A stretch of DNA of 50,259 nt from Candidatus Roseilinea mizusawaensis (GTDB lineage Bacteria; Chloroflexota; Anaerolineae; J036; Brachytrichaceae). The position numbers and the translations under genes were made by a program. Positions 1-50,259 of the stretch are shown piece after piece. Positions within the stretch are counted from its first letter, which is position 1. Every line of letters starts with the position of its first letter. The stretch is taken from positions 1 to 50,259 of the forward strand of contig JAEANN010000031.1 in NCBI GenBank assembly GCA_016841965.1, in the 5' to 3' direction. A model generated the notes under the pieces. The model saw nothing but the letters and a program-made list of their open reading frames with translations. It was not told the origin of the DNA and did no database searches.

Positions 1-1
1 G

Positions 2-57
2 GAGAGTGCAGAGTGGAGAGTGCGGAGTGTTGAGTGCTGAGTGCAGAGTGACAAGTA
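2..57 (+). repeat. Heptanucleotide repeat array, GAGTG orientation
   Basis: Eight consecutive 7-base units, most ending in GAGTG (gagagtg, cagagtg, gagagtg, cggagtg, ttgagtg, ctgagtg, cagagtg, then a degenerate acaagta). It faces a second array at 71-294 built from the reverse complement of the same words, so the two could pair as a long imperfect hairpin. The left end is cut by the window edge. No coding function is proposed for the reading frames crossing it. Confidence 0.85.
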
Positions 58-70
58 CTGCCTACCACCC

Positions 71-294
71 ACTACTCATCGCTCAGCACTCACTACTCAC
101 TACTCATCGCTCGTCGCTCAGCACTCACTACTCACTACTCATCGCTCAGCACTCAGCACTCACTACTCACTACTCATCGCTCAGCACTCACTACTCACTA
201 CTCACTACTCATCGCTCAGCACTCACTACTCATCGCTCATCGCTCATCGCTCAGCACTCACTACTCACTACTCACTACTCATCGCCCAGCACTT
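71..294. repeat. Heptanucleotide repeat array, 32 units
   Basis: Thirty-two uninterrupted 7-base units made almost only of three words: actactc, atcgctc and agcactc, with single variants gtcgctc, atcgccc and a final agcactt. The period is strictly 7 and there are no unique spacers, so it is not CRISPR. The array runs into the 3' end of rfbB on the minus strand and supplies its stop codon. It is in the opposite orientation to the array at 2-57. Confidence 0.95.
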
Positions 295-1301
295 CCGTAC
301 TGCCGCTTGTAGTACTCCAGATACTCGCCGCTCTTCAGTTTGCGCCACCACCACTGATTGTTGACATACCAGCGCACGGTGTCTTCAATGGCCTGGGCGA
401 AGGTGTGTCGGCTGCTCCAGCCCAGCGCGCGCAACTTGCTGACATCGAGGGCGTAGCGCCGGTCGTGGCCGGGGCGATCTTTGACCGGCCGGATCAGCGC
501 ACGCGGCTTATCCAGCAGGTCGAGAATGGCGTGCGCCATGTCTATGTTGCGCGTTTCGACGCCGCTGCCCACGTTGTAACACTCGCCGGGCTGCCCTTTC
601 TCGAGCACCAGATCAATCCCGTCGCAGTGATCGAGCACATGCTGATAATCGCGCATTTGCAAGCCGTCGCCGTACAGGGGCAGGGGCAGATCATCAATGG
701 CATTGGTGATAAAGAGGGGAACGACTTTCTCCGGGTATTGATAGGGGCCGATGTTGTTGCTGCCGCGTGTGATGGTGACCGGCACGCCGAACGAGCGGCC
801 ATAGGCCAGACACATCAAATCGCCGCCGGCCTTGCTGGATGAATACGGGCTGCTGGGATGTAGCCGGTCGTCCTCTGTGCTGCGCAGCGGCTCTGCAATG
901 TCGCCGTACACTTCATCGGTGCTGATCTGATGGTAGCGTTCGACGCCAAATTCCCGCGCCGCCTCCAGCAACACATAGGTGCCGTACACGTCGGTCATGA
1001 TGAACGTGCCCGGCTCCATCAGCGAGCGGTCGACATGCGTATCGGCGGCAAAGTTGACGATGAGGGCCGGCGCGTGCTCGCGCATGGCCTGAAACACAGC
1101 CTCGCGGTCGGCGATGTCGCCACGCACAAAGGCGTAACGCCCCTCGAACTTCTCGGCGACATCTTTGAGGTTGTCGAGATTGCCGGCGTAGGTCAGCTTG
1201 TCGAAGACAACCACACGCCAATCCGAATGTTTCTCCAGCGCGTAACGCACATAGTTCGATCCGATGAAGCCGGCCCCACCGGTAATTAACACTGTTTTCA
1301 T
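279..1301 (-). CDS. rfbB: dTDP-glucose 4,6-dehydratase
   Basis: A 340-residue short-chain dehydrogenase of the extended type. It converts dTDP-glucose to dTDP-4-keto-6-deoxyglucose, the second step of dTDP-rhamnose synthesis for surface polysaccharide. Visible features are the N-terminal NAD-binding motif GGAGFIG (residues 8-14), the STDEVYGD segment and the active-site YSSSK. Length is normal for the family. The last few residues (SAGR) and the stop codon come from the heptanucleotide array at 71-294, so the original C-terminus may have been replaced. No Shine-Dalgarno sequence precedes the ATG. An extended -10 element lies only 9 nt upstream, which suggests a leaderless mRNA. No other rhamnose genes are in the window; they may lie beyond the left edge. 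Confidence 0.95.
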   Translation of the reverse strand: MKTVLITGGAGFIGSNYVRYALEKHSDWRVVVFDKLTYAGNLDNLKDVAEKFEGRYAFVRGDIADREAVFQAMREHAPALIVNFAADTHVDRSLMEPGTFIMTDVYGTYVLLEAAREFGVERYHQISTDEVYGDIAEPLRSTEDDRLHPSSPYSSSKAGGDLMCLAYGRSFGVPVTITRGSNNIGPYQYPEKVVPLFITNAIDDLPLPLYGDGLQMRDYQHVLDHCDGIDLVLEKGQPGECYNVGSGVETRNIDMAHAILDLLDKPRALIRPVKDRPGHDRRYALDVSKLRALGWSSRHTFAQAIEDTVRWYVNNQWWWRKLKSGEYLEYYKRQYGSAGR

Positions 1302-1310
1302 GGCGGGGGC

Positions 1311-1318
1311 ATTGTATC
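1311..1318 (-). promoter_or_regulatory. Extended -10 promoter element of rfbB
   Basis: On the minus strand the sequence reads TGATACAAT, a TG-extended -10 box. It ends 9 nt before the rfbB ATG at 1301, so transcription would begin within a few bases of the start codon. I see no convincing -35 box. The call rests on position and consensus only. Confidence 0.4.
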
Positions 1319-1327
1319 AAGTGACGC

Positions 1328-1356
1328 GAACACGCCGGCCTAAGGCCGGCGTGTTC
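1328..1356. terminator. Perfect 13-bp hairpin between the lipoprotein gene and rfbB
   Basis: An exact inverted repeat with 13-bp arms (right arm ggccggcgtgttc) and a 3-base loop taa. It lies downstream of the gene ending at 1473 and just upstream of rfbB, both on the minus strand. No T-run follows the stem on the minus strand, so it is a terminator-like or mRNA-stabilising hairpin rather than a classical intrinsic terminator. Confidence 0.55.
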
Positions 1357-1472
1357 AATCTTGCGCGCGAATTGATATGCCACGCAACCCCTCCCGCCAT
1401 GCTCTTCTGCGCTGAGATATACCTTCAGCGTCAGATCGAATGGTGGGATCTGCTGCGCCCTAACCGCCGCGA

Positions 1473-2609
1473 CTAACCGCCTCGCTTCTCCAGAATGATC
1501 ACACTGGAACCTTTGTCCGCTGGCGTGACTGTGATATTAAGGGTGCGATCCTGCTTGGTGAACTCGAGCGTGCGCATGTCACCCAACTCGCTTGCATCCG
1601 CCTTGGCCCAGCCCAGCTTGGGCAGCTCGGCCTCATAGAATTCAGCGATCGCAGCAGGAGCATCGTCTGCAGTAAAGGTGATCAGTCCACTTATCTGAGA
1701 CCTGTCTTTAGCGCTGGCCGGAATTGGAATGTCGTCCAATGGCTTTTGGGCTTCGCACTCTGCGGGCAGTTGAATGCTGGCAACATCGTTAACGGACTCG
1801 AGTTGATATTCCCAGTTGATGCTTCCCTCTGAGTCGCCGGCCAAAAGTAGGAGCTTGCCCCTGGCGGAGCCGATGTATTTGACCACCAACTTGCCATCCT
1901 GAGTCAGCCACACTTCCCCGCTGAATTCACCGACCTGTCCGGCGTTCAAGCTTGCTTGTTGCACTTGATAGCGATCAGTCACCAGACCATTGACAGTCAC
2001 ATTCTTCTCAACAAGGCGAAGATCCTCTATGCTGCCAAAGACATCGGCAGGTTGCATTATGGGTGATGAATTAGGCGGCAGCTCGTTGCTCGACAAGCTG
2101 ATGCACTGGGCGCTGCCTCCCTCTTCAGCATACCAGTACCTGACGCCTCCCAGAGTGATGATCTCGATATTCGTCGTAACGGGATTGCTGTCACTCAGCT
2201 GCGTCCCACTCATGCGAACGCGCTGGTCACCGGTTTGGGCTATCTCCGAAAGGAAGTCGGCTGTTGTCTTCAATTCTTTACCGTCTTCATCTTTGCCCTC
2301 GAACTGAATGGCGTAGCGAATGCGATAGCTATCCAGTGTATCTAACCCGCTTTGAATATTGTTGAAGCCCGTCAACTGTTGAGCAGAGTTGGGCTGTTCG
2401 GGTCGATCCATTCGGGCTTGCTCAGTCGGTTGGGTCGCTGCAGAAGCATTCTGAGCTGCGGGCTGCGCAGTCGCAGGCGCAGATTTTGTGGCTGGCTGGG
2501 TTGCCATTGGTGCCACCTGTGTAACACTTCCTTGCGGAGACGGCTCGCCGCCGCAAGCAGTCACAAGCAGTACACCACCGATCAAAAAGCCAAACAGTCT
2601 GACTTTCAT
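1473..2609 (-). CDS. Predicted lipoprotein, unknown function
   Basis: A 378-residue exported protein. The first 19 residues form a lipoprotein signal (MKVRLFGFLIGGVLLVTAC) with the lipobox LVTAC and Cys19 as the lipidated residue. A Pro/Ala/Thr/Gln-rich linker runs from about 20 to 75. A beta-rich central region (about 85-290) resembles LppX/LprG-type lipid-binding lipoproteins in layout. A C-terminal module (about 295-378) contains SAKDRSQISGLITFTAD and a predicted alpha-beta fold. The assignment to a lipid-binding fold is inference from composition only. The ATG is preceded by AAGGA at a suitable distance. It is probably expressed alone. Confidence 0.85.
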   Translation of the reverse strand: MKVRLFGFLIGGVLLVTACGGEPSPQGSVTQVAPMATQPATKSAPATAQPAAQNASAATQPTEQARMDRPEQPNSAQQLTGFNNIQSGLDTLDSYRIRYAIQFEGKDEDGKELKTTADFLSEIAQTGDQRVRMSGTQLSDSNPVTTNIEIITLGGVRYWYAEEGGSAQCISLSSNELPPNSSPIMQPADVFGSIEDLRLVEKNVTVNGLVTDRYQVQQASLNAGQVGEFSGEVWLTQDGKLVVKYIGSARGKLLLLAGDSEGSINWEYQLESVNDVASIQLPAECEAQKPLDDIPIPASAKDRSQISGLITFTADDAPAAIAEFYEAELPKLGWAKADASELGDMRTLEFTKQDRTLNITVTPADKGSSVIILEKRGG

Positions 2610-2974
2610 TGCAGTTTATCCTTTTCACGCAAAATTCTTTGACATCTAGCCATGATAGCTAGCCATGTCGGTATGGATAATAAGCCACAATGATGGACTA
2701 TTCCTGACTCACCGCTGACCCAACAGAGAAACCACCTGACACTGATGGATTGGGAACACGTTTTACGCAAAAGTCGCCGGGCGAAGGCCGCGCCCCCGCC
2801 CGGCGTCTGTGCGTGTGCGTCGGTTTAAGCTCAACCCAACCGGCGCGGCGCGCCGGCTGCGCGCGTTGAACGGGCAGTGAGCCGGCCGGGCAACACGCTC
2901 AGAGCTGGGTTGTATGCCGAAAGTGGTGCAAGATTAAACTTGCACCACTTTTGCACAAACCTCCAGACACTGCC
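2610..2974. other. Gene-free stretch between two minus-strand genes
   Basis: No credible gene is seen. It contains a short direct repeat (ctagccatg twice, about 2646-2668) just upstream of the lipoprotein gene, GC-rich palindromic blocks around 2840-2890, and the hairpin at 2920-2951 that ends the upstream gene. The promoter of the lipoprotein gene must lie here, but no consensus pair is convincing. Confidence 0.5.
2920..2951 (-). terminator. Hairpin terminator after the gene at 2975-4915
   Basis: Perfect 13-bp inverted repeat (left arm aaagtggtgcaag) around a 6-base loop, beginning 23 nt past the stop codon of the minus-strand gene. The arms end in AAA/TTT, giving a short T-run in the RNA on either strand. 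Likely an intrinsic terminator. Confidence 0.7.
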
Positions 2975-4915
2975 TCAGGGCTTCCTCACAATCGGCGTGT
3001 ACGCGGTAAACATGGCCTCGGCCACATAGATCTCGTCGTTGGCCACCGAAACCAAAGGCGTTGTAGGCTCGCGGCCGCGCCAGGCTACGGTCGGCAGCCC
3101 GCGCGTGCTCATAAACGGATAATGGTCATCGTGGTCAAAGACGTAGTCCGGGCGGGTCAGCGCCTGCACTTTTAAGCCGCCATCGTTCGGGTATTGCGCG
3201 CTGACCACGCGGTAGCATGTTCCGTTGTAGAGCACTTCGCCGGCCTGGAACAGCGCCGCGTACATCCGGCTATTGTTGTCGTCAAAGAACGAGACCAACA
3301 CGGCATCCGCAGCATTGCTGCCACACTGGAAGGAGCTTGCGGCGCTGGCAGCCTGGGCGCTCATTGGCGCGAGACGCGGCTGGAGCGCGGCCAGCTCCTG
3401 GCAGCGCGGATGCGTGGGTTCGGCCTGGCAATCCGGCAACGCAGGCGGCGCGCCGGTGTTCTGCGCCTCGCCTGCGCCGACAAGAGGCGATTCGGGTAAA
3501 GCCGGCTTCACTTCCTCATCGCCTGCATGGCGCTCCTCACGCTCAACCTCAACGCCCTCAACGGATACGCCGGCATCCCCCGGCGCTGCCGGCGCGCCGG
3601 CAAGCGCGAGCAGGGCGCCCCCGCTACCTTGTGCCCGGGCGATCACCGCGTTTGTGGCCACCGCGATGCGCGGCGAGTCCACATCGGCGGTCCCCGGCAC
3701 CGGCGCAATGGTCAGCGAGATGTTGCCCGCCGGCGTGATCTTCGTCGGCGTCGGGCTGGTGGCGCAGTCCAGGCCGTCCTGAACCAGGGCATAGCGAATT
3801 GCTCCCTGGGCGGCGGTTTGACTGTAACGCTCCCACACCAGATGCACCCAATTGCTGATCCCATGGCCGGCGGCGATACGCACACCACCCTCGTCCGTGG
3901 TGGTCACGGCGTTCGACACGTTGAGGATATCACACCTTTCCAGATCAGAGAATTGCACCCCTCTCACGTAAATATCTCCGTCGAAAGATACATCGTTCAA
4001 GTGCGTCCAGGCGACGAAGCTACGGTTGGTGTGAGGATTAATCGCCATGTCGAGATCAAGCTCTTGGCCAGAATAATCCACACCATTGCTGAGGATAAAA
4101 CAGTTTGAGCTGGGTGAATTCGCCAAGTTATCAAATTCCCGCCAGTACACGCTGTCTCCGCCGCCACTTTGACCAATCCAGGCGATCTGCGAATAGGCTC
4201 CACTGAAGAAACTTCGGGTCACGCGTGGCAAGTACTGTGAAAACTGGCCGGAGGCGCAGCCTGTGCCCTGCGACACAATGACGGGCGCGCTGGCGAATGT
4301 CGCATTCGACACCACCTGGCGGTAATAGATGGTGCTGGTCGGATTGGCTTGCGCCCAGACCACCACGCTGGTGCCGTCTGCCCTGACGGCGAGTTGAGGC
4401 GTGTTGCTATCGCCGACAAGGGGATTGGACACATGAGCGGGGCCGGCTGCATACGCCAGCGTCGCTGTGTTCACTCGCGCCCACCATGTCTGGTAACTGC
4501 TTGAGCCAGAACGGTAGCGCCAAACGACATACAACCAGCCGCCCTGCTCAACCATTTGGGGCTGGTCGTCTTCCCCGAAGTTGTTCGTCAGTTGGACAGG
4601 GCTACCGACCAGTTGGCCGGCGGCGTTCATGCGCTGCAAGAACAGCTCATTGTCCCCGGCTGTGGTGTAGCCGATGAACAAGACAAAGCGCTCGTTGCCG
4701 GAGGCGACGATGATCGGCGTGGTGTCGGTGATGACCTGGACGGAATCCTGACGCGAGATTTCTCTGGTTGGGCGCCATTGTGGCAGGATGGTGAAACAGC
4801 CGGCCAAAAAAGTGGCTGCGCCAAACAGCATGCCGAGGACAAACAGCCGCTTGGGCCAGTAGTCTGGTCCCGAAGCTGCCGCGGATGGGATGAGACGAGA
4901 CAAAAACCTTTTCAC
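2975..4915 (-). CDS. Secreted repeat (propeller-like) protein, unknown function
   Basis: A 646-residue exported protein. The N-terminus has a basic stretch, a hydrophobic segment (about residues 24-39) and a possible lipobox FLAGC with Cys40. It therefore seems anchored to the outer face of the membrane despite an unusually long n-region. Residues 60-400 contain repeated strands with motifs such as FVLFIGYT, WLYVVWRYR, TSVVVWAQ and RSFVAWTH, the pattern of sialidase-like beta-propeller blades. From about 420 the sequence is Ala/Pro/Glu-rich, followed by another beta-rich part. Start is GTG at 4915 with AAAGGAG just upstream. I do not recognise a catalytic site, so no activity is proposed. Confidence 0.8.
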   Translation of the reverse strand: MKRFLSRLIPSAAASGPDYWPKRLFVLGMLFGAATFLAGCFTILPQWRPTREISRQDSVQVITDTTPIIVASGNERFVLFIGYTTAGDNELFLQRMNAAGQLVGSPVQLTNNFGEDDQPQMVEQGGWLYVVWRYRSGSSSYQTWWARVNTATLAYAAGPAHVSNPLVGDSNTPQLAVRADGTSVVVWAQANPTSTIYYRQVVSNATFASAPVIVSQGTGCASGQFSQYLPRVTRSFFSGAYSQIAWIGQSGGGDSVYWREFDNLANSPSSNCFILSNGVDYSGQELDLDMAINPHTNRSFVAWTHLNDVSFDGDIYVRGVQFSDLERCDILNVSNAVTTTDEGGVRIAAGHGISNWVHLVWERYSQTAAQGAIRYALVQDGLDCATSPTPTKITPAGNISLTIAPVPGTADVDSPRIAVATNAVIARAQGSGGALLALAGAPAAPGDAGVSVEGVEVEREERHAGDEEVKPALPESPLVGAGEAQNTGAPPALPDCQAEPTHPRCQELAALQPRLAPMSAQAASAASSFQCGSNAADAVLVSFFDDNNSRMYAALFQAGEVLYNGTCYRVVSAQYPNDGGLKVQALTRPDYVFDHDDHYPFMSTRGLPTVAWRGREPTTPLVSVANDEIYVAEAMFTAYTPIVRKP

Positions 4916-5152
4916 AACTTTTCTCCTTTCAGTTCTACTCAGTTGTATTCCGACTCACATGCGATCAGCGTAGGGCAGCAGCGTCCACACAGCGTCCACA
5001 CGCAGGTTCGCAGGGGATGCGCAGGGCAACTTGTCTCGGCGCTGACAGAATGCAGACAGCCGGTCCCTCCCGCTGACATATGGGCCGGCGAAACTGCCGC
5101 CGGCATGGCTGGCCCGTTGCCCATCGCCCACTGCCAGCGTAAGATACGGCGC

Positions 5153-6469
5153 ATGTCCGAGCAAATAATTCCCGAAGATGGCATGACGATCACGCGCGAT
5201 ACCACGCTGAAGCCGGGTGTGTACTATCTGCCCAACGGCCTGCACATTACGCGGGACGGCGTGACGCTGGACGGCAACGGCGCGCTCCTGATCGGCGACG
5301 GGTGTCGTGGGCGGGGGGTGTCGGTCAATCAGCGCAGCGGCGTGACCATTCGGAATTTGCGGGTCGAGCGCTTCTATCACGGCATCTGGGTCAACGCCGG
5401 CGCCAACATTCGGGTGGAGGGCTGTCAGGTGACGCGCACCCACGAACTGGCCGGGCCGGATGTTTTTCTGGATGTGTGGCGCGATCGCAGCCAGGCCTAT
5501 GGCGGCGGCATCTTTTTCAGTGGGGTCATCGACAGCTTTGTGCTAAGCAACGACGTGCAGCACCAGCAAAACGGCATCCTGTTGTATGGCTGCAACCGCG
5601 TCGAAGTGGCCGGCAACAATGCCTCATACAACAGCGGCTACGGCATCCTGCTCTACGAATCCTCGGACAACACGGTGGAACACAACACGGCTGACTTCTG
5701 TTGTCGCATCTACCACTATCAGGCTGACGGCGAGCGCTATCACAATGGAGCCGACGCCGCCGGCCTGGTCATCATGTGTAGTTCATCGCGCAACATCATC
5801 CGCCACAACCGGCTGCGCAGCGGCGGCGATGGTGTGTTCCTGGGCGGCTTTCACCGTGATCACATCAAAGTGCCGTGCAACGACAACCTGTTCGAGCACA
5901 ACGACGGCAGCAACAGCCCCAACATTGCGTTCGAGGCCACCTTCTCACAACGCAACATCTTCCGCGACAACCGGGCCGACCACTGCAACTATGGATTCTG
6001 GCTGGGCTATTCCAGCCATACGCTGGTGGAGCGCAACAGCATCCGGGGCAATCGCATCGCCGGCATCGCTATCGAACAGGGGCATCACAACACCATCAGC
6101 GGCAACACGTTCGAGCGCAACGGCGCAGGCGCGCAATTGTGGGCCGCAGCGCAGCCGGCGTTTGCCGAATGGTTCCCCGAATGCGCAGAGAGCTATGAGA
6201 CGGCGCTCATCGACAACATCTTTCGCCGGCAAGAGATTGGGGTTCACATCTGGTCCGAACGTAGCGCGCGCGAGCCGGCCGCGCGCTGCCATCATTTCAC
6301 CCTGCGCGGCAACGCCATCGTGGACAACCGGATCGGCGTGCTGATTGAACGCGCGCGCGACAGTGTGGCGCAGGGCAACCGGATTGCCGGCAACGTGGAG
6401 GCCGGCGTGAAGCTGGTGGGCGCGCGCGATGTACTGGTCGAGGGCAATCAGATGGATGTTCCGGTGTGA
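5153..6469 (+). CDS. Right-handed beta-helix (NosD-like) protein
   Basis: A 438-residue protein built almost wholly of parallel beta-helix (PbH1) turns. From residue 15 onward, repeats such as GVTIRNLRVERF, GILLYGCNRVEVAGN, GILLYESSDNTVEHN and GIAIEQGHHNTISGN recur about every 22-24 residues. Such proteins are carbohydrate-active enzymes or surface and spore-coat-like proteins, and the fold alone does not say which. No signal peptide is evident from the chosen ATG. In-frame upstream codons exist (for example near 5104), so the start is uncertain and the Shine-Dalgarno is weak. It is divergent from the propeller-like gene, with a 237-bp gap that holds an 11-bp direct repeat (cagcgtccaca). Confidence 0.8.
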   Translation: MSEQIIPEDGMTITRDTTLKPGVYYLPNGLHITRDGVTLDGNGALLIGDGCRGRGVSVNQRSGVTIRNLRVERFYHGIWVNAGANIRVEGCQVTRTHELAGPDVFLDVWRDRSQAYGGGIFFSGVIDSFVLSNDVQHQQNGILLYGCNRVEVAGNNASYNSGYGILLYESSDNTVEHNTADFCCRIYHYQADGERYHNGADAAGLVIMCSSSRNIIRHNRLRSGGDGVFLGGFHRDHIKVPCNDNLFEHNDGSNSPNIAFEATFSQRNIFRDNRADHCNYGFWLGYSSHTLVERNSIRGNRIAGIAIEQGHHNTISGNTFERNGAGAQLWAAAQPAFAEWFPECAESYETALIDNIFRRQEIGVHIWSERSAREPAARCHHFTLRGNAIVDNRIGVLIERARDSVAQGNRIAGNVEAGVKLVGARDVLVEGNQMDVPV

Positions 6470-6540
6470 CCGGTGGACGTTGTGCTCCGCTGGGCTGCGC
6501 GCCGCGAGGAGGCAGCGCGTTAGCAGGGGCATGTGAGCGG

Positions 6541-7638
6541 TCAGGCAAAGCGTGTTTCGCTCAATCCTCTCAATCGCTCGGCGGCCTGCTCGGCGGTCAG
6601 GTCGCGCTGCGGCTGGGCCAGCATCTCGTAGCCAACCATAAACTTGCGCACGGTGGCCGAACGCAACAGCGGCGGGTAGAAATGCAGGTGCATCTGCCAT
6701 TCCTCGTGCGCGTCGCCATCGTAGGGGGCCTGGTGCACCCCCATCGTGTAGGGGAAAGAAACCTCGAACAGGTTGTCGTAGCGCGTGGTGATGCGCTTGA
6801 GCGCATCGGCCAGGCTGTCGCGCTCATCGGGCGTCAGCTCCACGATGCGCCGGATGTGCCGGTGCGGCAGGATCATTGTCTCGAACGGCCACACCGCCCA
6901 GTAGGGAACCAGGCATGTGAAGTGCGCATTATCAAAGATCACACGCGCGCCCTCGCGGCGCTCGATGTCGAGATAGTCCACCAAAAGCGGAGAGCGATTG
7001 AGGACTGACGATTGAGCATTGTCCGAGAGATGACGCCCCGTCAGCCAAGCAAGCTGGGCGCGCTGTTCTTTGGCCGGCTCGGTGGGCAGATGCCGGCTGG
7101 CCCACAACTGCCCGTGCGGATGCGGGTTGCTGCACCCCATGATCTCGCCTTTGTTCTCGAAAAGCTGCACATAGGTGATGTCGTCGCGCGCACCCAGTTC
7201 CTCGCACTGCGCGATCCACGCATCCACCACCGCGCGAATCTGCGAAGGGGGCAACTGCGCCAGCGTGAGATCGTGGCGCGGTGAAAAGCAAATCACCCGA
7301 CACACGCCGGACTCGGCAGAGGCGCGCAGGAGCGCGGCAGCAGAGGAAACATGCTGCCGCCCTGCTTCGTTGCTTGCCTGATCTTGCGCTTGCAGCAGCG
7401 CGGGGAAGTCGTTGTCGAACACATAGACGCCGGTGTAGGGTGGATTGACAGCGCCATTGGCCCGCGCGTTGCCCGGACACAGGTAGCACGTCGGATCATA
7501 GGTGGGCGACTGCTCGAGGGGGCGCTTCTCGACGGCGCCAAGCCAGGGCCGGGTGGCGCGTTGCGGTGACACCAGAATCCACTCATCGGTCAAGGGGTTA
7601 TAGCGGCGGTGCGGCTGTGTCACATGCAATTGGGTCAT
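6541..7638 (-). CDS. galT: Galactose-1-phosphate uridylyltransferase
   Basis: A 365-residue Leloir pathway enzyme that exchanges galactose-1-phosphate and UDP-glucose for UDP-galactose and glucose-1-phosphate. The catalytic NPHPHGQ motif is at residues 171-177, with His175 as the expected nucleophile. CYLC (51-54) gives metal-ligand cysteines. A good Shine-Dalgarno (AGGAG) precedes the ATG. An oddity lies at residues about 205-214 ([10 protein letters not shown]): they are encoded by four 7-base units (6996-7023) of the heptanucleotide type seen elsewhere, so this loop seems to be a repeat-derived insertion. The gene is next to an LCP protein, consistent with cell-surface glycan work. Confidence 0.95.
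6996..7023. repeat. Heptanucleotide units inside galT
   Basis: Four units gattgag, gactgac, gattgag, cattgtc in strict 7-base register within the galT coding sequence. Twenty-eight bases plus neighbours keep the frame open. The words are similar in style to those in the array at 71-294. Confidence 0.6.
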
Positions 7639-7674
7639 GATGCTCCTGATGAAACGAGGGTATGGCAGTCACGG

Positions 7675-9018
7675 TCAGGGGGCCGGCGCAGACGTGGACG
7701 GCATCTGAAAGTCATCGCCCAGGATGACCAGGGCGTCGAGCGGTTGTGCGGCGTCTGGCTGCGTTACCACGATGGACACCGGCAGGCCAAGCGCGGCTGC
7801 CAGGCGGGCCGTGTAGGCCGGCCGGCCTTTGTAGTCGATGATGACAGTTCTTGGATAGTCGCCCACGGCATTGCCCAGTTCGGCCACGGTGAACCCCTGA
7901 CTCTCCAGATAAGCCTTGGCCGTGGCGGCCAGACCTTGCACCTGTGTGCCGTTGTACACGGCGATGCGACCCGGCTCGGGTGTGGCATTGACTGTGTCAA
8001 CCAGATCGGGCGGGGGCGGGTTGTAGAGCTTCTCGCGCAACTCGCGCAGCCGATCGCGGATGGGAATCAGCACACTGCCGCCCTGCGGCGTCGTCCAGGC
8101 CTGCACCGACGTTTCGTCGATAACCACGCGCGCGATCTTGTCCTGGGGAATATCTTTGGCCAGCATGGCCAGTTGCACAACTTCGAGGGGACTGAGATCG
8201 GTGCGAATAGAGTCTTGCAGGGTAGTAAGAATCTGCGGCGCATTGGGCAGCACTTTAGTGATTGCATCGGTGCTGAGCATCGCGTCGCGCAGCGCCATGA
8301 TCACCTGCTGCTGGCGCCGCATGCGCTCGAAGTCGCTGGAGCCGTGGCGGGTGCGCGCATACTTCAGCGCGGTCGCGCCGTCCATGTGATGCCAGCCGGC
8401 GCTGATCGCAAAGGGATCGTAGCCGTAGCTGTCGTTGGGGAAAGCCTGATCGTTGATATCCTGACTGACGTAGATATCAATGCCGCCCACGAGATCGACC
8501 AGCCTGACCAGGGCATTGAAATTGACGCGGGCAAAATGATGCACCGGAATGCCGAAGTTGTATTCGACCGTTTGCATGGCGAACTGCGGGCCGCCATACA
8601 CGTGCGCGGTGTTGATGCGGTCCTGGCCGCGATTGGGCAGCGGCACGTACAGGTCGCGTGGAATGCTCATCATGCCGGCAGTTGCCGACTGTGGATCGAT
8701 GGTGAGCAAAATTAACGTGTCGGTGCGCGCGGTGTCAGGGTCTTGGTCAGGGCGCTGATCGATGCCCATGAGCAAAATATTGACGCGCTCGACGCCTTGC
8801 CAGCGACTGACATCATTCAGGGGCAAAACAGGGGCAATCGTAGGTGGCTGCAAATTGCTGTTGACCGCTGCGTTCAGCCGGCGTGTGAGATGGGTGGCGA
8901 CATTCAGCGCCAGCGCAGCGGCTGCCGGCAGCACAATCAACGCCAGCGCAACAGCAATAACGACCATCAGCAACGGGCCGGCGCGACGCCGGCTCCGGTT
9001 CGGTTCAGAAAACTTCAT
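7675..9018 (-). CDS. LytR-CpsA-Psr (LCP) family cell wall protein
   Basis: A 447-residue membrane-anchored protein. A single N-terminal transmembrane helix spans about 15-38. The LCP domain (about 90-250) shows RDLYVPLP and the conserved D-x-R-R-Q-Q type region FERMRRQQQVIMALRDA. A C-terminal LytR_C domain is at about 345-435 (RIAVYNGTQVQGLAATA). Family members transfer lipid-linked polymers such as wall polysaccharide onto peptidoglycan or cell-wall proteins outside the membrane. Chloroflexota are thought to have a single membrane, which fits. It lies 36 nt upstream of galT on the same strand, so the two may be co-transcribed. Confidence 0.92.
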   Translation of the reverse strand: MKFSEPNRSRRRAGPLLMVVIAVALALIVLPAAAALALNVATHLTRRLNAAVNSNLQPPTIAPVLPLNDVSRWQGVERVNILLMGIDQRPDQDPDTARTDTLILLTIDPQSATAGMMSIPRDLYVPLPNRGQDRINTAHVYGGPQFAMQTVEYNFGIPVHHFARVNFNALVRLVDLVGGIDIYVSQDINDQAFPNDSYGYDPFAISAGWHHMDGATALKYARTRHGSSDFERMRRQQQVIMALRDAMLSTDAITKVLPNAPQILTTLQDSIRTDLSPLEVVQLAMLAKDIPQDKIARVVIDETSVQAWTTPQGGSVLIPIRDRLRELREKLYNPPPPDLVDTVNATPEPGRIAVYNGTQVQGLAATAKAYLESQGFTVAELGNAVGDYPRTVIIDYKGRPAYTARLAAALGLPVSIVVTQPDAAQPLDALVILGDDFQMPSTSAPAP

Positions 9019-9061
9019 AGCGAGATTTGCGAACGGTGGCGCCCACGCTCAGCGTCGCAGA

Positions 9062-9832
9062 TTAGACCGGCGGCCAAGGAATGCTGCGCTGAGAGCGGCT
9101 GGGGCCGGGGAAGGTTTTGATTTTGAGCAGGCCCTCGATACGGCGCGCAAAAGCAGCAATCTCAGCGTCGTCGAGCAGTCCGCGCAGAGCCTTGCCTAAC
9201 ACCTGATGGGGTTCGATCTCGGCGCGCAAGCGCCGCAGATCGTCGAGCATGTCGTCTGGAATTGGCTGACCGGCAAAGTCCCAGATCACCGTGCGCAGCT
9301 TGTAGTCGGCATTGAACGTAATGCCATGGTCAATAGCCCACACGTGGCCGTCTTTGCCAAGCAGGCAATGTCCGCTCTTGCGGTCGGCGTTGTTGGTGAT
9401 GAGATCGAAAACAGCCAGCCGCCTGAGCGCATCGCAATTGGCCGGGTCTTCGCGGAAGGTGAAGAAATGCTGATTGGGGTCGTTCTCGATGAACAACTGC
9501 ACCGAGCCAAAGCCGTGCGGCCCGTTACGCAGAACGGTGGGCGGCACCAGGTTCCAACCCAAGGCGACGTTGACCAGATAGGCCGCCAGCTCGCGCAAAC
9601 ACAAGGTGCCTTCGGGAAAATCCCATAGGGGCGCCTCGCCGCGGCGAGGCTTGTAAACGGCAAGCAGCTCATCGTCATCCTCGCCATCGTCATGCTGCTT
9701 TGAATCAGAAGTGACCTTGACCAAAAAGGTGTAGTTGGAACTCCATGGCAGCAGTCCCAACGATTCGAGCGCGCCGGTATGCAAACGGTGCAACACACGC
9801 TCAGTGGCAGACTGACTCTGTCCCATGCTCAT
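9062..9832 (-). CDS. SCO1664-family protein (PI kinase-like fold)
   Basis: A 256-residue protein matching the SCO1664/TIGR03843 family, distantly related to phosphatidylinositol 3/4-kinases. Visible kinase-like elements are LLAVYKPRRGE (ATP-binding lysine), RRLAVFDLITNNADRKSGH (catalytic-loop region, D and N) and HVWAIDHGITF (metal-binding DxG-like). The substrate is not known. The ATG at 9832 is chosen because GGGGAG lies 6 nt upstream. A GTG at 9835 and an ATG at 9826 are alternatives. It follows the DUF3090 gene by 46 nt. The same pair is neighbours in Actinobacteria, there usually with a histidine phosphatase that is absent here. Confidence 0.88.
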   Translation of the reverse strand: MSMGQSQSATERVLHRLHTGALESLGLLPWSSNYTFLVKVTSDSKQHDDGEDDDELLAVYKPRRGEAPLWDFPEGTLCLRELAAYLVNVALGWNLVPPTVLRNGPHGFGSVQLFIENDPNQHFFTFREDPANCDALRRLAVFDLITNNADRKSGHCLLGKDGHVWAIDHGITFNADYKLRTVIWDFAGQPIPDDMLDDLRRLRAEIEPHQVLGKALRGLLDDAEIAAFARRIEGLLKIKTFPGPSRSQRSIPWPPV

Positions 9833-9878
9833 CACGCGCTCCCCGGCCGGCTTGACACTACGTACGCACTCTGCGGGG

Positions 9879-10418
9879 TCAGGCCGTCACCAGTTCGTCG
9901 GCATGCCCATTGCTGCGCGGACAAAAGTGCGCTGCACTGGTGTCGATTGGCCGGCCGCACAGAGGACAGATTGGCCGTCCGCGGGCCACAACTTCTAGTG
10001 CATGACGGGCCATGGCGTCGATTTGTGCGCGCGAACAGAAAAGGCGCACGACTGAAGCTTCTTCCTGGTCCACATCCTCCGGCAGCAATTCGCTTGCGAC
10101 GATAACCACCAGATCGTTGTCTTTATCATATCCAAGCCCCATCTGACCAACGCGAAATTCGGGCGTCAGCGGCTCTTCCAAGGACATATCCATTTGCAAC
10201 TGCATGTAGTTGGCGCCCTTGGGGTATTTGATTTTCAGTTCCTCGAGCATTTGCTGAGCAGCCTCGGACAAGGCCCGCACCTGTTCTTTTTCACACAGCA
10301 GCGTAATCAGCAAGGCGCCCTGGCGCGCCTGCATATAAAAAGTCCGATTGCCCGGCTCCCCAATCGCATCTGCCGTGATGCGATAAACCGGGTTCAGCTC
10401 GATGACACGTTTTGGCAT
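9879..10418 (-). CDS. DUF3090 family protein
   Basis: A 179-residue protein of the DUF3090 (TIGR03847) family. The N-terminal two thirds are mixed alpha-beta. Near the C-terminus is a zinc-ribbon-like CPLCGRPID...HFCP motif (about residues 152-168) with cysteines and a histidine able to bind metal. Function is unknown. It is the first gene of the pair with the SCO1664-family kinase-like protein, and the conserved pairing across phyla suggests a shared process. The short gap implies co-transcription. Confidence 0.88.
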   Translation of the reverse strand: MPKRVIELNPVYRITADAIGEPGNRTFYMQARQGALLITLLCEKEQVRALSEAAQQMLEELKIKYPKGANYMQLQMDMSLEEPLTPEFRVGQMGLGYDKDNDLVVIVASELLPEDVDQEEASVVRLFCSRAQIDAMARHALEVVARGRPICPLCGRPIDTSAAHFCPRSNGHADELVTA

Positions 10419-10437
10419 AGGAAGATTTTACACCTTG

Positions 10438-10456
10438 TGATAGTATCAGGCTATCA
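10438..10456. promoter_or_regulatory. Inverted repeat, possible operator upstream of DUF3090
   Basis: Arms TGATAG and CTATCA separated by 7 bases. The repeat lies 20 nt upstream of the DUF3090 start codon and overlaps a -10-like TACTAT on the minus strand, so a bound repressor there would block transcription. No regulator is identified. Confidence 0.35.
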
Positions 10457-10536
10457 TTCGTTCCGAGCTGGGGTTTGGCAAATTCTCAAAAACACCGAGA
10501 AATCCGCAGGCGGAAAATCTAAGCTTTTGCGGAAAA

Positions 10537-10566
10537 TTGACGAGTTCGCCAATCTCCACCTAATTT
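10537..10566 (+). promoter_or_regulatory. Probable promoter of the PIN-TRAM gene
   Basis: TTGACG and TAATTT separated by 18 bp, a near-consensus housekeeping promoter in an AT-rich patch. Transcription would start near 10575, giving a leader of about 185 nt before the ATG at 10761. Confidence 0.5.
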
Positions 10567-10760
10567 ATTTTCCCGGTTTTATCTGTCATGAGGTATTATC
10601 TATGCGTCTGCTTGAGTGCTTATCCATTCTGGCCTCAGGGCCAACGGGGTGCGCCAAAGCTGCACCAAAGTGGGGAGCTGCGTCGCTCACAGATACAGAT
10701 CACACCATACTTACACGGCCCCCTGGAATAACTTACGGCGCGAATGGCCGGAGGTGAGCC

Positions 10761-11861
10761 ATGCGCGTCCCGTCTTCACTGATTCTCTTCCTGCGCGTCG
10801 CAGGGAGCATTCTCTTCGCGCTCACCGGCTGGTATATTGCCGATTTCGTCCCCTACACCACCCTGCCCGATCCCCTCAACAACACGATCGTTGTCCACCT
10901 GGCATTGGCCCTTGTGCCGGGAATCGTGGCATTTCTGCTCCTGCCGGCGCTATTGAGCCGGCCGGTCAACACCTTCATCGAGCAGGTCAGCCGGGCTAGT
11001 GGTGTGCAGATCATTGCCGACTTCATGGGATTTGCCACCGGCCTGTTGATCGCCGCACTGCTGGCTTTTCCACTTGCCCTGCTGCCCGACCCGTTCCGGC
11101 AAGTGCTCCCGTTATTGTGCGCAGTGGTGTTCGCCTATATCGGCGTCGTCGTTATGAATGTGCGATATCGCGAATTCTTCACCATCCTCAACATACGCAT
11201 CCCCAGCAGCAAGCCCGACGAGGTCGAAGCCGGCAGCACAGCAGGCAATCAGCATATCCTGCTAGACACCAGCGTCATCATCGACGGACGAATCGCGGAT
11301 ATCGTGGCCACCGGTTTCGTGCGCGGCAAATTGACCGTGCCCCGCTTCGTGCTAAGCGAAGTGCAACGGGTAGCCGATTCCCCAGATTCCCTGCGGCGCG
11401 CCCGTGGCCGTCGAGGATTGGAGGTGCTCAAGCGCTTGCAGCGCGAAGCGCCCAACCTGATCACAATTGTGGACATAGATCTGACACCGGCGCGCGATGT
11501 GGATGAGAAACTGGTGTTGCTTGCCAAGGAATGGCAGTGCCCGGTCATGACTAACGACTTCAACCTGAACAAGGTGGCAACCTTGCAGGGCGTAGCAGTG
11601 CTGAATATCAATGAACTCGCCAACGCCGTCAAGTCTGTGCTGCTTCCCGGCGAGACGCTGGCAATCAGAATCATCCAGGAAGGCAAAGAGTCCGGCCAAG
11701 GAGTTGGGTACCTGGACGATGGCACCATGGTTGTGGTCGAGGATGGCCGCGACTGGCTGAATCAGAATGTCAGCGTTACGGTAACCAAGGTGCTGCAAAC
11801 TTCGGCCGGGCGCATGATCTTCGCCAGGCCGGCCAGCGACCGATCCGCGATTAACGGTTAG
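10761..11861 (+). CDS. PIN/TRAM domain membrane protein (YacL family)
   Basis: A 366-residue protein with about four N-terminal transmembrane helices (roughly 5-150). A PIN nuclease-like domain (about 165-290) contains acidic residues in LLDTSVIIDGRIAD, DVDEKLVLLAKEW and VMTNDFNLN. A C-terminal TRAM nucleic-acid-binding domain (about 300-360) includes GQGVGYLDDGTMVVVE. The family resembles YacL of Firmicutes, and a role in RNA metabolism at the membrane is inferred from the domains. GGAGG sits 6 nt before the ATG. It is followed by cysS 89 nt downstream on the same strand. Confidence 0.92.
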   Translation: MRVPSSLILFLRVAGSILFALTGWYIADFVPYTTLPDPLNNTIVVHLALALVPGIVAFLLLPALLSRPVNTFIEQVSRASGVQIIADFMGFATGLLIAALLAFPLALLPDPFRQVLPLLCAVVFAYIGVVVMNVRYREFFTILNIRIPSSKPDEVEAGSTAGNQHILLDTSVIIDGRIADIVATGFVRGKLTVPRFVLSEVQRVADSPDSLRRARGRRGLEVLKRLQREAPNLITIVDIDLTPARDVDEKLVLLAKEWQCPVMTNDFNLNKVATLQGVAVLNINELANAVKSVLLPGETLAIRIIQEGKESGQGVGYLDDGTMVVVEDGRDWLNQNVSVTVTKVLQTSAGRMIFARPASDRSAING

Positions 11862-11895
11862 AATAAGAGGCTGCCAAATCGAATGAACCAGGAGC

Positions 11896-11915
11896 CGGTC
11901 GCCCTATGGCGACCG
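11896..11915. other. Short hairpin between the PIN-TRAM gene and cysS
   Basis: Perfect 8-bp stem (cggtcgcc/ggcgaccg) with a 4-base loop, 34 nt after the upstream stop codon. There is no T-run, so it may be a weak terminator, a processing signal or chance. Confidence 0.35.
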
Positions 11916-11950
11916 AAGTCCAACACGCCTGATCACCTGACACTTAACCC

Positions 11951-13423
11951 ATGAGCTTGACCATCTACAACGTGCTGTCGCGGGACAAGGAAGTCTTCAA
12001 ACCCATCCACAAAGAGCTTGTCACCATGTACGTATGCGGGCCGACGGTGTACGACAACTCACACCTTGGCCACGCCAAAACGTATGTGTCATTCGACGTC
12101 GTGGTGCGCTGGCTGCGCTATAGCGGCTATAAGGTGCGCTATGTGCAAAACATCACCGATGTTGGTCACCTTCTAGATGATGGCGAGGATCGCATCCTGA
12201 AAGGCGCGCGGCGCGAACGTGTTGAGCCAATGGAGATCGTCGAGCGTTACATGCGCTCGTACTTCGAAGATATGGACGCGCTGGGTGTGACACGGCCTGA
12301 TATCTCGCCGCGCGCCAGCGCGCACATCCCTGAACAGATCGAAATGATCCAAGAATTGCTGGCCAAAGGGTTTGCCTACGAGGTCAACGGCTCGGTGTAC
12401 TACAGCGTAGAGCGGTTCCAAGAGTACGGCAAACTCAGCGGCCGGCGCATCGAGGAGATGGAAGCCGGCAAGCGCGTGGCCGTGCGCGACGAGAAACGGC
12501 ACCCCATGGACTTTGCCCTGTGGATCAAAGCGCCGGAGAATCACGTGCTGCAATGGCCTTCGCCCTGGGGACGCGGCTACCCCGGCTGGCACATCGAATG
12601 CTCGGCCATGAGCACCAAGTATCTCGGCGCCAACTTTGACATTCACGGCGGCGGTGTGGACAACATCTTCCCGCACAACGAATGCGAGATTGCCCAGAGC
12701 GAAGCGGCCAACGGCGTGCCCTTTGCGAATTACTGGATGCTCACCGGCACCCTGCTGGTCAATGGGGTGAAGATGAGCAAGTCGTTGGGCAACTTTGTGA
12801 CCATCAAGGAGGCGCTGAGGCAATACAAGCCAGAGGCGCTGCGTCTGTTCATCCTGTCCGGCCTGTATCGCAGCCCGGCCGACTACAGCGCAGCAGCTCT
12901 CGACGCAGCCACCAAAGGCGCCGAGCGCATCAACATTGCCGCGCAGCGCGTGCGCGATGCGCTGCACCTGACAGCCTTAAACGGCCCCGGCAATGCCGCC
13001 GATGATGCAACATCGGGCCGGCTGGTCGACCTCATCGACCAGTACCGCATGCGCTTTACCAGCGCGATGAACGACGACTTCAACGCCCCGCTGGCGCTGT
13101 CTGCCCTGTTCGACATGAGCAAAGACATCAACGCTGCCATCGACGACGGCACCGCTTCACAAATCGTGTTAGAACACGCCGCCGCCGTGTACAGCGAACT
13201 GGGCGGCGACGTGCTGGGAATCGTGCGCGCCGGCAAAGCTGCCGCAGACGCCGGCAGCGCCGAACGCGAGCGCAGATTGATCCAAATGCTCATTGACATG
13301 CGCCTCGAAGCCCGCAAAGCCAAAGACTATGCCCGCGCCGACGCCATTCGCAACCAACTGGCCGAGATCGGCATCCTGCTCGAAGACGGTCCCAAAGGAA
13401 CCACCTATCGATTGAGAGACTGA
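11951..13423 (+). CDS. cysS: Cysteinyl-tRNA synthetase
   Basis: A 490-residue class I aminoacyl-tRNA synthetase that charges tRNA-Cys. The HIGH motif appears as HLGH in [13 protein letters not shown] (about 30-42), the KMSKS signature as KMSKSLGN (about 276-283), and the zinc-binding cysteine in HIECSAM. The C-terminal helical anticodon-binding part is complete and the length is normal. No clear Shine-Dalgarno precedes the ATG, which is the first start compatible with family N-termini (MSLTIYN). It is followed by eno after 96 nt. Confidence 0.97.
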
Positions 13424-13498
13424 GCACGAAAGAACGCACGATTGAGCCAATACAGCAAAACAGTCGATGACTGAATTGGCGGGTTACCCAATCGCTAA

Positions 13499-14797
<1,299 letters not shown>

Positions 14798-14828
14798 GGC
14801 GCGCTCGGCAACACACAGCCGGCCCAAA

Positions 14829-14858
14829 CGGGGCGAGTCGGACGACTCGCCCCGAATT
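14829..14858 (+). terminator. Intrinsic terminator of eno
   Basis: An 11-bp GC-rich stem (cggggcgagtc/gactcgccccg) with a 4-base loop, followed directly by AATTTT, 31 nt after the eno stop codon. A classical rho-independent terminator. Confidence 0.85.
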
Positions 14859-14955
14859 TTCATACAGTTCTGGGCCGGCGCTTGGCATCCCATCATCTCG
14901 CTCGATTAACAAAGGGCGCAAATCACGTAAGGTTCACCAATCCAGGGAGGTGACT

Positions 14956-15393
14956 ATGTCTCGATTGGCCATTCGCCATCTGGCCGTCATGGCTACTGCT
15001 GCGCTGGTTGCCGCGTGCAGCGACGCCCCGTTCGCCGCGCCTTCTCCCAGCCCGGCGCCGGCAGCAGTCACCGCTGTCGCGCCAGCCACAGCGCCGATTG
15101 CGCAACGGAAACCCAAATTCATCGAGTTCTACGCCGATTGGTGAGGAACCTGCCAATCGATGAAGCCTACCGTGAGTAGGCTCGAAGAGATGTACACAGA
15201 CGCTGTCGAGTTTGAGTTCATCAATATCGATTCACCGGATAGCGCCGCGGCCAAACAAAAGTATCGGTTCATCGGACAACCTCAATTTGTGATCGTCAAG
15301 CCAGATGGCGAAGTGCTTGTCTCACGCAACGGCTACCAACAGTTCGAGCGCCTACGTAATGATCTGGAACAGGCTCTCGGCGCCGGCCAGTGA
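14956..15393 (+). CDS. Membrane-anchored thioredoxin, probable selenoprotein (UGTC)
   Basis: Read through the in-frame TGA at 15142-15144, this frame gives a 145-residue thioredoxin-fold lipoprotein. Residues 1-21 are a signal with lipobox LVAAC (Cys21), followed by an Ala/Pro linker. The thioredoxin domain begins about residue 52 with KFIEFYADW. The TGA is residue 63, exactly where the first catalytic cysteine of WCGxC belongs, and is followed by GTC with Cys66. The rest is intact, with the expected cis-proline in FIGQPQFV (Pro109). A SECIS-like hairpin lies 26 nt downstream. Selenocysteine is the likeliest reading. A nonsense mutation or sequencing error (TGC or TGT to TGA) is the alternative. 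The ATG is chosen for the GGGAGG 5 nt upstream. The neighbour is an exported L,D-transpeptidase. Confidence 0.8.
15142..15185 (+). promoter_or_regulatory. UGA codon with SECIS-like hairpin
   Basis: After the UGA (15142-15144) come 26 nt, then an apical loop CGUGA (15171-15175) closed by a perfect 7-bp stem AGCCUAC/GUAGGCU (15164-15170 with 15176-15182). Below it UCG/CGA can pair around a bulge AUGA. Bacterial SECIS elements lie just downstream of UGA, with the loop roughly 16-37 nt away and a G in the first two loop positions followed by U. All of these hold here. Confidence 0.7.
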
Positions 15394-15462
15394 GCGTTGC
15401 CGGTCAAAAAGCCACCGGCCGGCCGGATTGACACCGGCTATTTGATGCTTACCATACTCCCC

Positions 15463-16530
15463 ATGAGAACCAGTCGTAGGTCGTTGTTGAAGCTGGGCGC
15501 GCTGGGCATCGCCCGCGCGCTGCTGCCGCCTCTGCCTGCCCCCGATCATTACGCAGACGGCTTGAGCGACCCGGCCATTTCTGTGCGTCCACTGCTGGGT
15601 TTCGCGCGCACCCTGAACTGGGCCGGGGTCATCCGCAGCGAGCCAAGCGTGCAAGCGCCACAGGTGGGCAAGCTGGCGCGCGACAGTGTGCGGCCGATCT
15701 ACGCCGAGATTGAAACCGATTCGGGAACTGCCCACAACAAGCTGTGGTACGAGATCAAAGGCGGCTATGTGCATTCGTCGAATGTTCATGTGGTGGACTG
15801 GCAGCTCAACCGACCGGAAACAGATGCCGGCGAAAAGGGCTTCTGGGCCGAACTGACCATTCCGTTCTTCGACGTGCGCGTTGGCCCCGCGTTCAGCGCC
15901 GGCCGGACACGCTACCGCTACTATGGCGGCACCGTATACAAAGTAATCAAAGTGGTCAAGTCCAGCGATCCAGCCGACACAAGCCTGTGGTACCAGCTCG
16001 AAGACGAAATGTTCCCCGGATTATGGTTCGTGCCCGGCAAATACATGCGCCGCATCCCTGACGAAGACTTCGCCCCACTGTCGCCAGAAATCGACCCGGC
16101 AGAGAAAAGGCTGGTGGTGAGATTGAAGGAACAGCGCGTGTATGCCTACGAAGGCAAACGAGAAGTGTTTTCGTGCCGTGCCGCAACGGGCGCAAGCTTC
16201 CAGGCCGGAGACTTCAGCACGCCGGTTGGAAAATGGTTCATCTTCCGCAAGACGCCTACCCAACACATGTACGGCGGGGCCGTGGGGGATGAAGGATCAT
16301 TCGACCTACCCGGCATTCCATGGGTGTGTTACTTCACCACCAGCGGTGTCGCCTTCCACGGCACCTACTGGCACAACGACTATGGCGTGCCGCGCAGTCA
16401 TGGGTGCGTAAATGTTACGTCACCAAATGCCAAATGGATCTGGCGCTGGTCGATGCCACCCAACGACCCGGCCGAGCGCTATATCCACATCCGCAAACCC
16501 GAACTGGGCACATCTGTTATTGTCGAGTAG
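15463..16530 (+). CDS. Exported L,D-transpeptidase (YkuD), Tat signal
   Basis: A 355-residue protein from the ATG at 15463. This start places a twin-arginine signal (SRRSLLKLGALG) at the N-terminus; an in-frame start lies at 15397. Residues about 40-210 contain SH3-like segments. The YkuD catalytic domain (about 225-350) has the hallmark HGTYWHNDYG and SHGCVNV with the catalytic His and Cys. Family members make 3-3 cross-links in peptidoglycan or attach proteins to it. It directly follows the thioredoxin lipoprotein. A link in which that thioredoxin keeps the catalytic cysteine reduced is a reasonable inference but unproven. Confidence 0.92.
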   Translation: MRTSRRSLLKLGALGIARALLPPLPAPDHYADGLSDPAISVRPLLGFARTLNWAGVIRSEPSVQAPQVGKLARDSVRPIYAEIETDSGTAHNKLWYEIKGGYVHSSNVHVVDWQLNRPETDAGEKGFWAELTIPFFDVRVGPAFSAGRTRYRYYGGTVYKVIKVVKSSDPADTSLWYQLEDEMFPGLWFVPGKYMRRIPDEDFAPLSPEIDPAEKRLVVRLKEQRVYAYEGKREVFSCRAATGASFQAGDFSTPVGKWFIFRKTPTQHMYGGAVGDEGSFDLPGIPWVCYFTTSGVAFHGTYWHNDYGVPRSHGCVNVTSPNAKWIWRWSMPPNDPAERYIHIRKPELGTSVIVE

Positions 16531-16666
16531 CCCCACATAACAAACAGACGCTCCCAATCGCCGCGTCTTCCCGATCCAGCCAGCGGGTTTCTTTGCCCAT
16601 TTTGGCCGATTCGACCCGATCCGGCTCCATCCAACTGGATCAGGCTAGATCAGGGTGAGAAGCAAG

Positions 16667-16694
16667 CTGAAAAGAGACGGTTCGTGAATATAAT
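16667..16694 (+). promoter_or_regulatory. Probable promoter of the pentose phosphate operon
   Basis: A perfect -10 box TATAAT (16689-16694) with CTGAAA 16 bp upstream (16667-16672). It lies about 90 nt before rpiB, the first gene of the operon. The -35 is weak. Confidence 0.55.
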
Positions 16695-16785
16695 CACGCC
16701 ATTAGCCAGAATATCAGATCTGGCGGATGTGGGTGAGCCGGCGGGGCTGCTTAGTTCCGGCGCGCTGCTACCCGATAGGAGATGC

Positions 16786-17232
16786 ATGATTATTGCTATC
16801 GGCTCAGATCACGGCGGCTATGCACTAAAAGTGCTGGTGGTCGAGCAACTACGAGCAGAAGGCCACCAAGTGATTGATGGGGGTGCTTTCAATGCGGAGC
16901 GCTCCGACTACCCCGATTTTGCCCGTTTTGTGGGCGAAGCGCTCCAGCAAGGGCGCGCCGAACGTGGCATCCTCCTGTGCGGCAGCGGCGTCGGAGCCTG
17001 TGTTGCAGCCAACAAAATGCGCGGCATTCGCGCTTGTGTGTGCCACGACACCTATTCAGCCCGTCAGGGCGTCGAGCACGATGACATGAACGTGCTGGTG
17101 TTGGGGGGGCGGGTGATTGGGTGTGAACTGGCTTTCGAGTTGGTGCGCGCATTCCTGAGCGCCCGCTTCAACGGGGGCGAGCGGTACATCGCTCGGCTCA
17201 AAAAAGTGGAAGCATTGGAATTGGAAAGATGA
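16786..17232 (+). CDS. rpiB: Ribose-5-phosphate isomerase B
   Basis: A 148-residue enzyme interconverting ribose-5-phosphate and ribulose-5-phosphate. The ATG at 16786 gives [12 protein letters not shown], the exact family N-terminus, and AGGAG sits just upstream. The phosphate-binding and active-site segment [17 protein letters not shown] contains the catalytic cysteine. An upstream in-frame extension to 16684 is rejected because it would overlap the promoter. The stop codon overlaps the next gene's ATG, showing translational coupling. First gene of rpiB-tal/pgi-gnd-zwf. Confidence 0.95.
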
Positions 17233-20177
17233 CTATGAACAACGCAAACACAAACCCAAATACAGCCGTGCAGAAGCTGGGCCAGAGCTTCTGGTACGAC
17301 AACATTCAACGCGGCATCATCAAAAACGGCGAACTGCAAAAACTGATCGATGAATACGGCGTGCTTGGCGTAACCTCGAACCCTTCGATTTTCGAGAAGG
17401 CAATCTCCGGCAGCACGGATTACGACGAAGACATGCTGCGACTGGTGAGCGATGGCGCCGACGCCCAAACCATTTTCGAGCATCTGGCTGTTGCAGATAT
17501 TCAGGCCGCCGCCGACATCCTGGAGCCGATTTACGAACAAACAAACGGCCTGGATGGCTACGTGAGTCTGGAGGTGTCGCCAGAACTGGCGCGCGACTAC
17601 GAGGGCACAGTGAGCGAGGCGCGCCGGCTGTACAAAGCCGTCGGGCACAAGAACCTGATGATCAAGGTGCCGGCCACTCCGGAGTGCATTCCCGCCATCC
17701 AGCAACTCATTTTCGATGGCATCAACATCAACGTGACGTTGATTTTCTCGCTCGAAGGCTATGAGGCGGTCGCCCACGCATTTATCAACGGGCTTAAAGC
17801 GCGCGCCGAGCAGGGCCTGCCGCTCAATGTGGCGTCGGTGGCTTCATTCTTTGTCAGCCGCGTGGATACCCTGGTGGATAAGCTGCTGGATGAAAAGATT
17901 GCTGAGGCGCCGGAATGGGACCAGGATTTGAAAGCTCGGCTTGGCGCGATGAAGAGCAAGGCTGCCATTGCCAACGCCAAGCTGGCCTACCAGATCTTTA
18001 AGCGCATTTTCAGCGAGCCGGAGTGGCAGGCCCTGGAAGCCGCTGGCGCAAGACCCCAGCGTGTCCTGTGGGCCAGCACCAGCACCAAGAACCCCAGCTT
18101 GCCCGACACGTACTATGTGGATGCGCTGATCGGCCCGCATACTGTCAACACCTTGCCGCCCCAGACGCTAAAGGCGTTCCGCGACCACGGACGGGTTGGC
18201 CTGACGGTGGAAGATGATCTGGACGGCGTCAACCGGCTGATGCACGATCTGGAACAGGCCGGCATTTCGATGTCGCAGGTCTGGCAGAAACTTCAAGACG
18301 ACGGCGTCAAACTATTCTCCGACGCATTTCAATCTCTGCTGAAGGAGATCCAAGCTAAGCGCGAAGCCATCCTTGCGCGCGGCGAGGCCGTGAACGTGGA
18401 TGTGGCGCTGGGCTATGTGAGCGAATTGGCGCAGATGAAAGCAGCTACGCGCACCTGGAATCGGGATGCGTCCCTGTGGACGACAACGCCAGAGCACATC
18501 AAGGTGGTGAGCAGTCGACTGGGCTGGTTATCGGCGCCCGAAAGCATGGCAAAACAGGTCGCAGAATTGAGGGCCTTTGTCAATGAAGTGAAAGCGGCCG
18601 GCTTGACCGATGCCGTCGTGCTTGGCATGGGCGGCAGCTCCCTTGCGCCAGACGTGCTGCGGGCCACATTCCAAGCCCCATCGTCTAACGGAGCCAACAG
18701 CGGTTTGCGCCTGCATGTCCTGGACACTACTGACCCAACCAGCGTGCTGAACCTGGAACGCAAGCTGGACTTAACAAAGACGCTGTTCGTCGTCGCTTCA
18801 AAGTCGGGCACAACGGTCGAGATCAACTCGTTCTACAAGTATTTCCGGGCCAAGGCGGATGTCATCGCCGGTGAGACCGCTGGGCAATACTTCATTGCAA
18901 TCACAGACGATGGCACCCCGCTGCGCGCACTGGCCGAGGCTGAAAAGTTTCGGCGCATCTTCGTCAATCCGGCCGACATTGGTGGCCGTTACTCGGCTTT
19001 GTCCTATTTCGGCTTGCTTCCAGCCGCGCTGGCCGGCATCGATGTCGGACAGTTGTTGCAGCGCAGCGAGCGCATGGCGCACTGGTGCAAGGCCGACTCG
19101 CCGGCTAATCCCGGCCTGTGGCTGGGCGCACTGATGGGAGGCATGGCCCTGGCCTCACGAGACAAAGTCACGTTCATCATTTCGCCGGCGATCGCCAGCT
19201 TTGGCACGTGGGTCGAGCAGTTAATTGCAGAAAGCACCGGCAAGAACGGCCGCGGCATAGTGCCCGTGGAAGGCGACATCGCCAACCTGCGCGGGAGCGT
19301 GTCTAAGCTCAGCCCCGATCGGCTGTACGTCTATCTCAGACTAGATGGGGATGAGACCCACGACCGGCTGGTTGCCTCGTTGAGACGGGCAAAACTGCCT
19401 GTCATCGAAATTCACCTAGCAGACATTTACGACCTGGGCGCTGAATTCTTCCGCTGGGAGTTCGCCACTGCCATCGCCGGCGTGGTGCTCGGCCTCAACC
19501 CATTCGACGAGCCAAACGTCACAGAAAGCAAGGTCAACACCAAGCGTCTGCTCGACGAGTTCGAAACCACGGGGGCCTTCTCTAACGAGCAGAGCAGCAA
19601 GTCAGCCAACGCACAGTTGAACAAGTTTCTGCGCAGCGCCGGCGAAGGTGATTACGTGTCTGTGCAAGCCTACCTGCCTTACGACGAGCGCATCGCGGCA
19701 GAGCTGGAGCGTATGCGAACAGCCATCGGCGCGCGCACCGGCGCGCCGGTCACCGTTGGGTACGGGCCGCGCTTCCTGCACAGCACAGGCCAGTTGCACA
19801 AAGGCGGCGCAAACAACGTCGTCGCTGTGCAATTGACGTATGATCCTGACCAGGATGCGCCAATTCCGGGCGAGCCATACACCTTCGGGACGCTCATCCG
19901 GGCGCAGGCACTCGGTGATTACGAATCGCTTGTGTCACACAACCGGCGCGTCATGCGGCTGCACCTGGGCCGCGATCCGTTGGCCGGGCTGAAGAAAATC
20001 GTCCAGACACTCAAGGGCGCGCCTCGGCGCACCAAGCAAGCTGTGTCTGGTCGCAACAGCAAGACCAGCGGCAGACGAGCAATAAAAGCCACAACAGCCC
20101 AGGTCGAACGGACAGCCCCCAAGCCAGGCGCAACACGACGCGGCAGTGCTCAGAAACGATCTGGACGCAGCCGCTAA
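17229..20177 (+). CDS. tal-pgi: Bifunctional transaldolase / glucose-6-phosphate isomerase
   Basis: A 982-residue fusion. The N-terminal half (about 1-370) is a transaldolase with [13 protein letters not shown] and the Schiff-base lysine in NLMIKVPAT. The C-terminal half (about 400-935) is a glucose-6-phosphate isomerase with [13 protein letters not shown] and [12 protein letters not shown]. The protein thus links the non-oxidative pentose phosphate branch with glycolysis. Such fusions occur in Chloroflexota, cyanobacteria and some Actinobacteria. The last about 50 residues form a Lys/Arg/Thr-rich tail (for example [18 protein letters not shown]) that looks disordered and is longer than expected. 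It overlaps rpiB by 4 nt. Confidence 0.95.
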
Positions 20178-20223
20178 TCACATTTTCATCGTTCATCGAA
20201 GAAGTAGAAGAGGTATAAGAGAC

Positions 20224-21126
20224 ATGCAATTAGGTCTATTTGGACTGGGACGAATGGGCGCGAATATGGCGCGCCGGCTACACCAGGGTGGGCATGAGGT
20301 CATTGTCAGCAATCGCAGCATGCGCCCGATCGACGAACTCATGGCAGAAGGCATCCGAGGCGTGTACTCGATCCAGGATCTGGTCAAAGCCTTGACGCCG
20401 CCGCGCGCATTGTGGATCATGTTGCCGTCTGGCGATGTGACCGAGCAGATGATCCACACCCTGCTGAACCTGCTTGAGCCGGGCGATGTGATCGTGGACG
20501 GGGGCAACTCGAACTGGCGCGACTCAAAACGGCGCTATGCCCTGTGCCGCGAGAAAGGCGTTCATTTCATGGACGAAGGCACCAGCGGCGGGATTTGGGG
20601 ACTGAAGGTGGGCTATTGCCTGATGATCGGCGGCGACAAGGCGGTGTTTGAGCGACTGGAGCCGGCGTTCAAGACGCTGGCGCCTGAAAACGGCTATCTG
20701 TACTGCGGGCCGGCCGGGGCAGGGCACTTTGTCAAAATGGTGCACAACGGCGTAGAGTACGGCATGATGCAAGCATACGCCGAGGGCTTCGAGATCATGG
20801 AAAAGTCCGAATTTGACCTCGACCTGCCGGCAGTAGCCAGAGTATGGGGACAGGGCAGCGTGGTGCGCTCGTGGCTGCTCGAATTGTTACAAGATGCCCT
20901 TGAGAAAGACCCCCGCCTCGAACAAATCAAAGGCTATGTCGAAGACTCGGGCGAAGGCCGCTGGACGATTCAGGCTGCCATTGACGAAGACGTGCCGGCG
21001 CCTGTCATTACCTTGTCGTTGTTCCAACGCTTCATCTCGCGCCAGGATGAATCATTCGCGGCCAAAGTGTGCGCCGCCTTGCGCAAGGAGTTCGGCGGCC
21101 ATGCCGTCAAATCAGCCCATGAGTAA
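20224..21126 (+). CDS. gnd: 6-phosphogluconate dehydrogenase, short form
   Basis: A 300-residue oxidoreductase that decarboxylates 6-phosphogluconate to ribulose-5-phosphate. It belongs to the short, probably NAD-using class rather than the 470-residue form. The coenzyme site [13 protein letters not shown] is at residues 5-17. The substrate and catalytic segments [15 protein letters not shown] and [18 protein letters not shown] are clear. The ATG at 20224 gives the family N-terminus [12 protein letters not shown]. The stop overlaps the zwf start by 8 nt. Confidence 0.95.
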
Positions 21127-22666
21127 TCCTGTCCAGGCCAAGCCGGCGGTTTATCGTCCCAGCCGGCGTGACGGGGCATTGCGCGTGCCTGAAACGTGCA
21201 ACATGGTCATCTTTGGGGCTTCTGGCGACCTGACCCACCGCAAGTTGATCCCCGCGCTCTACAACCTGGCGCGCGGCGGGCTGCTGCCCGCTAATTTCAA
21301 CGTGATTGGGTTTGGCCGCAAGCCCAAGAGCAACGAATCTTTCCGCGCCGAGTTGCGTGATGCGGTTCAGACTTTCTCGCGCACCCGAACAATCGACAAC
21401 GGGTTGTGGGAGCGCTTTGCTCAAGGGCTGCACTACCAGCAGGGCAACTATGACGACAGGCAGGACTACGAGGCGCTGCATCAACAACTGACCCACATTG
21501 AGCAGTCTCACGGCGCGTGCAGCGGCCGATTGTTCTATCTGGCCACCCCGCCCGAAGCCTACCAGACCATCACGGGCAAGATCGGCGAAACATCGCTGGG
21601 CAAATCCTGTCCGGGCGCATGGACGCGCATCATTATCGAAAAGCCGTTCGGGCATGACCTGCAATCGGCGCGCGAGCTGAACGAGCATCTGCACAGCTTT
21701 TTCAACGAAGACCAGATCTATCGTATCGACCACTACCTGGGCAAAGAGACGGTGCAGAACATCCTGGTTTTCCGCTTTGCCAACACCATCTTCGAGCCAA
21801 TCTGGAACTATCAATACGTGGATCATGTGCAAATCACCGTGGCCGAAGATCTGGGCGTGGAGAACCGCGGGGCGTATTACGAAAGTGCGGGCGTGGTGCG
21901 CGATATCATACAAAATCACGCCCTGCAACTGGTCGCGCTGACGGCCATGGAACCGCCGGCTGAGTTTGCACCGGACGCTGTGCGCAATGAGAAAGTGAAA
22001 GTGCTGAAAGCGCTGCGTGTGGATGACTCGCGCGGCGACGGCACAATCCGCGGCCAGTATGGGCCGGGCAAGATTGCCGGCAAGCTGGTGCCGGGCTACA
22101 CCCAGGAAGAGGGGGTATCGGCTGAGTCCACAACCGAAACCTACCTGGCCATGAAACTGCTGTGCGAGAACTGGCGCTGGTCGGGCGTGCCGTTCTATGT
22201 GCGCAGCGGCAAGCGCCTACCCCGGCGCGTCACCGAAATCGCCATTCAATTCAAGATGCCGCCGCTGCTGTTGTTCAGTGGCGCCGCCGCGCAACAGATC
22301 GAACCTAATACACTGGTGATATCGATCCAGCCGGACGAGGGGATCACGCTCAAGTTCGAGGCGAAGGTTCCCGGCGCGGGCGACACGATTCAGCCGGTGC
22401 TGATGAATTTCGATTACGGCAAGTCGTTCGAAACGCCGGCGCCCGACGCTTACGAACGCCTGCTGCTGGACTGCATGCTGGGCGACTCGACGCTGTTCAC
22501 CCGCAGCGACGAGGTGGAAGCAGCCTGGGGACTGATCACACCAGTGCTCGAACGCTGGCGCAATAATGTACACGACTTCATCGAGTTGTATCGCGCCGGC
22601 ACCTGGGGGCCAAAACAAGCCGACGATTTCATCGAGGCTGATGGCAGGAAGTGGCGTGTGTTGTAA
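21119..22666 (+). CDS. zwf: Glucose-6-phosphate 1-dehydrogenase
   Basis: A 515-residue enzyme for the first oxidative pentose phosphate step, making NADPH and 6-phosphogluconolactone. It has the coenzyme motif [16 protein letters not shown] (about 34-49) and the active-site RIDHYLGKE with the catalytic histidine. Length is normal. The start at 21119 overlaps the gnd stop, which fits translational coupling. With gnd, tal-pgi and rpiB it gives nearly the whole oxidative pentose cycle in one operon. NADPH made here could supply reductive biosynthesis. Confidence 0.96.
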
Positions 22667-22678
22667 GCCCCTCCGCGC

Positions 22679-23299
22679 ATGAAATACTTTGTGACACTGG
22701 CCGGCAACATCGGGGCAGGCAAGACCAGCCTCACCGCAGCCCTAGCGCGCCGATGGGGCTGGGATGCCTTGTTTGAGCCGGTAGTCGAGAATCCCTACTT
22801 GGCCGACTTTTATCAGGACATGCGCCGGTGGGGCTTTCACTCACAGACTTTCTTTCTGTCCCGCCGGCTGAACGACTATCGCGGTCTGCTTGAACGCGCC
22901 GGCTCGGTTATCCAAGATCGCAGTGTGTACGAAGACGCAGAGATCTTCGCCTACAATTTGCACCGTCAGGGCTACATCAACGCGCGGGACTGGCAAACGT
23001 ACTATGGGCTGTATAGCGCCATCGCCTCGCTGCTGCCGCCGCCCCATCTGGTGGTGTATCTGCGCGCTTCGGCGAATGCGCTGCTAGAGCGCATTCGCCG
23101 GCGCGGGCGCGACATCGAGCGCAACATTAACCCAGACTACCTGGAACAGCTCAACACGCTGTATGAAGCGTGGATCAGCCGGTTCGACGTGTGCCCTGCT
23201 CTCATCATCGACACGAACGGGCTGGACTTCACCCATAATGAAGCACACCTGGCGCAAGTCTCTGACATGATCCTGGCAGCCTTGAAGGTCAAGGCTTGA
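22679..23299 (+). CDS. Deoxynucleoside kinase
   Basis: A 206-residue salvage enzyme of the dCK/dGK family that phosphorylates deoxynucleosides. It shows the P-loop GNIGAGKT (about 9-16), the DRS motif in IQDRSVYEDAEIF, and the lid region RIRRRGRDIERN. Which base is preferred cannot be read from the sequence. It begins 12 nt after zwf and is probably the last gene of that operon, although no Shine-Dalgarno is evident. Its stop codon falls within the first unit of an 11-bp tandem repeat. Confidence 0.92.
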   Translation: MKYFVTLAGNIGAGKTSLTAALARRWGWDALFEPVVENPYLADFYQDMRRWGFHSQTFFLSRRLNDYRGLLERAGSVIQDRSVYEDAEIFAYNLHRQGYINARDWQTYYGLYSAIASLLPPPHLVVYLRASANALLERIRRRGRDIERNINPDYLEQLNTLYEAWISRFDVCPALIIDTNGLDFTHNEAHLAQVSDMILAALKVKA

Positions 23300-23336
23300 C
23301 AGCGGCTTGACAGCGGCTTGACAGCGGCTTGACAGC
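23293..23336 (+). repeat. 11-bp tandem repeat, four copies
   Basis: Four exact copies of ggcttgacagc. The first copy includes the last codon and stop of the deoxynucleoside kinase gene. Each copy contains TTGACA, but no -10 box is suitably placed after any of them. Confidence 0.9.
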
Positions 23337-23414
23337 AGGCGGAGCGCAGACTACAGAGCACAAAGCGCGCCGCACATCATGAAACCTCAACCGGCAATTG
23401 TCAGCGGCCAATCC

Positions 23415-24191
23415 TCAATCGAGCAGTTGGACGGCCTCTTCGACTGAGGCGTTGCGGTGCACAATCGCGGCGACGGCTGCAGTCATTTTGGCCGGGTTGG
23501 GAGCCTGCCAGATATGCCGGCCAATCGCCACGCCGGCCCCGCCGGCATCGATGGCCGCCTTGATCTTTGTCAGCATATCACGTTCGGCGCCGGCTTTGGC
23601 GCCGCCGAGAATCACAACCGGCACAAAGCTGCCGCGTGTCACACGCTCGAACCCATCAACATAGGGGCACTTGATGAGATCGGCGCCCAACTCCCCCCCC
23701 ACACGCACTGCCAGCGCGATGCTGTCCAGCGTGCGAAACTCTGGCCCACTGTCGAAACCACCCGGCACCATCTCAGCCATCACCGGCATGCCCCAGCCGT
23801 GCGCCACTTCCACAGCGCGGGCCAGCGCCTCTAACGAGCGCACTTCATCCGTCGAGCCGGGAAAAGCCGAAATTGCAATTGCATCTGCTCCGAGTCGTAA
23901 AGCCGCCTTCACAGAGAAGTGCATCGCGGCGGATGCATCCTTACGCCCCAGATCGGTGCGACCACCATCCGCCCGCAGAATCAGGCCCACGTGCGCGAGT
24001 TGCCGGGCAAAGACGCGCGCCACACCATAGGTCGTGAGAATCGCGTCTGCGCCGCCGGCGATCACGCGGGCAATTGTATCGGATGGATTTTCAATGCCGC
24101 GCAATGGGCCGCTGATCGCGCCGTGATCCATCGCCACAATTAGCGCGCGTCCATCAGAGTGATAGAGATGGTGAAGTCGTCGAGTTGTCAT
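23415..24191 (-). CDS. Class I aldolase, DeoC/LsrF/FbaB type
   Basis: A 258-residue TIM-barrel protein of the DhnA/LsrF/archaeal fructose-bisphosphate aldolase family. It has [14 protein letters not shown] near the N-terminus, the likely Schiff-base lysine in [10 protein letters not shown] and the phosphate-binding loops VILGGAKAG and [10 protein letters not shown]. The substrate could be fructose-1,6-bisphosphate, a 2-deoxy sugar phosphate or an aminoshikimate-type precursor, and sequence alone does not decide. The start at 24191 follows the family N-terminus. An ATG at 24209 is possible, and neither has a good Shine-Dalgarno. It is convergent with the pentose phosphate operon. Confidence 0.85.
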
Positions 24192-24323
24192 TGTAGCCAG
24201 TATACGCATCAGCTTCTGGCGCGCTGCGCACAGCGCGCAGCGCAGCACACATGCAGCACAACCCGACAATCCAACTTGTGTTTTCCCTGAGCGCGGAAAA
24301 GCAGAAAACAGAAAATGATTTGC

Positions 24324-24351
24324 TTGACACACGCCGGCGGCACGTTACAAT
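24324..24351 (+). promoter_or_regulatory. Promoter of the thrS T-box transcript
   Basis: A consensus TTGACA and a good TACAAT separated by 16 bp, placed about 20 nt before the T-box leader begins. The upstream part of the gap (24192-24323) holds a short GC hairpin at 24219-24238 and nothing else recognised. Confidence 0.75.
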
Positions 24352-24370
24352 GCTGCACACAGTTAAATAG

Positions 24371-24680
24371 GTGAACGTGTTGATCGGGACACGTGCACGC
24401 CGGCAGCGGTATCAGAGAGCGGCACGCGCCGGCGCAAGACAGGTTGCGCCGGCACGGTGAGAGTGCCGCAACCAGCACAGCGTGCACACCCCCCGTGAAT
24501 GCGCGACGAGAAAGTAGTGGCAGTACTACTAGTTGCCCACATAAGCGCGCCGGGATTCGCCCGTTATTGCGAACAATGAGATGCGGTGTGTCTGTGTCTT
24601 GCACAGGCCGACCGCAAGCCGGGTGGAACCGCGAAGCCAAAAGTCCCTCGCCCCAGCAATTGGGCGAGGGACTTTTCATG
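24371..24680 (+). ncRNA. T-box riboswitch, threonine type
   Basis: A tRNA-sensing leader of thrS. The hallmark T-box sequence GGGTGGAACCGCG (24621-24633) would form the antiterminator with the uncharged tRNA acceptor end. It is followed by a perfect terminator hairpin (24639-24676). A Stem I can be drawn with GTGCACGC (24393-24400) paired to GCGTGCAC (24480-24487), with internal arms rich in GCCGGC. Directly after that arm is ACC (24488-24490), a threonine codon in the position expected for the specifier. The T-box and terminator are clear; the specifier assignment is inference. Confidence 0.92.
24639..24676 (+). terminator. T-box terminator hairpin
   Basis: A perfect 15-bp stem (aaaagtccctcgccc with its complement) around an 8-base loop, ending in TTTT. 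It is mutually exclusive with use of the T-box sequence just upstream, so it stops transcription when charged tRNA-Thr is plentiful. Confidence 0.92.
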
Positions 24681-24754
24681 TGTAGTTGTCATATCCACCC
24701 CGCCTGCAACAAGCGGGGCAGGTGTCTAGCAGGTGTCTATGAGGAGGCAGCGCA

Positions 24755-26593
24755 ATGCCAAAACAACACAATATGCCAGAGCAACTTTTCAAGATTCGAC
24801 ACTCGCTGGCGCATATCATGGCGCAGGCAGTTACCGAACGCTATCCCGATGCCCGACCCACTATCGGCCCGCCGGTCGAGAACGGCTTTTATTATGACTT
24901 TGCCGTTCCCCAGCCCTTCACACCAGAGGACCTGGCCGCGTTCGAGCAACGCATGAAGGAAATCATTCAAAAAGGCGTTGTATTCCAGCGCAAAGAAGTC
25001 AGCGCCGAGGAAGCGCGCCGGCTATTTGCCGGCAACCCCTTCAAACTTGAACTGATCGAGGGCCTGGTTTCCGGGGCGGGCGATGACATGGGCGAGAGCG
25101 AGGAAGAAACACCAGACAGCCAATCGGCGGCCGGCAATTCTCAATCGGTTATCTCGATCTACACCCACGACACATTCACCGACCTATGCCGGGGGCCGCA
25201 TGTGGCCTCTACCAGAGAGATCAACCCGCAGGCATTCAAGCTCACAGCTTCTTCCGGCGCCTACTGGCGCGGCGACGAACACAATCCAATGTTGCAGCGC
25301 ATCTATGGCGTTGCCTTTGAGACCCCACAAGAACTGCAACACTACCTGCAGCAAGTCGAAGAAGCCAAAAAACGCGACCATCGCAAGCTGGGGAGAGAGC
25401 TGGAAATCTTCTTCTTCGATGACGAAATTGGGCCAGGGCTGCCACTGTGGCAACCTAACGGCGCAGCGATTATCGAAGAGCTGGAAAAGCTGGCCAAAGA
25501 AATCGAGTTGAAACACGGTTACAAGCGCGTGCGCACACCCCATGTGACCAAGGAAGACCTGTTCTTGCGCAGCGGCCACCTGCCCTATTACGCCGAGAGT
25601 ATGTACCCGCCGATGGAACTGGACGACGGGGTGAAGTACTACATCAAACCGATGAACTGCCCAATGCATCACAAAATTTTTGGCAGCAAGCCGCGCTCGT
25701 ACCGCGATCTGCCCATCCGGCTGGCTGAATACGGCACCTGCTATCGCTACGAAAAGAGCGGCGAATTGTTCGGATTGATGCGCGTGCGCTCTATGCAGAT
25801 GAACGACGCTCACATCTACTGCGCAGAAGAACAGTTTGAGCAAGAGTTCATGGATGTAATTGCCATGTACCTTGAATACTTCAACCTGTTCGGCATCGAC
25901 AAATATGTGATGCGCCTGAGCACACACAGCCGAAAAGGGCTGGGCAAAAAGTACGTGGATAACGAATCGCTGTGGCTGAAGACCGAAGACATGGTGCGGC
26001 GAGCTATGCAAAAGCACAACGTGCCCTATGTCGAACAGGCCGATGAGGCAGCTTTCTACGGCCCAAAAATTGATGTGCAGATTTGGAGCGCCATCGGGCG
26101 CGAGTTCACGCTGGCGACCAATCAAGTGGACTTTGCAGTGCCGGCGCGCTTCGACCTCAAATTCACAAACCGCGAAGGCAAAGAGGAGACACCGCTGTGC
26201 ATACACCGCGCGCCACTCAGCACCCATGAGCGCATGATCGGGTTTCTGATCGAGCATTACGGCGGCGCATTCCCGGTCTGGTTGGCGCCGATTCAGGCTG
26301 TGCTGATTCCGATTGCCGACCGACACATTGAGTACTGCCAGCAGGTAGCACAGCGGTTGGCTGAAATTGGCCTGCGCACCGAAGTGGACGACGGAAACGA
26401 TCGGATGCAAAACAAGATCCGCAAGGCGCAGGGACAGAAGATTCCTTACATGCTGGTGGCCGGCGACAAAGAGCGCGACGCCGGCGCCGTGGCAGTGCGA
26501 CTGCGCACCGGCGAAGACCTGAAAGCCATGCCGGTCGAGCAGTTCATCGCGCGCGTTCAGCCCATCATTACCGAACGCAAGGCTGACCTATAA
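24755..26593 (+). CDS. thrS: Threonyl-tRNA synthetase, lacking the TGS domain
   Basis: A 612-residue class II synthetase. The usual N-terminal TGS domain (about 60 residues) is absent: the protein begins almost directly with the editing domain motif HSLAHIMAQAV. The editing-domain TFTDLCRGPHV is present. The catalytic core has the class II motifs and the zinc cysteine in MNCPMHH, and the C-terminal anticodon-binding domain is complete. A variable stretch rich in Glu, Ser and Gln (about 110-130) lies inside the editing domain. GAGGAGG precedes the ATG. Expression is controlled by the T-box leader. Confidence 0.97.
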   Translation: MPKQHNMPEQLFKIRHSLAHIMAQAVTERYPDARPTIGPPVENGFYYDFAVPQPFTPEDLAAFEQRMKEIIQKGVVFQRKEVSAEEARRLFAGNPFKLELIEGLVSGAGDDMGESEEETPDSQSAAGNSQSVISIYTHDTFTDLCRGPHVASTREINPQAFKLTASSGAYWRGDEHNPMLQRIYGVAFETPQELQHYLQQVEEAKKRDHRKLGRELEIFFFDDEIGPGLPLWQPNGAAIIEELEKLAKEIELKHGYKRVRTPHVTKEDLFLRSGHLPYYAESMYPPMELDDGVKYYIKPMNCPMHHKIFGSKPRSYRDLPIRLAEYGTCYRYEKSGELFGLMRVRSMQMNDAHIYCAEEQFEQEFMDVIAMYLEYFNLFGIDKYVMRLSTHSRKGLGKKYVDNESLWLKTEDMVRRAMQKHNVPYVEQADEAAFYGPKIDVQIWSAIGREFTLATNQVDFAVPARFDLKFTNREGKEETPLCIHRAPLSTHERMIGFLIEHYGGAFPVWLAPIQAVLIPIADRHIEYCQQVAQRLAEIGLRTEVDDGNDRMQNKIRKAQGQKIPYMLVAGDKERDAGAVAVRLRTGEDLKAMPVEQFIARVQPIITERKADL

Positions 26594-26621
26594 CCCCGCC
26601 CCGCAGCCCTGCACCCTATCG

Positions 26622-26658
26622 ACGACTCCAGCCATGCGCGTACAACGGCTGGAGTCGT
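26622..26658. terminator. Bidirectional hairpin between thrS and the VOC gene
   Basis: A perfect 12-bp stem (acgactccagcc/ggctggagtcgt) between two convergent genes, 28 nt after the thrS stop. A short T-rich stretch (tgctttt) follows on the plus strand. Confidence 0.65.
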
Positions 26659-26689
26659 TGCTTTTCGGCGCAATCGATCGCCGGCGACA

Positions 26690-27100
26690 TTAAGCTTTCG
26701 GGCCGGTGTACACGATCTCGAACAGGATGCGATCCGGCGATTCGAACATGACCTGATAGTAGGTGTCCTTCTCGCTGCGAGAGAACTCGGGCCGGTGGCG
26801 GGGAGTCTCGAACAGAGACGGGATGCCGCGCTCGGCCAGATACGCCACAGCCGCATCGACATCGGCTTGCCGGGGCACGCTAAACGCCAGATGGTTTGCG
26901 CCGGGGCCGTCGTAGTCGTTGTCGACAGGTTTGGCCATGCCCATGAACCACAGACTGGCCCCACTCTTGTCTGCGACACCCAGGAATCCTTCCTGCTCGA
27001 AGACAGGCGTCCATCCCAGAAACGCCAGCAAGTCCTTGTAGAACGGCACATTGTCCGGCTTGATGTTGTACACGATGTGTCCGATTCGGCTCTCAATCAT
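26690..27100 (-). CDS. VOC-fold (glyoxalase/bleomycin resistance-like) protein
   Basis: A 136-residue single-domain protein of the vicinal oxygen chelate superfamily. It begins IGHIVYNIKP and shows paired beta-alpha-beta-beta-beta units, with metal-ligand candidates in NHLAFSV (His) and RILFEIVY (Glu). Members include glyoxalases, dioxygenases and drug-binding proteins, and the substrate cannot be told. The ATG at 27100 has GGAGG at good spacing; longer in-frame extensions upstream are not supported. Confidence 0.85.
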   Translation of the reverse strand: MIESRIGHIVYNIKPDNVPFYKDLLAFLGWTPVFEQEGFLGVADKSGASLWFMGMAKPVDNDYDGPGANHLAFSVPRQADVDAAVAYLAERGIPSLFETPRHRPEFSRSEKDTYYQVMFESPDRILFEIVYTGPKA

Positions 27101-27289
27101 AGCGCCCTCCGTGCAGTCAGTATAGAACCAAAGCTCTACCGCATCCGCGCCGCGGTTGATCGCGGACAAAGCGCGCGATCTCTAAGCCGGCACGCAGACG
27201 CATCTCAGACGTCACACAGTCCGGCGTGCTAAATATCACTGATTGTGCGCCATGCGCATCCTGATCCAAACGGAGCTTTACAGAGCAAC

Positions 27290-28099
27290 ATGTCGAAAAT
27301 TCTCAAACGCATTATCGCGGCGCTGATCGTCGCTATCCTCATTGCCGGAGCGGGATTCGTCGGGTGGACTCAACTCAACCGATATCCGGCCACGGCTGAA
27401 GCAACGCGCGCCGTCACACCGGCCAATCACTCGGCGCAAGGCTGGCTGGTGTTCGATCCGCCCTCCCCCACCCGCGCCGGTTTTATTTTCTACCCCGGCG
27501 GTCTGGTTGATCCGGTTGCCTATGCGCCGGCCGCGCGGGCGCTGGCTGAACGCGGCATCAAAACCGTCATTGTGCCGATGCCGCTCGATCTGGCTATTCT
27601 GAATCCCAACCGCGCAGATGAGGTGATCGCAGCCTACCCGGAGATCGAGACATGGGCCATCGGCGGTCACTCGTTGGGCGGAGCCATGGCTGCCCTGTAC
27701 CTGGCCAATCACCCCGAACTGACCGAGCGCGTGCGCGGATTAGTGTTGTGGGGCAGCCGCGCGCCCGACAGCGTTGATCTGTCCGCCCTATCGATCAAAG
27801 CGGTGAGCATCTACGGGACACGCGATGGCATTGCACCGCCCAACCTGACCAACGCCGACCGGCTGAAAGGGTTACCGTCTGGCGCGCAACTGGTAGCCAT
27901 CGAAGGCGGCAATCATTCCGGCTTTGGGGCTTATGGATTCCAGAACGGTGACCTGCCGGCCACAATTGCGCCCCAAAACCAACAGCAGGCAGTGGTGCAA
28001 GCAACTGCCAACATGCTGCTGCAACTGGCCGCTGAACGCAGCCCAGGCCAGGCGGACAGCAATCGCACAGCCGATCAAACTGCACGCGCAGAAGATTGA
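27290..28099 (+). CDS. Membrane-anchored alpha/beta hydrolase
   Basis: A 269-residue hydrolase with an N-terminal signal anchor (about 6-28, IIAALIVAILIAGAGFVGW), so the catalytic domain faces outward. The triad can be placed: nucleophile in GGHSLGGAMA, acid in IYGTRDGI and histidine in GGNHSGFG. Substrate is unknown; esterase or lipase-like activity is likely from the fold. The start is chosen because it places the signal anchor at the N-terminus; a GTG at 27245 is possible. The last 25 bases overlap the end of the convergent DUF169 gene. Confidence 0.87.
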   Translation: MSKILKRIIAALIVAILIAGAGFVGWTQLNRYPATAEATRAVTPANHSAQGWLVFDPPSPTRAGFIFYPGGLVDPVAYAPAARALAERGIKTVIVPMPLDLAILNPNRADEVIAAYPEIETWAIGGHSLGGAMAALYLANHPELTERVRGLVLWGSRAPDSVDLSALSIKAVSIYGTRDGIAPPNLTNADRLKGLPSGAQLVAIEGGNHSGFGAYGFQNGDLPATIAPQNQQQAVVQATANMLLQLAAERSPGQADSNRTADQTARAED

Positions 28100-28860
28100 T
28101 CTTGGCTCTTGCGAGCGTAGCTGGGCATAAGCAGGTGATGCACTGCGTCGGGCTTGAACCAAAAGTTGTCGAACATCTCAATCACATAGGGGATGTGCGC
28201 CGCCGGCAGCGCCACGAACATCTCGCCGGCATCCAGCGCGTTAAAGCGCCGCCCCCCACCCTCGCCTAGCGCAAACACGGTGTTTTGTGTCAGCCAGGGC
28301 GCGGCAAAGATGGATGAGCACGACGACGGCCCCAACTCGCCGTGTGGCGGTGTGCCTTCACGCACGGCTGCCGCGCCGGCCAGTTGCATGGCGTGCAGCG
28401 CGTCGGTGATGGCAATTAACACATCCATCGGCGCGTCATCGGGCAAATCTTTGAGCGGCGCAGCCGCAATCGCTTGAATCGTCCCGGCCGGCAGCGTGAA
28501 GCTGTTCTGCTTGTTGCGTCGGGCGGCCTCGGGCGTGAAGAAGCCCTGCTCCAACGCCAGGTACTCGCCGTCGCAGATCAACGGGCCGGCCTGTTCAGGC
28601 GTGATCAGGCCCAGATGATATTGCCCGACAAAGCAATCGTGATGGGCGGCATCGACATAGACTTTCTGGCCCTGCTCGGCAAGATGCACAATCGCGCACA
28701 CCGGCACATTTGCCGCGATATAGCGGGCCGGCGGCGCGCCATCGCAATAGGTGATAGCCACCGGTTCGCGCTTCAAGCGCATCTTGTTTTTCAGAATGTC
28801 GTACAGCCGCGCGCGATCAACCGGCTTATGCTGCGCGGCGCGCCAGGTTTGCAAATCCAT
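28075..28860 (-). CDS. DUF169 family protein at the end of the photosynthesis cluster
   Basis: A 261-residue cytoplasmic protein of the DUF169 family. Conserved-looking features include PVAITYCDGAPP near the N-terminus, FVGQYHLGL, and a cysteine-containing GPSSCSSIFAAPWLTQN. The family's function is not established. AGGAGGT lies just before the ATG at 28860, so a longer frame reading upstream to 29235 is rejected. It lies 68 nt downstream of the methyltransferase-like gene, on the same strand as all bch genes, so it may belong to the same transcript. A role in tetrapyrrole or redox cofactor handling is only guilt by association. Confidence 0.85.
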   Translation of the reverse strand: MDLQTWRAAQHKPVDRARLYDILKNKMRLKREPVAITYCDGAPPARYIAANVPVCAIVHLAEQGQKVYVDAAHHDCFVGQYHLGLITPEQAGPLICDGEYLALEQGFFTPEAARRNKQNSFTLPAGTIQAIAAAPLKDLPDDAPMDVLIAITDALHAMQLAGAAAVREGTPPHGELGPSSCSSIFAAPWLTQNTVFALGEGGGRRFNALDAGEMFVALPAAHIPYVIEMFDNFWFKPDAVHHLLMPSYARKSQDQSSARAV

Positions 28861-28928
28861 CGTTGACCTCCTGAGTGCGCTCCCGAAAACTTGGCAAGCA
28901 TAGTTCGGCGCCAGATTGTCCTGGGCCA

Positions 28929-29534
28929 CTAAAACAAAAACGGGACAAAACGTTTGGTGCGCGCCATATAGCTGCGATAGGTGTCGCCCATCTCCTGCGC
29001 CAGCAACGCTTCTTCGCGCGGGATGCGAATGGCATAGGCAACACCCAGCACCAATGCCGGCAGCAGCGCGCCCAACCAACTCGACAGTGCCAGGCCGATG
29101 CCAATCGCGGTGAGCGTGCCGCCGACATAGCCGGGATGACGAATCCAACGATAGGGACCGGTGTCCACCACGCGATGCCCCGGCTGCACCGCGGCCTCGC
29201 CGATGTACAGATGCCGCATCTGCAATTGCGCCCACGTGCGCAACAGCCGGCCACCGCCCATCATCAACAGGCCCAGCGCCACCAGCACACCGCGCATATC
29301 GCCGCGAATGACACCCAGTTGCAGGAAACCACAGATCAGGGGGGCCAACAGACTGATCGGGATGGCCACTGCCAGCGGCAGAAAAGTGCGCGTCGATTCA
29401 CGCTTGGCGCCGTGCGGGGCACGAATCTTAAAACGGGTTTCGATCAGCATGAAGCCGATCAGGATGATGGAAAACAGCGCCGCCGTTAGCGGGGTGTCGA
29501 AGACGCCGTTCTCGCCGATGAAGTACTGGTACAT
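28929..29534 (-). CDS. Isoprenylcysteine methyltransferase-like membrane protein
   Basis: A 201-residue integral membrane protein with about five hydrophobic segments. The C-terminal half contains the ICMT/PEMT-type signature VDTGPYRWIRHPGYVGG (about 126-142) and a terminal E-x-x-L...Y-x-x-Y pattern (REEALLAQEMGDTYRSYM). These enzymes use S-adenosylmethionine at the membrane face to methylate lipid-like substrates. In bacteria the targets are mostly unknown. It follows bchZ by 60 nt, so a substrate linked to pigment or isoprenoid metabolism is conceivable but unproven. No clear Shine-Dalgarno. Confidence 0.85.
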   Translation of the reverse strand: MYQYFIGENGVFDTPLTAALFSIILIGFMLIETRFKIRAPHGAKRESTRTFLPLAVAIPISLLAPLICGFLQLGVIRGDMRGVLVALGLLMMGGGRLLRTWAQLQMRHLYIGEAAVQPGHRVVDTGPYRWIRHPGYVGGTLTAIGIGLALSSWLGALLPALVLGVAYAIRIPREEALLAQEMGDTYRSYMARTKRFVPFLF

Positions 29535-29594
29535 AGAGGTGGTTGAGGTTTTAAGGTTCTTAAGACGCCTGATGTCAGGGGCAAGGCGCCGGAC

Positions 29595-31106
29595 TCAGCC
29601 GGCCGGGCGTTGCAAAGCGCGCTCGACGACTTCGGGCGTCACTTCGGCGATCTGGTTACGCAAGGCATAGCCTTCAACTTGCGCGCGCAGGTCACGGCTG
29701 GCACTGATGCGGCTGAGCCAGGGAATGCTTTCGAGGTGCGCGTCAAGTTGGGCGCGGGCGGCGTCTGTCCAGGCAATGCGCCCGGCCGGCGGGGCAACCG
29801 GTGCGCCGGGCGGGCCGGCCGGCGTTGTGGGCTTCACGGCATCGAGCGGCAGGAAGTTGAAGACCGACTCATAGAAACGGTTGACCATCTCCTGCACGAG
29901 GTACACCGCGCCGGCGTAGCCCATGAAGGGCGTGCCCAGCGCGCGGCGCACAATCGGGCCGGGGAAGCTGGCCGGGATAAAGTGCGTGGCGCGCGCGCCG
30001 GCTTCGGCCAGGTATATCTTCTCATTGATGCTGCCAAACACAAAGCCGGGTTGCCGTTTGTGCAGAAAATCGCGCACGGCCAGGTTGTCCATCTCGCCGG
30101 CTTGGATCGGGCGCCCGGTGACAAAGACAGGACGCATGCCCAGTTCGTCGCCCAGGAACTTCACCAATCCCTCGGCATAGGTGCGCCCGGCTACTACGGC
30201 AAACTCGGTGGTGGGGAACCAGTCTCCTTGCGGCCCGCGCCACAAGTCCCACAACGGTTGCAACGTGTCGCGCTTTTCTTGTTCGATGAAGGCTTCGGCC
30301 TGGGCTTCGGTTCCCAGCAGCCGGCCCAACTCGCGCACAAAGTCAGTCGTCTGGCGAATGCCGATGGGAGCAAAGAGATATGGCCGGCCCAGAGCCTGCG
30401 CCAGACCTTCGCCAAACTCGCGGTACATGACGATATTCACGGCAGCATCGGACAGGCGCGGCGTATCGGTCAGGCGGGCCTGAAAGGGATACACGAGCTG
30501 AACGCGCCCGCCGGCCCCGGCGATCAGACGCTTCAGCTCATGCAGATCAGCCGGCGCATTGAAGCACCCGTAAGTCGGGCCGATGATGTTGACCGTTTGG
30601 GATTGCGGCGAGACGCTGCCAGCCTGCGGCGCGCCGAAATGTTGCCACAACCACAATAACACGCGGTCGCGGCCGGCCCATTCATCTTCTTCGAGCGAGC
30701 GGCTCCAGTAAAACGGCGCGGGCGTGTCCAGTTTGCCCAGCCAGTCGGTGTGATCAGACGAAATCATCTCGCTCTCGGCTGTGCTGACCACAATGACCTG
30801 CCGATCAGGATGCCGGGCGCGCACGGCCGCCACCGCGCGGCGCACAGCGCCGGCGGTGCCCAACATGGTCACCTCTTGCTCGCGCATCACCGAGGGTGTC
30901 AGGTTGTCGATATGCGGGATGGCGTCGGTGTAATCGGGCACTGCCGTGCCGACCAGGTTGAAACAGCCGATCGGCGCGTCACAGATGACGTGCACATCGG
31001 GCAGGCAACACATCGTCCACACCGCGGCCCAGTAGCCGCTGGTGGTGTCGAGATCGCGGATCAACTCGATTTTGGATTTGGGATTTTGGATTTGGGATTG
31101 GCTCAT
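29595..31106 (-). CDS. bchZ: Chlorophyllide a reductase subunit Z
   Basis: A 503-residue nitrogenase-like catalytic subunit. With BchX and BchY it reduces ring B of chlorophyllide (C7=C8) to give the bacteriochlorin ring. TSGYWAAVW and CDAPIGCFNLVG, with a cluster-ligand cysteine, identify BchZ rather than BchB, which has a different N-terminus. The first about 13 residues after Met (SQSQIQNPKSKIE) are encoded by heptanucleotide repeats and are not part of the usual protein. A Pro/Gly-rich linker near 435-450 precedes a C-terminal helical domain. It follows bchY by 44 nt. Confidence 0.95.
   Translation of the reverse strand: MSQSQIQNPKSKIELIRDLDTTSGYWAAVWTMCCLPDVHVICDAPIGCFNLVGTAVPDYTDAIPHIDNLTPSVMREQEVTMLGTAGAVRRAVAAVRARHPDRQVIVVSTAESEMISSDHTDWLGKLDTPAPFYWSRSLEEDEWAGRDRVLLWLWQHFGAPQAGSVSPQSQTVNIIGPTYGCFNAPADLHELKRLIAGAGGRVQLVYPFQARLTDTPRLSDAAVNIVMYREFGEGLAQALGRPYLFAPIGIRQTTDFVRELGRLLGTEAQAEAFIEQEKRDTLQPLWDLWRGPQGDWFPTTEFAVVAGRTYAEGLVKFLGDELGMRPVFVTGRPIQAGEMDNLAVRDFLHKRQPGFVFGSINEKIYLAEAGARATHFIPASFPGPIVRRALGTPFMGYAGAVYLVQEMVNRFYESVFNFLPLDAVKPTTPAGPPGAPVAPPAGRIAWTDAARAQLDAHLESIPWLSRISASRDLRAQVEGYALRNQIAEVTPEVVERALQRPAG
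31070..31097. repeat. Heptanucleotide repeat in the 5' end of bchZ
   Basis: Four units ttttgga, tttggga, ttttgga, tttggga in strict 7-base register within the first 13 codons of bchZ. On the minus strand they encode the peptide QIQNPKSKI. This type of repeat-derived peptide is known from cyanobacterial and Chloroflexota genomes. Confidence 0.9.
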
Positions 31107-31150
31107 GAGCTGCTTTCTTTAGAAGAGATGAGATAGAGCGGCAGCGCGAA

Positions 31151-32527
31151 TCAGTCCATGGTGTTGATCGCGGCGGCAGGGATGACGGGGGCACGCTCGC
31201 CGGCGAAGAACTCGCGCATCCACTCATAGCGCGGGGCGCGCGACAGGGCGTCGCGGATCAGGCCGATTGTGCCGGCCAGGCCGGCGCTGAGGAACAACGG
31301 GCGCACGCTGAGCATGTTGGTGTAATACAGGCCGGGGATGCCGCGTTCTTTGGCCGCCGCCGACAAAGGCGTTGTGCCCAGCACCAAATCAGGGTGATAG
31401 CGGTCGAGCGCGGCAATATCCTGTTCCAGCGTCTTGCGATACACCACTTCAACCGTGCCGTGCGCTTTGAGCCAGGCTTCATCGGCGGCGGTGTAGAGCG
31501 ATTTTTCGATGGACGTGCTGATGTAGGGCACTTGTGCGCCGGCTTCGACCAGCAGCCGCGCATAGCCCAACTCATTGCCCTCGTATCCACAGACATGAAT
31601 GCGTCCGCTGAGGGGATTGGCGGCGATGATGGCGCGGCATTTGTCGCGCTCTTCAGCAGCAACCGCTTCAACCTGATCGGGGTCGAGTTTGAGAGCATTG
31701 CCAATCCCTTTCAACCAGCCGTAGCTGCCTTCTGCGCCGATAGGCGCGCCGCTGACAATGGGCACGCCGGCGGCGCGCAGGGTTGCCACGCTCTGCGTGT
31801 AGAAGGGGTGCAAGGCGGCAATCGCACCTACTTTGCCGGCCATCTTGTAATCGTCCAGGCTGCGCGAGGGCAGATTGGCCGCCAGCGCAGCGCCCATCTT
31901 CTTCAGTGCTGCGTCCACGGTGATGGGGTCGGCGGGAAAGACCTCGCCCAACATGATGACCTTGCGGCTGAGGTCTGCGGCCTGCGCATCGGGCTGATCG
32001 TAGGTCAGGGGTTGTTCGACACCTTGTGCATCGGTAGGGCGGGCCGGCGTGGTGAACTTTTTGAGCAGCGCGGTGATGGCGACATCTTTGGCTTCGGGGT
32101 GAGAATGAATGGCGTAGGCCGGCACACGCACCAGCACAACATCGGCGCCGTTGATCTGCGCCGGCAACATTTCTTCGGTCAGGCCGGCAGTCTCGGCCAC
32201 GCACAATGAGAGGGCCGCCACCAATTTCGTGCCGGGGACGCGGGCGGCCTCTTCACAGGCAGCGCGGGCAGCTTCGGCTACGTTGCCGGCCATCAACTCT
32301 TGTGTGCCCAGCGCCGGGGCGGCGATGGATTTGCGTGCGGCATAGAAATGCGTCACAAAGGTCAGGCCATACAAGCAACCGGTGTCGGTGACCATCGCCG
32401 TTTGCACGCCGTCGATGCGCGTCAGCACGCGCAGGCTGCCAAAGGCCGGGCACATCGTTTGCGGCGTCAAGGCCTGGTCGGGCGAGACAGAGACTTGATG
32501 GGGAGCATGATTGGGTTGGGTGTCCAT
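31151..32527 (-). CDS. bchY: Chlorophyllide a reductase subunit Y
   Basis: A 458-residue catalytic-subunit partner of BchZ. The motif MCPAFGSLR (Cys26), TGCLYGLTFVTHFYAARK and HVCGYEGNELGY mark it as BchY and supply candidate ligands of the iron-sulfur cluster shared with BchZ. It lies between bchX and bchZ, the standard XYZ order. No Shine-Dalgarno precedes the ATG; heptanucleotide repeats begin 9 nt upstream and may have displaced it. Confidence 0.95.
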   Translation of the reverse strand: MDTQPNHAPHQVSVSPDQALTPQTMCPAFGSLRVLTRIDGVQTAMVTDTGCLYGLTFVTHFYAARKSIAAPALGTQELMAGNVAEAARAACEEAARVPGTKLVAALSLCVAETAGLTEEMLPAQINGADVVLVRVPAYAIHSHPEAKDVAITALLKKFTTPARPTDAQGVEQPLTYDQPDAQAADLSRKVIMLGEVFPADPITVDAALKKMGAALAANLPSRSLDDYKMAGKVGAIAALHPFYTQSVATLRAAGVPIVSGAPIGAEGSYGWLKGIGNALKLDPDQVEAVAAEERDKCRAIIAANPLSGRIHVCGYEGNELGYARLLVEAGAQVPYISTSIEKSLYTAADEAWLKAHGTVEVVYRKTLEQDIAALDRYHPDLVLGTTPLSAAAKERGIPGLYYTNMLSVRPLFLSAGLAGTIGLIRDALSRAPRYEWMREFFAGERAPVIPAAAINTMD

Positions 32528-32535
32528 TGCGAATA

Positions 32536-32570
32536 GTCGGTAGTCAGTGGTCAGCAGTCAGATGACAGAG
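32536..32570. repeat. Heptanucleotide repeat between bchX and bchY
   Basis: Five units gtcggta, gtcagtg, gtcagca, gtcagat, gacagag in 7-base register. They fill most of the 57-nt gap between bchX and bchY, where the ribosome binding site of bchY would be. Confidence 0.75.
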
Positions 32571-32584
32571 GCATTACGTCTCAT

Positions 32585-33754
32585 TCACTCGTAAAACGGG
32601 GCGGCGGTGTGGCGCAGGTCGGCCAGGCGGAACTTTTCGCCGCTGTGACTGAGGGCAGACAGGATGGCAATCTTGGCGTCGATCTCTTCGCGCGGATTGC
32701 CAAAGATCGCCTCCCAGCCCTGCTCGCTGGTGACAACAACGCCGCGCTCCGGCTCTTCGATCAGGCGCGTGACGGTCAGGCCCATGTCGGCCATGATGCG
32801 CCGCACGATCAGACGGGCATCGTCGCTATAGTCGGGGCTGTTGAGATCAACGCTCTGCGCCGGGCCGGCGACGCGGCCGGTCAAGTCTTCGAGCGTGGCC
32901 GACTGCGGCAAATCGGGCGGCTCGGCTGCGCCAAACACCTCCAGGAACTCGGCGTACTCCAGTGGATTCAACTGATCCGGCGTGGTGTAGTCGCGGTAAT
33001 GAATCTTGTTGACAAACTGGTCGAACAGGGCGTCCATCTCTGGCAGCTCGAAGAGCAGCTTGCAGCGGTCGCTGAGGGCGCGCGCCGCCGGGTTGTAAGG
33101 TACCTTGAGCAGAATTGGCAGGCCAACTTGTTCGGCAAATCGCTCGGCCACGCCGCTGCCGTCGTCGCGGTTCAGCACCATGCCGATCACGCGCGACTTG
33201 CCGCCCATGCCGGCAAAGTAGTTGACGGCGCGCACGATATTGTTAGCGGCATACAGACTCATGCGATCGTGCGAGGCGACAATGATGATCTCTTCGGCCA
33301 TGCTCTTGGCGATGGGTGTGGCAAAGCCGCCGCACACGACATCCCCAAGAAAATCCATGACGATGTAATCGAGCGCCCAGCCGGCCATGCCGCGCTCTTC
33401 GAGCAAGCCAAAGCCGAACGAAATACCGCGACCGCCACAGCCGCGCCCCACTTCCGGCCCGCCCAGCTCTGCGCCAAACACCACATGCCCTTTGCCGGTC
33501 AGGTCGGTGCGATAGATCAAATGGCCGACATCCAACTCTTTCTCGCGGCCGGCTTCCTTCATCAGCCGCCACTGATCACCGATGGTTGGCAAGCTGCGCC
33601 CGTCGAACAGCGCATTGCACGAGTCATGCTTGGGATCGCAGCCCAGTTGCAAAACACGCAGTCCCTTTAGCGCCATCTTACCGGTCAAGTTAGCGGTGAA
33701 GAAACTTTTGCCAATACCACCTTTGCCGTAAATAGCGATCATGCGCGGGGTCAT
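32585..33754 (-). CDS. bchX: Chlorophyllide a reductase iron protein subunit X
   Basis: A 389-residue NifH-like ATPase that passes electrons to BchY-BchZ. It has the P-loop YGKGGIGKS (9-17), CDPKHDSCNALF, and the [4Fe-4S] ligand segments EVGRGCGGRG and GDVVCGGFA. The EVGRGCGGRG form is typical of BchX rather than BchL. Compared with purple-bacterial BchX, the C-terminus is extended by about 50 residues with no recognised domain. GGAGG lies just before the ATG, with heptanucleotide repeats immediately upstream of it. Confidence 0.96.
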   Translation of the reverse strand: MTPRMIAIYGKGGIGKSFFTANLTGKMALKGLRVLQLGCDPKHDSCNALFDGRSLPTIGDQWRLMKEAGREKELDVGHLIYRTDLTGKGHVVFGAELGGPEVGRGCGGRGISFGFGLLEERGMAGWALDYIVMDFLGDVVCGGFATPIAKSMAEEIIIVASHDRMSLYAANNIVRAVNYFAGMGGKSRVIGMVLNRDDGSGVAERFAEQVGLPILLKVPYNPAARALSDRCKLLFELPEMDALFDQFVNKIHYRDYTTPDQLNPLEYAEFLEVFGAAEPPDLPQSATLEDLTGRVAGPAQSVDLNSPDYSDDARLIVRRIMADMGLTVTRLIEEPERGVVVTSEQGWEAIFGNPREEIDAKIAILSALSHSGEKFRLADLRHTAAPFYE

Positions 33755-33766
33755 CGTGGCATCCTC

Positions 33767-33801
33767 CAGATTACAGATTACAGATTACAGATTACAGATC
33801 A
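33767..33801. repeat. Heptanucleotide repeat upstream of bchX (cagatta)
   Basis: Four exact units of cagatta and one cagatca directly next to the Shine-Dalgarno of bchX. Together with the units at 33831-33858 they occupy most of the bchC-bchX gap. Confidence 0.92.
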
Positions 33802-33830
33802 CAGAAACAGATTGCGGATTCCCAAATACG

Positions 33831-33858
33831 CAACACTCAACACGCAATGCTCAGTGCG
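33831..33858. repeat. Second heptanucleotide repeat in the bchC-bchX gap
   Basis: Four degenerate units caacact, caacacg, caatgct, cagtgcg in 7-base register, with different words from the neighbouring cagatta array. Confidence 0.6.
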
Positions 33859-33871
33859 CAAGATGCATCTC

Positions 33872-34831
33872 TTACCAGGCCATCACCAGTTTGACGCAAG
33901 CGGGGTCGTTGAAAGCAATATCGAAAGCGTGAGGCGCTTGATCGACGCCGAGGCGATGGGTGATGAGTGAATCGACCTCAAGCGCGCCGGCGGCGATCAG
34001 ATCACGCGCGCGGGCCAGGTCGCCGGCTGCCCATTCCTTGCTGGCTACCAGGGTCAGCTCGCGCAGGAAGACGGGCATATAGGGCAGGTGAACGGCATCG
34101 TAATAGCCCAGCAACACCACGCGCCCGCCTTTCTGGATCGACATGAGAAACGGGGTGATGGCCTCCATTTTGCCGGTGGCGTCGATCAACACATCGAACG
34201 GCGCGGGCGGCGCAGCAGGTGAAACATCGCCGATTAGCCACATGTCGTCGGCCAGCGACAGGGCTAGCCGGCTTTGGATTTTGTCGGTGACGGTGACATG
34301 TGCGCCGCGCGCTTTGGCGATGCGCGCGGCCAGTTGTCCCACCACACCCTGCCCCAGCACCAGCACGCGCGGCGCGCCGGCTTGAAGGCCGGCCTGCTCC
34401 ACGCCGTGCAGCGCGGTGGCTGCCAGCGCCAGCATCACACCCTGCGCATCGCTCAACGCGCTGATATCCGTCAGGTGCGATTGCGGGGCGACGATGTGCG
34501 CGCTCTGGCCGCCGAACGCCGGGTTGACGCCGATGAAGCCGTAGTTGCCGCCGACATAGACGCGCTTGCCGATCCAACTGCGCGCAGCCGGCCCGGCGTC
34601 GATGACTTCGCCCACCGTCTCGTAGCCGGGCACAACCGGGAACTGCAACATGGGATGCGGCATGACGCCGCGAAACAACATGCGTTCGGTGCCGGCGCTG
34701 ATGGAGGTGAGATGCGTGCGCACCAGCACGTCGTCATCACCCAGCGGCTTCAACTCGACTTCGCGCAGCTCAACCGTCTGCGCGGCGGGAAAGACAATGG
34801 CTTTGGTCTTCATGGGATTGCGGTCACTCAT
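33872..34831 (-). CDS. bchC: 3-hydroxyethyl bacteriochlorophyllide a dehydrogenase
   Basis: A 319-residue medium-chain-dehydrogenase-like enzyme. It oxidises the C3 hydroxyethyl group (made by BchF) to acetyl, completing the bacteriochlorophyllide a side chain. The Rossmann motif is VLVLGQGVVGQLAARIAKA (about 152-170), and ISAGTERMLFRG and VVPGYETVGEV are typical. The ATG at 34831 forms an ATGA overlap with the bchH stop; a second ATG at 34813 (MKTKAIVF) is possible. The bchC-bchX-bchY-bchZ order equals that of purple bacteria. Confidence 0.94.
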   Translation of the reverse strand: MSDRNPMKTKAIVFPAAQTVELREVELKPLGDDDVLVRTHLTSISAGTERMLFRGVMPHPMLQFPVVPGYETVGEVIDAGPAARSWIGKRVYVGGNYGFIGVNPAFGGQSAHIVAPQSHLTDISALSDAQGVMLALAATALHGVEQAGLQAGAPRVLVLGQGVVGQLAARIAKARGAHVTVTDKIQSRLALSLADDMWLIGDVSPAAPPAPFDVLIDATGKMEAITPFLMSIQKGGRVVLLGYYDAVHLPYMPVFLRELTLVASKEWAAGDLARARDLIAAGALEVDSLITHRLGVDQAPHAFDIAFNDPACVKLVMAW

Positions 34832-37800
34832 GCCGGCATTGATGCCGGCATTGATGCCGGCATCCCTTCCAGCCGATCTTCCAGGTCGGCGTACATTTCT
34901 TTCAACTGATCGATAGTCGCATCATCGGCCTGCCACAGCCCGCGTCCGTTGGCTTCGAGCAAACGCCCAACGATGTTGCGCATGGCCTGTGGGTTAGCTT
35001 TGGCGAGCCGCTCGCGCATAGCCGGGTCGAGCGCATAGGTCTGCGCGGCCTGTGTGTAGACCCAGTCATCCACGCTGTTGCTGACGGCGTCCCAGCCCAG
35101 CATGTAGGTGAAGCGATTGCCAATTTCGGCGGCCCCGCTGTGACCGTGCTGCAACATGCCTTCATACCAACGCGGGTTGAGCAGCTTGGCGCGATATTCC
35201 ATACGCAGCACTTTGTCCAGGTCATCAATGCGGGTTTCAGCAGTGAATGACTCGATGTAGTTCAGTTTGACCGGCGCGCCATTGTGATGACGGCGGCGTG
35301 CAGCTAGATGCAATGCGCCCGATGAAGCAAAGTAATGGTCAATATCGGCCACACCAAACTCAACAGAGTCAATCTCCTGCACCACGCGGCCCACTGTTCC
35401 CAACAGGCGTTGCAAGATTTCCGGGGCATGCTGACCGTAGCGGTTGCCGCCATAGGCATAAGCGTTGCGGCGCACAAACAGCGCGTCGAGGTCGTCTTCG
35501 GTTTGCCAGGCTGAGTCTTCGATCATGTCATCGACATAGGTGCCATAGTTGCCCGGCGCCTGTGTGAACAGACGGGCTGTGGCGCAATCGAAGTCTGCGC
35601 CGGCGGCCATCTGTTCCTGCACGTGCTTGCGAATGAAGTTCAGCTCGGCCGGCTCGTCGGCCTGCGCTGCTGCGCGCACCAGACGATCGAGATGATCCAT
35701 GACCATGGCAAAGGTATCACGGAAGACCGGGCTGAGATTCATCAACACATCAATGCGCGGGCGTCCGAGTTCAGCCAATGGAATCAGCTCGTAATGACTG
35801 ATTTTGCCTTGACCGTCGTAAGCGGGGCGTGCGCCGATGAGACGCAAGACAACGCCTACCGCTTCGCCCTTAGTCTTGATGGTGTCCAGTCCCCACAAGA
35901 CTTGGGCGATCGTCTCTGGATACTTGCCGCCGTTTTCTTCGAGATGGCGTGCGAGCAGGGCATCGGCGATTTGTATGCCACGGGCGAAAGCAAGTTCGGA
36001 AGGGATGCGCCAGGGGTCAATGGCATGAATGTTGCGGCCGGTAGGCAAGACGACGCTGCCATCACGAATAACATCGCCGCCGGGGCCGGCGGGAAGAAAC
36101 CCACCGGCCAGTGCGCGCACTATGGCATCCAGCTCGGCGCGCTGATCGGCAAGCTGGCGGATCAGCTCACGGCCGGCGCGCGTTATGGCGTCGAGGGCTT
36201 GAGCGTCCTCAGCACTGAGCTGCTGAACACCGGTCAGGCGACTGAAAGTGGGGGCCGGCTGTTCGCCGTTCAAGACACTGTGGGCTACAAAGTCGCGGCA
36301 AGCTGCCTCGATGCGGTCACGCTGCTCGAGCGCAGCAGGATCGCCGCGGCGGGCGCGTGAAGCCAAGTCTGTGTAAGAGGGGGCGGCAGGGCCGGCCAGT
36401 GCGCGAGTCATCAAGGCAGCCAATCCCTGGCCGCGTGATGCGCTGCCATTGCCGGCAGCTTTTAACATTTCAGTTGCCAGCACAATTTGTGTCTCGGCGG
36501 AGGGCGCTTCGCCTAGCGCGTGCAGGCTGCCGGTGATCAGACGATTCTCCAAGTCGCGCAGATAGGCGTGCAGCCGGCTGACATAGTCCTCAAACGGCTC
36601 GCCGGCCAGACGCGGGCAATCGCTATCCAGGTTAACCAGCGCCACCTTGTTCAAAACCGCCTCTTCAAAGGCCGGGTCGGCGGCTGCATCGGCAGCGTGC
36701 GCATCGGCAGCGTGCGCATCGGCAGCGCGCGCATCGGCAGCGCGCTGCCGATAGTCGTCCAGCAATTCACGCAGGGCGCTGAGTTCTTTGTACAGGCCGG
36801 CGCGGGTCATCGGCGGCACGGCATGAGAGACCATGACTGCATAGCCGCGTCGTTTGGCGATGTTGGCTTCGCTGGGGTTGTTGACCGGGTAGAGATAGAG
36901 ATGGGGCAATTCACCCAGCAGCGCATCGGGCCAGCAACTGCGGGTCACGCCCAGTTGCAAACCGGGCATCCATTCTGCCGAGCCGTGCATGCCGACATGA
37001 ATAAGAGCATCGGCCTGGAAACCGCGCGCGATCCAACGATAGAAGCTGATGTACTGATGATGAGGTGTGTTGGCTTTATCGAATAACAAGCGCATTGGGT
37101 CGCCCTGCACGCCGAAGCGCGGCTGCACGCCGATATAGACATTCCCCAACTGCAACCCGCCGAGGAAAACCGCCTCTTTGCCGAGCGGGGCAATTTCGCC
37201 GGGGAAAGCGCCCCAGCGTTCTTCAATGCGTTCGCGCTCGCGGGGCGACACCCAGTTGCGATACGCTTCTGCGCTAACCACAACGCCGGCCTGCCCGGCC
37301 GCCGGGATCTCGGTAGCCTGATCGAGCAAGGCGAAGAGATGTTCGGGAGTTTCGGGCAGCTCGCCGGTATGATAGCCTTCGGCCTTCAAGCGGCGTAACA
37401 GGTTGAACAGACTGCGTGGGACATCCAGCAAGGCAGCGGTCGCTTTTTTGCCCAGGCCGGGAGGATAGTCGTACACCACAATAGCTATCTTCTTCTCGCG
37501 ATTGGGCTTGTGGCGCAGTGCAATCCATTTCTGAGCCAGGGTGACCAGGCGATCGAGACGATCGGGCACAGACTGGAATGCGCCGTTGTTCAACGCGCCG
37601 ATCACCACGGGGTCAATTGCGCCATCCATCTCTGGCAGGGCGTATAACACGGTGGACTGCATGGGGCCAACCCCCACGCGCTGCCAGGCGTCGAAGTCTT
37701 GGACGTACAGAGGCTGCGCGACGATGTAGGGGACATTCATGCCGCCCAAGATGTCGTTGGCGATTTTGACCGATAGGCCGGGGGCGGTGGAGCCGGCCGG

Positions 37801-38772
37801 CCCGCCCACCAGCGCAAAACCAATAGTGCTGACCAACAGATCGATTTTCTCTTTGGCCAACCAGTCGCGCACGGCCACATGCCCTTCGATGCCGGCCACA
37901 AACATGGGCAGTACGGACAGGCCGGCGCTCTCGAACGCGCGAATTGTGTCATCGATGTAGCCGCGCTCCTGGGCCAGATGCTTGCGGAAGAAGAGCAGCC
38001 CCACTGTCGCTTTTGGATTCTGGTTTTTGGGTTTTGGATTGCGGCGGCGCTGCCAGTCGCGGAAGGATTTCATATCCTTAAAAAATCCAGGGGCATCGGG
38101 GTGATACAGGCCCATCATCGGCACTTCAACCACCGGCTCGACCGGCAACGAGCGCCCAAAATACTCGCGGGCGATCAGCCGGAACATGTTGACGATGTTG
38201 CGCGGCAGCGGCTGGTTCCAGTAGATGTTGACGGTCATCCAGTTCTTGAAATCGCGCGCCTTGTCCGGCATGAAGCGCATCATAGTTTGCATGAGCTTCA
38301 TCAGTTTGGTGTAGCCGTACAAGGTGTCTTCCTCGCGACCTTTCACCAGCAGGCGCGCCACTCGCTTGATCGGCTCTGGCATACCGCCCTTGCCGCTCAC
38401 CACATAGTCGCCGACTTTATTGAGCGCCATGACTTCGGGCATCGACTCGTAGGCGAAGATGATCTGGGCGCGCGAATGTGCAACCTGCGCACACAGCCAC
38501 TCGGCCTGCTCTTTGAAATTGACCATGGTGACGAACAGGCAATCGGCATTCTGAATCGCATCGGCCAGCTCAGGGGACTTGCGCTCCAGATCAAGGTCGG
38601 TCCATTGCTGCACCTGAATGGCAGGGGCAAGTTCAGATTTGACCTGTTGCCACACACGGCGGTTGAAATGCTCCATACCGACGATGGCCGTGATGCGCAG
38701 CGGTGTGGATGGGTCGGCCGGTGGGATGGGAACGCCGGCAGGGGTATGTGGATTGCGTTTGACACTTTTCAT
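34828..38772 (-). CDS. bchH: Magnesium chelatase subunit H
   Basis: A 1314-residue porphyrin-binding subunit that inserts Mg2+ into protoporphyrin IX with BchI and BchD. It has the cobN/Mg-chelatase fold throughout, for example LIHVGMHGSAEWMPG, LYLYPVNNPSEANIAKRRGYA and AYAYGGNRYGQHAPEILQ. It is longer than average because of three repeat-derived segments. Heptanucleotide units at 38011-38045 encode RRNPKPKNQNPKA (about residues 243-255). A 15-bp repeat at 36686-36745 encodes AADAH repeats. A 12-bp repeat at 34830-34865 encodes the C-terminal MPAS repeats. It overlaps bchD and bchC by 4 nt each. Confidence 0.96.
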   Translation of the reverse strand: MKSVKRNPHTPAGVPIPPADPSTPLRITAIVGMEHFNRRVWQQVKSELAPAIQVQQWTDLDLERKSPELADAIQNADCLFVTMVNFKEQAEWLCAQVAHSRAQIIFAYESMPEVMALNKVGDYVVSGKGGMPEPIKRVARLLVKGREEDTLYGYTKLMKLMQTMMRFMPDKARDFKNWMTVNIYWNQPLPRNIVNMFRLIAREYFGRSLPVEPVVEVPMMGLYHPDAPGFFKDMKSFRDWQRRRNPKPKNQNPKATVGLLFFRKHLAQERGYIDDTIRAFESAGLSVLPMFVAGIEGHVAVRDWLAKEKIDLLVSTIGFALVGGPAGSTAPGLSVKIANDILGGMNVPYIVAQPLYVQDFDAWQRVGVGPMQSTVLYALPEMDGAIDPVVIGALNNGAFQSVPDRLDRLVTLAQKWIALRHKPNREKKIAIVVYDYPPGLGKKATAALLDVPRSLFNLLRRLKAEGYHTGELPETPEHLFALLDQATEIPAAGQAGVVVSAEAYRNWVSPRERERIEERWGAFPGEIAPLGKEAVFLGGLQLGNVYIGVQPRFGVQGDPMRLLFDKANTPHHQYISFYRWIARGFQADALIHVGMHGSAEWMPGLQLGVTRSCWPDALLGELPHLYLYPVNNPSEANIAKRRGYAVMVSHAVPPMTRAGLYKELSALRELLDDYRQRAADARAADAHAADAHAADAAADPAFEEAVLNKVALVNLDSDCPRLAGEPFEDYVSRLHAYLRDLENRLITGSLHALGEAPSAETQIVLATEMLKAAGNGSASRGQGLAALMTRALAGPAAPSYTDLASRARRGDPAALEQRDRIEAACRDFVAHSVLNGEQPAPTFSRLTGVQQLSAEDAQALDAITRAGRELIRQLADQRAELDAIVRALAGGFLPAGPGGDVIRDGSVVLPTGRNIHAIDPWRIPSELAFARGIQIADALLARHLEENGGKYPETIAQVLWGLDTIKTKGEAVGVVLRLIGARPAYDGQGKISHYELIPLAELGRPRIDVLMNLSPVFRDTFAMVMDHLDRLVRAAAQADEPAELNFIRKHVQEQMAAGADFDCATARLFTQAPGNYGTYVDDMIEDSAWQTEDDLDALFVRRNAYAYGGNRYGQHAPEILQRLLGTVGRVVQEIDSVEFGVADIDHYFASSGALHLAARRRHHNGAPVKLNYIESFTAETRIDDLDKVLRMEYRAKLLNPRWYEGMLQHGHSGAAEIGNRFTYMLGWDAVSNSVDDWVYTQAAQTYALDPAMRERLAKANPQAMRNIVGRLLEANGRGLWQADDATIDQLKEMYADLEDRLEGMPASMPASMPA
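34830..34865. repeat. 12-bp tandem repeat at the bchH-bchC junction
   Basis: Three units of atgccggcattg, the last varied. It encodes the final MPAS repeats of BchH and ends at the ATGA overlap that starts bchC. Confidence 0.85.
36686..36745. repeat. 15-bp tandem repeat inside bchH
   Basis: Four units, two of gcatcggcagcgtgc and two of gcatcggcagcgcgc. The length of 15 keeps the reading frame and gives alternating AADAR and AADAH in the protein. Confidence 0.92.
38011..38045. repeat. Heptanucleotide repeat inside bchH
   Basis: Units ttttgga, ttctggt, ttttggg, ttttgga, ttgcggc. The words are the same type as in bchZ (31070-31097), and they encode the NPKPKNQNPK segment of BchH. Confidence 0.8.
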
Positions 38773-40661
38773 GAGGCGATCACCTCCGTGATTTGATGGG
38801 CTTTTGCATTGGGCAAATACACATAGCGCGCGTTTAAGTCGGCAGCCAGTGTGCGCGCCTCGCCGCGCGAGAGATAGCCGGCCTGTGTGTCGACCACGAT
38901 TGCGTTAAGCCGGTCGGCTGCAATAGCACGGGCCAGTTGACGAACCTCCTGCACGATACGGTCTTTGTCAACAGCCGGCTCATGGGGCCGCAGCGGGACA
39001 TTGGCGCGACCATCGGTGAGCAGAATCAGCGTGGCCTGCTGAATGCCCCGGCTGCGCGCCTGTCGCACGGTCTGCCAAGCCAGCCAGAGCGCAGACGCCA
39101 GCGGTGTGCCGCCGCCGGTGGGCAGCGCATCTAGCTCGCGTTTGGCGCGATCGACGCTTTGCGAAGGCGGCAGCAACATCTGGGCTGCCTGACCGCGAAA
39201 GGCAATCAGCGCGACTTGGTCGCGGTGGATGTAGGCGTTCTGCAACAGGCGAATGGCCGCGCCTTTGGCTTCGCGCATGCGATTGAGGGCCATCGAGCCG
39301 GAAGCATCGACAAGAAAGATAAACAGCGCGCCGGCCTTGTCGCGGAACCGTTTGACGCGAATATCGTCGCGGGTGATGCGGACGACCGGCGCGCTGCGGG
39401 ATGGCGCGGCAGGCGACTTGTCGTCGGCGGCTGCGCGGAGTGACTGCCAGGGGGCCGCAGATAGCAAGGTGGGCAAGAGGGCGATCTTGTGGCCGCGCAA
39501 AGGTCCGGGAACGGCGCGCACGAAACGCCCGCGCAGATCATTGAGCGCAACACCCCGGCTGCCGGTTCTACCACGCCGCTGGGCTGCAAAAGGCAGGCTG
39601 GACAGGTCAGCCGGCAGATCGGCCTCGACGGCGCTCATCAGCAGCTCTTCGATCTGTTCAGGGGTCTGGGTTTGGGTCTGGTCGGCCTGGGCATCGGTAG
39701 GGTCAGGCTGCTCAGGATGGGGGGCCGGGGTAGAAGCTGGCTGAGGCGGCTGCTCGGCTTGGGCCGGCTGGGGGGAGCGCGTGGCGCGTGGGATCAAAAC
39801 CAGCCGGGCGGCGATCTCCAGATCCGCCTCGCTGACATCAGTGCGGCCGGCCAGCGCAGCGCTGGCGAGGGCTGTCTTGACGGCAAACACATCGGCACGG
39901 TTGCCTTCCACACCCAGGCTGAGCGCAGCGCGGGTGAGGGCCTCGACCTGCTCTTCGCGGATGCCAACCTGCGGCAATTGCTCGCGCGCCAGTTCGATCA
40001 GCGCGCGCAGCATGGCGTCTTCGTCGGCGTTGTCACCATCGCCGGCGCGGCGCATATTGCGGCGCATATTGCGGCGCATATTGCGGCGCACCACCTCGGC
40101 GCGAATGGCGGCATCGCCCTGCGGCGCAAACGGAATAATGAGTCCAACGCGGTCGAGTAGACTGCCGTTCACCGCGCCATCGCCGGGATCGAACGTGGCG
40201 ATGAGGCTGAAACGGGCGGGATAAACAGCGCTCACGCCGTCGCGTTCGATCTGCACAACGCCGCGCGCCATGGCATCCATGACATGCGCAGCAACGCCGG
40301 CGTCGAGCAGATTGACGGCGTCGATGTACAACACGCCGCCGTGGGCGCGGGCCAGCAGGCCGGGTTCAACGACACGCTCGCCCCGTGCCAGTGTTGCCTC
40401 GAGATCAAGGCCGCCAATCAGGCGGTCTTCGGTGACGTTGAGCGGCAGCTCGACAAAGGGGGCGTTGTCGGGCAACAGGGCGGCAAAGGCGCGCGCCAGG
40501 GTGGATTTGCCAGAGCCGGTCACGGCGGCCAGCGCAACGCCGGCCAGTGACGGATCGACGGCCAGAAAGAGCAGCGCCTGGCGGGCAAGATCGAGGCCAA
40601 CGATATCGTTGAAATGGAGCCCTACGATTGGCGGGGCGGGCTGTCGCGCGGAGACAGACAT
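38769..40661 (-). CDS. bchD: Magnesium chelatase subunit D
   Basis: A 630-residue AAA+ subunit that forms the BchI-BchD motor. The N-terminal AAA+ domain has a P-loop AAVTGSGKS (about 45-53). A Pro/Gln/Glu-rich acidic linker follows (about 320-380). The C-terminal von Willebrand A domain contains the metal site DASGSMALNR. Within the AAA+ domain, a 12-bp tandem repeat gives RRNMRRNMRRNMRR, an unusual basic insert. The ATG at 40661 lies one base after the bchI stop; a longer frame to 40718 would overlap bchI. Confidence 0.95.
   Translation of the reverse strand: MSVSARQPAPPIVGLHFNDIVGLDLARQALLFLAVDPSLAGVALAAVTGSGKSTLARAFAALLPDNAPFVELPLNVTEDRLIGGLDLEATLARGERVVEPGLLARAHGGVLYIDAVNLLDAGVAAHVMDAMARGVVQIERDGVSAVYPARFSLIATFDPGDGAVNGSLLDRVGLIIPFAPQGDAAIRAEVVRRNMRRNMRRNMRRAGDGDNADEDAMLRALIELAREQLPQVGIREEQVEALTRAALSLGVEGNRADVFAVKTALASAALAGRTDVSEADLEIAARLVLIPRATRSPQPAQAEQPPQPASTPAPHPEQPDPTDAQADQTQTQTPEQIEELLMSAVEADLPADLSSLPFAAQRRGRTGSRGVALNDLRGRFVRAVPGPLRGHKIALLPTLLSAAPWQSLRAAADDKSPAAPSRSAPVVRITRDDIRVKRFRDKAGALFIFLVDASGSMALNRMREAKGAAIRLLQNAYIHRDQVALIAFRGQAAQMLLPPSQSVDRAKRELDALPTGGGTPLASALWLAWQTVRQARSRGIQQATLILLTDGRANVPLRPHEPAVDKDRIVQEVRQLARAIAADRLNAIVVDTQAGYLSRGEARTLAADLNARYVYLPNAKAHQITEVIAS
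40048..40090. repeat. 12-bp tandem repeat inside bchD
   Basis: About 3.6 copies of cggcgcatattg. In frame, it encodes three RNMR units in BchD. Confidence 0.92.
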
Positions 40662-40662
40662 G

Positions 40663-41742
40663 TCAAGACTCCACCGTGGATGCCTGAAGCGCGCGTTCGA
40701 TCTTCTCATCGGAATCAACTGTCTCGAGTGGATCGCGTCGCAGACGGTGACGCAGACAGGCCGGGGCGACGGCGACCACTTCTTGCCATGTCACGCGTGG
40801 CCTGTGGTTGAACGCTGCCAGGGCGGCTGCCGCGCGCGCCAGGGTCAACTCGCCACGATGTCCATCGATGCCCAGACGCATACAGACATGGGCAATCTGG
40901 GTCAGGACGGGATCGGGCAATTCGACGCCGGCCACTGCTTTCTGGGCGCGGGTGATGCGGTTGCGCAAGGCGCGTTGTTCTTTTTCCCAGGCAGCGACAA
41001 AGGCAGCGGGGTCGGCATCGAAAGCGCGCCGGCGCTTGACGATCTCGACACGCAATGCCACATCGGTGATGGTAGTAATGCGGGCGTGCATGCCAAAGCG
41101 GTCGAGCAACTGAGGGCGCAAATCGCCTTCTTCGGGATTGCCCGACCCGACCAGCACGAAACGGGCCGGGTGGCGCACGCTGACGCCTTCGCGCTCGACG
41201 ACATTCCAACCGCTGGCGGCCACGTCAAGCAGCACATCCACCAGATGATCGTCCAGCAAGTTGACTTCGTCGATGTACAGGAAGCCGCGATTGGCCTGCG
41301 CAAGCAAACCCGGCTCGAATGCCTTGACGCCGCGGGTGAGGGCCTGTTCGATGTCAATCGTGCCACACACGCGATCTTCGGTGGCGCCCAATGGCAGATC
41401 GACGACAGGCACGGGCACGCGCTCGACTTTGGGCTTTGAGTCGCGGGGATGCGCGCGGCCATTGGGGGCAGGGGCCGGCGCAGAAGCCGGCACAGAATCG
41501 GGCATGTCTTCTGGCGCGCGGTTGTACGGATCACCGGCGACGCGGGTGATGAGCGGCAAAACTGCCGCGAGGGCGCGCACGGTGGTGCTTTTGCCGGTGC
41601 CGCGATGCCCCATCACCAACACGCCACCAATGCGGGGATCGATGACGTTGAGCAGCAGGCACAACTTCATCTCATCCTGGCCGACGATAGCGGTGAAAGG
41701 AAAGGCCGGCGCGGCCGTCAGGGACGTGTGGGCAGCACTCAT
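40663..41742 (-). CDS. bchI: Magnesium chelatase subunit I
   Basis: A 359-residue AAA+ ATPase that drives Mg insertion. Walker A is MGHRGTGKST, Walker B is GFLYIDEVNLLDD, and the sensor/arginine region is GSGNPEEGDLRPQLLDRFG. A linker of about 20 residues rich in Pro and Ala (about 85-105) replaces part of the loop found in other BchI proteins. The start at 41742 gives an ATGA overlap with the bchF stop; longer in-frame extensions into bchF are rejected. Confidence 0.96.
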   Translation of the reverse strand: MSAAHTSLTAAPAFPFTAIVGQDEMKLCLLLNVIDPRIGGVLVMGHRGTGKSTTVRALAAVLPLITRVAGDPYNRAPEDMPDSVPASAPAPAPNGRAHPRDSKPKVERVPVPVVDLPLGATEDRVCGTIDIEQALTRGVKAFEPGLLAQANRGFLYIDEVNLLDDHLVDVLLDVAASGWNVVEREGVSVRHPARFVLVGSGNPEEGDLRPQLLDRFGMHARITTITDVALRVEIVKRRRAFDADPAAFVAAWEKEQRALRNRITRAQKAVAGVELPDPVLTQIAHVCMRLGIDGHRGELTLARAAAALAAFNHRPRVTWQEVVAVAPACLRHRLRRDPLETVDSDEKIERALQASTVES

Positions 41743-42218
41743 GAGATCAGTGGATCGGTGTGTGCGGCGCGCCGGGCGGCTCGCTTTTGCGCGGCACTCT
41801 GAATACCCCTGACCAGGAACTGGGTAAAGTTGGCCAGATAGGTCAGGAAGGCAATGCACATGATCCACATTTGTGTGACCGGCTCTGCCCCCAGCCAACC
41901 TGACACCAGAAAGGCGGTGTGGGCAATCAGGGCGATCAGGTTGACGAAGTCTTCCCAGAAGAACTCTTTGGCCAGGAACCAGGGGCCGAAGACATCGTGT
42001 TCCCAGAACATGCCGGTGACGGTCATGAAATAGAGCATGAGCACCTTGACGACCGACACGGCATGCGCCGGCTCGTAGTCGGCGCCGGTGGCCAGAAAAC
42101 GCACAACGAGGACGACGTTGACAAAAAAGATCAGCAACTGAATGGGAGCGCCGATGGCCTGTACGGGGGTCCAGATCGAACGGTTGCGTCGCTCCAGTTG
42201 TTCAGGGGTGTATCGCAT
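41739..42218 (-). CDS. bchF: 3-vinyl bacteriochlorophyllide hydratase
   Basis: A 159-residue membrane protein with four predicted helices. It begins YTPEQLERRNRSIWTPVQ and contains VTGMFWEHDVFGPWFLAKEFFWED, matching BchF. It hydrates the C3 vinyl group of the pigment precursor, the step before BchC. It is first in the tightly coupled run bchF-I-D-H-C. No good Shine-Dalgarno is visible; a hairpin lies just upstream. Confidence 0.93.
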   Translation of the reverse strand: MRYTPEQLERRNRSIWTPVQAIGAPIQLLIFFVNVVLVVRFLATGADYEPAHAVSVVKVLMLYFMTVTGMFWEHDVFGPWFLAKEFFWEDFVNLIALIAHTAFLVSGWLGAEPVTQMWIMCIAFLTYLANFTQFLVRGIQSAAQKRAARRAAHTDPLIS

Positions 42219-42236
42219 AGCTTACAAGACAGAAAG

Positions 42237-42268
42237 GATGCCGGGCTTCGGCGAGGAAGCCCGACATC
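42237..42268 (-). other. Hairpin between the PucC-family gene and bchF
   Basis: A 12-position stem with one mismatch (gatgccgggctt opposite aagcccgacatc) and an 8-base loop, between the stop of the transporter gene and the start of bchF. On the minus strand a CCTTTCTGTC tract follows, so it could be a partial terminator or a stabilising element that adjusts expression between the two genes. Confidence 0.5.
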
Positions 42269-42290
42269 AGAGAAAAGGGGCCGGCAGAGA

Positions 42291-43715
42291 TCAAGCGGCT
42301 TCGAGCGTGAGGGCCATTTGCTCTCTGGACATCTTCTGGAACTGCTCGACATTGACGTGCTGCACCAGCCAGATGGCGGTCACACACAACACGGCGGAGA
42401 AGCCGAAAATGAGGGCATAGGTGAGGGGGGCGTTGTCGCCGGTGAGGGCCAAGCCAAGCTGAAGCAGGAAGGCGCCGAGGAAGTTGGCCATGCCGGTGGC
42501 CACGGCCTGCGCCATGCCCCACGCTCCCATGAGCGAGCCGGTCTCGCCGGGGATGGTCATGTCCATCATCATGGAGAGGGCGCCGATATTGAAGACGCCC
42601 ATGCCCAAGCCCAGGGTGGCGATGCCGAGATACATGGCCGGCGCGATATGGAAGATGGCCGAGAGGCCCAGCAGCAACAGGCCGGCGCCGGAAATGCCGG
42701 CGCCGACATTGGTGATCTTGCGCTTGGAAATGGGCCGCGCGCCGGCGACGAACCCCATCACCAACATGGCGACCAGCGTTGCGCCACCCATGATCGGCTG
42801 GAATTGTGCGGTGGCAGACACGGGCAGGGCGAACACTTTGGCCCCGAACGGTTCAAGGATGTCATCCTGCACGAACAGGGCGAAGATGGAAATGAACACG
42901 AAGAAGAAGAAGGTGCGGGCCTGGGCATTGGAGAAGATGCGCGTGTAGGCCTGGCGGAGATGCAGCGGCGGACGTTGCTCGACAGCCAGCGCCTGGGCGC
43001 GACTCAGACGCGGCTCAAGGCCCAACAACGGCAGCCAGCCGACAAAGGCAATGATGGGGCCGAGGGCAAAGATAGAAGGCATCAGTTGCAGGGCAACCTC
43101 GCGGCGAATCAGATGGCAGGCTTCGGTCATGCAGCCGCGCGGCGCGCCGGCGGCCTGGTCGGCAATTTGCAGCACGATGGAAATGGCAATCGCCACAACA
43201 ATGGAGGCGAAGATCTGGAAGAACCACACGAAGGCAATGACCGTGCTGCGGTTTTTCTTACCGGTGGTCAGCTCGGCGATGAGGGCGTTGTGCGAGTCGC
43301 CGGTCATGGCAAAGCCGACGCCGAAGACAAGCATGACCACAAACAACAACGGAATCAAAGCCGAGTCGGCGCTGGCAGCCATTGACGCCGCCGGCAGCGG
43401 CATGAGCGCGAAGGACGACAGCAGCAGGCCGGCCAGCAAATAGGGCGTGCGGCGCAGGCCGAAAAGGGGCCGGCGGTCGGCGATGCGCCCAACGGTCACC
43501 TGGCCGAAACCGTTAATCACGTTGTAAAACAGATACATGCCCCCCACCACAACGGGCAGGATGGCCAACTCCTCGATCATGATGCGGTTGTAGACGCTCA
43601 GCAGCATGGCGAATGGGAAGGCCACGCCGAGCTTCGGCAGCGTCAGCCGCAAGATGGACAGGGCAGACACTTTATCCGAAGCAGAAGATGATGACTGTGA
43701 ACGAGAACGAAACAT
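42291..43715 (-). CDS. PucC/BCH2-family transporter (copy 1)
   Basis: A 474-residue major-facilitator-type protein with about 12 helices. LSVYNRIMIEELAILP, GRIADRRPLFGLRRTPYLLAG, GDSHNALIAELTTGKKNRSTV and QDDILEPFGAKVF are characteristic of the PucC/LhaA/BCH2 family. Family members aid assembly of light-harvesting complexes or move bacteriochlorophyll to them. ATG at 43715 with AGGAGG upstream; a TTG at 43718 is less likely. It stands directly before bchF and after a terminator-like hairpin, so it may head its own transcript. Confidence 0.93.
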   Translation of the reverse strand: MFRSRSQSSSSASDKVSALSILRLTLPKLGVAFPFAMLLSVYNRIMIEELAILPVVVGGMYLFYNVINGFGQVTVGRIADRRPLFGLRRTPYLLAGLLLSSFALMPLPAASMAASADSALIPLLFVVMLVFGVGFAMTGDSHNALIAELTTGKKNRSTVIAFVWFFQIFASIVVAIAISIVLQIADQAAGAPRGCMTEACHLIRREVALQLMPSIFALGPIIAFVGWLPLLGLEPRLSRAQALAVEQRPPLHLRQAYTRIFSNAQARTFFFFVFISIFALFVQDDILEPFGAKVFALPVSATAQFQPIMGGATLVAMLVMGFVAGARPISKRKITNVGAGISGAGLLLLGLSAIFHIAPAMYLGIATLGLGMGVFNIGALSMMMDMTIPGETGSLMGAWGMAQAVATGMANFLGAFLLQLGLALTGDNAPLTYALIFGFSAVLCVTAIWLVQHVNVEQFQKMSREQMALTLEAA

Positions 43716-44247
43716 CAAAAACCTCCTGAAGATAAAAAGTGGGTAAACCCAACAAACAAGACGCCACGCGTGCCGGATATGACATGGCAGGCGCGGCGTC
43801 TTGTGAGTTGACGAGACGCGAAAAGGGCCGGCGTGGTGGCGGCGCGCCGCCGGAGCGGCTCATGGCGCAGCGCCATTCCACAGGAGCAGGCGAATGCGAC
43901 TCTGTGGCGCGGCAGTGCGCGACAAGCGCACGGCGTGGCTGGGCGACTTGAACAGGCCGGCGCTGGCGCTCAAACAGATGCTGGATCAGGAAGAGGCAGG
44001 TCATGCCAAAGGCAGCCGCCAGCGCAATCGCCATGTGAGCTGGATCACGCCACGCACCCAGCAGCGCCACCAGGCCGATCATCAAGATTGGCGTGTGCAC
44101 GCGATGCACCAGGCTGCTATAGCCGGCCGACGCTGATTGCGGTGAAGCAATCAGCCGGACGCCGCATCCGCGCAAGAGGGCGACAACCAGGCAGGCCAGC
44201 CAATGCAGGCAGTCAGAAGCGATGCTGGTTGAGGGCACAGTCAACAT
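43672..44247 (-). CDS. Doubtful ORF, possible small membrane protein
   Basis: The frame from the ATG at 44247 gives 191 residues. Only about the first 100 look protein-like: hydrophobic segments CLHWLACLVVALLRG, TPILMIGLVALLGAW and HMAIALAAAFGMTCLFLIQ suggest three membrane helices. The remainder looks non-coding, crosses the hairpin at 43756-43804 and runs into the PucC-family gene. The start lies 4 nt after the preceding stop, as in an operon, but has no Shine-Dalgarno. It may be a real gene with a damaged 3' end, or a chance frame. If it is not a gene, 43716-44251 holds only the hairpin. Confidence 0.3.
   Translation of the reverse strand: MLTVPSTSIASDCLHWLACLVVALLRGCGVRLIASPQSASAGYSSLVHRVHTPILMIGLVALLGAWRDPAHMAIALAAAFGMTCLFLIQHLFERQRRPVQVAQPRRALVAHCRATESHSPAPVEWRCAMSRSGGAPPPRRPFSRLVNSQDAAPAMSYPARVASCLLGLPTFYLQEVFDVSFSFTVIIFCFG
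43756..43804 (-). terminator. Hairpin upstream of the PucC-bchF operon
   Basis: A 10-bp outer stem (acaagacgcc/ggcgtcttgt) with a further pairing GTGCC/GGCA inside. On the minus strand it is followed by TTGTTGGGTTT. It probably ends transcripts coming from the puf side, or reduces read-through, before the bch genes. Confidence 0.55.
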
Positions 44248-44251
44248 GGCG

Positions 44252-44761
44252 TTACGAAGCTGTAGCCGGGACAGGCGCGTGCGCCGCAGAGGATGAGTCT
44301 GAAGCGCCGGCCAACGCGGCATTGATGGCATCTGCCCAGCGTTCAGGTTGCTCGGTCTGAAAGCCGGTCAGGTCGCCGATGACGCGCTCGACGATGAGAT
44401 AAGGGCCACCACGCCGGCCATTGAATGCGCGCGCCAGCACAGCGCGGCGGATATCCCGAAGCGGGATGACAATTTCGCGGTCTGGGGTGACCTGAGCAAA
44501 TCGCAGCGCGTCGGATGTGAGGAGCAATGTACCGTTGCCGCCGGCTCCGATGGAAGGCGCGCGGTTGAGAAAGTTGGCCTGGGCAGGGCCAAGCACAAAA
44601 CGTATCCCCTGGCGTTTCCAGGCCTGCACAACCCGGGCACGATGCAGGGCGATACGTCGGGCCGTGGCAGACACCACAAAGGTGATGACCAGCAAGGCGA
44701 GAACTAGTGTGCCCACGCAGGCCACCAGGCTGTAGACGATGGAATCTGTGCTCTCGGACAT
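44252..44761 (-). CDS. Small membrane protein with PH-like domain, unknown
   Basis: A 169-residue protein with one N-terminal transmembrane helix (about 8-32, IVYSLVACVGTLVLALLVITFVV). A soluble part (about 45-150) has strands GTLLLTSDALRFAQV and REIVIPLRDIRRAVLARAF, recalling PH/GRAM-like small domains. The topology would leave that domain in the cytoplasm. I do not recognise the family. It sits between the two PucC-family genes within the photosynthesis cluster, suggesting a role in assembling or positioning photosynthetic membrane complexes. Confidence 0.75.
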   Translation of the reverse strand: MSESTDSIVYSLVACVGTLVLALLVITFVVSATARRIALHRARVVQAWKRQGIRFVLGPAQANFLNRAPSIGAGGNGTLLLTSDALRFAQVTPDREIVIPLRDIRRAVLARAFNGRRGGPYLIVERVIGDLTGFQTEQPERWADAINAALAGASDSSSAAHAPVPATAS

Positions 44762-44842
44762 AGCTCTCGTCGCGCTACAGGGAGTGTGCGCAGCCGGAAG
44801 GCGACTTTGACGAGGAATAGAACCGGCTGCGCGCCTTAACGT

Positions 44843-45022
44843 CTAGGCCTTCGACTGGGCAGAACCAGTCGCCGGCTGTTTAGGTGCTTCAGTCTCGGCG
44901 TGCTCTGGCATTGCGCTCTCGCGCACGGCGTTGCGGTCGGTCAGAATAAAGGCGACCAGAAAACCGACCGCGCCAAAAGCCAACAGGACGAGACACAAGA
45001 CGGTCTCTGTGCCGTAAATCAT
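44843..45022 (-). CDS. 59-residue single-helix membrane protein
   Basis: A short gene with a strong ribosome binding site (AAGGAGG, 7 nt before the ATG). The peptide begins MIYGTETVLC and has one hydrophobic helix (about 7-28). It then has a charged hinge FILTDRNAVRE and a hydrophilic tail rich in Ala, Glu, Lys and Gln. It starts 28 nt after the PucC-family gene, on the same strand. No family is recognised. Size, topology and place next to puf make it a candidate accessory subunit of the reaction centre-antenna complex. Confidence 0.75.
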   Translation of the reverse strand: MIYGTETVLCLVLLAFGAVGFLVAFILTDRNAVRESAMPEHAETEAPKQPATGSAQSKA

Positions 45023-45050
45023 GCGTTGTCCTCCTTGATGCTTGCCAGGA

Positions 45051-46379
45051 CTAACCAGGAATATCGGTTAAGCCTGCGAATGCGGATTTCTCCGCTGGAC
45101 GTGTCACAAACGCTCTGCGCGGCAGCATGGCCAGCAGTGTAAACGTGATGATGAGCAGAACGATCTCAGTGGCGTATACGGCAACGTAGCCCCCAGTTAC
45201 ATCGCTGGAAGCATGCGCTACCACGTCGCGCACAGCGCCACCAGTGATACTGCCCAGCCCCATGGCAGTGGTCTGCATCAAGCCCCACAGGCCCGCATAA
45301 AGCCCGGCTGTCCTGGTGTCGGCAAGCCCCATCACTAGCGATAGTGTGGAGATGAGAAACAGCCCACTGGCTAGTCCAATGACAGTCGCACCGGCTGCGA
45401 AGAGCGGAACAGACCTGAGCTGGCTGGTAACGGCAATCAGCGTAAACCCAGCCAGACCGATCAGACAACCGGCCAGCGTAACAGGCAAGGGCGAATCTAG
45501 CCGAGGCACAACCCGCGAGGCGATAAGCATCGCCACCAGCATTCCCACGCCCCACAAGGCAGTGAGGCGTGTGGTCTCGGTGACTGTCATGCCAAGCACC
45601 TGACCGCCATACGGTTCGAGCAGCACATCCTGAGCATTCAGGCCCAGCGTGCCGACGAAGACAATCAGGAAGAACAGTCGGTTGGCAGGCTTGGACAGGA
45701 GCGCAAACAGCTTCCGCGCGCCGCCTTCAGGATCTTCTTCCAGATGCACCGGGCGATCCTGACGGTAGATGGCAGCCAGGCCAAACACGATGAACACCAC
45801 TGCGCCGGTTTGCATGACCTGGATCAGCTTGAACGGGGAGAAGTCTGTCAGCCAGACGCCGATGATGAGGGAGCTGACGATCTGCCCAATGATGAGCATG
45901 ATCCACAGGAAGGCGACCGCCCTGCCGCGTTCTTGTTTGGGCGTAAGATCGGTGACTAGGGCCAAATAAGCCGTCTGGGCAATGTGCGAGCCGATGGCGT
46001 ACAGGAAGAAGATAAATGTGCAAACAGCAACAGAGATGGTGAACGGCGTGTGCCCCGGCCCGAACTGGGACGTGCGGCTGAGCAGCCACAAGGTCAGGGG
46101 TGAGGCAGATAGGCCAGCGAACACCATCATCATCCCATACCAGATGTAAGGCAGCCGGCGGAAACCAAACGTGCGCTTCTCGCGATCTGACCATACACCC
46201 ATCAACACGCGCACCGGCGCCACCCATAGGCTGAGGCTGAGCAGCCAGCCGACCACAGTCGCCGGGATGTTTTCCTCAGCGATCAGGACACGATTGAGCG
46301 CGCCGTTAAAAACGACAACGCTGAATCCCAGTCCAAACTGGAACAGGCTCAGGCGCAGCAGGCGTTTGTTGATTGACAT
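45051..46379 (-). CDS. PucC/BCH2-family transporter (copy 2)
   Basis: A 442-residue 12-helix protein of the same family as the one at 42291-43715 but clearly diverged from it. RLSLFQFGLGFSVVVFNGAL, LNRVLIAEENIPATVVGWL, GVWSDREKRTFGFRRLPYIW and QDVLLEPYGGQVLGM are recognisable. The likely role is insertion of light-harvesting or reaction centre polypeptides and pigments. It follows pufC by 66 nt, with a strong hairpin in between and no Shine-Dalgarno, so its translation may be lower than that of the puf genes. Confidence 0.93.
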   Translation of the reverse strand: MSINKRLLRLSLFQFGLGFSVVVFNGALNRVLIAEENIPATVVGWLLSLSLWVAPVRVLMGVWSDREKRTFGFRRLPYIWYGMMMVFAGLSASPLTLWLLSRTSQFGPGHTPFTISVAVCTFIFFLYAIGSHIAQTAYLALVTDLTPKQERGRAVAFLWIMLIIGQIVSSLIIGVWLTDFSPFKLIQVMQTGAVVFIVFGLAAIYRQDRPVHLEEDPEGGARKLFALLSKPANRLFFLIVFVGTLGLNAQDVLLEPYGGQVLGMTVTETTRLTALWGVGMLVAMLIASRVVPRLDSPLPVTLAGCLIGLAGFTLIAVTSQLRSVPLFAAGATVIGLASGLFLISTLSLVMGLADTRTAGLYAGLWGLMQTTAMGLGSITGGAVRDVVAHASSDVTGGYVAVYATEIVLLIITFTLLAMLPRRAFVTRPAEKSAFAGLTDIPG

Positions 46380-46401
46380 CGATTGAAACAGATTGGCGCG
46401 T

Positions 46402-46432
46402 GCGCTGAGGCGCGCTGCTTGCGCCTCAGCGC
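46402..46432 (-). other. Hairpin between pufC and the second PucC-family gene
   Basis: A perfect 12-bp stem (gcgctgaggcgc/gcgcctcagcgc) with a 7-base loop, 13 nt after the pufC stop. There is no T-run on the minus strand, so it may protect the 3' end of the abundant puf message or weaken read-through rather than stop transcription. Confidence 0.6.
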
Positions 46433-46445
46433 TGGTTGAATTGGA

Positions 46446-47591
46446 CTACGGCGTGATCGGCTTCGGGAGCGGCAGCTCTTCAAGCGGCTTGATCAACGGG
46501 GAGCTGACCTGGGCCGGCTGAGGAGCTGTGTTCGACGCACCAGGCGGCACCACGTAACCGCGATGACACATATAGCAGTTTGGCTGCGCCACAGTTTCCG
46601 GGGCGGGGAACTGCATCTGCGGCCACCAGTTGATGGCCAGGTCTTGCACCATGCCGATCATGTGGCGAGCCTGAGCCTTCGGCCACTTGAAGCTGCCATT
46701 CTCAACGTAGTACGATGCGAAGTAGCCGCCGTAGTGGCAGAAGTCGCACCCGACGCCGAGCGCCACAGTCTGGTGATACATCTGGTTCTGGTTGCGATAG
46801 GTTGCGTCCAGGCCGGCTGGTGTGTCTTTCGTTGCCGTAACCTTGTAGTAGTTCACCTCGCCGGTTTGCGGGTCGGGGCGGGTCTTCAGCAACTGCTCGT
46901 CCACCATTTCGTAGCCGTAAGGCAGGCCGCCACCTTCGATGCCGAATGCAGCCGGGTTGCTGGCCTTCAGCGTCTTGTTCCAGTTCTTCGGCGCGCCGAC
47001 ATGACACGTAGCGCACTGGATCTGGTATAGGGGCTGTCCTTCAGGCCGGGGCACGTTGTTAACCCATTTGTTGTTGACCTCGAACTGCATCACCAGCATG
47101 TTCTTGGCAGTTGTCTTCTGGGGCAGGTCGTAGGCCGCGAAGTTTTGCAGGTTGTGGCAGTACTCACAGCTCACACCCAGGCCGCCGGACACATACACCG
47201 CCATGTAGTTGAAGATGGTGCCTGTATTATTGTAGTCGTCACCCAGGTACTGATTCAGAACCTGGACGTTGACTGTCTTGGGATTCTTGCTTGCCCACTC
47301 GTTATAGGCAGTCAGAGCTTCGGCGCTAATGGGCTGAATCTGGACTTTCTTAGCCTGGATATAGGCGTTGATGTCAGTCATCTGGATGCCGGCATAGTTG
47401 TAAGTATGCTCGGCACGATAGGTAAAGGCCGACGCTAGGCCCTTACTCAACAGGAAGGCAAAGATAACCAGCCCCAATACAGCAATGCTAACGGCCACCA
47501 GGCCGAATGCTTCGAGGCGGAGGATGCCGGCCTGCCTCTCATCATACACAGCAATTGCCCCTGGTGGGGTGGTGTCTGGTTGAGTGCTCAT
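46446..47591 (-). CDS. pufC: Reaction centre tetraheme cytochrome c subunit
   Basis: A 381-residue periplasmic-side electron donor to the photo-oxidised special pair. The N-terminus is anchored by a transmembrane helix (about 28-50) without a lipobox. Four haem-binding motifs are present: CEYCH (142-146), CATCH (193-197), CDFCH (282-286) and CYMCH (339-343). Candidate axial methionines lie in NMLVMQF and HMIGMVQD. AGGAGGAG precedes the ATG. The gap to pufM is 12 nt. The C-terminal tail is proline-rich. Confidence 0.97.
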   Translation of the reverse strand: MSTQPDTTPPGAIAVYDERQAGILRLEAFGLVAVSIAVLGLVIFAFLLSKGLASAFTYRAEHTYNYAGIQMTDINAYIQAKKVQIQPISAEALTAYNEWASKNPKTVNVQVLNQYLGDDYNNTGTIFNYMAVYVSGGLGVSCEYCHNLQNFAAYDLPQKTTAKNMLVMQFEVNNKWVNNVPRPEGQPLYQIQCATCHVGAPKNWNKTLKASNPAAFGIEGGGLPYGYEMVDEQLLKTRPDPQTGEVNYYKVTATKDTPAGLDATYRNQNQMYHQTVALGVGCDFCHYGGYFASYYVENGSFKWPKAQARHMIGMVQDLAINWWPQMQFPAPETVAQPNCYMCHRGYVVPPGASNTAPQPAQVSSPLIKPLEELPLPKPITP

Positions 47592-47603
47592 GGCATACTC
47601 CTC

Positions 47604-48518
47604 CTATCGCAAACACGCAGCCACACTGGTGGTGCCGGGCTGGATCACGCCGGGCACGATGCCGGCCCGGCACGCCCATTGGAACCAGTCTGGCTCCAGT
47701 GTGCCAGAGAATATGACGCCCAGTGCGCCGGCCACCATCGACACCACAGCGATTGCAATCGCCCAGGTGTGAATGCTGGTCGCAGTGGCGTTGAAGCCCA
47801 TCACCCAGCGCCACAACAACTGCGCCCGGTGTGTGCCTTCGGTGCTGCTTTCAGCTTCGTCAATTTCGCGATGCGCATTCAGCCGGACAACTGCCAAAAT
47901 GGTCGCGCCGTGCATGGCCAGCAACAAACACGAGCCAAGCAGGCCGAAGATCGAGACCATATGGAACGGGTTGTAGTAGAAGTTACCGTACTTGATGCTG
48001 AACGCATTCGCCCACACAAGCTGGGCGCGCAACCCATGCCCAGGCGCTTCGTTCCAGGCGCCCATCGAGATGGGGTGGATGATGTAAATCGCCGCGTAGA
48101 GGAAGATGGCAGACGTGAAGACGATAGCCACATTCGGTCGGATACGATTGGCAATCGCGCGCGACCAAATACGGATCAACCAGAACACAATCGACAACGT
48201 GAGGAAGAACGTGGCGATCTGCCAGTAGCCCCCTTCAGCGAGTGGCGCCAGCTTAAGGCCGTAGCTAGGGGGCGGTGGCTCCACGCTCAAGACGGGGAAC
48301 TCTCGCACAAATAGGATCGGGTTGAACCCTACCTGCTCGAGATACCCAAACAGGATGACGAAGACCGTGACGGCAAAAAAGACCAACGCCAGAATGCCCC
48401 ACACCCCGATGTAGAGAGGACCGATCTGTGTGTCGGCCAACCCCTCTAGGAATTTGAGGTAGAAGCGTCTGGTCGTGCGCCAGTCAGCCGATTCGACGCG
48501 AGTAATTTCTGATGCCAT
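47604..48518 (-). CDS. pufM: Reaction centre M subunit
   Basis: A 304-residue five-helix core protein of the type II reaction centre. Special-pair ligand His186 lies in YYNPFHM, and iron ligands are His203 (MHGATIL) and His250 (SIHTWA). The position equal to Rhodobacter M-His182, a ligand of the accessory bacteriochlorophyll, is Gln166 here (RAQLVW instead of SHLDW). This predicts a bacteriopheophytin or other change at that site. TAGGAGG precedes the ATG. It is separate from pufL, with a 13-nt gap. Confidence 0.97.
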   Translation of the reverse strand: MASEITRVESADWRTTRRFYLKFLEGLADTQIGPLYIGVWGILALVFFAVTVFVILFGYLEQVGFNPILFVREFPVLSVEPPPPSYGLKLAPLAEGGYWQIATFFLTLSIVFWLIRIWSRAIANRIRPNVAIVFTSAIFLYAAIYIIHPISMGAWNEAPGHGLRAQLVWANAFSIKYGNFYYNPFHMVSIFGLLGSCLLLAMHGATILAVVRLNAHREIDEAESSTEGTHRAQLLWRWVMGFNATATSIHTWAIAIAVVSMVAGALGVIFSGTLEPDWFQWACRAGIVPGVIQPGTTSVAACLR

Positions 48519-48531
48519 GGCTGCCTCCTAC

Positions 48532-49386
48532 CTAAAATCCGCTCCAGAACGGGAGCTTGTTCCAGAAATTCCAGAAAGCGCTCCAGTCCTGAACCAGGGT
48601 CCCAGATAACACCAGGCACAGGTTGCTGAGCAGGACGCACATTAGCGCGGTCCAGAAGGCGAGCCGGTGAATGCCGATTTCGCCGATGCTGTATCCCAGG
48701 AAGTCCCAGTAGAACACGTTGATGTTGTGCTCTGTGACGCCTTCCTTCTTCTTGCCGGCAGCGCTCAGAATGGTCGCGCCATGCAAAGACAACACCAGAC
48801 CGCTGCCAAATAGCAGGGCGATGCCCAGCGCGTGGAACGGGTTGTAGTAGAAGTTAAAGAAGCGGTAGCCGAAAACAGACAACCAATCCAAATGGGCCAT
48901 TACCCCAAGCGGAAAGCCTTCCGACCAGTGGCCGAGCAAAATCGGGCGCACAATCTGGATGGTGACCCAGGCCGAAACGGCCACCCCAAACGCAATAGGC
49001 ACCTGGTAGCCCATCTTAAGCATGCGCGAGATATCAACCTGGCGCATCATCCAGGCGATGAAGGTCACGGTGGCGCAAAACATCACTACCAGCCACCACA
49101 GCCCTTTCGAGGGATCAGTCGTCAAACTTAAGCCGACGTCAGGCGATGGGACTTCGATTTGGCCACGCACAAAGTTGATGAGCGGGTTTCCGGTTCGGGT
49201 GGCATCGAGAAGAACAACGCGCCAGAACCAGATTCCTGCGCCAATCAGGCCAAACAGAAGTGCAACCAAGCCCCAGAATCCAACGTAGAATCGGCCTACC
49301 CAGAACTTGAGCAGACCCAAGCCCAACAATGGCACACTGGGCACTTCCATCGCCTCACGACGATACTTTGCTTCGAATGAAAGCAT
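48532..49386 (-). CDS. pufL: Reaction centre L subunit
   Basis: A 284-residue five-helix subunit. The accessory bacteriochlorophyll ligand His165 is kept (MAHLDW), as are special-pair His185 (YYNPFHA) and iron ligands His202 (LHGATIL) and His240 (IGIHRLAF). AAGGAG lies upstream of the ATG. A 275-bp region with a structured hairpin separates it from pufA, which usually allows the antenna message to be more abundant than the reaction centre message. Confidence 0.97.
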   Translation of the reverse strand: MLSFEAKYRREAMEVPSVPLLGLGLLKFWVGRFYVGFWGLVALLFGLIGAGIWFWRVVLLDATRTGNPLINFVRGQIEVPSPDVGLSLTTDPSKGLWWLVVMFCATVTFIAWMMRQVDISRMLKMGYQVPIAFGVAVSAWVTIQIVRPILLGHWSEGFPLGVMAHLDWLSVFGYRFFNFYYNPFHALGIALLFGSGLVLSLHGATILSAAGKKKEGVTEHNINVFYWDFLGYSIGEIGIHRLAFWTALMCVLLSNLCLVLSGTLVQDWSAFWNFWNKLPFWSGF

Positions 49387-49563
49387 CGCTCGTCTCCTTA
49401 TGAGGTTTTAGGTTGCGGGACGAACGCGATTGGCGAGAGCTGGGGGGAGAGGGATGGCTAAGTAAACAAATGATTAGGGATAATCGCGTGCAACTCTACT
49501 GATCTCCCCTTGGCTTGGCCAGCGCATGCCCACAACATATTCAACTGTGCAAGTGATAATAAC

Positions 49564-49642
49564 GCCGGCGAATTAGCGCTTTCTCCTGACGCCCCTCTTG
49601 CCCGTTCGATTGTGGACCAGGAGACCTTGCCAACCCGCCGGC
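49564..49642 (-). other. Nested inverted repeats between pufA and pufL
   Basis: Outer arms gccggcg/cgccggc (7 bp) and inner arms tctcctg/caggaga (7 bp) are separated by equal 11-base internal loops on both sides, with a 29-base apical region. It begins 20 nt after the pufA stop. The position matches the stabilising hairpin after pufBA in purple bacteria. Because GCCGGC is common in this DNA the outer arms may be chance. The rest of 49387-49661 shows nothing else. Confidence 0.4.
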
Positions 49643-49661
49643 AACGATAATAGCTAAGGGC

Positions 49662-49793
49662 CTACTTGCTGAGCCAGAAGGTGTTGTAGTCCGAGCTGAG
49701 TACCACAAAATGGATCAGCAGAGCCATCACCACTCCGACCACCATGTAGAGGATGACGTTCGTGCGGAACTCGAGGAACTTAGATTCTTTCAT
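49662..49793 (-). CDS. pufA: Light-harvesting alpha polypeptide
   Basis: A 43-residue core antenna peptide too short for most gene finders. A polar N-terminus (MKESKFLEFRTN) is followed by one membrane helix VILYMVVGVVMALLIHFVV and a C-terminal SSDYNTFWLSK. His28 in ALLIHF is the bacteriochlorophyll ligand, and the pattern is close to Chloroflexus and Roseiflexus alpha peptides. GAGAGGCAAGG lies upstream. It comes 51 nt after pufB on the same transcript. Confidence 0.95.
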   Translation of the reverse strand: MKESKFLEFRTNVILYMVVGVVMALLIHFVVLSSDYNTFWLSK

Positions 49794-49844
49794 GGTTACC
49801 TTGCCTCTCTGCTTACGGGTTGCGCAAACAGATTGCTTGCCAGG

Positions 49845-50000
49845 CTATGGCTGAATCCACGGCTTGACGCTGAAAAAGACGATGTGGAGAATGACCGCGA
49901 CGGCAAAGAACGCCCACGAGCCGTACACGACCAACTGATGCTCCAGCCACTCTTCGTTGGTGAACAGTGACTTCCACTTCGCCGGTACCTGATCGTTCAT
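49845..50000 (-). CDS. pufB: Light-harvesting beta polypeptide
   Basis: A 51-residue core antenna peptide. VPAKWKSLFTNEEWLEHQ matches the conserved N-terminal part of beta peptides of filamentous phototrophs, and the single helix holds the ligand His39 (VAVILHIVF), followed by KPWIQP. A near-perfect Shine-Dalgarno AAGGAGG lies upstream of the ATG. First gene of the puf operon, about 81 nt after the predicted transcription start. Confidence 0.95.
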   Translation of the reverse strand: MNDQVPAKWKSLFTNEEWLEHQLVVYGSWAFFAVAVILHIVFFSVKPWIQP

Positions 50001-50087
50001 CTGTACTACCTCCTTGTAAGGTTTGACCGTGCTCAGAAGCCTTGTTGCATCTTGTTTGCACGGCCTTGGGAGAGGGGACGTGCCTAT

Positions 50088-50116
50088 ATTTTAGTAACCT
50101 CACTTTAGATTGTCAA
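50088..50116 (-). promoter_or_regulatory. Consensus promoter of the puf operon
   Basis: On the minus strand TTGACA (50116-50111) and TAAAAT (50093-50088) are separated by 17 bp, almost the ideal housekeeping promoter. Transcription would start near 50081. The leader of about 80 nt can form a hairpin from GGCCGTGC and GCACGGTC, with one G-U pair, before the pufB ribosome binding site. No FNR-type operator is obvious. Confidence 0.8.
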
Positions 50117-50188
50117 CTGGTTAACGCACCGAGGGTGTAGCGCAGAAATGTGGGCGACTTTTTCTGCAGCGGGAGCAAAATAGGGGAC

Positions 50189-50259
50189 ATGAAACCATCA
50201 ACCGTATCCAGCCACGCGCAGCGGCGCGAACAGTTCCTGGCCCTGGCCGCCCAGGCCTA
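50189..50259 (+). CDS. Start of a divergent gene, cut by the window edge
   Basis: An ATG at 50189 opens a frame that continues to the end of the window for 23 codons (MKPSTVSSHAQRREQFLAL and onward). AGGGGAC lies immediately upstream as a weak ribosome binding site. The residue pattern, helical and rich in Ala, Gln and Arg, could be the N-terminus of a transposase or regulator, but too little is visible to say. It is divergent from the puf operon. Confidence 0.35.
   Translation, partial: MKPSTVSSHAQRREQFLALAAQA

Follow-up and report, generated by a model that had tools for sequence, protein, structure and literature searches.

The locus and its predicted product

The window, a stretch of 50,259 nucleotides, comes from Candidatus Roseilinea mizusawaensis AA3_104, whose metagenome-assembled genome has 3,855,811 bases in 59 contigs. 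This phototroph belongs to the order Thermoflexales of the Anaerolineae and stems from a sulfidic hot spring (PMC8446752). This identity fits an earlier sequence-only reading of the locus, which had supposed a phototrophic host among the Chloroflexota. Between an enolase gene and a gene for an L,D-transpeptidase lies a frame (Table 1) that translates as MSRLAIRHLAVMATAALVAAC...FIEFYADW*GTCQSMKP... and is broken only once, by an internal TGA at 15142-15144. As that reading had noted, the break falls on the first position of the CxxC motif (W-U-G-T-C) and is flanked on both sides by thioredoxin sequence: with the TGA read as Cys, the protein matches PF00085 (Thioredoxin) at an E-value of 2.9e-14 and 53.4 bits, the gathering threshold being 23.5.

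Table 1. Features of the thioredoxin locus, in positions of the window
Feature	Position	Strand	Details and basis
Enolase gene	13520..14797	+	Normal TGA stop; 5' of the thioredoxin gene; syntenic in genera g1 and g6
Putative ribosome-binding site, GGGAGGTGA	14945..14953	+	Read in the sequence, 5' of ATG 14956
Predicted selenocysteine thioredoxin gene	14956..15393	+	145 residues with Sec63; stop TGA 15391-15393
Predicted lipoprotein signal peptide, lipobox V-A-A-C21	14956..15018	+	Sequence and alignment, by reading
In-frame TGA, very likely selenocysteine 63, first UxxC position (W-U-G-T-C)	15142..15144	+	Alignments, SECIS model
Codon of predicted resolving Cys66, TGC	15151..15153	+	Invariant in alignment
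SECIS hairpin, 7 bp	15164..15182	+	Arms 15164-15170/15176-15182, loop CGUGA 15171-15175; covariation, fold
L,D-transpeptidase (YkuD), twin-arginine-type signal, SHGCVN catalytic motif	15463..16530	+	PF03734, E 1.2e-20

An AlphaFold2 model of the protein has the thioredoxin fold, with a pLDDT of about 97-98 in the domain, and this predicted fold compares with solved thioredoxins at Z 13-15. In the alignment U/C63, C66 and P109 are invariant, the last being the cis-Pro site. The protein reaches 48.5 of the 96.8 bits at which the TIGR01068 equivalog for cytosolic thioredoxin is assigned, and it lies below the cut-off of every NCBIfam model. In the codons 3' of the TGA, comparison with the congener G228 gives dN 0.097 and dS 1.36 (dN/dS about 0.07), and so low a dN relative to dS indicates that the downstream part of the gene is under purifying selection at the protein level.

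The lipoprotein signal that had been claimed is also recognizable: LVAAC at residues 17-21 holds a lipobox, VAAC, ending at Cys21, homologues read LAAC, LSAC or LVAC at this place, and the lipobox is kept among those of full length. A linker rich in Pro and Ala separates the signal from the thioredoxin domain. Judged by its sequence, the gene product is likely an exported, membrane-tethered thioredoxin.

A conserved hairpin downstream of the UGA

The sequence-only reading had described a hairpin with a 7-bp stem and a CGUGA loop, which is found at 15164-15182. The 26 nt it had given holds as the distance from TGA to loop and fails for the start of the stem, which begins 19 nt after the TGA. 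All Sec-type genes have a stem at the same distance, of up to 7 bp, under a loop that is nearly always CGUG. The loop G at alignment column 31 is invariant and stands within the first two loop positions, in agreement with the bacterial SECIS rule.

Folding energy of the single sequence was rejected as proof of the hairpin, as it does not set the window hairpin apart from shuffles (z -1.34; 19 of 200 shuffles as good). With folding energy unremarkable, the case for the hairpin rests on covariation, and here the covariance check that had been suggested came out in favor of the structure. Across 39 distinct sequences, pairing is seen in 93.0% of stem cells (80.3 +/- 1.0% shuffled), 53 cells are changed on both sides of the stem (17.3 shuffled), and the covariation score of 0.530 (0.258 shuffled) is reached by none of 500 shuffles; when the arms are slid, the score is at most 0.133. 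The best compensatory pairs are columns 27-37, varying between C-G, U-A and G-C, and columns 28-36, varying between A-U and G-C; in each pair, one of the two columns often coincides with a synonymous position of a codon. Because shuffles keep relatedness, we give more weight to the slid controls and to the contrast with Cys-type genes. Among Cys-type homologues, the deep ones have lost the stem: those of G003 and G138, genomes that also lack the Sec machinery, one at G293 and three at G270. Those of G284 and G302 retain part of it.

When a SECIS model was scanned across the genome, the window TGA was the only strong site, at 60.8 bits, with the next best at 21 bits. This implies that other selenoproteins, SelD for example, must use hairpins unlike this one. 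An Rfam search gave no match at gathering thresholds, in a library that may lack a model of such hairpins. On the strength of its covariation, we consider that the hairpin is real and not a product of chance.

Selenocysteine and cysteine forms among homologues

Homologues were collected from 396 genomes of the class, aligned with strand correction, and then from a wider set. At precisely the catalytic codon, 31 genomes have TGA as part of a UxxC motif and 8 as part of a UxxU motif, at least 37 different Anaerolineae genomes between them, and the remaining homologues have TGC or TGT there. None of the homologues examined has an unrelated stop within the thioredoxin domain. In other words, the codon is either TGA or Cys in these relatives, and the scattered stops that the sequence-only reading had named as the contrary outcome do not occur. 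A single TGA in G003 was rejected as a Sec codon; a true stop had been read through there, and G003 is Cys-type. On the protein tree, in which few domain columns give limited support, Sec and Cys forms are interspersed with 9 changes among three states, as is expected for exchange between Sec and Cys.

The decoding genes that had been listed for a check (selA, selB, selC and selD) turned up in full. In the window's genome a tRNA-Sec whose anticodon is UCA scores 69.5 bits and is called by ARAGORN too; selB scores 303 bits, selA 507 and selD 371. The selD gene (L018 1531, G000:C53) has its own in-frame TGA in the active-site loop (SCAG-U-ASKL) and is likely a second selenoprotein of the genome, so that at least two genes appear to need Sec decoding. 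Weak matches to the tRNA-Sec model in Cys-type genomes (48-52 bits) were left uncounted, as the window's genome itself yields an additional match of this strength (48.2 bits).

Within the window's family, selA accompanies the Sec form in 17 of 18 genomes and the Cys form in 1 of 6; Fisher's test, which takes no account of relatedness, gives p 8e-4. The genome G238 has the Sec form without selA, but its assembly is fragmented and both tRNA-Sec (70.7 bits) and selB are present. G302, which has selA and tRNA-Sec yet a Cys-type homologue, counts against the Sec reading.

The clearest view of such an exchange comes from the window's own genus. In G228 the thioredoxin is 74% identical to that of the window and has the same synteny, the codon is TGC, and selA, selB and tRNA-Sec all fail to score above cut-off. 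Its hairpin is nevertheless intact (CCUGC-CGUGA-GCAGG), with a compensatory change from A-U to G-C relative to the window. From these sequences, G228 looks like a recent switch from Sec to Cys together with loss of the machinery. The other congener, G266, retains the TGA along with selA, selB and tRNA-Sec. The genus thus presents a natural experiment on why cells bear the cost of selenocysteine, in which one lineage has Sec and another has Cys without the machinery while the hairpin is still there.

Two smaller observations belong here. The G266 assembly breaks at the hairpin, so that its Sec thioredoxin is split over two contig ends (L148/L147; G266:C10, C283). In genus g3, a Cys-type thioredoxin directly 3' of enolase (L160 4127+, G041:C9) has a stem that is still palindromic, CGCCGGC-TGTGA-GCCGGCT, and is perhaps another relic of a Sec-to-Cys switch.

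Alternative explanations and proposed mechanism

Comparative evidence makes it very likely that the UGA at 15142-15144 is decoded as selenocysteine. Were it a true stop, the gene would be a recent pseudogene or would yield just a 62-residue lipoprotein. In this genome TGA does serve as an ordinary stop, for example at the ends of the enolase gene and of the thioredoxin gene itself, which also rules out a genome-wide reassignment of TGA, and the hairpin is unremarkable by folding energy alone. However, a true stop would have to recur at the identical codon in at least 37 genomes, ahead of a covarying hairpin and of codons with a dN/dS of about 0.07, in a genome that has Sec machinery, and we regard it as extremely improbable. 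An error in a TGC or TGT cysteine codon might be suspected in a metagenome assembly, particularly as G228 has TGC at this codon, but this TGA recurs in the congener G266 and in dozens of independent assemblies besides, which makes sequencing error untenable; moreover, the congener with TGC is without Sec machinery and the window's genome is with it. We assign such an error next to no probability.

By comparison, SelB with Sec-tRNA(UCA), bound to the hairpin whose stem starts 19 nt past the UGA, very likely inserts Sec63. Export and then lipidation at Cys21, as the signal predicts, would place the thioredoxin domain outside the cytoplasmic membrane. There, going by fold and motif, Sec63 would be the nucleophile, acting on disulfides or sulfenic acids in proteins of the envelope, with Cys66 resolving the mixed selenosulfide. 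Gene content suggests that a membrane carrier, most probably a CcdA-like protein, would draw on the thioredoxin pool of the cytosol to reduce the Sec-Cys bond again. We hold this explanation as a whole, that is, an exported lipid-anchored thioredoxin with Sec63 as nucleophile, inserted by SelB and the hairpin and re-reduced via a CcdA-like carrier, to be highly probable; we infer that CcdA would supply the electrons and that the neighboring L,D-transpeptidase may be a client. The sequence-only reading had already pointed to the catalytic cysteine of the adjacent transpeptidase as a possible client, and a stricter version would make the selenoprotein a dedicated partner that keeps the Cys of SHGCVN reduced for cell-wall cross-linking. 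Thioredoxin and transpeptidase genes are neighbors in G228 and G266 (the window's genus, g1), G172 (g5), and G348 and G185 (g6), but in g3 and g7, in some of g5 and beyond the family the thioredoxin gene has other immediate neighbors; the link is one of synteny, seen in some genera and not in others, and a dedicated partnership seems unlikely. We also doubt that the main role of the selenoprotein is that of an apo-protein reductase in the maturation of cytochrome c or of cytochrome oxidase (copper). The sole CcdA-like gene found, elsewhere in the genome, does adjoin a CcmC-like cytochrome c maturation gene (CcmC by eye), and the Sec thioredoxin gene of G316 has SCO1-like and copper-chaperone-like genes about 2 kb away. 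No maturation genes stand beside the window's thioredoxin gene, however, and the protein is far below the cut-offs of the ResA and DsbE family models.

Relation to known selenoproteins

Known Sec thioredoxins are cytosolic, and the Sec proteins of the PF13098 UxxC, TlpA-like and DsbG/DsbA-like kinds are exported. Thioredoxin UxxC (PF00085) is a listed and characterized bacterial selenoprotein family (PMC13188914; earlier PMC1794560), and three selenoproteins have been counted in Chloroflexi (PMC1794560). The claim that a membrane-anchored selenocysteine thioredoxin would be notable has to be narrowed: UxxC thioredoxins are established, and what we did not find described in the literature searched is an exported lipoprotein branch of them. 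Like the Treponema denticola type (PMC1794560, PMC13188914), the window protein has Sec for the first catalytic Cys and a SECIS just past the UGA; unlike that type, it is a predicted exported lipoprotein with a UGTC motif, belongs to an Anaerolineae-wide group and falls under the TIGR01068 cut-off. Selenoproteins of other thioredoxin-fold families are listed too, among them thiol:disulfide interchange (PF13098) UxxC, TlpA-like UGC and DsbG/DsbA-like proteins (PMC13188914). The window protein resembles them as a thiol-redox selenoprotein with predicted export, but matches PF00085 best and so differs in domain family.

Outside Chloroflexota, the nearest Cys-type relatives in the collection scanned are cyanobacterial membrane-anchored thioredoxin-like proteins (L053-L130), and unlike the window gene all those sampled carry Cys. 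The window protein is no member of NF038096, the slr1796-type photosystem I accumulation factor, scoring 41.3 of 140 bits. The retained hairpin of G228 after the change from Sec to Cys has parallels in Mannheimia FdhA and the HesB-like protein of Desulfitobacterium, Cys homologues with SECIS-like hairpins (PMC1794560); set against these cases, the whole Sec machinery (selA, selB and tRNA-Sec) is undetected in G228. Since ordinary annotation stops such genes at the TGA, the use of selenium in the envelope of Anaerolineae would go unseen.

A UxxU clade and fusion proteins

Eight thioredoxin-like lipoproteins of other Anaerolineae (L151 6046+, L152, L153, L154, L155, L156, L167 and L168) have two in-frame TGAs, as U-x-x-U. 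Seven form a single sister clade (SH-aLRT 99), and the eighth is a separate case. Each gene has a single SECIS-like hairpin, with its GUG loop 27 nt after the first UGA and 18 nt after the second. In having two Sec at a two-residue spacing these proteins are like SelL and the bacterial Prx-like UxxU proteins, which are peroxiredoxin-like families (PMC2398784); unlike them, they match PF00085 (three of three members tested). In the 2026 inventory, UxxU motifs are confined to the Prx-like, FmdB and metal-binding families, and thioredoxin is not among them (PMC13188914). One UxxU gene with an intact hairpin (L154) is in G326, a distant genome of one contig in which selA, selB and tRNA-Sec were not detected. 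With this clade, diselenide chemistry could be put to the test, as could the way in which a single SECIS acts on a pair of UGAs.

In two further genes, L157 (G337:C153) and L158 (G156:C408), the Sec thioredoxin domain is C-terminal on a secreted sugar-dehydrogenase-like protein, recognized by eye. We lean towards the view that Anaerolineae have a whole exported selenothioredoxin system, comprising the UxxC lipoprotein, the UxxU clade with one SECIS for UGAs 9 nt apart, and the sugar-dehydrogenase-like fusions. In G133 (L149), genes for a similar dehydrogenase and a Sec thioredoxin lie about 2 kb apart.
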